In this document: one piece after another, positions 1 to 32,099 of the stretch
Position numbering within the stretch: the first letter of the stretch is position 1
Layout of the letters: every line of letters begins with the position of its first letter
Assembly: GCA_028703835.1 (NCBI GenBank)
Contig: JAQVMB010000017.1
Coordinates: forward strand, 1 to 32,099
Origin: Candidatus Peribacteraceae bacterium
GTDB taxonomy: Bacteria > Patescibacteriota > Gracilibacteria > Peribacterales > Peribacteraceae
DNA: 32,099 nucleotides
Direction of reading: 5' to 3'
Notes under the pieces: generated by a model
Database searches by the model: none
Seen by the model: the letters and a program-made list of their open reading frames with translations, nothing else
What the model was told of the DNA's origin: nothing
Translations under genes and position numbers: made by a program

Positions 1-1344
1 GACGCCGCAGGAGCAGGCCAGGAAGAGGACGGCGGACCAACGGTTGTGCACCTGCAGGAAGATCCCGACGGTGGAGAGGATGATGGCCAGGTTCAGGAAC
101 GTCTCCGAGAGGTCGGTGCGGATGCGGCGTGATTCGATGAAGAGGAATGCGATGAAGGGGCAGCAGGCGACCGCCAGGAAGGCGAAGCCAAGGTACTCGT
201 CGATGAGCGGGAGCGATGTGCCGCTCTGCAGGACGGTGAGCGCCATGAGTACGTGGATGGCGATCGCATGGAGCATGAGGGCTTGTGCGGGCCGACGCGG
301 TTCCGGGAAGAGGGCGCCGACGGTTGCCGTCAGGTGCGCGAGGAACAGGATGAACACGAGGATGAGGCCCCACCACGGAGAGGGGGTGGGGATGGAGAAG
401 AATCCGTCGTTCGCGAAGAAGAAGCCGAAGGCGAACCCGAACGAGAGTACGGCGTTGAGCAGAAACACGCCGTCCCTCCGTTCGCGCAGGCCGTGGACCA
501 GGGCGATGCCGGTCATGATGAGCAGGAAGAGGCCGGCTCCCCGGGCATCAACCGGGGTCGACGCCATTTGCAGCGAGAGCGGCGTGAGGTACGCGATGCC
601 AAGGAACGGGAAGGAATGGTAGGGGGAGGGATACCGTTGGAGCGGGAAGAGGTAGCCGAGAGTGAGGACCGTTTTCAGCACCAGCCAGACGTTGGGGTCC
701 GCCCATACTGTTGCCCAGTGGAATTCGCGCATGTAGGCGCTGAGGAGCGACAGGGCAAACTGCAGGAGCGCGAAGCCCACGAGCGAACTCGTCACGGCGA
801 TCTCCCCTTTTCCGCGCCTGTGCAGCCATTCTGCGGCTGCCATGGCGCAAGCGCCTGCAACGGCTGCAGCGATGATCTTGTGGATCAACTGCCATTCGAT
901 CTTGAAGATGATGGAGAAGAGCGACGAAATGATGAGGAGGATGCCCAAGTACCGCAGGTACTTGAACGAGAACAAGGATTCCCAGCGGAAGCTCAGCGGT
1001 TCGTCATGGCTCTCCCCCGCACGTCCGGCCGGAACGGCCGGACCTTCATTCCTCTGTCTCTCCATTTCCAGGGATCCGAAGACGCTTGCGCCGCGGTTCC
1101 ACCAGAAGAGCGGGAAATGCTGGTAGAACTCTTCCAGCGGCGCGCTTTTGGCTCCCGTCAGGCGGGACAGTCCGTAGAGCATGCCGAAGACGAACAGGAC
1201 CCATCCCAGCGATCCCGCTGCATTCAGGATGCCTTCCGCTCCCGCCGGAAGCCGGTCGGCAATCGCAGGGATGAGGGCGGAGAGGATGAACAGCGCGAGG
1301 ATGTTCAACCCGAAGACGGATGATGTCTGCTTTTGTTCAGACAT
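1..1344 (-). CDS. Polytopic membrane protein, C-terminus beyond window (possibly DUF2339-like)
   Basis: An open frame of 448 codons runs from an ATG at 1344 to the left edge without a stop, so the C-terminus is missing. The first residues are MSEQKQTSSVFGLNILALF. I see a chain of at least ten hydrophobic segments separated by short loops, starting with one near residues 10-26 and another near 38-52. After a hydrophilic loop (about residues 70-130) comes a block KYLRYLGILLIISSLFSI, then KIIAAAVAGACAMAAAEWL followed by HRRGKGE. This alternation and the ERLRRRG-like motif after a helix resemble DUF2339 membrane proteins, but that match is from memory and weak. Function is unknown. It lies 58 bp downstream of tsaC on the same strand, with its own -10-like TACACT 22 nt before the ATG. 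No Shine-Dalgarno sequence is present. Confidence 0.8.
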   Translation of the reverse strand, partial: MSEQKQTSSVFGLNILALFILSALIPAIADRLPAGAEGILNAAGSLGWVLFVFGMLYGLSRLTGAKSAPLEEFYQHFPLFWWNRGASVFGSLEMERQRNEGPAVPAGRAGESHDEPLSFRWESLFSFKYLRYLGILLIISSLFSIIFKIEWQLIHKIIAAAVAGACAMAAAEWLHRRGKGEIAVTSSLVGFALLQFALSLLSAYMREFHWATVWADPNVWLVLKTVLTLGYLFPLQRYPSPYHSFPFLGIAYLTPLSLQMASTPVDARGAGLFLLIMTGIALVHGLRERRDGVFLLNAVLSFGFAFGFFFANDGFFSIPTPSPWWGLILVFILFLAHLTATVGALFPEPRRPAQALMLHAIAIHVLMALTVLQSGTSLPLIDEYLGFAFLAVACCPFIAFLFIESRRIRTDLSETFLNLAIILSTVGIFLQVHNRWSAVLFLACSCGV

Positions 1345-1366
1345 GGAGGGTGGGGAAATTGGGCAC

Positions 1367-1372
1367 AGTGTA
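1367..1372 (-). promoter_or_regulatory. -10-like box before the truncated membrane protein gene
   Basis: TACACT, reading on the minus strand, lies 22 nt before the ATG at 1344. Transcription from it would give a leader of about 15 nt with no Shine-Dalgarno sequence. The same hexamer precedes dnaE and murA in this window. I see no good -35. Confidence 0.4.
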
Positions 1373-1402
1373 CGTCAGTCGCGGTATTGTCGCATCCTCT
1401 CC

Positions 1403-2014
1403 TCAGAGCGTTCCTTTTCGCAGCACTCCTCCCCCGTTCGTCAGGTTGATGACCGTGGAGGGAGGGGTCGGCGGCAGGGTGCCGGAGTCCAGGATGAGGT
1501 CGGGTTGGACCGCTTCCCCTTCGAATTGCGCCGCGATGTCGGAGGCACCGTAGGGGTTCGGTTTGCCGTGGAGATTTGCGGACGTGGTGGACAGGGGTTT
1601 GCCGAATCCTGCGGCGAGTTTCATTGCGAGCGGATGTGACGAGACGCGGAGACCGAGGGATGGGGTAGGTTGTAGGTTGTAGGTTGTAGGGACTATGGAT
1701 AGTGCCATCGGAGCATGCGGATTCATTGGCAGAACCAGGGTCAGAGGACCCGGAAGGTGTTTCATGGCCAGTTCTTTGGCCCGGTCGTTCCAGACGACGT
1801 ACTTTTTTGCCTCTTCGAGAGAGGAAAAGAGCCCGCTGACGGGCTGGTCGAAGGGGCGGGCTTTCAGAATGAAGAGGTTCGTGACCGCGTCGCGGTTCGT
1901 CAGGTCGCACGCGAAGCCGTAGCAGGTCTCGGTGGCATGTCCGACGATGCCTCCGTCTCGCAGCACTTCCAGCGCCTCGGCGATCGCCGCATCGGAAACG
2001 GGGAGGATTTTCAT
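1403..2014 (-). CDS. tsaC: Threonylcarbamoyl-AMP synthase (TsaC/Sua5/YrdC family)
   Basis: This enzyme makes threonylcarbamoyl-AMP from threonine, bicarbonate and ATP, the first step of t6A37 modification of ANN-decoding tRNAs in the cytosol. The 203-residue product has the family landmarks in order: GIVGHATETCYGFACD near residue 23, the nucleotide-binding KARPFDQPVS at about 51-60, LPGPLTLVLP near 86, and STTSANLHGKPN near 143. Its length fits the short TsaC type, without the extra Sua5 domain. Residues about 109-117 (PTTYNLQPT) are encoded by a heptanucleotide tandem repeat and appear to be a small insertion between strands. The ATG at 2014 is preceded by another heptamer tract and has no Shine-Dalgarno sequence. 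The gene lies 94 bp after the PH-domain gene on the same strand. Confidence 0.93.
   Translation of the reverse strand: MKILPVSDAAIAEALEVLRDGGIVGHATETCYGFACDLTNRDAVTNLFILKARPFDQPVSGLFSSLEEAKKYVVWNDRAKELAMKHLPGPLTLVLPMNPHAPMALSIVPTTYNLQPTPSLGLRVSSHPLAMKLAAGFGKPLSTTSANLHGKPNPYGASDIAAQFEGEAVQPDLILDSGTLPPTPPSTVINLTNGGGVLRKGTL
1665..1690 (-). repeat. Heptanucleotide tandem repeat inside tsaC
   Basis: On the plus strand this is GTAGGTT repeated 3.7 times (units at 1665, 1672 and 1679, with a partial at 1686). It is read through in tsaC as PTTYNLQPT. The unit is not a multiple of three, so loss or gain of one unit would shift the tsaC frame. Confidence 0.9.
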
Positions 2015-2017
2015 GCG

Positions 2018-2050
2018 AATGCAAAATGTGGAAATGCAAAATGCAAAATG
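2018..2050. repeat. Heptanucleotide tandem repeat upstream of tsaC
   Basis: Plus-strand ATGCAAA units lie at 2019, 2034 and 2041, with a partial at 2048 and one 8-nt variant in between. The tract starts 4 nt before the tsaC start codon (minus strand) and fills the place where a ribosome-binding site would be. Confidence 0.85.
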
Positions 2051-2108
2051 TTACATCCTGCCCCTCAGTGTAGAGCCGCCGTCGCACATTTCAACGTGTT
2101 GCATTCTT

Positions 2109-2726
2109 TCATGCTTGCCGGGGCAGCTGCCCTATCGCCGCGGCTTTCCGGCGCGCCTGTTCCCGCAACCGCATGAGGTCGTGGTACTTCCGGTCGATGT
2201 CGGGGACGAAGTGGATCTTGAAGATCGTTTCCTGCGCCTCAATCTCGATCGTCCCGAACCCCAGCCCGTTTTGCACGATGCCCCGTTGGTGTTTGACGAT
2301 GTCCTGCAGCACCCACAAGTCCACGCTCTGGATGTCGTCCGTCAGGAAGAGTGTTTTCTTGAAGCGGTGGATGCGCCGGTCGGTCACGATGACCACGTAG
2401 AGGAAGTGGTTGTAGAGGTGCTCGAGGATGTCCACCTGGACGAGGATGAACAGGAGGGCGATGAGGACGGCGATGCCGCGCCGCGTGGCCGGTTCCAGGA
2501 GGGGGGTGTCGGCAAAGAGCAGGAGCGTGGCAGCGGCGGCGGCCAAGAGCACGGAGACGAGGAAAAGGCGCGCGAGGGAAGGGACGAGCCGCACCCAATG
2601 CTGCCGGAAGAGGAACTGGTATTCCTCTTCGGTGTATTTCCGGTGGAAACGGATGGGGATTGGCGCGGCGCCCGCCGGAGCGGCGGCCGGCGGCATCATG
2701 CCTGCGTCAAAGAGGCCGCTTACCAT
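2109..2726 (-). CDS. Membrane protein with bacterial PH (bPH2/DUF304-like) domain
   Basis: A 205-residue protein. After a Pro/Ala-rich start it has YTEEEYQFLFRQHWVRL, then two adjacent membrane segments (about residues 56-76 and 84-102). A soluble C-terminal part follows with YVVIVTDRRIHRFKK, LFLTDDIQSVDL and a long hydrophilic end. The order of two transmembrane helices, a 'VTDRRI' strand and a short beta-rich domain is that of the YdbS/DUF304 bacterial PH-domain membrane proteins. These are membrane-associated; the specific role is not known. I start it at the ATG at 2726 because that codon overlaps the stop of the upstream 74-residue gene (ATGGTAA), implying translational coupling. The frame is open further upstream but that part overlaps the neighbour and has Arg-rich non-native composition. 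Confidence 0.72.
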   Translation of the reverse strand: MVSGLFDAGMMPPAAAPAGAAPIPIRFHRKYTEEEYQFLFRQHWVRLVPSLARLFLVSVLLAAAAATLLLFADTPLLEPATRRGIAVLIALLFILVQVDILEHLYNHFLYVVIVTDRRIHRFKKTLFLTDDIQSVDLWVLQDIVKHQRGIVQNGLGFGTIEIEAQETIFKIHFVPDIDRKYHDLMRLREQARRKAAAIGQLPRQA

Positions 2727-2944
2727 GCGGAGAGGAGGAACAGGGAAACGGCGACGGACAGGATTATGGCATGCGAGACCGCGAGCGCGTGCGCGAAATG
2801 CAACCGGTAGAAGCGGTCGAAGGACATGCCGGACAGTTCGGGCGAAGGGAAGCTCAGCACTTTCCGTCGGAAGAGCCACCAAAGTGCGCCCTCGATCGCG
2901 AGGACGAGCAGTATGCCGCTCATGGCGGCGAGCAGAGGATCCAT
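2720..2944 (-). CDS. Small two-helix membrane protein
   Basis: A 74-residue protein that I do not recognise. It has two hydrophobic segments, about residues 3-25 (ending ALWWLFRRK) and 50-73 (HALAVSHAIILSVAVSLFLL), joined by a polar loop rich in Ser, Pro and Phe. It begins 36 bp after dnaE on the same strand and its stop overlaps the start of the PH-domain gene by 7 bp, so the two are probably made together and may form one membrane complex. The hydrophobicity pattern, the start-stop overlap and the absence of a competing frame support it as a real gene. There is no Shine-Dalgarno sequence. Confidence 0.7.
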   Translation of the reverse strand: MDPLLAAMSGILLVLAIEGALWWLFRRKVLSFPSPELSGMSFDRFYRLHFAHALAVSHAIILSVAVSLFLLSAW

Positions 2945-2980
2945 GGTATTCCGATATTTTCCTCGGCCCCCCGCGGCCCG

Positions 2981-5900
2981 TCAATCAGTCTGCCCGGTAT
3001 TATTGCCGCCGGCGTAGGCCGCGATGGCATCCTCCACTTTCTTCTCCAGGATGGGGGACATGGTGATGGTGAGGGGGAGGGGGATCAACTGTTCCCCGAT
3101 CTTCAGCTGCACTTTTTCCTTGCCCGGGAACGTCTGGAAAATCTTCTTCAGTTCCAGGAGGAGTTGGCGGGGCGCCTTGGGGGGGAGGGCGACGGTGTGG
3201 ACGTGGATCCTTGTGGAGGATTCAGAGGAAGCCCCTCCTTCGCCAAGGCTTCGGAGGGCAGGCGACGAAACCGAAGAATCCGAGGAGTGGTGTTTTTTTC
3301 CATTCAATCCTTTTTTTTGTGCATCATCGGTTTCTTTGGATTCCTTGGTTTCTTCGGTTTCCTTCCCCCCGATCCATTCCAACTTTCGCAGCGGCTCGTC
3401 CATGCTCATCCCTCCCATGATCCACTTCCCGAGCGGACCGAAGAAGTCGTCCGCAAGCTCCTCTTTTTTCCCCAACGACACCTGCTCGCCCGCGATGACG
3501 TTGCCTTCCTCGTCCACCATCTCGACCGTCTCGTTCCCGTCGTCGGCGGGGCGGCGCACCAGGATGCCCTGCTTGGCCTCTTCCTCGTCGAAGAATCCTT
3601 CCTCCTTCGCGCGCCTGATCATGGTCGAAAGGGAAGCCTTCTTGATGGCGTCGGCGCGCATCTGGAGCTGCCCTCCGCGCATGTCCACGGTTCCTCCGAT
3701 CACCAGGACGGTGTCGGGGAGCCCCAGGATCTGCGCGGCGTCGGTGTACGTGCGGGGGAAGAGCGTCACTTCCATCTTTCCCGTCGGATCTTCCAGCGTG
3801 AGGATCGCCATGGTCTCGCCTTTCTTCGTCATGATTTTCTTCAGGCCTTCCTCGATGCCGGCGATCGTGATTTTTTTCCCCGCCTCCTTCGGCGTGAGCG
3901 TGGCGATGAGCTGCGCCTTCTTCCCGATGTACTTCCGCAGACCCGCGAGCGGATGGCTGGAGACGTACATGCCGAGCGCCTCTTTTTCCCACGCCAGTTT
4001 CTCCTGGTTGGTCGCCTTGGGCGTGTCCGGGAACTCGATGGTCGCCGTCTCCATGCCCGCCGCGGTGCCGCCGAAGAGGTCGCCCTGCATTCCGGTCGCA
4101 TCGCCCGCGTCCTTGCTGTAGGCCGTCACCAGCTCGTAGTGGTCGATGAGCGCGCGGCGGTCGGCCAGGGAGTCCAGCGCCCCGCCTTTCGCCAGCGCCT
4201 CGAGGGACTTCTTGTTCAGGATCTTGCCGGGGATGCGGCGTGCGAAATCCTCGATGGACGCGAAGGGGCCGCCCTGCGTCCGCACGTCGATGATCTGCTG
4301 CACGGAACTTTCGCCGATCCCCTTGATGGCCGTGAGCCCGAAACGGATGTCGCCTTTCGGCGCGATGCCCCGCGCCATCTTTTTTCCCTGCGGCGGGATG
4401 GCGGTGAAGTGGCGCAGCGACTGGTTGATGTCCGGCGGCAGCACGGCGATGCCCATGGCGCGGCACTCATCGATCTCGATCATGACGCGGTCCGTTTTCT
4501 GCGCGTCGGAGGAGAGGAGCGCGGCCATGAACTCCGTCGGGAAATGCGCCTTGAGATACGCTGTCTGGTAGGCGATGAGGGCGTAGCCGGCGGCGTGGGA
4601 TTTGTTGAAGCCGTAGCCGGCGAAGGGCGTGATGACATCGTCGAAGATCTGCTCCGCCTGCTTCTTCTTGTAGCCTTTCTTCACCGCGCCGTCGATGAAC
4701 TTGTCGCGCTGCGCATCCAGCTCCTTCTTGATCTTCTTGCCGATGGCGCGACGGAGGAGGTCGGCTTCGCCGAGCGAGAATCCCCCGAACGTCCGGGCGA
4801 TCTGGAGCACCTGTTCCTGGTACACGCCGATGCCGTAGGTCGGTTCCAGGATGGGCTTGAGGTCGTCGTGCTGGTACGCCACTGCCTCCTGGCCGTGCTT
4901 GCGCTTGATGAACTGGGGGATCCAGTCCATGGGACCCGGACGGTAGAGCGAGACCATGGCCGTGATGTCGCCGAACTCCGTCGGCTTGAGCTGCTTCAGG
5001 TACCGCCGCATGCCCGCGGACTCCAGCTGGAACACGCCCGTCGTGTCGCCGCGCTGGAGGAGCTCGTATGTGGGGCCGTCGTCCAGCGGCAGTTCCTCGA
5101 CCTTCAGCTTGATGCCGTAGAGGCGGTCGATGATTTCCAGCGTCGTCTGGATGACGGTGAGGTTCGTCAGGCCCAGGAAGTCCATTTTCAGCAGGCCGAG
5201 CGCTTCCAGCGGCTTCGCGCCGTACTGCGTGATGACCGTATCCTCGTCCTTCGGCGCGCGCTGGAGGGGGGTGTAGGTGACGGCGGGCTTCTGCGTGATG
5301 ATGACGCCGCAGGCATGGACGGAGACGTGGCGCGCCTTGCCTTCCAGCCGCAGGGCGATATCAATGATCTTGCGGTACGTCTCGTTGCTGTCGCCGGCCA
5401 TCTTCATCTCCGTCGTTTCCATGGCGTCCTTCAGTTTCGTGCCCGGGCGGTCCGGGATGAGTTTGGCGAGGTTGTTCATTTCCAGAAAGGGCACGCCGTA
5501 CGCGCGGCCCACGTCCTTCACCGCGGCGCGGGCGGCCAGCGTCCCGAACGTGCAGATCTGCACCACCTTGTCGCGGCCGTACTTCTCCCGCACGTACTCC
5601 AGCACTTCGTCGCGGCGCGTGTCCGCGAAGTCCAAGTCGATATCGGGCATGGAGATGCGTTCGGGGTTGAGGAAGCGCTCGAAGAGGAGCCCGTGTTGCA
5701 TGGGGTCGATGCCGGTGATGCCCAGGCAGAAACTCACCATGGAGCCGGCGGCGGAGCCGCGCCCGGGGCCCACGGTGATGGCGCGCCGCTTCGCCTCGTT
5801 CACGAAGTCCGCCACGATGAGGAAGTAGCCGGAGAATCCCACCTGCTTGATCACGGAGAGTTCATAGTTCAAGCGTTGTTGCAGCTCCTCCGTCGGTTCC

Positions 5901-6841
5901 GGGTAGAGGCGGGCGAACCCTTCCTGCGCCAGGCGCGTGATCTCCTCTTCCTCCGTCTTGCCTTCCGGGAGCGGGAAGCGGGGGATCTGGTATTTCCCGA
6001 ACGCGAAGGAAAGATTGCACCGGTCCGCGATGACGCGGGTGTTCTCCAGCGCTTCCGGCACGTGCGCGAATGCCTTCTCCATCTCTTCGAAAGGCCGCAT
6101 GGAGTAATCCGAATCGCGCATGGAGAAACGGCCGGGGTCGGAGATGTGGGCGTTTTTCTGGATGCAGAGCAGGACGTCATGCGCCTCCGCGTCTTCCGGA
6201 CGGCAGTAGTGGCTGTAGCACGTCGCCACGAGCGGCACGCCCAGTTCCTTCCCCCACCGGATGAGCTGCTGGTTCGCTTCCGGCTGGCCGGGGACGTTCG
6301 GCAGGTCGATGAGCTCGAAGTACAGGTTGTCCTCCCCGAACCAGCCGCGGTATTCCTCGACCAATGCCTTCACCCGCGCTTCGTCTTCCGCCAAGGCCGC
6401 CTGGGGCAGGGCGCCGCCGAGGGGGCCCGAGAGTGCGATGAGGCCCTTGCCGTATTTGGCCAACAGCTCCGCATCCACCCGCGGCTTGTAGTACATGCCT
6501 TCCAGGGCGGCCAGCGTGGCCAGTTCCAGCAGGTTCTCGTAGCCTTCCTGCGTCTCGGCGATGAGCGTGAGGGGCCAGCGTTTCGTATCCGTGCCGCTCT
6601 CCTTGTCCTTGCGCGTCCGGGCGGCGACGTAGACGTCCATGCCGAGGATTGGCTTCAATCCTTTCTTCTGCGCTTCCTGGTAGAACTCGATGAGGCCGTA
6701 GCCGTAACCCTTGTCGGCCATGCCTACGGCTGTCTGCCCCAATTCCTTCGCGCGCGCGACGATCTCCGCAGGCGATGGCAGCGCCTCGAGGAGGGAGAAG
6801 GTGGAATGACAGTGCAGGTGGACGAAATCAGCCGGTTTCAT
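2981..6841 (-). CDS. dnaE: DNA polymerase III subunit alpha (replicative polymerase)
   Basis: The catalytic subunit of the replicative polymerase, 1286 residues (E. coli 1160). Order of parts: a PHP domain from residue 6 (VHLHCHSTFS), the polymerase core with GPGRGSAAGS near 359, a catalytic Asp pair in PDIDLDF (D400, D402) and a third Asp in KMDFLGL (D554), then a helix-hairpin-helix region (GIGESSVQQI) and an OB fold (ITIAGIEEGLKK). In the PHP domain the first metal motif is intact, but the usual TDHG is ADKG (residues 42-45) and the usual ND.HY is CYSHY, so proofreading by this domain is doubtful. Residues about 1158-1209 are a low-complexity insertion (KETEETKESKETDD ... HHSSDSSVSS) encoded by palindromic repeats. 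I use the ATG at 6841, next to the PHP motif; a GTG at 6862 is in frame but lies within the -10 region. Confidence 0.97.
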   Translation of the reverse strand: MKPADFVHLHCHSTFSLLEALPSPAEIVARAKELGQTAVGMADKGYGYGLIEFYQEAQKKGLKPILGMDVYVAARTRKDKESGTDTKRWPLTLIAETQEGYENLLELATLAALEGMYYKPRVDAELLAKYGKGLIALSGPLGGALPQAALAEDEARVKALVEEYRGWFGEDNLYFELIDLPNVPGQPEANQQLIRWGKELGVPLVATCYSHYCRPEDAEAHDVLLCIQKNAHISDPGRFSMRDSDYSMRPFEEMEKAFAHVPEALENTRVIADRCNLSFAFGKYQIPRFPLPEGKTEEEEITRLAQEGFARLYPEPTEELQQRLNYELSVIKQVGFSGYFLIVADFVNEAKRRAITVGPGRGSAAGSMVSFCLGITGIDPMQHGLLFERFLNPERISMPDIDLDFADTRRDEVLEYVREKYGRDKVVQICTFGTLAARAAVKDVGRAYGVPFLEMNNLAKLIPDRPGTKLKDAMETTEMKMAGDSNETYRKIIDIALRLEGKARHVSVHACGVIITQKPAVTYTPLQRAPKDEDTVITQYGAKPLEALGLLKMDFLGLTNLTVIQTTLEIIDRLYGIKLKVEELPLDDGPTYELLQRGDTTGVFQLESAGMRRYLKQLKPTEFGDITAMVSLYRPGPMDWIPQFIKRKHGQEAVAYQHDDLKPILEPTYGIGVYQEQVLQIARTFGGFSLGEADLLRRAIGKKIKKELDAQRDKFIDGAVKKGYKKKQAEQIFDDVITPFAGYGFNKSHAAGYALIAYQTAYLKAHFPTEFMAALLSSDAQKTDRVMIEIDECRAMGIAVLPPDINQSLRHFTAIPPQGKKMARGIAPKGDIRFGLTAIKGIGESSVQQIIDVRTQGGPFASIEDFARRIPGKILNKKSLEALAKGGALDSLADRRALIDHYELVTAYSKDAGDATGMQGDLFGGTAAGMETATIEFPDTPKATNQEKLAWEKEALGMYVSSHPLAGLRKYIGKKAQLIATLTPKEAGKKITIAGIEEGLKKIMTKKGETMAILTLEDPTGKMEVTLFPRTYTDAAQILGLPDTVLVIGGTVDMRGGQLQMRADAIKKASLSTMIRRAKEEGFFDEEEAKQGILVRRPADDGNETVEMVDEEGNVIAGEQVSLGKKEELADDFFGPLGKWIMGGMSMDEPLRKLEWIGGKETEETKESKETDDAQKKGLNGKKHHSSDSSVSSPALRSLGEGGASSESSTRIHVHTVALPPKAPRQLLLELKKIFQTFPGKEKVQLKIGEQLIPLPLTITMSPILEKKVEDAIAAYAGGNNTGQTD
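3233..3264. repeat. 32-bp palindromic repeat, copy 1 (inside dnaE)
   Basis: This segment matches 20467-20498 at 29 of 32 positions. It begins CCCTCCTTCG and has CGGAGGG on the other arm, so it can form a short hairpin. Here it is part of the dnaE reading frame and encodes the region around ALRSLGEGG. It directly abuts the 9-mer-based inverted repeat at 3265. Confidence 0.85.
3265..3362. repeat. 9-mer-based inverted-repeat element, copy A (in frame inside dnaE)
   Basis: Left arm (3265-3290) is made of GAAACCGAA and GAATCCGAG units and ends GAGGAGTGG. The middle is T-rich. The right arm (3326-3362) is the reverse complement theme, TCGGTTTCTT, GGATTCCTT, GGTTTCTTC. On the dnaE strand the arms encode ETEETKESKETDD and HHSSDSSVSS. 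Copy B at 6865-6973 shares both arm sequences, the GAGGAGTGG junction and the GTGC before the right arm. Confidence 0.85.
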
Positions 6842-6850
6842 GCTGGTGTG

Positions 6851-6856
6851 AGTGTA
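6851..6856 (-). promoter_or_regulatory. -10-like box placing dnaE as leaderless
   Basis: TACACT on the minus strand, 9 nt before the dnaE ATG. A start of transcription 6-8 nt downstream of the box would fall at or next to the ATG. It sits directly beside repeat element copy B. Confidence 0.5.
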
Positions 6857-6864
6857 GCGCACGG

Positions 6865-6973
6865 GAAGAAACCGACGAAACCGAGGAATCCGAAGAATCC
6901 GAGGAGTGGATCTTTACACGTCCAAGCTTGTTGTGCGTATCGTCGGTTTCTTCGGTTTCCTCGGAATCCTTCG
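6865..6973. repeat. 9-mer-based inverted-repeat element, copy B (between the secreted cassette and dnaE)
   Basis: Left arm at 6865-6906 is built of GAAACCGAC, GAAACCGAG, GAATCCGAA and GAATCCGAG units. A 34-nt middle follows, then the right arm at 6941-6973. The core 6881-6903 is nearly complementary to 6941-6964. The right end touches the stop codon (6974-6976) of the 454-residue gene. Translated on the minus strand the element gives EETDDTHNKL and HSSDSSDSSVSS, closely like the peptide read through in dnaE copy A. Confidence 0.88.
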
Positions 6974-8338
6974 TCACAATTCTTCCACTTCCGCCTCTTT
7001 CTTGCACTCTTTGATCAGGTCTTCGATTTTCTTCTCCCAATCTTCCTGGGACATGTCCTCCTCGCGGTCGCCGTCCCCTTTCGTGAAGGGGAAGCAGGCG
7101 TCCGCGCCGGCGATTTTGATGATCCTTTCCAGCGAAGCGTTGCAGTCCCGGTTCATGCAGGAACGTCGCAGGAAGTACGCAAGGTCCCGTACGTAGGCGC
7201 GCAAGGACCGTTCCTCCCCGTCTTCTTCCATGGTGCTCACCAGGCGGGAAAGTTTCCCGATCGTTTCGGAAAGGGGGGCGAAGGCTTCTTCGATTGCTTC
7301 CGCTTCCACCGTGCCCGCCTTGATGCCCGCGTCCTGCATCGTCTGCCCCCCGCTGAAGACTCTCGTTTGCTCGGCGAGGAGGGGGTGCAGCGCGGTGGAG
7401 CCGGTGATCCAGGTGGTGAAATTCAGCGGCAGGAAAGGGGAAGGGCGGAGGAGTTCGATGTTCCACAGGAGTTCCGTGAGCCATCGGTACCGTCGCGAGG
7501 GCATGCGGGTGAATGCGCCTCCGGACCAGACATGGAAGTCCCCGGGCCACGTTTCCACGCATCCCTCCACCTGGTCCCCGTTTTCGTCCTCGTCCTCGTC
7601 CCGCGCATCGTCCAGCTTTTCCAGCAGCGCCTCCAGCGCCTCTTTCTCCTTCCGCAGGGCAGCCGTTTCCTCGTCGAACGGGAAACTTTCGGCGTTTCCC
7701 CGTCCCGCTTCGAGCGCCCTCAGCGCTTCGTCGATGATGTCGGGCGTACAGCCGTACTTTCCATTGAGGCTCATGTCGAAGTACTTGGTGCTGAAGGGGC
7801 ACATCTTCTCCTTCTTGATGGTGCCGCTCGCGGAAGCCGGGTCGAAGAGCTGCATGTTCGACCAGCCCGTGTCCACATTTCCCGGTTTCGTGCCGCCCCA
7901 GGTGAGAACGCGCAAACGTTCTCCCAAGAACGTGTAGAGTTTCGTGAGTCGGAGGATCGCTTGGCCGTTCTCGCTGTCGTTGGCTTCCCGGAGCTTGGCG
8001 CGGACGGCGTCCATTTCCGCGAGCAGGAGCAGGGTGTCCGCCCGCAGGCACGGCGACATGTGGGCCAGCTGGACGCTCGCGTCCGCCCGCAGGAGGTCCG
8101 ATGAGCGTACCGCGAAGATTCCCGACACGCTGTTCTGGATCCACGTCCAAGCGTCCATGGTTTGCCAGGCGCCTCCCCCTCCCCCTTCTCCCCCGGTTTC
8201 TTCCTGCGCGGCGCGGCTGCGTTCCAGCACGCGCTTCGTGTACGCCGAAATGCCCGGCAAGCTCCCCTCTTCCGCGGATGCGGACGGGGCGGACAGGAGG
8301 AGCGCGATGAGGAGGAAACGGAGGGCGGGCATGGTCAT
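6974..8338 (-). CDS. Exported protein of unknown function, fifth gene of the secreted cassette
   Basis: A 454-residue protein that I do not recognise. The N-terminus MTMPALRFLLIALLLSAPSA followed by SAEEG is a clear signal peptide with an AxA-type cleavage site. After it come a Gly-rich stretch (GGEGGGGG), a mostly helical region, an acidic coiled-coil-like segment (about 240-260, ALRKEKEALEALLEKLDD then DEDEDENG), scattered Cys residues (including RRSCMNRDCN) and a charged C-terminus (KKIEDLIKECKKEAEVEEL). The start ATG overlaps the stop of the preceding gene (ATGA), so it is translationally coupled. Its stop is directly followed by repeat element copy B. The product is predicted to be outside the cytoplasmic membrane, soluble or attached through partners. 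Confidence 0.85.
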   Translation of the reverse strand: MTMPALRFLLIALLLSAPSASAEEGSLPGISAYTKRVLERSRAAQEETGGEGGGGGAWQTMDAWTWIQNSVSGIFAVRSSDLLRADASVQLAHMSPCLRADTLLLLAEMDAVRAKLREANDSENGQAILRLTKLYTFLGERLRVLTWGGTKPGNVDTGWSNMQLFDPASASGTIKKEKMCPFSTKYFDMSLNGKYGCTPDIIDEALRALEAGRGNAESFPFDEETAALRKEKEALEALLEKLDDARDEDEDENGDQVEGCVETWPGDFHVWSGGAFTRMPSRRYRWLTELLWNIELLRPSPFLPLNFTTWITGSTALHPLLAEQTRVFSGGQTMQDAGIKAGTVEAEAIEEAFAPLSETIGKLSRLVSTMEEDGEERSLRAYVRDLAYFLRRSCMNRDCNASLERIIKIAGADACFPFTKGDGDREEDMSQEDWEKKIEDLIKECKKEAEVEEL

Positions 8339-10248
8339 TCGCAGACGTCGGGGGCATCTTCGGGATTGAGCGGGCAGAGCGTATCGGGGAATTCCCCTTT
8401 CGCCCACCGCTCCAGGACGGTGACGGTCGCCTCGATTTTTCCGTTGAGCGTTTCACTGAGGCGGCGGAGATACTGCCGCCACAGGTCCGTTCCGGACGTC
8501 AGTCCCGCCGCTTCCAGCGCGAGCAGTTGCTCGGAGGGGACGCGCGTGTCGAGTTCCTGCGCGAAGAGGAAACCGATGGTGCTCTGGACGACCTGCAGGA
8601 AATTGAGGGAGCGTTCGACGGGTGCCCGGCAGAGGACGGGGGGGGAGAGCGGGGGCTTGCCGGCCATGGCGCAGTATTCGATGGCCAATTCCCGCGCCCG
8701 GGCGGCCGGATTGTACGGGGGGAGCCGTGGCAACGAGATCTCGGAGGGAAACGTGAGGGGTTTCTCGTCATCCTCGGGGGGGCGGAGGCACTGGAGCCAC
8801 GGGGACGTGGTTTCCTGCGCGACGAGCGGATCCCACCCAGGGACGATGCTGTGCCCGTACGTCCGCTGGCCGCATTCCCGTATGTAGCAGGCATGCCCGA
8901 GAATGGTGTAGGGGTAGGCTGTTTCGCTCCCCGGTTCGCAGGGGTCCGCAGCGGATTCCCCCCCTTGTTTCTGTTGCTCTTTGGCGGCGTCTTCGCGCAA
9001 TGTCTCACACAGTTTCGACGCGTCGAGAACGTCCGCATTCTCCGTCTCCTCCTCTTCCGTTTCGGGGGTGCAGGGGGAGAGGATGATGGTGTCCGCTTTT
9101 GGTTCCGGCTTCTCTTCCTTACAGGAGCCGTCGGAGGAAGACGCATCGGGTGGACGGCACAGGAACCCGCTGTTCCCTCCGAGGGAGTAGCAGAGGCCTC
9201 CCCCTCCTTTCTGCAGGATATTCTTTTTCTCCGTTCGTTCCGGCAGGGGGGGGTAGAGACCCCCCAGGATCGGTTCGTCCCCCCCTTCCTTCGGCACCAA
9301 AGAGGGCAGCACCGGTTCCAGCGCCATCGTCCAGCGGATGCCCGCGTCTTTCGCGGGCAACTTCTTCGCCTTGTTTTCTTCATCCTGCCGGTTGCCGTCC
9401 CCCTCCTCGCCTTCGGTGTTCCGGACGTATGTCCAGATCACCGTTTTGTCATCCGGGGTGACCAGAGAAAGGCCGATCTCATTTTTTCCCAGCGGGGGGT
9501 CGATGGATGCCGCCAGTTTGGCGGGGAGTTCCAGGAGCGCGCTCTCCACGTCTTCCGCCCTGTCGAAGAGGTACTGGCGTTCCGTGCCCGGTCCGCTCTG
9601 TTCGTCGGGGTTTTCCTTGTCGCTCTTTTCACGGACGAATGTCACGCCGTAGGCGTACCGCCAGACGGCTGCGGTCTTCTCTTCTTCCTTCAGCTGATTC
9701 AGCGCGGAATGCACTTTGTCCGCCGCGGTTTTCAAGCCCTCGGACGGGACGATGATGCGGACGGTGCGCAGGCCGCCCGAGCTCGTGAAGGGCAGGCCCC
9801 ATGTCTCCAGGATTTCCGCGTAGTGCGCCACGAGCTTCGTCGGCTGCTGGCTGAATTGAACGATGGGTTCCTCGTAACTCGTCGCGATCGCCTGCAGGCG
9901 GTGTCCCAAGGCGACCACGCGCATTTCCTGCTCCGCCGCCTGCCGCACGACTCCTTTCACGATCAGGCAGACGGCGCGCGATTGTTTCAGGCTCGAACAT
10001 CGTTGCTCGGTCATGCCGTTTTTCAGGATGTCTTCCACGTCGCTTTCGGAGATATCCATGTCCTTGAAGTACGGGGGAAGGGACGTATTTGACTTGATGG
10101 CTTTGGCGACGAAGGATTTCACGTCATCCGTCACCGCGGACTCCGCTTCCACCAGTTCCCGCACCGACGGAAGGAGCGGGAAGGATGCCGCCGCCCGGGA
10201 AACGGGGAGGAGGACGAGGAGGCCGATGAGGGCGAAGCGTTTCGTCAT
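8335..10248 (-). CDS. Exported protein of unknown function, fourth gene of the secreted cassette
   Basis: A 637-residue protein without a recognised domain. It starts MTKRFALIGLLVLLPVSRAA, a signal peptide. Residues about 25-190 look alpha-helical and include MTEQRCSSLKQSRAVCLIVK. A strand-rich stretch follows, then a Gly-rich turn (LQKGGGGLCYSLGG) and a Cys-containing acidic linker rich in Glu and Pro (TPETEEEETENADVL). The helical C-terminus (about 520-620) is followed by a tail with two Cys residues ending DAPDVCE. The ATG is 2 nt after the previous stop and its own stop overlaps the next start. I searched by eye for catalytic motifs and saw none, so a structural or adhesive role is possible but unproven. 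Confidence 0.85.
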   Translation of the reverse strand: MTKRFALIGLLVLLPVSRAAASFPLLPSVRELVEAESAVTDDVKSFVAKAIKSNTSLPPYFKDMDISESDVEDILKNGMTEQRCSSLKQSRAVCLIVKGVVRQAAEQEMRVVALGHRLQAIATSYEEPIVQFSQQPTKLVAHYAEILETWGLPFTSSGGLRTVRIIVPSEGLKTAADKVHSALNQLKEEEKTAAVWRYAYGVTFVREKSDKENPDEQSGPGTERQYLFDRAEDVESALLELPAKLAASIDPPLGKNEIGLSLVTPDDKTVIWTYVRNTEGEEGDGNRQDEENKAKKLPAKDAGIRWTMALEPVLPSLVPKEGGDEPILGGLYPPLPERTEKKNILQKGGGGLCYSLGGNSGFLCRPPDASSSDGSCKEEKPEPKADTIILSPCTPETEEEETENADVLDASKLCETLREDAAKEQQKQGGESAADPCEPGSETAYPYTILGHACYIRECGQRTYGHSIVPGWDPLVAQETTSPWLQCLRPPEDDEKPLTFPSEISLPRLPPYNPAARARELAIEYCAMAGKPPLSPPVLCRAPVERSLNFLQVVQSTIGFLFAQELDTRVPSEQLLALEAAGLTSGTDLWRQYLRRLSETLNGKIEATVTVLERWAKGEFPDTLCPLNPEDAPDVCE

Positions 10249-10250
10249 TG

Positions 10251-11030
10251 TTATTCGAGCGTGCGGAGGAGGCCGCGCGCGTCCCAGGTGCGCACGGGGA
10301 TGCAGCTGCCGGCTTCGGCGGCGAGGCCCGTGAGGTTGCGCAGGTCTTTCGACGCGCGGTTGAGGCAGGTGAAGATCTGGTCGAGGGGCCGGAGCTTGTT
10401 GACCCCCAGCGCGAGGACGAGCGACCGGCGGATGCTTTCCCGCGCGGAGGCGAGACGCAGGTTTTTTTCCTTGAGCCATCGCTGGGCATTTTTTGCGGTC
10501 TCGAAATAGGACAGATATTCTCCGGTCGTCTCGTCTTCCTTGCCCAGCATCATCTGATAGACGGCATGCGCACGGTATTCAAGGGCGCAGCCGTATGCTT
10601 CCAGATAATCCAGCAGCACTTGCGGCATGTCCGATTCGAAGAGATCGTCCGTCCGTTTCTCCCACTGTGGCAACCGGGAGGCGAGCTGTCGCAACGGGCC
10701 GCTCGCCGTACGCCGTGCGTTGTTTTCGCAGGAAATATCGTCCGTCTCCTGGTCCGCCTGCAGGATTGCCGCAACCTGCCCGTCGAATGCCTGATCCCAC
10801 TGTATCCCCTCCGCATCGTCGGGGTCGGTGGGGAAGAGATCCTCGTTCTGCGTGCAGGCGACGATGCCCGGGATCGTCGAGGATGAAGGTGCGGCTTCTT
10901 CGCCCTCCGTTTGGCCTTGCAGGGCGGCGGCGCAGGAGGACAAGAGCATCAGGCTCGCGCACAGCCCCATCCCGAGCGGGACGGAGAAACAGGATTGCCG
11001 GAGGGGGCGGTCACGGTTGCGCAGGGGCAC
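10251..11030 (-). CDS. Predicted lipoprotein of unknown function, third gene of the secreted cassette
   Basis: A 259-residue protein. A GTG at 11030 gives an Arg-rich start (MPLRNRDRPLRQ), a hydrophobic stretch and the lipobox LLSSC at about residues 29-33, so it is probably a lipoprotein processed by LspA (an lspA gene lies elsewhere in this window). This start overlaps the previous gene by 20 bp; no later start in frame would leave a proper signal sequence. The mature part is helical with four further Cys at wide spacing. Its C-terminal half contains RPLDQIFTCLNRASKDL, which parallels TPLDQASQFLGRFSRL in the gene before it, suggesting a shared fold. Function unknown. Confidence 0.8.
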   Translation of the reverse strand: MPLRNRDRPLRQSCFSVPLGMGLCASLMLLSSCAAALQGQTEGEEAAPSSSTIPGIVACTQNEDLFPTDPDDAEGIQWDQAFDGQVAAILQADQETDDISCENNARRTASGPLRQLASRLPQWEKRTDDLFESDMPQVLLDYLEAYGCALEYRAHAVYQMMLGKEDETTGEYLSYFETAKNAQRWLKEKNLRLASARESIRRSLVLALGVNKLRPLDQIFTCLNRASKDLRNLTGLAAEAGSCIPVRTWDARGLLRTLE

Positions 11031-11886
11031 AGTACGGAAGGAAGCAGGGCAGCCGGCTGAACCGGCCGAGGAATTGTGAAGCCTGGTCGAGAGGGGTCAG
11101 GAAGGAGAAGTCCAGCATGCGCAGGATGGGTTCGAAGTTCCCGCCGAATTGCCGGAGCGAGCGGTGTGCGGCATCTTCGTGCGCCAGGTAGCCCAGCAGG
11201 CTCTCCTCGTACCGGATGAGTTCTTCCGCCACGGGAGCGCAGTAGCTGCGCATCGCTACCGTGTCGACAAAGGTCCAGACGGGCGTGGGGCGGCAGAGGG
11301 GGAGCGGTGCGGGGTCCATCGGACGGCATCCGATTGCCTGGAGGGAAGACTGCGAAGCGCTGTCCCCGTCTTTTTTCGGCGATCCCGTCGCTTTGTCAGC
11401 CGCTTCGCAGACCGTGAGGGCGCGGCACTGGAAGGCACGGAAACTTTGCAGGAGGGGCGGGATGATGTCCGACGTGAGGGCGCGTTGGGTCTGCAGGATG
11501 CCCGTTCTGCCTTCGGAAGGGTCGATGCCCGTATCGGGTGCTAGGGGATCCGGCGCCGTTTCTTCATCCATTTCACCATTGGATTTGGTGATGTCGCCAT
11601 CCGGGCCGCCGCTCGTCGCCCAGGAATTGGATTCCGTTTTTATCCAGATGTTGCCTTTCCAGTCCACACGTGAGGCTCCCGTCCGTTCCTCACGGGCGGG
11701 ACGGATGCCGAAGAGCGCGGATTCGAAGAGGAAGCGTTCCTTGTTGAGCGCCCGGTTGATCTCCGTCGCGCAGGGGGTGCGGACGTCGAAACTTTGCTGC
11801 GGGGCGGTTTCTTGCGCGCGTGCCGGACCGTCTGCGGAGAGGAGCAGCAGCAGGACGGCCGGCAGGAGGGAAGCGACGTTGGTCAT
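11011..11886 (-). CDS. Exported Cys-containing protein of unknown function, second gene of the secreted cassette
   Basis: A 291-residue protein that I do not recognise. MTNVASLLPAVLLLLLSADG then PARAQE is a signal peptide with a likely cut after ARA. The mature protein has an acidic Asp/Pro/Gly linker near residues 95-125 and several Cys (FQCRALTVCEAA, IGCRP, LCRP, SYCAP, and LPCFLPYCAP at the end). It also has a helical module near the C-terminus with TPLDQASQFLGRFSRL. The Cys spacing suggests disulfides formed after export. The start ATG overlaps the stop of the first gene by 4 bp (ATGA). The frame is open further upstream, but that part lies inside the first gene and lacks a signal peptide. 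Confidence 0.83.
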   Translation of the reverse strand: MTNVASLLPAVLLLLLSADGPARAQETAPQQSFDVRTPCATEINRALNKERFLFESALFGIRPAREERTGASRVDWKGNIWIKTESNSWATSGGPDGDITKSNGEMDEETAPDPLAPDTGIDPSEGRTGILQTQRALTSDIIPPLLQSFRAFQCRALTVCEAADKATGSPKKDGDSASQSSLQAIGCRPMDPAPLPLCRPTPVWTFVDTVAMRSYCAPVAEELIRYEESLLGYLAHEDAAHRSLRQFGGNFEPILRMLDFSFLTPLDQASQFLGRFSRLPCFLPYCAPAQP

Positions 11887-14669
11887 TGTTGGGGGGCGGG
11901 GGTGGGGGGAGAGGAAGGGAAATCCAAGGGAATGTTTTCCGGCAGGGAGAACGATTCGTAGAGGTCTCCCGGTGACGCCACGTCGTAGGGTGTCGGGTTG
12001 GCGGAGGGGACCAGTTTTCCTTCCTTGTCGATGGTCTTCTCCCGCAACGTGTTGCGGGCATTTTCGAAGGGGGCGGAGGCAGAATCTCCCGGCGGAAGCG
12101 TCACGCGCAATCCTTCTTTGATCACCTCCATTTCCAGGCGACAGAGATCGTCGTCTTCGTCGCATTCCGGCAGGGGGGGCGGGGGGGAGGCGACGCCTGT
12201 CGGCGGTTCGCCCGGGTCCAGGAATGCGCCCAGCGGCGCCCAGATCCGCATGAAGGCGTGCCACAGCTTCGGTTCCGGAAAGACGCAGCCGTCTTCCCCG
12301 AACGTCGGGCAGTTCAGGTCTTTGTGCGGCTCCTTCACCCACAGGAGTTTTTCGTAGCGGTCGCGCAGGTTCTCCAGTGCGCCCGTCCGTTCCGCGAAGG
12401 CGGCGGTGAGGGCATCGATGGGAACCCCTCCTTCCGCCGCAGGCGCGTTGCCGTATCGCTTCTCGACGGCCAAGGGCGGGAGTTCCGGTTCCGGCAGGGA
12501 CGGGATGCCGGGGAGATCGGGGAGTTCCGTATTTTTCGCCTCGAGGTACGAGGAGGGCGGGGAGGGCAGGCGCAACGATACCTGCACGGGGCGGAGGACG
12601 GGAATCCGCAGGGAGGCGGCCTGTTCCAGGCCTGTGAAGAAGATGTCACTGAAATCGAAGATGAAGTGCTTGGGGTACGGAGTGAGGTCCGGCAGCTGGG
12701 AGAAATCGAAGGCGTCGTCCTGCTCGATCCATTCGAGCGGCGGCGTGGAAACGTCGTTCTTGCAGTGGAGGCTGTTCGTCGTTTCCACTCCCCCGTAGGC
12801 GTTCTTCAGCGCTTTCCATGCTTCCAGCAGCGCGCGTTCCCGTTCGCGCCGGTCCATCGCTTCCCGGTACGGTTGCATGCGCGACTCGATCCACTCGTCG
12901 ATCGCGTCCGACAATTCTTTCCGGCGTTCGAGGACTTTTGCGAGATGGCGCGGCAGTTCCGTCCGGAGCGTCCGGAGCTTGGCCAGGTACGCGCGGTATT
13001 CCTGCAGCTTCTGCGTCACGTCGTCGGCGGCCGATCCGTCCTTCCCCAGGAGTTCCCGCTGCTTTTTCCACGCTTCCCACGCTTCGATGAGCGTCTGGAG
13101 TTCGGCGTCCGACACGAGCGGGATGACGACGGGGATGGGGTCTTCCTCCAGGCGCGAGAGCAGGGAGGTGCGGAACATTTCCCGGACGGCCTCGACGAGG
13201 CCGGGTTTCATCGGGGTGGAGAGTTCGATGAGGGGGACGGAGGGCGATTGCCCGGCCGGGCGTGTTTCCGTGAAGAGCGCCTCCAGTTCGTCCGTGGCGC
13301 TGACGAGCGGCATCACGAGTTCCACGGTGGGCGGGAACCCCTCCATATACCGTTCCAGTTCGAGCATTTGGCTCACGTATTTTTCGGTTTCGCCGAACGG
13401 GGGTCGGTCTTCCGGTTCCGGGAGTTCGGGTCCCGCGAAGCCGCTCTTCTTCTTTTTCTCGATGTCCAGGGCGAAGCCGCCCCGATTCTCCAGCTCGGGC
13501 AAATTATCTTCTTTGTTGAACGTCGGGGAACCGTTGACCTTCCTCTTTTCCTTGAGGCGCTTGAGCTGGAGGTCGTCCGCGATGCAGTTGAGATCGTCAG
13601 AGTTATTCCGGGGATCCATGCCTTGTTCCTTGTACCACTTGTAGCAGGCCAGCTGGACCTCGTACTCCTCGTCATGTTCCGTATCCGGGATGTTGCCCAG
13701 CACATGGGTGGCAACGTAGCGCCGGTAGAAGGATTCATACCGCGAGCCGTTCAGAGGATCGAAAGGAGGATCGGAATCAGGCGTTGGTATCTCGGCTGCC
13801 GTCCGGCAAAATTTCCCGTCCGGCTGGTCTTCATTGGGGGGGCCGCAATCTTCGCAGTTGGGATACTCCTTCTCCTCATCCTTCCAATATTCGTGGCACC
13901 AGTCCTGTGCGTCCTCCATGGCCGGCTCATCGCCGTCCCATACCCATCCATACCCCACCTTCAGGCGACCTTCCTGTTGCTCGTCCCAATCGCCCGTGCA
14001 TTCGTATTTCTCGCCGAAGTATTCCCACACTTCGACATGTTCCGGGCATTCGGGGGAGCTGTCCGGGCAGGAGTTACAGTCGAAAGAGAGGTCGGGGCGC
14101 TGGTCCGTGTCGAAATCCGTCATGTCGCAGTAGTACTCTTCCCAGCAGTATCCGGTATCGTCGCAGACCCAGTAGTAGATCGCCGTCCAGAAGGTGCAGT
14201 GCGTGAGGCGATCGACGGGGTAGCGCATTTCCTCATTCACGGCTTCGCAAACGGAGAGGCAATCATCGGGATTGCGGCATTCAGTATCGTGATACTGCGG
14301 CGGATCGACATTGCGGAATTCCTCGCAATGAGGATTGTCCATATAGGAGGCGAAGACTTTGCCGTACGTCTCGTCGGGATACTCCTCGTCGTTCGTCTGT
14401 CCGCGCCAATCGCCCGGGGCGAGGGGTACGCCTGAGACCGTGGTCATGCCTTCCCCTTCTTCCATGTCCTTGCGGAAACCGCACGTTGCTTTGTTCAATT
14501 CTTCCGGGATGTCATCTTCCACGGTGGTCTCGACCGTTTCATAGTCGCTGTCCTCCGGGATTTGGTAGACGCTTGCTTGGGCGTGTGACGCCGCAGACAG
14601 GATCCCGGCCAAACCCATGAGGACGCTGGCACGCAAGACCCGGCGGATGGGATGGATGGGAATAACCAC
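11883..14669 (-). CDS. Large Cys-rich exported protein of unknown function, first gene of the secreted cassette
   Basis: A 928-residue protein with no domain I can name. A GTG at 14669 gives MVIPIHPIRRVLRAS, then a hydrophobic core and HAQA, a signal peptide. The first 370 residues are acidic, aromatic-rich and hold 19 of the 24 Cys (for example WVCDDTGYCWEEYYCDM and FDCNSCPDSSPECPEH). A predicted helical coiled-coil region follows at about 530-630 (KLQEYRAYLAKLRTLRTEL, then ERRKELSDAIDEW). Next is a Pro-rich stretch (LPDLPGIPSLPEPELPPL) and a C-terminal part with two more Cys pairs. The number of Cys is even, as expected for disulfides. It leads the five-gene operon. A possible -10 TACTAG lies at 14688-14693. 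Candidate roles are a surface fibre, adhesin or envelope-complex scaffold; none is shown. Confidence 0.85.
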   Translation of the reverse strand: MVIPIHPIRRVLRASVLMGLAGILSAASHAQASVYQIPEDSDYETVETTVEDDIPEELNKATCGFRKDMEEGEGMTTVSGVPLAPGDWRGQTNDEEYPDETYGKVFASYMDNPHCEEFRNVDPPQYHDTECRNPDDCLSVCEAVNEEMRYPVDRLTHCTFWTAIYYWVCDDTGYCWEEYYCDMTDFDTDQRPDLSFDCNSCPDSSPECPEHVEVWEYFGEKYECTGDWDEQQEGRLKVGYGWVWDGDEPAMEDAQDWCHEYWKDEEKEYPNCEDCGPPNEDQPDGKFCRTAAEIPTPDSDPPFDPLNGSRYESFYRRYVATHVLGNIPDTEHDEEYEVQLACYKWYKEQGMDPRNNSDDLNCIADDLQLKRLKEKRKVNGSPTFNKEDNLPELENRGGFALDIEKKKKSGFAGPELPEPEDRPPFGETEKYVSQMLELERYMEGFPPTVELVMPLVSATDELEALFTETRPAGQSPSVPLIELSTPMKPGLVEAVREMFRTSLLSRLEEDPIPVVIPLVSDAELQTLIEAWEAWKKQRELLGKDGSAADDVTQKLQEYRAYLAKLRTLRTELPRHLAKVLERRKELSDAIDEWIESRMQPYREAMDRRERERALLEAWKALKNAYGGVETTNSLHCKNDVSTPPLEWIEQDDAFDFSQLPDLTPYPKHFIFDFSDIFFTGLEQAASLRIPVLRPVQVSLRLPSPPSSYLEAKNTELPDLPGIPSLPEPELPPLAVEKRYGNAPAAEGGVPIDALTAAFAERTGALENLRDRYEKLLWVKEPHKDLNCPTFGEDGCVFPEPKLWHAFMRIWAPLGAFLDPGEPPTGVASPPPPLPECDEDDDLCRLEMEVIKEGLRVTLPPGDSASAPFENARNTLREKTIDKEGKLVPSANPTPYDVASPGDLYESFSLPENIPLDFPSSPPTPAPQQ

Positions 14670-14767
14670 GCGAACGTGGAATCCATCCTAGTACCGACTT
14701 CGTCGCTTCCCTATACCGCGGAGACGGAGAAGCATTGACGGAAATGGACGCTGCCGCCCGATTGCAT

Positions 14768-14796
14768 TTGATTGTGTACTTCACCATACTTATTTT
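14768..14796 (+). promoter_or_regulatory. Putative sigma70-type promoter for ssb
   Basis: TTGATT (14768-14773), a 17-nt spacer, and TATTTT (14791-14796). It would give ssb a leader of about 175 nt, unusual in this window where most genes have almost no leader. The 308-bp gap between the divergent cassette and ssb holds this promoter, a dyad and a hairpin. Confidence 0.5.
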
Positions 14797-14835
14797 CGAA
14801 AGCCCACGGAATACATTTGCATTTCTGTTCGTCAG

Positions 14836-14851
14836 GTGTACAACTGTACAC
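14836..14851. promoter_or_regulatory. Dyad in the ssb leader, possible operator
   Basis: GTGTAC-AACT-GTACAC, a perfect 6-bp inverted repeat with a 4-nt centre, about 40 nt downstream of the putative -10 box. The size and symmetry suit a dimeric DNA-binding protein. No regulator is identified. Confidence 0.35.
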
Positions 14852-14869
14852 GCTTCGTTCTTTTTCCTC

Positions 14870-14914
14870 CGCCTCACGGCAAGCTGCGGGATGAAGACCC
14901 GCTCTCGTGAGGCG
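14870..14914 (+). promoter_or_regulatory. Two-stem hairpin in the ssb leader
   Basis: Outer stem CGCCTCACG (14870-14878) pairs perfectly with CGTGAGGCG (14906-14914). Inside it GCGGG (14886-14890) pairs with CCCGC (14898-14902). No U-tract follows, so it is not a terminator. It could be a structured leader or a protein-binding site controlling ssb. Confidence 0.45.
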
Positions 14915-14977
14915 AAGCAGAGGAAGCATCGCCACCCATCGGTCGTGGCCTCCCGTACTTCCATTCCCCCCAGAGAC

Positions 14978-15853
14978 ATGTTCTCCTTCAACAGGGTGCA
15001 CATCATCGGCTACCAGACACAACCCGTCACGATCCGGCAGACGCCGGGCGGTTCGAGCGTGACCGACCTCAACCTTGTCGTTCCCTACGCGTTCCGCACG
15101 GAGAACGGGGAAACGCTGGAAGGGAAAGGGTTCCATACCGTCACGCTGTGGGGACCCATGGCGGACGTGGCCGGCCGTTACATGAAGCCCGGCAGCCAGG
15201 TGTTCATCTCCGGGCGTTTGCAGACGGATTCATGGGAAAACGAGCAGACGGGCGAGAAGCGGTCCAAGACCAAGATCGTCGGGCTCGACATGATCCTCCT
15301 CGATCCCAAGGATGGACTGCGTGCGGCGCCGGAGGGCGCGGCAGGCATGCTGGGAGGTTTGAACCGTGCGGACATCATCGGGAACGTGACGAAGGATCCC
15401 GAGATGCGCACGACGACGGGCGGCCAGCAGGTGCTGACGCTCGGCGTCGCCACGAACGACCGATGGAAGGACCGCGCGTCCGGCGAGGACAAGGAACGGT
15501 CGGAATTCCACAACGTGGTCATCTGGGGCGCGCTCGCCGAGCGCGTGGCCAAAACGCTGCACAAGGGCAACCGCGTCTTCGTGTGCGGCCGCGTGCAGAC
15601 GCGCAGTTGGGAGACGAAGGAAGGCGCGAAGCGCTACACCACAGAGGTGATCGCCGACCAGGTATCGCTCCTCGGGACGCACCATCCGCTTGCGGAGGCT
15701 TCCATCCAAGCGGGTGCCGCCATGGATGCGCGCGGCACGGGTCCCGCCATGTCGTCGGCCGCGACCGACCGCGTTCCGGCTCCGGCGCAGGATATCGAGG
15801 CGCCGGAAGTGGCGTATGCGTCGGAAATCAAGGTGGAGGATCTGCCGTTTTGA
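14978..15853 (+). CDS. ssb: Single-stranded DNA-binding protein with two OB folds
   Basis: This protein coats single-stranded DNA in replication, repair and recombination. The 291-residue product contains two SSB-type OB folds in tandem. The first is at residues 1-110 (MFSFNRVHIIGYQTQ ... GRLQTDSWENEQTGEKRSK). The second is at about 125-230 (GGLNRADIIGNVTKDPEMR ... GRVQTRSWETKEGAKRYTT), which is the more canonical copy. A flexible tail follows and ends VEDLPF, the acidic tip that recruits partner proteins. Ordinary bacterial SSBs have one OB fold per chain and act as tetramers; two per chain acting as dimers is known from Deinococcus-Thermus. The ATG at 14978 opens directly on the first fold. 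The frame is open further upstream, but that part has no SSB similarity and overlaps the leader structures. Confidence 0.95.
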   Translation: MFSFNRVHIIGYQTQPVTIRQTPGGSSVTDLNLVVPYAFRTENGETLEGKGFHTVTLWGPMADVAGRYMKPGSQVFISGRLQTDSWENEQTGEKRSKTKIVGLDMILLDPKDGLRAAPEGAAGMLGGLNRADIIGNVTKDPEMRTTTGGQQVLTLGVATNDRWKDRASGEDKERSEFHNVVIWGALAERVAKTLHKGNRVFVCGRVQTRSWETKEGAKRYTTEVIADQVSLLGTHHPLAEASIQAGAAMDARGTGPAMSSAATDRVPAPAQDIEAPEVAYASEIKVEDLPF

Positions 15854-15873
15854 TTCGCATTACTGTGTACGGA

Positions 15874-15898
15874 GAGGAGGGATTGCCCTCCTCCTTAT
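15874..15898 (+). terminator. Probable intrinsic terminator of ssb
   Basis: GAGGAGGG (15874-15881), loop ATTG, CCCTCCTC (15886-15893), followed by CTTATT. The stem is perfect but the T-tract is short, so efficiency is uncertain. Confidence 0.5.
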
Positions 15899-16244
15899 TG
15901 CATAGCTTCCCCCTTTCTTTTTTCTGCCGCACTTCTTTCTTCTCACCTCCACTTCGGGCGCGTGGACCCCACCATGTTGATTGTAATTGTTTCTGTTTTC
16001 ACAAAACAACACACAAAATCTCAAGCGACCAACAATAGGGCACAAGCCTTCGTTTCCAGCAGGCGGCCGCACTGCCCGGTCAGGAGGGTAAGGGTGGTGT
16101 CGGAGGGGGAAGGGAACCGGACAAGGTTCCCTCCTCCTCCGACAAAAGAAAATGAGAAAATAGCTACGTGCGGCAGACAAAAGAAATGGGGAAGAAACCG
16201 GACACAATTTTCCCTATTATTTGCACGACGCGTGGATCACTTTG
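15899..16244. other. Gene-poor stretch with a large hairpin
   Basis: I see no convincing coding frame in these 346 bases, which are partly AT-rich (repeated CAAAA and GAAAA runs). The clear structure is at 16099-16143. GTCGGAGG pairs with CCTCCGAC, and inside it AGGGAACC pairs with GGTTCCCT around a 6-nt loop, with a small asymmetric internal loop between the stems. The hairpin is flanked by A-runs on the plus strand, not T-runs, so it does not look like a terminator in either direction. Confidence 0.6.
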
Positions 16245-16541
16245 TCAGGACGGAGGATGCATCGTTCTCCGCGGATGACCGTTGTGATAGAAGCAGGCGT
16301 CCGCTTTTCCGTGCATCAATTGCCGCCGCGCGTTGATGGTTTGTTCCTGTCTTTGCAGGGAAGAGACGGTCGAAGGATCTTGCGTCGCACGCAGAAGTGC
16401 ATCCAATTCGGGACTGTGCCGGAATTCAGCAGGCTGCATTTCTCCAAAGCATCCTCGTTCGCGGCGGGGAAGCAAACGGATGTCCTTGCGGAGATGTCGG
16501 ATCGTGACGGTTTCTTCCCTGGCGCACTTATTGCTTTCCAC
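16245..16541 (-). CDS. Small protein of unknown function (tentative)
   Basis: A possible 98-residue protein from a GTG at 16541: VESNKCAREETVTIRHLRKD and onward, with SPELDALLRATQDPSTVSSL in the middle and KADACFYHNGHPRR near the end. It is basic, has no signal peptide or membrane segment, and matches nothing I know. In favour are balanced composition, codon use like its neighbours and a -10-like TATGCC 5 nt before the GTG. It is divergent from the 95-residue gene at 16589. Against are its short length and an overlapping open frame on the other strand (from about 16221). Confidence 0.4.
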   Translation of the reverse strand: MESNKCAREETVTIRHLRKDIRLLPRRERGCFGEMQPAEFRHSPELDALLRATQDPSTVSSLQRQEQTINARRQLMHGKADACFYHNGHPRRTMHPPS

Positions 16542-16573
16542 AATTTGGCATACCAAGAGGGGAATGCATGTTG

Positions 16574-16579
16574 TATCCT
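16574..16579 (+). promoter_or_regulatory. -10-like box before the 95-residue gene
   Basis: TATCCT lies 9 nt before the ATG at 16589; the same hexamer precedes ku by 8 nt. This implies a leaderless start and decides the choice of ATG at 16589 over the upstream ATG at 16568, which is 5' of the box. Confidence 0.45.
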
Positions 16580-16588
16580 GCCGCGCCC

Positions 16589-16876
16589 ATGGCGGAAGAA
16601 ATCCCCTCCTCACAGGTGTTCTGCAGGCTCCTTGCCCAGCGCGGCATGGAGGCAGCGACACGTACCGGGCTACGAATCCACTTCTTTCAGGCGAAGGTGC
16701 GTGACGAGGAATTGGGCGTTCTCTTCACTCGTGAAAATGCCCAACTGGCGCTTGAGGAAATCAGGCGACTGTTGTGGCAGAGGGGGAGGGCGGTACTCTT
16801 GTCCCAAGCCGCAGAAATTGAAATGCAGTTCCGTCGCCAAATGAGCGACTGCAACATTGTTGTGCGTCCTTCATGA
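16589..16876 (+). CDS. Small hypothetical protein
   Basis: A 95-residue protein starting MAEEIPSSQVFCRLLAQRGM. It appears alpha/beta, with a strand (GLRIHFFQAKV), a helix (ENAQLALEEIRRLLWQRG), a strand (RAVLLSQ) and a basic end. There are no membrane segments. I do not recognise the family. Its stop is shared with murB on the opposite strand: the palindromic TCATGA provides TGA for both, so the two genes are convergent and overlap by 6 bp. It is probably cytosolic. The -10-like box 9 nt upstream and protein-like composition support it; function cannot be inferred. Confidence 0.6.
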   Translation: MAEEIPSSQVFCRLLAQRGMEAATRTGLRIHFFQAKVRDEELGVLFTRENAQLALEEIRRLLWQRGRAVLLSQAAEIEMQFRRQMSDCNIVVRPS

Positions 16877-17740
16877 GCGGACGACCTTCCCGTCCTCCCC
16901 GTACAGCCGCATTTCGATGCCTTCGATCTGCGGGACCGCTTCGCAGATTTTTTGCGTGACGGCGAGGACGTCGGCAAACGTTGCCTTGTCCACGTTGAGG
17001 AGGAAGTTCGCATGCTTCTCGCTCACCTGCACGCCGCCGATCTTGAAACCGCGCAAGCCTGCTTTCTCGATCAATTGCCATGCGGGCGTGCCGTCGCCGA
17101 CGGCTTTGAAGCACGAGCCCGCCGTCTTCAGGTGCGGCTGCGTCTCGAAGCGGCGCTTGATCAGCCGTTCGATGTCCGCCTTGATTTTGGTTTCGGGACG
17201 GGAGGGGAAGATGAGATTCGTTTCCCACAAGACCACGTCGGGCATTTGTTTGAACGCACTCTCGCGATAACGGAAATCACATTCATCCTTCGAGAATGTT
17301 TTCCATTCGCCATCCACGAGCGCTGTGACGGATGTCACGAAGGAATCGAGCCATGTCCCCTTCGGCCCCTGTCCCGCATTGCCGAAGAGCGCGCCGCCCA
17401 CCGTTCCGGGTATGCCCGTGAGCGCAGACAGATCCAATTCATGTTCGGCACATGTATTGATCAATGATGCGAGGATCGTTCCCGCTTCCGCGACGACATT
17501 CCGGCCATCGATACGCACGGCATCCGCCTTGATGCGCACGACCAGCGCGTCGATCGTCCCGTCCGCGAAGACGGTGTTTGCGCCGCCGCCGAGCACGATG
17601 AGCGGCACGTTCTTCTCCCGCGCGAAGCGCTGCGCTTCCTCCGCATCCGCCTTCGTCAGCAATTCGGCGTACCAGCGCGCGCTGCCGCCGATCTTCATGG
17701 TGGTCTTCGTGCCGACGGGGATGTGTTCCTGGAGGAGCAT
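16871..17740 (-). CDS. murB: UDP-N-acetylenolpyruvoylglucosamine reductase
   Basis: This FAD enzyme reduces UDP-GlcNAc-enolpyruvate, the product of MurA, to UDP-MurNAc with NADPH, the second committed step of peptidoglycan precursor synthesis. The 289-residue chain starts MLLQEHIPVGTKTTMKIGG. It has the FAD-binding VLGGGANTVFADG, GIPGTVGGALFGNAG, RYRESAFK, the catalytic Ser in AGSCFKAVGDG, VSEKHANFLLN and the late Glu in IEGIEMRLYG. The length and the short loop before SEKHANF fit the compact (type II) MurB. I use the ATG at 17740. The frame is open for 39 more codons upstream, but these overlap a perfect inverted repeat and are not family-like. There is no Shine-Dalgarno sequence. murA lies about 8 kb away in this window. 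Confidence 0.96.
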   Translation of the reverse strand: MLLQEHIPVGTKTTMKIGGSARWYAELLTKADAEEAQRFAREKNVPLIVLGGGANTVFADGTIDALVVRIKADAVRIDGRNVVAEAGTILASLINTCAEHELDLSALTGIPGTVGGALFGNAGQGPKGTWLDSFVTSVTALVDGEWKTFSKDECDFRYRESAFKQMPDVVLWETNLIFPSRPETKIKADIERLIKRRFETQPHLKTAGSCFKAVGDGTPAWQLIEKAGLRGFKIGGVQVSEKHANFLLNVDKATFADVLAVTQKICEAVPQIEGIEMRLYGEDGKVVRS

Positions 17741-17753
17741 GCAGTGACATTCT

Positions 17754-17788
17754 CTTCTTTCTCTTGTCTGCCCGACAAGAGAAAGAAG
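17754..17788. promoter_or_regulatory. Perfect 15-bp inverted repeat just upstream of murB
   Basis: CTTCTTTCTCTTGTC (17754-17768), a 5-nt loop, and its exact reverse complement (17774-17788). It ends 13 nt before the murB start codon. As RNA it would be a stable leader hairpin; as DNA an operator. There is no U-tract on the murB side. Confidence 0.6.
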
Positions 17789-17884
17789 CAAAGAGAAACG
17801 CACCGCGCACCAATCGCTCCTCCGCCCAGTCCCGTGCCTCCTCGCCGGCGCCTCCAAGGTTTCGGCGCCGTCTTGTCGGCATTA

Positions 17885-17899
17885 TGCCGCTTTGCGGCA
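17885..17899. terminator. Weak hairpin downstream of the EamA gene
   Basis: TGCCGC-TTT-GCGGCA, with a second hairpin at 17846-17870 (CGGCGCC and GGCGCCG). They lie between the EamA stop and murB and could end the EamA transcript, but neither is followed by a U-tract on the minus strand. Confidence 0.25.
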
Positions 17900-18002
17900 C
17901 GAGACCTTCCCCTTCACCCCCCGTGGTGCGCGGGACCTCACCATATATTCTGGCTCATAGGAGGTTTGTTTCGGGAATGGATCGATATCCTTGCAGGATC
18001 TG

Positions 18003-18902
18003 TCACATGTTGCTGTTTGTCACCGAGTGTGGGCGTCGCGTCAGGAGGAAGATGCCGACGGCAATCGGAACGAAGCCGGCGATCTGGGACGGGGTGACCG
18101 GCTCGGACAGGATGAAGTAGGCGGCGATGAGCGTGAACAAGGGGGCGATGCTGTTGAGGGAAATGGCCTTGGTGATGGGAATTCGATGGATACCTTCCGT
18201 CCACAACATGCCGTCGAGGCCGAGGAAAATGATGCCGTTGGCCGCCAGGAATCCCCATGATCGCCACATCTGAACGGAGGAAGGCGCCGGTTCCATGAGG
18301 AATGCGAGCAGGAGCAGGACAAGGCCGCTCAGGAGGCTGCGCCAGAACAGAATGTATTCCGACGAAACCGTCCGACGCACTTCCTGCGCATATTTGTTCC
18401 CGATCGGGGCGAACATGGTGGCCAGGATCACGAGGAAATTGCCGCCCTGCCAGCCGGATGCTTTCGGGAAGAGGATGAACGAAACGCCCAGGACCATGCA
18501 GGCCCCTCCCATGACGTTGCGGGGCACGAGCGGTTCGTGGCGAAGCAGGAGATGAAGGATGAGGAAGGAGAAGAACACCTCCATCTGCGCGATGATCGCC
18601 TCGTTCCCGGCCGTGGTGTGGCTGAGGCTGATGAAGACAAGGCCGAAGTAGAGCACCCCGACGAAGAGCGCGTTGAGGGCGATCCCTTTCCATGCCCTTC
18701 GTTCGCGCAGGAATCCCCAGTGACGTTTTGCCGTCAGGATGACGGCGAAGAAGCCGGTGGCGATGAGCATGCTCGCTGCTGCCGAGAAGAGTGGCGTGAC
18801 GCCGCCGAATGTGAGGATGGTGATGACGGGGAAGAGCGCCCACAGCAAAGCGCCGGAGAGGATGTATAGTTCGCCTTTCCGTTCCGGTGTCAGGGTGATC
18901 AC
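18003..18902 (-). CDS. EamA/DMT-family membrane transporter
   Basis: A 299-residue integral membrane protein with about ten hydrophobic helices in two repeats, the layout of the drug/metabolite transporter superfamily (EamA domain twice). Landmarks include GALLWALFPVITIL in helix 1, SHTTAGNEAIIAQMEVFFSF closing the first half, and TKAISLNSIAPLFTLIAAYF with LSEPVTPSQIAGFVPIAVG at the end of the second half. Members export or import small metabolites such as amino acids; the substrate cannot be read from the sequence. The start is GTG at 18902, 21 bp after the gltX stop, so it may be co-transcribed with gltX. There is no Shine-Dalgarno sequence. Confidence 0.9.
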   Translation of the reverse strand: MITLTPERKGELYILSGALLWALFPVITILTFGGVTPLFSAAASMLIATGFFAVILTAKRHWGFLRERRAWKGIALNALFVGVLYFGLVFISLSHTTAGNEAIIAQMEVFFSFLILHLLLRHEPLVPRNVMGGACMVLGVSFILFPKASGWQGGNFLVILATMFAPIGNKYAQEVRRTVSSEYILFWRSLLSGLVLLLLAFLMEPAPSSVQMWRSWGFLAANGIIFLGLDGMLWTEGIHRIPITKAISLNSIAPLFTLIAAYFILSEPVTPSQIAGFVPIAVGIFLLTRRPHSVTNSNM

Positions 18903-18923
18903 GGTCCAATACTGGCGAACCGG

Positions 18924-20414
18924 TCAACGCGTGGCAACAGCTTTCCCCCGCTCCAATCGCTCAAACACCGCCTCCGTGCCGCGCTCGGCCGCGAGGGCGC
19001 AGGCCACTTCGACGGCGCCCGGGCTGAACGGCCTGCCCGTGAGGGACGCGCGCAGCGGCCAGAGTAACTGCCCCAATTTCCATTCGCCTTTCGCCACTTC
19101 CGCTTTGACCGCGGCGAGCACACGCTCCTCGTTCCATTCCTTTTCTGGGATCTCCCGCAGGATTTCTTCGATCTTTTGCAGGGCGCCGGGGAGCAGCGCC
19201 TTCGTCACCTTCTGCTTCTCGTTGGCGAGCAATTCCACGGTCGGTTGCGGCTCTTCGTAGAAATAACCGAGCATCGCCGGCGCTTCCGCGAAGAACGTGA
19301 TGCGTTCCCGGATGAGGGCGGCTTTCTTCTCGAAGGCGGGATCAGCGGCGGCTGCGGGATAGGCTCCCGCAACGATCGGTCGGATGCGCACGGTGAATTC
19401 TTTGAGCGGGATTTTCCGCATCCACTGGCCCTGCAACCAGTCCAGCTTCTCCGTATCGAAGACGGCGCCCGCCTTCTGCACGCGGTCCAGGGAGAAGGCT
19501 TCGACCAGTTCATCCATCGAAAAAAGTTCCTGCGTCGTGCCGGGGTTCCAGCCGAGGAGCGCGAGGAAGTTGAGGAGCGCTTCGGGGAGGTACCCCTTCG
19601 CGATGTAGTCTTCCGCCGCCACAGCGCTCTGACGCTTGCTCAACTTCGAGCGGTCCTTGTTGAGGAGCAGGGGGACGTGCGCGTACTTCGGCGGCGGCCA
19701 TCCCAGGTATTCGAAGAGGAGGAGGTGCTTGGGAAGCGAGCTCAGCCACTCCTCGCCCCGGATGACGAGGTCGATTTCCATCAGGCGGTCGTCCGCGACG
19801 TGCGCAAGGTGGTACGTGGGGAAGCCGTCGCTCTTCAGGAGCACCTGGTCGTCGATGGTGTGGCCTTGGAACCGCATCTCGCCGCGGATTTCGTCCGTGA
19901 ACGTGATGGTCCGTTCGTGCGGGACTTTCAGGCGGATGACGTGCGGCTCTCCCGCGGCGATCCGCTTCCGCACTTCTTCCGCGGAGAGTTTCAGGCACAG
20001 GCGGTCGTACATCGGCGCCTGCTTCTTCGCCTCCTGCGTCTTGCGCATCTCTTCCAGTCGCTGCGAGGTGCAGAAGCAGGGATACGCGTGTCCTTTCGCG
20101 ACGAGCTCATCCGCGTATTTCCGGTACAGGCCCAGTCCCTGTCGCTCGGATTGGATGTACGGCCCCTTCGCGCCCTTTTGCGCCACCTGCCCGTTATCGG
20201 GAACCACGCCTTCGTCCGGCCGGATGCCTGCCCAGTCCAGCGTCTTCAGGATGTTCTCCACCGTGCCGGGCACCGAACGCGCCTGGTCCGTATCCTCGAT
20301 GCGCAGGAGGAATGTGCCCTTCGTCTGCCGCGCGATCAGGAAGGAATACAGCGCGGTACGCAGCCCGCCGACGTGGAGGAAGCCGGTGGGGGAGGGGGCG
20401 AATCTTGTTCTCAC
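18924..20414 (-). CDS. gltX: Glutamyl-tRNA synthetase
   Basis: This class I synthetase charges tRNA-Glu (and, in organisms without GlnRS, often tRNA-Gln) with glutamate. The 496-residue chain begins RTRFAPSPTGFLHVGGLRTA, carrying the HIGH-type motif. It continues with RIEDTDQAR, the tRNA-acceptor region, GEEWLSSLPKHLLLFEYLGW and the KMSKS-equivalent KLSKRQ near residue 245, then the helical anticodon-binding C-terminus. The start is GTG at 20414, directly before the conserved RTRFAPSPTG, with -10-like TATTCT 6 nt upstream. No ATG is available nearby in frame. Whether it is discriminating or not cannot be told by eye; no glnS or gatCAB gene is in the window. Confidence 0.97.
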   Translation of the reverse strand: MRTRFAPSPTGFLHVGGLRTALYSFLIARQTKGTFLLRIEDTDQARSVPGTVENILKTLDWAGIRPDEGVVPDNGQVAQKGAKGPYIQSERQGLGLYRKYADELVAKGHAYPCFCTSQRLEEMRKTQEAKKQAPMYDRLCLKLSAEEVRKRIAAGEPHVIRLKVPHERTITFTDEIRGEMRFQGHTIDDQVLLKSDGFPTYHLAHVADDRLMEIDLVIRGEEWLSSLPKHLLLFEYLGWPPPKYAHVPLLLNKDRSKLSKRQSAVAAEDYIAKGYLPEALLNFLALLGWNPGTTQELFSMDELVEAFSLDRVQKAGAVFDTEKLDWLQGQWMRKIPLKEFTVRIRPIVAGAYPAAAADPAFEKKAALIRERITFFAEAPAMLGYFYEEPQPTVELLANEKQKVTKALLPGALQKIEEILREIPEKEWNEERVLAAVKAEVAKGEWKLGQLLWPLRASLTGRPFSPGAVEVACALAAERGTEAVFERLERGKAVATR

Positions 20415-20420
20415 GGGGAC

Positions 20421-20426
20421 AGAATA
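20421..20426 (-). promoter_or_regulatory. -10-like box 6 nt before gltX
   Basis: TATTCT on the minus strand, duplicated just upstream (GTATTCTTGTATTCTG). The hexamer belongs to a run of GTATTC-type repeats between 20421 and 20510, so the repeat may supply the promoter. This supports the GTG start and a leaderless mRNA. Confidence 0.45.
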
Positions 20427-20466
20427 CAAGAATACGAAGGATTTTGGGATGAGGAATACCGGGGTA

Positions 20467-20498
20467 CCCTCCTTCGCTAAAGCTACGGAGGGCAGGCG
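20467..20498. repeat. 32-bp palindromic repeat, copy 2 (upstream of gltX)
   Basis: Matches 3233-3264 at 29 of 32 positions, including the CCCTCCTTCG arm, the CGGAGGG arm and the trailing GGGCAGGCG. It lies in the 112-bp gap between the AAK-GNAT gene and gltX, surrounded by GAATACC/GAATACG repeats. Confidence 0.85.
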
Positions 20499-20526
20499 GG
20501 AATACGAGTGCGGGGGTGGGGTGCGG

Positions 20527-21933
20527 TCAATCGCGCTCCTGCCCGCTTCCGTTCTCCTGCGGACGGAGGTCGAACGTGTAGAGGACCACATCCTGCTTCT
20601 CTCCCTCGACGAAGCGTGTGCGAGACCGTTCGAGCATGGGCGCAAATTCCCCCGTCTCATCCGGTTTGCCGTATTTCCCGTACAGCGCCTTCACCGCCGG
20701 AGATGCGGTGATGCTGACTGCCCGCGTGAATCCGGCTTCCCGCATGGTATCCAGGCACTCCTCGAAGATCTGCCGCCCATGCTGCGTGTTCTGGTGTTTT
20801 TCCGCGATGGCGAAGCCGCCGATAAGGCCGGTGCCGGGATACTCCAGCGTCGGTTGGAAATATATGGTTCCGATGGGGATATCCCTGTGCCGGAAGACGA
20901 GGCTGGAGGGAATATGTTTTTTCAGTTCCGCTTCATTCATATGCTTGAGGAACGGCGTACCACTTTTCGTCTGATGTTGCGGTCCCGAGCACTCCTGCCG
21001 GATTTTCATCAAGGCCGGAAGATCGGTGTCATGGGCGGGGGCGATGTGGTGCGTCTGGATCCGTTCGATGACCGTTCCGTCGCCGAGGTGGGTGAGCGCT
21101 TCGTTCTCAAGCGCTTTCCCGTCGGCTTCCAGGATGTGGACGGCGTTCACCCCTCCGGCGACGGCGAGCGCCGTCGCGGTGAGCTTCGGGAGCATTCCTT
21201 CATTGATCACGAACGTGCCGTCCCGGTCTTTTTTCCGGAGCAATTCGATGATTCCGTCGAAATCGACGTAACTCAGGACACGCTTCAGTCCCTGCCCGTT
21301 CGGGATCAGGATGCCTTTCTCATTCGTCATGTAGAAGAGTTTCTCCGCTTCCAGCGCCGCCGCGACCATGGCCGCGGACGTATCGGCGTTCACGTTCAGG
21401 TAGCTGCCGTTCTCGTCCCTGCCCCCGAAGGGAATGATGGCCAGAACGTTCTGCTTGATCGCTTTCCGGATCACCTCCGTGTTCATTGCCACCACCCTGC
21501 CTGTTTCCCCATGACCGGGGATTCTTTCGGCCTGGATGATCCCGGGATCAAGCGGCTGGCAAGGAATGCCGAGTTCCCGGCATCGTTCCACGATGTGGTT
21601 TTGGATATCCAGACATGCTGCCACGATGTGCGGGATCATCTGCTTCGGTGTGATGCGCAGCTGCGTTTTCGGGTGTTTGGATGTTTCGCCCAAGATTGTG
21701 TTGAGCTGTTTTCCCCCGCCATGCACGAGGACGCATTGCACGCCATGCTGCATGAAAATTCCCGTGGTGGAGAGGATGCCGTCCAATCGGGGTCGGTCAT
21801 CCAGCGGCGTTCCCGACACTTTTTCCACGAAGATTTTTCCCTCGAAGTCGCGGTAGAAGCCTGCTGCCGTTTCCGGATTGATGGCGGGAAGGACGGCTTG
21901 TTCAGACGGCGGTTCGGAGGAGGAGGAATTCAT
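20527..21933 (-). CDS. argA: N-acetylglutamate synthase-like protein (amino acid kinase fold plus GNAT)
   Basis: A 468-residue fusion of an amino-acid-kinase-fold domain and an acetyltransferase domain, the layout of ArgA, which makes N-acetylglutamate from acetyl-CoA and glutamate for arginine synthesis. Kinase-fold marks are QCVLVHGGGKQLN near 70, NVNADTSAAMVAAALEAEKL and LFYMTNEKGILIPNGQGL. The GNAT part (about 320-450) has LIGGFAIAEKHQNTQHGRQI, where the acetyl-CoA loop reads QNTQHGR, like the divergent RSSSRGE of E. coli ArgA. The N-terminal 30 residues are Ser/Glu/Pro-rich and probably disordered. I use the ATG at 21933; a GTG at 21954 is also in frame but lies 2 nt after a terminator T-run. 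A structured leader precedes it. No other arginine gene is in the window, so the pathway role is inferred. Confidence 0.8.
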   Translation of the reverse strand: MNSSSSEPPSEQAVLPAINPETAAGFYRDFEGKIFVEKVSGTPLDDRPRLDGILSTTGIFMQHGVQCVLVHGGGKQLNTILGETSKHPKTQLRITPKQMIPHIVAACLDIQNHIVERCRELGIPCQPLDPGIIQAERIPGHGETGRVVAMNTEVIRKAIKQNVLAIIPFGGRDENGSYLNVNADTSAAMVAAALEAEKLFYMTNEKGILIPNGQGLKRVLSYVDFDGIIELLRKKDRDGTFVINEGMLPKLTATALAVAGGVNAVHILEADGKALENEALTHLGDGTVIERIQTHHIAPAHDTDLPALMKIRQECSGPQHQTKSGTPFLKHMNEAELKKHIPSSLVFRHRDIPIGTIYFQPTLEYPGTGLIGGFAIAEKHQNTQHGRQIFEECLDTMREAGFTRAVSITASPAVKALYGKYGKPDETGEFAPMLERSRTRFVEGEKQDVVLYTFDLRPQENGSGQERD

Positions 21934-21956
21934 GAGGGGGGAGGGAAAAGTCACAT

Positions 21957-21984
21957 AAAAAATCCGTCGTGATGCTCCGACGGA
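21957..21984 (-). terminator. Intrinsic terminator directly upstream of the argA-like gene
   Basis: On the minus strand TCCGTCG (21984-21978), an 8-nt loop, CGACGGA (21969-21963), then six Ts. It lies between a good promoter and the start codon, so it can act as an attenuator. If that promoter is inactive it would instead be the terminator of the upstream cyclophilin gene. Confidence 0.75.
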
Positions 21985-22065
21985 GGGGATGGCGGGGTCA
22001 GTGAGATTCCATCACCTCCGGGAGGTGAGGCGGCGACGCAGTGAATGGAGGCGTGCCAGAACCAT
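21985..22065 (-). promoter_or_regulatory. Leader with mutually exclusive hairpins (attenuator or riboswitch candidate)
   Basis: Reading the minus strand, CACCTCC (22027-22021) can pair with GGAGGTG (22019-22013). GGAGGTGATGG (22019-22009) can instead pair, with one mismatch, with CCATCCCCTCC (21992-21982). The 3' end of that second stem overlaps the first arm of the terminator. Forming the middle stem would therefore break both neighbours, a classical antiterminator layout. I see no T-box sequence and no long leader peptide. The ligand is unknown. Confidence 0.5.
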
Positions 22066-22071
22066 AGGCGC

Positions 22072-22101
22072 ATAATATGCACCTTACTTTTTCATAGTCA
22101 A
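22072..22101 (-). promoter_or_regulatory. Promoter for the argA-like gene leader
   Basis: TTGACT (22101-22096), an 18-nt spacer, TATTAT (22077-22072). It is one of the best promoter matches in the window and points at the argA-like gene through a leader of about 110-130 nt. Confidence 0.65.
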
Positions 22102-22123
22102 GAACGGTGATGGAAGCATCCGC

Positions 22124-22870
22124 TCAGTCCACCACCTCCACCGTGAATGTCACGGGTTCCACGGGTTTGTCGGAGGCGTCGCGGGGAGTGGCGACGATGG
22201 CATCCAGGACGTCCAAGCCGTCCGTCACCTGTCCGAAGACTGTGTGCTGCCCTTCCAGCCAAGGCGTGCCGTCCGCCTGGATGATGAAGAACTGGCTGCC
22301 GTTCGTGTTCGGGCCGCGGTTGGCCATGGCGAAGGCGCCGCGCTTCATGGGCAGCGACTGCAGCTTGTCATCGAAGACGTAGCCCTTCTGTTCGAAGTAT
22401 TGCTGCACGGTCAGGTCTTTGAGTTCGGAAGGGAGCGAGCCCGGCTCGGCCACGCCGGAGAGTTTTTTCTGATCCAGACCGTAGCTCTTCGCGTTGATCT
22501 CATCCTCGAACGTTTCGCCGAACACGCTGCGCCCGCCCGTGCCGTTGCCGTTCGGGTCGCCCGCCTGGACCATGAAATCGGGGATGACGCGGTGGAACGT
22601 GAGATTGTCGTAGTAGCCGCTTTTCGCCAGCGCGACGAAGTTCGTGACGGTCTTCGGGGCGGCGTCGGCATCCAGTTCCGCCGTGATGTCGCCGAGCGAC
22701 GTGCGGAGGATCACGACGTGTTTGCCGGAGAGGATTTGGCCGTCGAAGGAAACGGAAGGCATGCTGTTGGCGGAGGAGGAAGAGGCGCCGCCGTTCGGCG
22801 CGGGGGAGGAAGGAGAGCAACTCACCAGCAGAAAGGCCAGCGCAAACAGCGGGATGATGAACTTGTACAT
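22124..22870 (-). CDS. Cyclophilin-type peptidyl-prolyl isomerase, lipoprotein
   Basis: This enzyme speeds cis-trans isomerisation of proline peptide bonds, here outside the cytoplasmic membrane. The 248-residue precursor starts MYKFIIPLFALAFLLVSCSP, a lipoprotein signal with lipobox LVSC, followed by a Ser-rich linker. The cyclophilin domain has FHRVIPDFMVQAGDPNGNG, GAFAMANRGPNTNGSQFFI and WLEGQHTVFGQVTDGLDVLD, so the catalytic Arg, Phe, Met-Gln, and Trp positions are present. About 45 residues are inserted between GETFEDEI and MKRGAFAM compared with short bacterial cyclophilins. The ATG at 22870 is preceded by a promoter whose -10 lies 10 nt upstream. The frame is open far upstream, but that part runs into murG and is not protein-like. 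Confidence 0.95.
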   Translation of the reverse strand: MYKFIIPLFALAFLLVSCSPSSPAPNGGASSSSANSMPSVSFDGQILSGKHVVILRTSLGDITAELDADAAPKTVTNFVALAKSGYYDNLTFHRVIPDFMVQAGDPNGNGTGGRSVFGETFEDEINAKSYGLDQKKLSGVAEPGSLPSELKDLTVQQYFEQKGYVFDDKLQSLPMKRGAFAMANRGPNTNGSQFFIIQADGTPWLEGQHTVFGQVTDGLDVLDAIVATPRDASDKPVEPVTFTVEVVD

Positions 22871-22880
22871 ACGGGGCGTC

Positions 22881-22909
22881 AGCCTACTCACCCCCCGGAG
22901 GTCATGCAA
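22881..22909 (-). promoter_or_regulatory. Promoter of the cyclophilin gene, predicting a leaderless mRNA
   Basis: TTGCAT (22909-22904), a 17-nt spacer, TAGGCT (22886-22881), then 10 nt to the ATG. The transcription start is expected 6-8 nt after the -10 box, that is, within a few bases of the start codon. Confidence 0.6.
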
Positions 22910-22974
22910 GATACTGCGACATCTTTTTGGCGGAAAGTCAGTTCGGGGTTTGTAACATTCTGTTTCCGGGCTCG

Positions 22975-24039
22975 TTAAACGTTGCCCCGTCTTTGGGCAC
23001 GGCCTGTTTCCAGGAGGAGGCGTGCGATCTCTTCCGCGGCATCCGGACGCGCGGAAACGGAGGATCGCATCGCCGCTTTCATGCGTTCGAGTGCGACGCC
23101 GTCCGTCAGGAACGTGCGCACGGCGGGGACCAGTGCCGTTGCCAGCGTTTCCTGATGCAGCAGGAGGAATCCTCCGCCGTCTGCGGCCGCGCGCGCGTTC
23201 GCCGACTGGTGGTCGCCCGCAACGCCCCGCAACGGCACCAGCATCGCCGGGATGCCGTTCGCCGCAAGTTCTCCGATTCCCCCCGCTCCCGCGCGGCTCA
23301 ATGCCATCGATGCCGCCGCATACAGGTGCGGCAGTTCTTTCGTCGCGAAGGGGACGGACCAGTAGCCGGGTCGGGCGGCGGCGCTGCTCTTTCCCCGTCC
23401 CGTCACGTGGGCGACGTCGCAAAGCGGCAGGAGTTCCGGCAGGTTCCCGATGACGATGTTGTTCAGCGACTCCGCCCCCTGGCTGCCGCCCAGGACGAGG
23501 AGCACGGGTTTCTTCCCGTCAAAGCCGGTCAGGCGCAGGCCCTCTTCCTTCGTCCCCCCGGTGATCTGTGGACGGACGGGATAACCCGTGTACACATGGT
23601 TCCCGCGCACGGTTCGCTCCGTCGGGAAACCGTGGCAGACGGCGGCCGCCTGACGGGAGAGAAGCGCGTTGGCGCGGCCGCCGCGCGCATCCGCATCCAG
23701 GAGAACGTACGGGATCCCGCGCTTGCGCGCCCGGAGCGCGACGGGGACGCTCATGCCGCCGCCGGTGCAGAAGAGGATGTCCGGCCGGAACGCATCGAAG
23801 ACCGTACCGGCACGCCGGTACGCAGCCAGGAAATCCAGGGGGAAGGAGAGGCTTCGGCGGATGCGGGGGAGGGGTGTGTGCGGCAGCCGCTCCGCGTCCA
23901 GGAACGCAAGCTCTTCTTCTTGCCGCGAACACAGCATATGCGTCTCCGTGGACGGATCCAGGCGCAGGCAGGCGCGCGCGACGGCGACTGCGGGGGCGAT
24001 GTGGCCGACGGAGCCGCCTCCGGCGAGGAGCAGGCGCAT
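22975..24039 (-). CDS. murG: UDP-GlcNAc--lipid I N-acetylglucosaminyltransferase
   Basis: MurG adds GlcNAc to lipid I to give lipid II at the inner face of the membrane. The 354-residue chain has the two-domain GT-B features. The N-terminal glycine loop is MRLLLAGGGSVGHIAPA, where most MurGs have GGTGGH. Then come CTGGGMSVPVALRARKRGIP, the second glycine loop LVLGGSQGAESLNN, and the UDP-GlcNAc site ALSRAGAGGIGELAANGIPA followed by GDHQSANA. It starts 4 nt after the ftsW stop, so it forms an operon with ftsW, matching the common dcw-cluster order. There is no Shine-Dalgarno sequence in the 4-nt gap, which suggests re-initiation after ftsW. Confidence 0.95.
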   Translation of the reverse strand: MRLLLAGGGSVGHIAPAVAVARACLRLDPSTETHMLCSRQEEELAFLDAERLPHTPLPRIRRSLSFPLDFLAAYRRAGTVFDAFRPDILFCTGGGMSVPVALRARKRGIPYVLLDADARGGRANALLSRQAAAVCHGFPTERTVRGNHVYTGYPVRPQITGGTKEEGLRLTGFDGKKPVLLVLGGSQGAESLNNIVIGNLPELLPLCDVAHVTGRGKSSAAARPGYWSVPFATKELPHLYAAASMALSRAGAGGIGELAANGIPAMLVPLRGVAGDHQSANARAAADGGGFLLLHQETLATALVPAVRTFLTDGVALERMKAAMRSSVSARPDAAEEIARLLLETGRAQRRGNV

Positions 24040-24043
24040 AGGG

Positions 24044-25237
24044 TCAGGAGAAGAGTCGCAGGACGGGAGAGGCGGTCCGTTTCCGTTCCCGCCGCGCGAG
24101 CGCCGCTTCCTCCGTGGAGTGCATGGAAATGTTCAGGAGGATGCCGATGCTTGCGAGGAGTGCGAGGAGCGAGGAGCCGCCGTAGCTGATGAACGGCAGC
24201 GTGAGGCCGGTGAGAGGAAAGATCCCCAGGTTGACGGCGATGTTCACGGCGGTCTGCACGCCGATCCACGATGAGATGCCCGCCGCGACCAGGAAGCCGA
24301 AGCGGTCGGGGGCGTTGCGCGCGATGCGGAAGCCGCGCTCGATGAGCATCACGTACATGCCCAGCACGATGAGGAGCCGCAGAAAACCCAGTTCTTCCGC
24401 CATGGCGGCGAACACCATGTCCGCCTGCACTTCGGGCAGGTAGCCGAACTTCTGGATGGACTTGCCGTACCCGACGCCGAACGCCCCTCCGCTGCCGATG
24501 GCGATGAGCGCCTGTTTGATCTGGAAGCCGATCGTTTCCGCGATGCGCGGGTCATTCGGCAGGAGGAACGCCATGAAGCGTGCGCGGATGTATTCCTTCT
24601 GAAGGATGATGGGAATGCCCAGGGCACCGGCCAGGCCTCCTCCGAGGAGCAGGTGGAAAATGTTGCCGCCGGCGATGAAGAACATCACGGACGCGATGCC
24701 GCAGAGAATGAGGAACGTGCCGAAATCCGGTTCGGCGGCGATGATGAATGTGCTGACGACGAGGAGCGTCGCGAACGGCACGAATCCCTCTTTCAGCGTG
24801 CCGATCAATTGCTCGCGCTTCTGCAGCCAGACGGCGAGGTAGAAAATGAACGCCAGTTTGAAGAGTTCGGACGGCTGGAGCGAGAGCGGCCCGATGCGGA
24901 GCCAGCTGTTGGAAGTGCCCCAGCCCGCATTCAGGCCCGGGATGAACACCGCGATGAGCAGCAGCAGGGAGAGGAAGTAGAAGGTCCGTGCATGCCGTTC
25001 CCAGAAATGGTACGGGATGAGCGTGGTGATGCCGAGCACGGAGAACCCGATCAGCACGTGCTTGAAACTGCGCAGCAGGTAGAACGCGTTCGTGGGCGCG
25101 TTCATCGTTCCCTGCTCCGTGAGACGGAGCGTCAGCTGGTAGCTTTCGAACACGCTCACGCTCGCGATCATGGCAAGACCGAAGAGCGTCAGCACGACCG
25201 TCAGGCCCAGCAGCAGGAGGTCAATGCGGCGGAACAT
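24044..25237 (-). CDS. ftsW: SEDS-family peptidoglycan glycosyltransferase FtsW
   Basis: A polytopic membrane protein of 397 residues that polymerises lipid II into glycan strands at the division site together with a class b PBP. It has about ten transmembrane helices starting MFRRIDLLLLGLTVVLTLFG. SEDS marks include LNAGWGTSNSWLRIGPLSLQ followed by PSELFK, EPDFGTFLI, FGYLPEVQADMVFAAMAEEL, and LPFISYGGSSLL near the end. I name it FtsW over RodA because murG follows at 4 nt; sequence alone does not fully separate the two. The ATG at 25237 has a perfect TATAAT 8 nt upstream. The hydrophilic C-terminal tail is basic. Confidence 0.92.
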   Translation of the reverse strand: MFRRIDLLLLGLTVVLTLFGLAMIASVSVFESYQLTLRLTEQGTMNAPTNAFYLLRSFKHVLIGFSVLGITTLIPYHFWERHARTFYFLSLLLLIAVFIPGLNAGWGTSNSWLRIGPLSLQPSELFKLAFIFYLAVWLQKREQLIGTLKEGFVPFATLLVVSTFIIAAEPDFGTFLILCGIASVMFFIAGGNIFHLLLGGGLAGALGIPIILQKEYIRARFMAFLLPNDPRIAETIGFQIKQALIAIGSGGAFGVGYGKSIQKFGYLPEVQADMVFAAMAEELGFLRLLIVLGMYVMLIERGFRIARNAPDRFGFLVAAGISSWIGVQTAVNIAVNLGIFPLTGLTLPFISYGGSSLLALLASIGILLNISMHSTEEAALARRERKRTASPVLRLFS

Positions 25238-25245
25238 GGATCCGG

Positions 25246-25251
25246 ATTATA
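25246..25251 (-). promoter_or_regulatory. Consensus -10 box 8 nt before ftsW
   Basis: TATAAT on the minus strand with 8 nt to the ATG, so transcription should begin at or within a base or two of the start codon. This is the clearest single example of the leaderless pattern in the window. No good -35 is visible 16-18 nt further up. Confidence 0.65.
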
Positions 25252-25337
25252 GACCACGAGATGGCGGATAGACATTTTTTCGCCATTACGTCCGTCGAAG
25301 GCCCATAACCTTCCTTTCCAACGATCGTGGAAATGCC

Positions 25338-25343
25338 TAAGCT
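25338..25343 (+). promoter_or_regulatory. -10-like box before lspA
   Basis: TAAGCT 13 nt before the ATG at 25357. It would give a leader of about 6 nt. Weaker than the other examples. Confidence 0.3.
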
Positions 25344-25356
25344 CCGGACGCAACCT

Positions 25357-25779
25357 ATGAAACGCCTTCTTCTCATCGCCGCCGTCGCGCTCGGCCTGAG
25401 CCTGCTCGGGAAATTTCTTGCCGATGCATTCCTCATGCGCGCGGTTCCTCTGCTCGGGACATTCGTCACGCTCGAACCCGTCCTGAATCCGGGGGTCGCT
25501 TTCGGGGTGCGGCTGCCGGCGGGGGTCCAGGAGTTCGTTATCCTCTTCGCGCTCATACTGGTGATCGCTCTCGCCCGTTCCTCCGCCCGTACGCGCGTCC
25601 AATCCGCCGGCTTCGGGCTCATCATCGGCGGCGCCGCGGCCAATCTCTTCGATCGTGTTCCCGACGGCGTGGTAACGGACTTTTTCCAGGTCGGGACGTT
25701 TCCCGTTTTCAATGTGGCGGACAGCTGCATTACGGTCGGTGTCTGTTTGCTCCTCTGGGATGCCGTGCGGAGACGGTAG
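25357..25779 (+). CDS. lspA: Lipoprotein signal peptidase (signal peptidase II)
   Basis: This membrane aspartyl protease cuts lipoprotein signal peptides before the lipidated Cys. The 140-residue protein starts MKRLLLIAAVALGLSLLGKF and has four membrane helices. Family motifs are present: LNPGVAFGV, the first catalytic Asp in GGAAANLFDRV, and the second in FNVADSCITVG. It is slightly shorter than E. coli LspA (164). I choose the ATG at 25357, where the first helix begins; an ATG at 25327 is in frame but adds a polar stretch unlike the family. Likely substrates in this window are the cyclophilin lipoprotein and the 259-residue cassette protein. Repeat element copy C begins 9 bp after its stop. 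Confidence 0.95.
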   Translation: MKRLLLIAAVALGLSLLGKFLADAFLMRAVPLLGTFVTLEPVLNPGVAFGVRLPAGVQEFVILFALILVIALARSSARTRVQSAGFGLIIGGAAANLFDRVPDGVVTDFFQVGTFPVFNVADSCITVGVCLLLWDAVRRR

Positions 25780-25787
25780 GTTCTTTC

Positions 25788-25884
25788 GGGAGGAAACCGA
25801 GGAAACCGAAGAAACCAAAGATACCGAGGAATGTCGCTTTTCTGTTGCCGGACCATTTTCCCGTTAGTCCTCGGTTTCCTCTCT
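25788..25884. repeat. 9-mer-based inverted-repeat element, copy C (between lspA and murA)
   Basis: Left arm 25790-25831 has successive GAGGAAACC, GAGGAAACC, GAAGAAACC, AAAGATACC units and ends GAGGAA. After a middle of about 36 nt, the right arm TCCTCGGTTTCCTCTCT (25868-25884) is the reverse complement theme. It is a more diverged copy of the elements at 3265 and 6865. Confidence 0.75.
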
Positions 25885-25943
25885 CCGTCCTGACATGGCC
25901 TTTTTGCGTTCCTGAGCCTCTACCCCGATGCGCTCCCTTCCGC

Positions 25944-25949
25944 TACACT
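25944..25949 (+). promoter_or_regulatory. -10-like box 10 nt before murA
   Basis: TACACT followed by 10 nt and the ATG at 25960. The same hexamer, in the same CGCTACACT context, precedes dnaE by 9 nt, which supports both as leaderless starts. Confidence 0.5.
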
Positions 25950-25959
25950 TCCGGTCTCC

Positions 25960-27222
25960 ATGAATCTCAACTATCGCGTGCGCGGCGGCGTCCCCCTGCG
26001 GGGAGACGTCTCCGTCGGCGGCTCGAAGAACGCGGCACTCCCGCTCATTGCGGGCAGCCTGCTCGTGAGCGGCGAAACGGTGCTGCGCAACGTCCCCCGT
26101 TTGACCGATACGCTGGCGCTCCTGCGCGTCCTGGAATTCCTCGGCGCGGAGACGCGGTTTGAGGACGGTATTCTGCGCATCCGCACCGACCGTCTCCGCA
26201 GCCAGCCCATTCCCGCGCAGTACGTGTCCCAATTGCGCGGTTCCATCGTGTTACTCGGCCCCCTCCTCGCCCGTTTCGGCGTCGTCGAAATGGCGTATCC
26301 GGGCGGGTGCGTGCTCGGCAAGCGTCCCGTGCTGGCGCACATCGAAGCCCTGGTGCAGATGGGCGCGGTCGACATGAGCACCGATGCCGTGCTGCATTTG
26401 CAGGGGACGCTGAAGCCGGGGCGTGTCGTCCTGCCCGAATTTTCCGTCACCGCCACCGAGAATGCCGTTCTGGCGGCATCGGTCCTTCCCGGCGAAACCG
26501 TCATCGAACTGGCGGCGGCGGAGCCGCACGTGCACGACGTGGAAACGTTCGTCGAGGAGATGGGCGCGGAGGTGCGCGGCAAGGGTTCGCATACCGTCAC
26601 GATCCGGGGGACGAAGGAGCCGCGCCCCGTGACGCATACGGTGATCTCGGATTACCTGGAGGCGGGGGCGTTGGTGTTGGCGGCGCTCGTGACGCGCGGG
26701 AAGCTGCGCATCAGCGGCGCCGACGAATCCCATCTCGTTTCCTTCCTCGATGTCTTGCGCCGGGCGGGGGCCGTCTGGCGTTTCGAGGATGCCGGGACGC
26801 TCGTCGTGGACGGCGAGGCGTCCGTGCTCAAGGCGATGCATGTCCGCACGAACATTTTCCCGGGTTTCCCCACGGATTTGCAGGCGCCTTTGGGCGTCGC
26901 CATGACGCAGGCGCAGGGCGTATCGCGCATTTTCGAGCGTCTCTACGAAGGCCGTTTCGGGTATCTCTTCGAGCTGGAGAAAATGGGGGCGCACGTCGAA
27001 TTCCTCAACGCCCACCAAGCGCTCATCATCGGGCCCACGGCGCTCCGGGGCCGGACGGTGGCAAGCAACGACATCCGCGCCGGCACGGCGATGGTCTTGG
27101 CGGCCCTGTGCGCGGAAGGCGAAACCGTCATCACGGATGTCCGCTACATCGAGCGGGGATATGACAAATTGGACGAAAAGCTCCGCGGGGTGGGGGCGAG
27201 GATCGAGAGGATCGAGGAATAA
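25960..27222 (+). CDS. murA: UDP-N-acetylglucosamine 1-carboxyvinyltransferase
   Basis: MurA transfers enolpyruvate from PEP to UDP-GlcNAc, the first committed step of peptidoglycan synthesis, in the cytosol. The 420-residue chain shows the EPSP-synthase-like fold. Marks are SVGGSKNAALPLIAGSLL at the start, SQLRGSIVLLGPLLARFG, and the active-site loop PGGCVLGKRPVLAHIEAL with the catalytic Cys, so ordinary fosfomycin sensitivity would be expected. NIFPGFPTDLQAPLGV follows, and then SNDIRAGTAMVLAALCAEG and YIERGYDKLDEKLR at the end. Full length for the family. The start ATG at 25960 has TACACT 10 nt upstream and no Shine-Dalgarno sequence. Confidence 0.97.
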   Translation: MNLNYRVRGGVPLRGDVSVGGSKNAALPLIAGSLLVSGETVLRNVPRLTDTLALLRVLEFLGAETRFEDGILRIRTDRLRSQPIPAQYVSQLRGSIVLLGPLLARFGVVEMAYPGGCVLGKRPVLAHIEALVQMGAVDMSTDAVLHLQGTLKPGRVVLPEFSVTATENAVLAASVLPGETVIELAAAEPHVHDVETFVEEMGAEVRGKGSHTVTIRGTKEPRPVTHTVISDYLEAGALVLAALVTRGKLRISGADESHLVSFLDVLRRAGAVWRFEDAGTLVVDGEASVLKAMHVRTNIFPGFPTDLQAPLGVAMTQAQGVSRIFERLYEGRFGYLFELEKMGAHVEFLNAHQALIIGPTALRGRTVASNDIRAGTAMVLAALCAEGETVITDVRYIERGYDKLDEKLRGVGARIERIEE

Positions 27223-27224
27223 GA

Positions 27225-27244
27225 GGTCAGGGGTCAGTGGTCAG
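27225..27244. repeat. Heptanucleotide tandem repeat after murA
   Basis: GGTCAGG, GGTCAGT, GGTCAG: 2.9 copies beginning 3 bp after the murA stop. Confidence 0.8.
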
Positions 27245-27273
27245 CAACCGCTCAGTGGTTTATTGCGCCAATC

Positions 27274-27297
27274 TGTCCACTGGTCACTGTCCACTGT
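27274..27297. repeat. Heptanucleotide tandem repeat upstream of the MBL-fold gene
   Basis: TGTCCAC, TGGTCAC, TGTCCAC, TGT: 3.4 copies. With the tract at 27225 it occupies much of the 123-bp gap between murA and the next gene. Confidence 0.8.
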
Positions 27298-27330
27298 ACC
27301 CGTCCCCCTTGCTCCCTCCCGGATCTTCAC

Positions 27331-27336
27331 TACTAT
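27331..27336 (+). promoter_or_regulatory. -10-like box 9 nt before the MBL-fold gene
   Basis: TACTAT with 9 nt to the ATG at 27346; TTGCTC at 27309-27314 gives a 16-nt spacing as a possible -35. Confidence 0.45.
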
Positions 27337-27345
27337 GGCTTCGCT

Positions 27346-27885
27346 ATGGCTCTCACTTTCTCCTCCCTCGGCGGTCTCGGCTTCCAGTGCGTGGGTGCGT
27401 TGCGCCCGCTCATCGTCTTCCCGCCCGCGGCATCGACGGACAAGAACGCGATCATCCTTCTTCCCGCTCCAGAGGAGGATACGAATGACAACGTGATTTC
27501 CTGGCCGGGCGAGTACAACAAAGGAGGCGTCTCCATCCGCGGCATCGGTCACACGGAGGGGCAGCAGGTATCCTATATCGCGGAAACGGACGGCGTACGC
27601 TGCGCATTCCTCTCCTCCCCTTTGCAGGACTGGACCGACAAGCAGATGGAGGTGGCGGGGGATATCGACGTTCTCGTGCTGCCGGCGGACGAGCCGAAGG
27701 TGGCCCAGAAGCTCATCGATGACTTCGACCCGCGCGTGCTTATTCTCCTGCCGGGAAAGGATGCGGACGCGTTCGATGCCATCGCGAAGCATGCGGGCGT
27801 GAAGCCCGATTCCACCATGTCCGAATACAAGCTCAAAGGCACGCTGCCTGCGGAAGGTCGGGAGGTGGTGGTGTTGAGGAAATAG
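27346..27885 (+). CDS. Metallo-beta-lactamase-fold protein lacking the metal motif
   Basis: A 179-residue protein. It begins MALTFSSLGGLGFQCVG, and has ISWPGEYNKGGVSIRGIGH, IAETDGVRCAFLSS, DIDVLVLPAD and PRVLILLPG. This run of strands matches the UlaG-like MBL-fold proteins common in candidate-phylum genomes, with a [W/G]PGEYE..GV motif. The HxHxDH zinc motif of active enzymes is absent: the region where it should be reads GFQCVGALRPLI and APEEDTNDN. It is therefore probably not a hydrolase and may bind a ligand or partner. The family assignment rests on the motif and fold order only. It has its own -10-like box and is followed by a heptamer tract and tRNA-Arg. Confidence 0.75.
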   Translation: MALTFSSLGGLGFQCVGALRPLIVFPPAASTDKNAIILLPAPEEDTNDNVISWPGEYNKGGVSIRGIGHTEGQQVSYIAETDGVRCAFLSSPLQDWTDKQMEVAGDIDVLVLPADEPKVAQKLIDDFDPRVLILLPGKDADAFDAIAKHAGVKPDSTMSEYKLKGTLPAEGREVVVLRK

Positions 27886-27891
27886 CGAGTA

Positions 27892-27908
27892 GGGATTGGG
27901 GATTAGGG
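27892..27908. repeat. Short heptanucleotide repeat before tRNA-Arg
   Basis: GGGATTG, GGGATTA, GGG: 2.4 copies, a few bases after the MBL-fold gene's stop. Confidence 0.6.
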
Positions 27909-27954
27909 CGAGTGCTGTTTATGTTTGTTGAATCTTTCTTCATACTGTTCCAGT

Positions 27955-28029
27955 GCCCCCGTAGTTCAACGGATAGAACGATCCTCTCCTAAGGGATAAA
28001 TGTAGGTTCAATTCCTACCGGGGGCACCA
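27955..28029 (+). tRNA. tRNA-Arg, anticodon CCU
   Basis: The sequence folds as a full tRNA: acceptor GCCCCCG with CGGGGGC, D stem GTTC with GAAC, anticodon stem ATCCT with GGGAT, loop CTCCTAA giving anticodon CCT (reads AGG). The 4-nt variable loop is AAAT and the T stem GTAGG pairs with CCTAC around TTCAATT. The discriminator A and the CCA end are encoded. A run of seven Ts follows at 28034-28040, suited to ending transcription. CATACT about 8-13 nt upstream is a likely -10. Confidence 0.95.
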
Positions 28030-28118
28030 TCGATTTTTTTCTCCTGAAGCACTTCGATTGGCAGATACGCATATTTCTTGATCCATTACAGCCTTTTTGG
28101 GTTGTCGCGAGGACTCCC

Positions 28119-28146
28119 TTGACTCCTGCCGGCCGTTTCCCATACT
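28119..28146 (+). promoter_or_regulatory. Promoter of the small gene at 28154, predicting a leaderless mRNA
   Basis: TTGACT (28119-28124), 16-nt spacer, CATACT (28141-28146), then 7 nt to the ATG. This fixes the start of an otherwise unrecognised gene. Confidence 0.55.
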
Positions 28147-28153
28147 GCCCCGG

Positions 28154-28528
28154 ATGCGTGCCGGTGAGTCCATGGAAATGGGTTCCTCTAGCGCCAACAG
28201 GCAAACCACTCCCCCGGAGCAGGACCAAGGGCAGGTGTTCTTTGCGCGTGTGCGTGCCCCCGTGCGGACAAAGTCGCCTGCGCCTTTCGATATGCCCGAA
28301 GCCACCATTGAACAGATCAACGGGCACATTGATCCCGTCAGGGACCGGATCCATGAATTATGCTATCGCCTGGGTGTCTTCAAATTTCTTGGGTGGATCG
28401 GCTGTGATGTGGAGGACCGCCGCTGGCCGCGTCCCGCCTTTTCCGCTTCCGTCACAAAGAAGGCACAGGAGCCCCCCCGGCAAGATGCCATCGATGCCTC
28501 TCGCAACTTTCCCCGGAAACCCCGGTAG
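28154..28528 (+). CDS. Small hypothetical protein
   Basis: A 124-residue soluble protein that I do not recognise. It starts MRAGESMEMGSSSANRQTTP, a polar and probably disordered region. A short structured stretch follows (about residues 47-85: MPEATIEQINGHIDPVRDRI then HELCYRLGVFKFLGWIGCDV) with two Cys, and the tail is basic and Pro-rich. There is no signal peptide; one weakly hydrophobic stretch (LGVFKFLGWIG) is too short for a membrane helix. The promoter 7 nt upstream supports the start chosen. Its TAG stop forms part of TAGCAT, 24 bp before uppP, so it may be co-transcribed with uppP. Confidence 0.6.
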   Translation: MRAGESMEMGSSSANRQTTPPEQDQGQVFFARVRAPVRTKSPAPFDMPEATIEQINGHIDPVRDRIHELCYRLGVFKFLGWIGCDVEDRRWPRPAFSASVTKKAQEPPRQDAIDASRNFPRKPR

Positions 28529-28552
28529 CATCGCCGTCCGTTCCCTGCTTCA

Positions 28553-29347
28553 ATGCCGTCGATGACTTTTCTCCAAGCCGTCCTCCTCGGCGTCGTGGAA
28601 GGCGTGTCGGAATTCCTGCCGATTTCCTCCACCGCGCACCTGATCCTCGCATCCTCCCTGCTGCGCATCCAGCAGACGGAATTCCTCAAGACGTTCGAAA
28701 TCGCGATCCAGTCGGGTGCCATTCTCTCCGTCGTGGTGCTGTACGCCCGTGCGTTCGCGCGCCGGTTCGATGTGTGGGCAAAGATCATTGTCGCGTTCAT
28801 TCCCACGGGCGTTCTCGGTTTCCTGCTCCACGGCGTCGTGAAACGTCATCTCCTCGGCAACGTGCCCGTCGTCCTTTGGGCGCTCTTCCTCGGGGGCCTC
28901 GCGCTCATCGTCTTCGAGCGTTTTCACCGGGAGAAGGAGGACGCGGCATCAGAGATCGAGGATATTTCCTACGGCCGGGCGCTGCTCATCGGCGTGTTCC
29001 AAGCGCTTGCGATGGTGCCCGGCGTTTCCCGTTCGGCCGCCACGATCACGGGCGGGCTCCTCCTGGGGATCCGGCGCAAAACGATCGTGGATTTTTCCTT
29101 CCTTCTCGCGGTTCCCACGATGGCCGCCGCGACGGGTTACGATCTCCTCAAGAGCGCCGGGACGTTCCAAGCGTCCGACCTGCATCTGCTTGCGGCCGGT
29201 TTCATCACGTCGTTCGTCGTTGCTCTCCTCTCCATTGTCTGGCTGCTCCGCTTCATACGCCGTCATTCGTTCGTGCCGTTCGGTGTGTACCGCATCGCGC
29301 TTGCCGGCGTGTTCCTGGCCCTCCTCTTCGCCGGACTGCTGTCGTGA
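28553..29347 (+). CDS. uppP: Undecaprenyl-diphosphatase
   Basis: UppP (BacA) dephosphorylates undecaprenyl pyrophosphate to recycle the lipid carrier for peptidoglycan and other polymers; high dosage gives bacitracin resistance in other bacteria. The 264-residue protein has about eight membrane helices and both active-site signatures: VVEGVSEFLPISSTAHLIL near residue 14 and MVPGVSRSAATITGGLLLG near 154. Length is typical. The ATG at 28553 and another at 28562 are both possible. There is no Shine-Dalgarno sequence. It follows the 124-residue gene by 24 bp, and a hairpin-rich stretch lies downstream. Confidence 0.96.
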   Translation: MPSMTFLQAVLLGVVEGVSEFLPISSTAHLILASSLLRIQQTEFLKTFEIAIQSGAILSVVVLYARAFARRFDVWAKIIVAFIPTGVLGFLLHGVVKRHLLGNVPVVLWALFLGGLALIVFERFHREKEDAASEIEDISYGRALLIGVFQALAMVPGVSRSAATITGGLLLGIRRKTIVDFSFLLAVPTMAAATGYDLLKSAGTFQASDLHLLAAGFITSFVVALLSIVWLLRFIRRHSFVPFGVYRIALAGVFLALLFAGLLS

Positions 29348-29541
29348 GCATCGGCGGAGTATGAGGGACAGGAGCGTCCAAGGGATTTCGTGATCGGAGA
29401 CATACTCTCTGCTGACGGCTGCGGAATGTTCGTCTTTCACGGTGCGTGTCTGGCATATTCCTCCACGCCATCTTTTCGGTGTTGGCAATCACATTCTGTA
29501 AGGAAGGGGAAACATGGTCGTCAGAAATGGCGTCCCCTTTC

Positions 29542-29694
29542 ACTCGTCTTCGACATCGACACCTCCTCCGCGCTAGCGGAGGGAATCGACCAGAGACTAG
29601 GACGAGTAGGGGTTTTATCTTTGCGCGAGTGGGGCTCCGCCCCCCTCGCGGACACCCCCCCAGCGGTGTCACTTCAGGCAGGCAGAGCCTGCCT
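29542..29694. repeat. Chain of four hairpins
   Basis: (1) ACTCGTC (29542) with GACGAGT (29601), enclosing CCTCCGC-GCTA-GCGGAGG (29565-29582). (2) CGCGAG, mismatch, GGGGC-TCC-GCCCC, mismatch, CTCGCG (29624-29650). (3) GACACC with GGTGTC (29651-29670). (4) AGGCAGGC-AGA-GCCTGCCT (29676-29694) followed by TT. The last could end the uppP transcript; the others have no T-tract. Confidence 0.75.
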
Positions 29695-29708
29695 TTGCGA
29701 TGGCTTTT

Positions 29709-29787
29709 ACTTTCCCCCACCCCGTTCTTCGCTTTGCTCAGAACACCCCTCCCCCGATGGGGGAGGGGTTGGGGGATGGGGGAAAGT
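29709..29787. repeat. Nested palindromic element upstream of ku
   Basis: Outer arms ACTTTCCCCCA (29709-29719) and TGGGGGAAAGT (29777-29787) are perfect complements. Inside lie a short GTTCT/AGAAC hairpin and a perfect 11-bp stem ACCCCTCCCCC with GGGGGAGGGGT around GAT (29745-29769). It looks like a small non-autonomous palindromic repeat unit. Confidence 0.75.
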
Positions 29788-29829
29788 GGGAAACCCGGCA
29801 TTTTCGTGGGATGGGGCGCCTGGCGGGGG

Positions 29830-29835
29830 TATCCT
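29830..29835 (+). promoter_or_regulatory. -10-like box 8 nt before ku
   Basis: TATCCT, then 8 nt, then the ATG at 29844. Same hexamer and nearly the same spacing as at 16574. No -35 match is visible at 17 nt. Confidence 0.45.
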
Positions 29836-29843
29836 GAACAATC

Positions 29844-30701
29844 ATGCGTGCAGTATGGACGGGTACGCTCACGTTCGGCCTCCTTGCCATTCCCGTGAAG
29901 CTCCATCCCGCTTCGCAGGAGAGGGGAGGTTTGCGTTTCCGGTATTTGCACAAGAAGGATTTGGCGCCGGTGGAGAACGTGCGCATTTGCCGTGAGGACG
30001 GGCGCGAAGTGTCGTTTGGGGAGGTGGTGCGCGGTTATCGTTCGGGGAAGGGAAAGTATGTCGTCGTCAGCGACGAGGATTTTCGGCGCGCAAATGTCCG
30101 GCGGACGCGTTCCATCGAACTGACGGATTTCGTGGAGGCGGGAGAGATCGACCCGCAGTACTTCGAAAAGCCGTATTTCCTGGAGCCGGAGGAAGGCGCG
30201 GAGCAGGCGTACGTCGTGTTGCGGGAAGCGCTGCGGCGTTCGGGGAAGACGGGCATCGCCCGGTTCGTCCTGCGTGGGAAAGAGCACATTGCGGCGCTCC
30301 GGGCGGAAGGATCCGTCCTCGTTTTGTTGCAGATGCGGTTTGCGTCGGAGTTGCGGGGATCGGAGGACGTGCGCATCCCCGAGAGGAAAGTGGCAGAGGG
30401 GGAGGTGGCCATGGCGGTGGCGCTCATCGAGGCGCTCAGCGGCCCCTTCGATCCTTCCGCTTTCCGCGATACGTACACCGAGGAGCTGAAGCGCATCATC
30501 GAGGACAAGGCGACGGGCGCCGGACCGGCTCGCAGCGGGAGGAAAACCGCCCCCCGCCCGAACGTGCACGATCTCGTACGGCTCCTGCGGGAGAGTCTGG
30601 CAGAGGCATCCCGCCGCTCCCCCGGCATGCTCCGGCGAACGGGCCGCAAGGAGGCTTCCGGGCGCGCACAACCGAAGCGGCGCTCAATCCACCAGCCGTG
30701 A
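29844..30701 (+). CDS. ku: Ku protein, non-homologous end joining
   Basis: Bacterial Ku forms a homodimeric ring on DNA double-strand ends and recruits LigD. The 285-residue chain opens MRAVWTGTLTFGLLAIPVKL, a near-invariant start in the family. It continues with RFRYLHKKDLAPVEN, GYRSGKGKYVVVSDEDF, SIELTDFVEAGEIDPQYFEK, YFLEPEEGAEQAYVVLREAL and DTYTEELKRIIEDKATG. A basic low-complexity tail of about 55 residues follows (GRKTAPRP ... RRSIHQP), like the Lys/Arg-rich C-terminal extensions that help DNA binding in other bacterial Ku proteins. No ligD is within the window on either side. The ATG at 29844 has TATCCT 8 nt upstream. Confidence 0.96.
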   Translation: MRAVWTGTLTFGLLAIPVKLHPASQERGGLRFRYLHKKDLAPVENVRICREDGREVSFGEVVRGYRSGKGKYVVVSDEDFRRANVRRTRSIELTDFVEAGEIDPQYFEKPYFLEPEEGAEQAYVVLREALRRSGKTGIARFVLRGKEHIAALRAEGSVLVLLQMRFASELRGSEDVRIPERKVAEGEVAMAVALIEALSGPFDPSAFRDTYTEELKRIIEDKATGAGPARSGRKTAPRPNVHDLVRLLRESLAEASRRSPGMLRRTGRKEASGRAQPKRRSIHQP

Positions 30702-30736
30702 ACGCCTGCGCAAGTTCTTCTTTCCAGGTTGAGAGG

Positions 30737-30742
30737 TATACT
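30737..30742 (+). promoter_or_regulatory. -10 box of the SLH-protein gene
   Basis: TATACT, 23 nt before the ATG at 30766. The expected leader of about 16 nt is CT-rich and has no Shine-Dalgarno sequence. Confidence 0.5.
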
Positions 30743-30765
30743 CTTTGTTCCTCTCCCCCTTGTCC

Positions 30766-32099
30766 ATGCGATCTTCGTTTGCATTAGCGTTTGTGGCGGC
30801 TCTCCTGCCCCTCTCGGTGCTTGCCCTCGACTACCGGGACACCAGCAGCCGGTACAAGGACGCTCCTTTCAAGACGCCGGAAGCGGCGGCCATCAGCGTG
30901 CTGTCCAACGCGGGGATCATGGAGGGGAATCCGGACGGGACATTCGCGACTGCGCGGTCCATCAACCGTGCGGAATTTTTGAAGATCGGCCTTCTGAGCC
31001 AGCCTGCGATCGCCGTGTCCGCTTCGGATGCAGCCGCGTGTTTTCCGGACGTGCGTTCCGGAGATTGGTTCAGCCGCTACGTGTGCCTCGGTAAAAACCG
31101 GGGCGTGGTGGAGGGATATGCCGACGGCTCCTTCCGGCCGGGCCAGACGGTGACCTACGCGGAAGGGCTGAAGATGCTCGCGGAACTCTATGAGGGTGAC
31201 GGAGACGATTCTCCCTGGAAGCGGCGCTGCCTGCGCGTCAATTCCGCCGGCATATGCGAGCTCCATGAAGACATCGTCGCGCCGGCAGGTGCGCCGTGGT
31301 ACCAAGTGTACGTCGACTGGGCGGGCGCGCAGGGGCTGCTTCTGCCTCTCAGTATTGATTTCAATGAACCTCTCGCGCGCGGGCAGGCGGCCCGTCTCGT
31401 CGCCGCGTTCCGCGCCGACGCGGAGGGGGAGCTGGCTTCGTACCGGCAATTTGAACAAGGCCGGGTGCCATCGTCCCGTTCCAGCATGGGCGCCGACACG
31501 TCGTCCCGACCCACCTCTTCTTCGTCGTCTTCATCCTTGCAGGCGTCTTCTTCGTCGGTGAGTTCCGTGAGCAGCAGCGTTTCTTCCGTCTCTTCCTCCG
31601 TTTCCTCCCTGCCCGATCTCCCCGTCAGCAGCCATTTCCTCCTTCTCGGTGCGCGCAGCAAGCCCGTGGCGAGCGCGGTGTTCCTCTCGCCGCTGGAGGG
31701 GGCGTACATCCGGCGCATCGAAGTGCGCTTCGACCGCAAAGTCCGTTCTCTCAGCCGCGTGTACATCGTCGATGCAGCCGGGACGCCCGTCCTGACCCTC
31801 TCGCCCGACGTGACGGATTCCACGGATCGCAATTGGAAGGCCACGTCGACCGCGACGGGAGCGACGTATCTTGCGAAGAATGCCGAGCGGGTCCTGGCGG
31901 CGGAGGTCCTGCTCCTCGCGCCGGAAGAGGGGGGTATCGTTGGAGAAACGGTGGAGATCGACCAATTCACGATCGATGTGGAGGGGGAGTGGAGCGGCTG
32001 CCGCTATACGTCGGCCGCCCAGACGTTCACGTTCCCCATGCACCAGACCGCACAGGCAGTGGTTACCGCAGTGCAGAATGCACTGCCGACCCAAGGGCT
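30766..32099 (+). CDS. SLH-domain surface protein, C-terminus beyond window
   Basis: The 444 codons in the window begin MRSSFALAFVAALLPLSVLA, a signal peptide. Two clear S-layer homology repeats follow: one from about residue 30 (SVLSNAGIMEGNPDGTF then INRAEFLKIGL), one from about 87 (CFPDVRSGDWFSRYVCLGKN then EGYADGSFRPGQTVTYAEGL). A third, degenerate one is near 185 (WYQVYVDWAGAQGLLLP). A Ser-rich linker (about 235-285, SSSVSSVSSSVSSVSSSVSS) leads to a probable beta-rich domain (PVASAVFLSPLEGAYIRRIE and onward). SLH domains bind cell-wall polymers, so this protein is likely anchored non-covalently on the cell surface. No stop is reached before the window ends. The role of the distal domain is unknown. 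Confidence 0.9.
   Translation, partial: MRSSFALAFVAALLPLSVLALDYRDTSSRYKDAPFKTPEAAAISVLSNAGIMEGNPDGTFATARSINRAEFLKIGLLSQPAIAVSASDAAACFPDVRSGDWFSRYVCLGKNRGVVEGYADGSFRPGQTVTYAEGLKMLAELYEGDGDDSPWKRRCLRVNSAGICELHEDIVAPAGAPWYQVYVDWAGAQGLLLPLSIDFNEPLARGQAARLVAAFRADAEGELASYRQFEQGRVPSSRSSMGADTSSRPTSSSSSSSLQASSSSVSSVSSSVSSVSSSVSSLPDLPVSSHFLLLGARSKPVASAVFLSPLEGAYIRRIEVRFDRKVRSLSRVYIVDAAGTPVLTLSPDVTDSTDRNWKATSTATGATYLAKNAERVLAAEVLLLAPEEGGIVGETVEIDQFTIDVEGEWSGCRYTSAAQTFTFPMHQTAQAVVTAVQNALPTQG

Follow-up and report, generated by a model that had tools for sequence, protein, structure and literature searches.

We analyzed a 32,099-nucleotide stretch of DNA (the window) from a Candidatus Peribacteraceae bacterium whose genome measures 1.34 Mb and is 98.5% complete. 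The window contains a cassette of five adjacent minus-strand genes (Table 1), whose products we refer to as P1 to P5 in the window and as F1 to F5 at the level of families. The coordinates and lengths reported in the first-pass annotation were exact, and its account of the junctions (two ATGA overlaps, a 20-bp overlap, and a 2-nucleotide gap) agreed with the distances we obtained for F1/F2, F2/F3, F3/F4, and F4/F5 (−4, −20, +2, and −4 nucleotides). The same annotation had concluded that the five proteins should be made in a fixed ratio, which was not established, with tight overlaps varying between relatives. No sigma-70-type consensus was found in the presumed promoter region between the cassette and the divergent ssb gene. 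The ssb product matches PF00436 over two stretches and may thus be an SSB with two OB folds in tandem. Elsewhere in the window, we observed a Ku-type protein (29844-30701, +), which is unusual for a reduced genome and may point to end-joining, and a fusion of an amino acid kinase with a GNAT acetyltransferase (20527-21933, −) that resembles acetylglutamate kinase/synthase fusions.

Table 1. Cassette genes and flanking features in the window
Feature	Positions	Strand	Basis	Details
F1/P1, lead exported protein	11883..14669	-	ORF, GTG start	928 aa, 24 Cys
F2/P2, exported protein	11011..11886	-	ORF, ATG start	291 aa, 8 Cys
F3/P3, lipobox-like LSSC, helical, conserved Cys	10251..11030	-	ORF, GTG start	259 aa
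F4/P4, exported, short form without peptidase-like module	8335..10248	-	ORF, ATG start	637 aa
F5/P5, exported protein	6974..8338	-	ORF, ATG start	454 aa, 8 Cys
Divergent intergenic region, cassette to ssb, presumed promoter region	14670..14977		position	
ssb, divergent flanking gene, not a complex member	14978..15853	+	conserved neighbor in Peribacteraceae	
dnaE, downstream flanking gene, not a complex member	2981..6841	-	conserved neighbor	

As previously annotated, each of the five proteins begins with an N-terminal export signal, which was signal-peptide-like in P1, P2, P4, and P5 and lipobox-like in P3; beyond this signal, no further strongly hydrophobic or transmembrane stretch was found in P1 to P5. 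Cysteine content was 1.8 to 3.1% in the five proteins, compared to 0 to 1.8% in the other genes of the window. A recount agreed that 19 of the P1 cysteines fall within residues 1 to 370. P1 is laid out as a Cys-rich N-terminal region (residues 60 to 370) and a conserved core (approximately residues 430 to 730), and the F2 family alignment contains invariant Cys. The genome encodes four DsbA-like proteins. VKOR was considered as a dedicated disulfide partner and rejected, because the window genome lacks it and few family members carry it. Pfam, NCBIfam, and PDB searches (whole-protein searches and profile searches of PDB sequences) gave no significant match for P1 to P5, in keeping with the earlier statement that no domain could be recognized. 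The AF2 models of P4-long and P1 were poor (mean pLDDT, 55 and 46), and Foldseek returned no fold match with these models, which are too poor to use; a helical stretch at approximately residues 521 to 632 was the best-predicted part of the generally poor P1 model.

The named records bearing the cassette belong to Candidatus Peribacteria, Peribacteraceae, or Peregrinibacteria, a group that GTDB places in the CPR class Gracilibacteria. P1 was present in 47 of 57 family genomes and F4 in 63 of 74 (36 of 40 genera), and the cassette was missing from a few Peribacteraceae, such as the small-genome genus g6 and genome G008. We called genes in about 65 fetched loci, with gene starts in the relatives set by a simple home-made gene caller, and obtained 48 complete loci (the window and 47 others), all ordered F1-F2-F3-F4-F5; most of the remaining loci were cut by contig ends or had one small gene uncalled. 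Nearly all F1 to F5 members carried an export signal without any other strong transmembrane stretch. Where the gene upstream of a complete cassette was visible, it was a divergent ssb in 43 of 44 cases, and dnaE lay no more than four genes downstream on the same strand in 40 of 47 complete cassettes. For all five families, dN/dS ranged from 0.05 to 0.23 in the pairs where it was computable, indicating purifying selection. Because the order recurs across the family at such dN/dS values, the cassette is more than a chance arrangement. The first-pass annotation had let its reading depend on two points, and on both it stood: no known secretion or pilus system was matched, and the gene order is conserved in relatives.

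Pairwise distances among F1 to F5, which are non-independent in this test, showed rank correlations of 0.79 to 0.89; the partial rank correlations given dnaE were 0.67 to 0.81, and those with ssb were close to 0. Correlated distances are the expectation for subunits of one complex, and a rate shared by surface proteins can also produce them. The five families fell into one clustering component, but their mutual homology was ruled out by hhalign; the apparent homology came at least partly from a shared peptidase module, described below. A scan of the genome contigs with P1 as the sole query gave no match. Given the constant location within the family, five unrelated exported genes might be held together only by their position between ssb and dnaE. 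We consider this highly improbable, as the five co-evolve far more with one another than with ssb or dnaE and the same order occurs in other families in different neighborhoods.

Those other families came to light through F3. An F5 search had indicated that the operon was restricted to Peribacteraceae, a conclusion that was withdrawn after a bridging F3 profile gave matches outside the family. Profiles first reached two further families via F3, and the bridging profile then matched 63 of 192 class genomes in more than 10 families, with neighborhoods containing a giant F1, F2, F3, F4, and F5 in order. At least nine other families have the F1 core embedded in a surface protein of 2,800 to 4,240 aa that carries FG-GAP and mostly SLH domains and is followed by F2-F3-F4-F5. 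We detected the core in 12 of 15 class lead proteins (E values, 7e-17 to 2e-6), while reversed-sequence controls gave E values of 0.1 or worse. FG-GAP was found in nearly all class giants, and an SLH-like segment was found in 12 class proteins at the F1 position, near the C terminus in most giants. For instance, genome G446 has five consecutive genes with 4-nucleotide overlaps across F1/F2/F3, and its lead protein of 3,948 aa contains SLH (2e-25), FG-GAP, TSP3, and the F1 core (E, ∼1e-13). Genome G442 has the arrangement F2-F3-510 aa-F5. In family f164, three genomes read with TGA as a sense codon encode proteins of 4,089 to 4,175 aa that contain the F1 core, and no cassette was found beside these giants in the three genomes. 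The window also encodes an exported SLH protein (30793-32097, +, open at the window end), the SLH part of which is similar to the one in the G446 giant (E, 2.6e-13).

Position-matched profiles of the class and Peribacteraceae sets aligned along the diagonal with probabilities of 95% for F2, 97% for F3, 78% for F5, and 51% for F4. Profile searches and comparisons thus show F1, F2, and F3 to be homologous to the class set and F5 to be so more weakly; a homology of F4 outside the family is faintly suggested, mainly by its position and a weak profile match. Class-only profiles matched the window proteins marginally (P1, E of 0.006; P5, E of 0.008); thus, the link between the window and the giants is transitive, by way of other Peribacteraceae. 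In the window, neither an SLH nor a sortase signal was found in F1 to F5, and Pfam detected no FG-GAP repeats in P1. We also considered that the giant had been split into separate genes in Peribacteraceae and rejected this, as the matches were scattered and of the repeat type (FG-GAP/DUF11), with the region immediately preceding the core giving none.

Because the same five genes occur in the same order across the class, usually with a giant wall-anchored lead protein, their products very probably form a cell-surface structure that has not been described before, and the surface location of the complex is strongly supported. The surface or envelope complex suggested in the first-pass annotation thus gained from the conserved order, the co-evolution, and the FG-GAP/SLH giants elsewhere, whereas the role of fiber, adhesin, or attachment device that it named was not established. 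A structural S-layer or cell wall complex, with F1 and its partners in a paracrystalline or fibrous coat and no specific role in host contact, would be consistent with the SLH domains of most class giants, with the near-universal presence of the cassette in the family, and with the separate SLH protein in the window. We nevertheless hold it to be somewhat unlikely, since insertions of a peptidase module and an F4 size range of 539 to 2,587 aa better suit an interaction role and some genomes do without the cassette.

Most F4 proteins were approximately 800 to 950 aa long and included an insert of about 180 aa that is rich in Cys and has the pattern HELxHAxQxC...CCxxE. We found this peptidase-like module in 46 proteins and its motifs were kept in most, with a recognizable HExxHxxQ-type motif missing from 8 of the 46 copies. 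Pfam matches of the module were weak and mostly to HExxH metallopeptidase families, including Peptidase_M76 (PF09768), matched by 13 of 45 members at 2.8e-5 or worse, and DUF6782 (PF20573), matched by 9 of 45. What the module has in common with the HExxH zinc metallopeptidases of these two families is HELxHAxQ and a downstream Glu (CCxxE); the similarity is weak, and the disulfide framework is different. AF2 pLDDT values were mostly 70 to 85 over the module in the F4 protein of locus L063, for which a fold search gave no significant match, and no solved relative of the module was found. Judging from its motifs, the module may have zinc-peptidase activity.

The module was placed in F1 rather than F4 in four loci, and these F1-located copies clustered separately in the tree of the module. 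Further, genome G005, which has no cassette, encodes a standalone exported module protein (L097:9250-12459, +) with Cys-rich DUF4215 repeats, 66 Cys, and a C-terminal transmembrane segment. The largest protein at the F4 position (2,587 aa; genome G040, L101:7505-15268, −) contains numerous Cys-rich repeats of the DUF4215 type and has a C terminus like that of F4. Two same-genus pairs (L050 versus L052 and L045 versus L091) differed by clean presence or absence of the module after a CGGW motif. In the family alignment, the window F4 likewise showed a clean gap where relatives carry the module, and the module, defined by HExxH and the downstream Glu, was absent from P1 to P5 and from the window genome. 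The window's genus was nested in the module-bearing part of a dnaE+ssb tree; being inside a module-bearing clade with no copy of its own, it most likely lost the module.

The presence of the HExxH module in so many proteins, its movement between F4 and F1, and its occurrence in a standalone surface protein would fit a protease complex secreted to scavenge nutrients, with F4 (or F1) as the enzyme and the other proteins as chaperones, inhibitors, or substrate-binding subunits. However, the operon is kept under selection in module-less lineages, the window's genus included, and HExxH was absent from the class-wide F4 set, so the peptidase is better regarded as an add-on than as the core, and a scavenging complex seems improbable. 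We also rate as improbable that the five proteins are secretion or pilus accessories forming the outer portion of a T4P/T2SS- or T4SS-like machine whose genes lie at another site. In genus g3, a T4SS_pilin domain with two transmembrane segments is fused to the C terminus of F5 (L029:5538-7598, −, 8.8e-9; also L098), a prepilin-like gene directly follows F5 in about nine loci from several genera (L034:3807-4256, −, PF07963; L030, L041, L046, L077, L078, L085, L088, and L099), and several T4SS_pilin proteins are encoded in the genome, but the genes for the latter lie elsewhere and are unlinked to the cassette. Moreover, neither an ATPase nor a polytopic membrane protein nor a pilin is found among F1 to F5, and Pfam, NCBIfam, and PDB yielded no similarity to any known component. 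No VirB4-type ATPase or membrane channel component was found among the cassette genes or the identified window neighbors, and no prepilin peptidase motif was seen in the listed N termini of F1 to F5. A viral origin was considered as well and rejected, as there was no viral contig.

We regard it as likely that the cassette represents an ancient operon encoding a cell-surface complex, one that is anchored through SLH in most lineages and has been pared down to its core in Peribacteraceae. From the sequence data, we infer a physical complex, disulfide bonding, anchoring, and host contact. Five Sec-exported, disulfide-rich proteins would be co-produced. F1 would act as the scaffold, its conserved core of beta strands and a long helical stretch docking the partners, and F2 to F5 would be four dedicated helical, Cys-rich partners. 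In most class families, the F1 core sits inside a protein of about 4,000 aa that has FG-GAP repeats (integrin-type propeller) and SLH domains, the latter serving as the predicted cell wall anchor. In Peribacteraceae, F1 would have been shortened to 900 to 1,570 aa, and anchoring may have shifted to N-terminal lipid or membrane anchors, such as the F3 lipobox in the window. The zinc-peptidase-like module would have been inserted into F4 or F1 in Peribacteraceae and later shed by the window's genus, leaving a noncatalytic core. The most likely role is surface display, adhesion, and contact with a host or neighbor; the cell is presumably epibiotic, and relatives that retain the module may add local proteolysis. 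A bolder version, which we put forward tentatively and consider unlikely, is a new kind of class-wide host-contact apparatus in which an SLH-anchored FG-GAP giant and four dedicated disulfide-bonded partners form a spike or fiber that recognizes and holds the host; Peribacteraceae would have shortened it and equipped it with an exchangeable zinc peptidase for opening the host envelope, and the apparatus would have been disarmed again in some lineages, the window's among them.

The operon is relevant to the question of how uncultured CPR members of the class attach to their hosts and feed on them. It is a candidate surface machine, with lead proteins ranging from a reduced 900 aa to 4,000 aa; Pfam, NCBIfam, and PDB contain none of its families, and the open-access literature that we searched gave no earlier description of it. 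Direct tests are made possible by natural variation, since the peptidase module is present in some cassettes and missing from others, sometimes within a single genus.

Several known systems share features with the cassette. The likeness to the Patescibacterial T4SS with VirB2-like pilins (PMC12102498) consists of the fusion of F5 to a T4SS_pilin domain in a single genus, whereas no VirB4 or other T4SS component was identified in or beside the cassette. Most class F1 giants are similar to SLH-anchored S-layer and surface proteins (PF00395) in their SLH-like segment near the C terminus; in contrast, no SLH was present in the Peribacteraceae F1 to F5 proteins examined, and F2 to F5 have no known counterpart. 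Large Cys-rich extracellular proteins with a proposed role in attachment have been reported for Ca. Peribacter riflensis (PMC4736985), and these, like the cassette products, are exported Cys-rich proteins of Peribacteria. That set averages 1,655 aa and includes a 14-gene cluster with 7.2% Cys, whereas the window cassette has five genes of lower Cys content and is not described in the passages of that paper that we consulted. Giant proteins of 1,392 to 4,163 aa from Vampirococcus lugosii (Absconditabacteria), located at the membrane or surface and bearing integrin/DUF11-type domains, have been proposed to function in host recognition and attachment (PMC8080830). The passages of that study that we consulted describe no five-gene operon or partner proteins, and the window F1 corresponds only to the core, without FG-GAP or SLH; nevertheless, the F1-core giants of the class, with their FG-GAP repeats, are of the same kind as the V. 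lugosii giants and come from the same broad CPR group.
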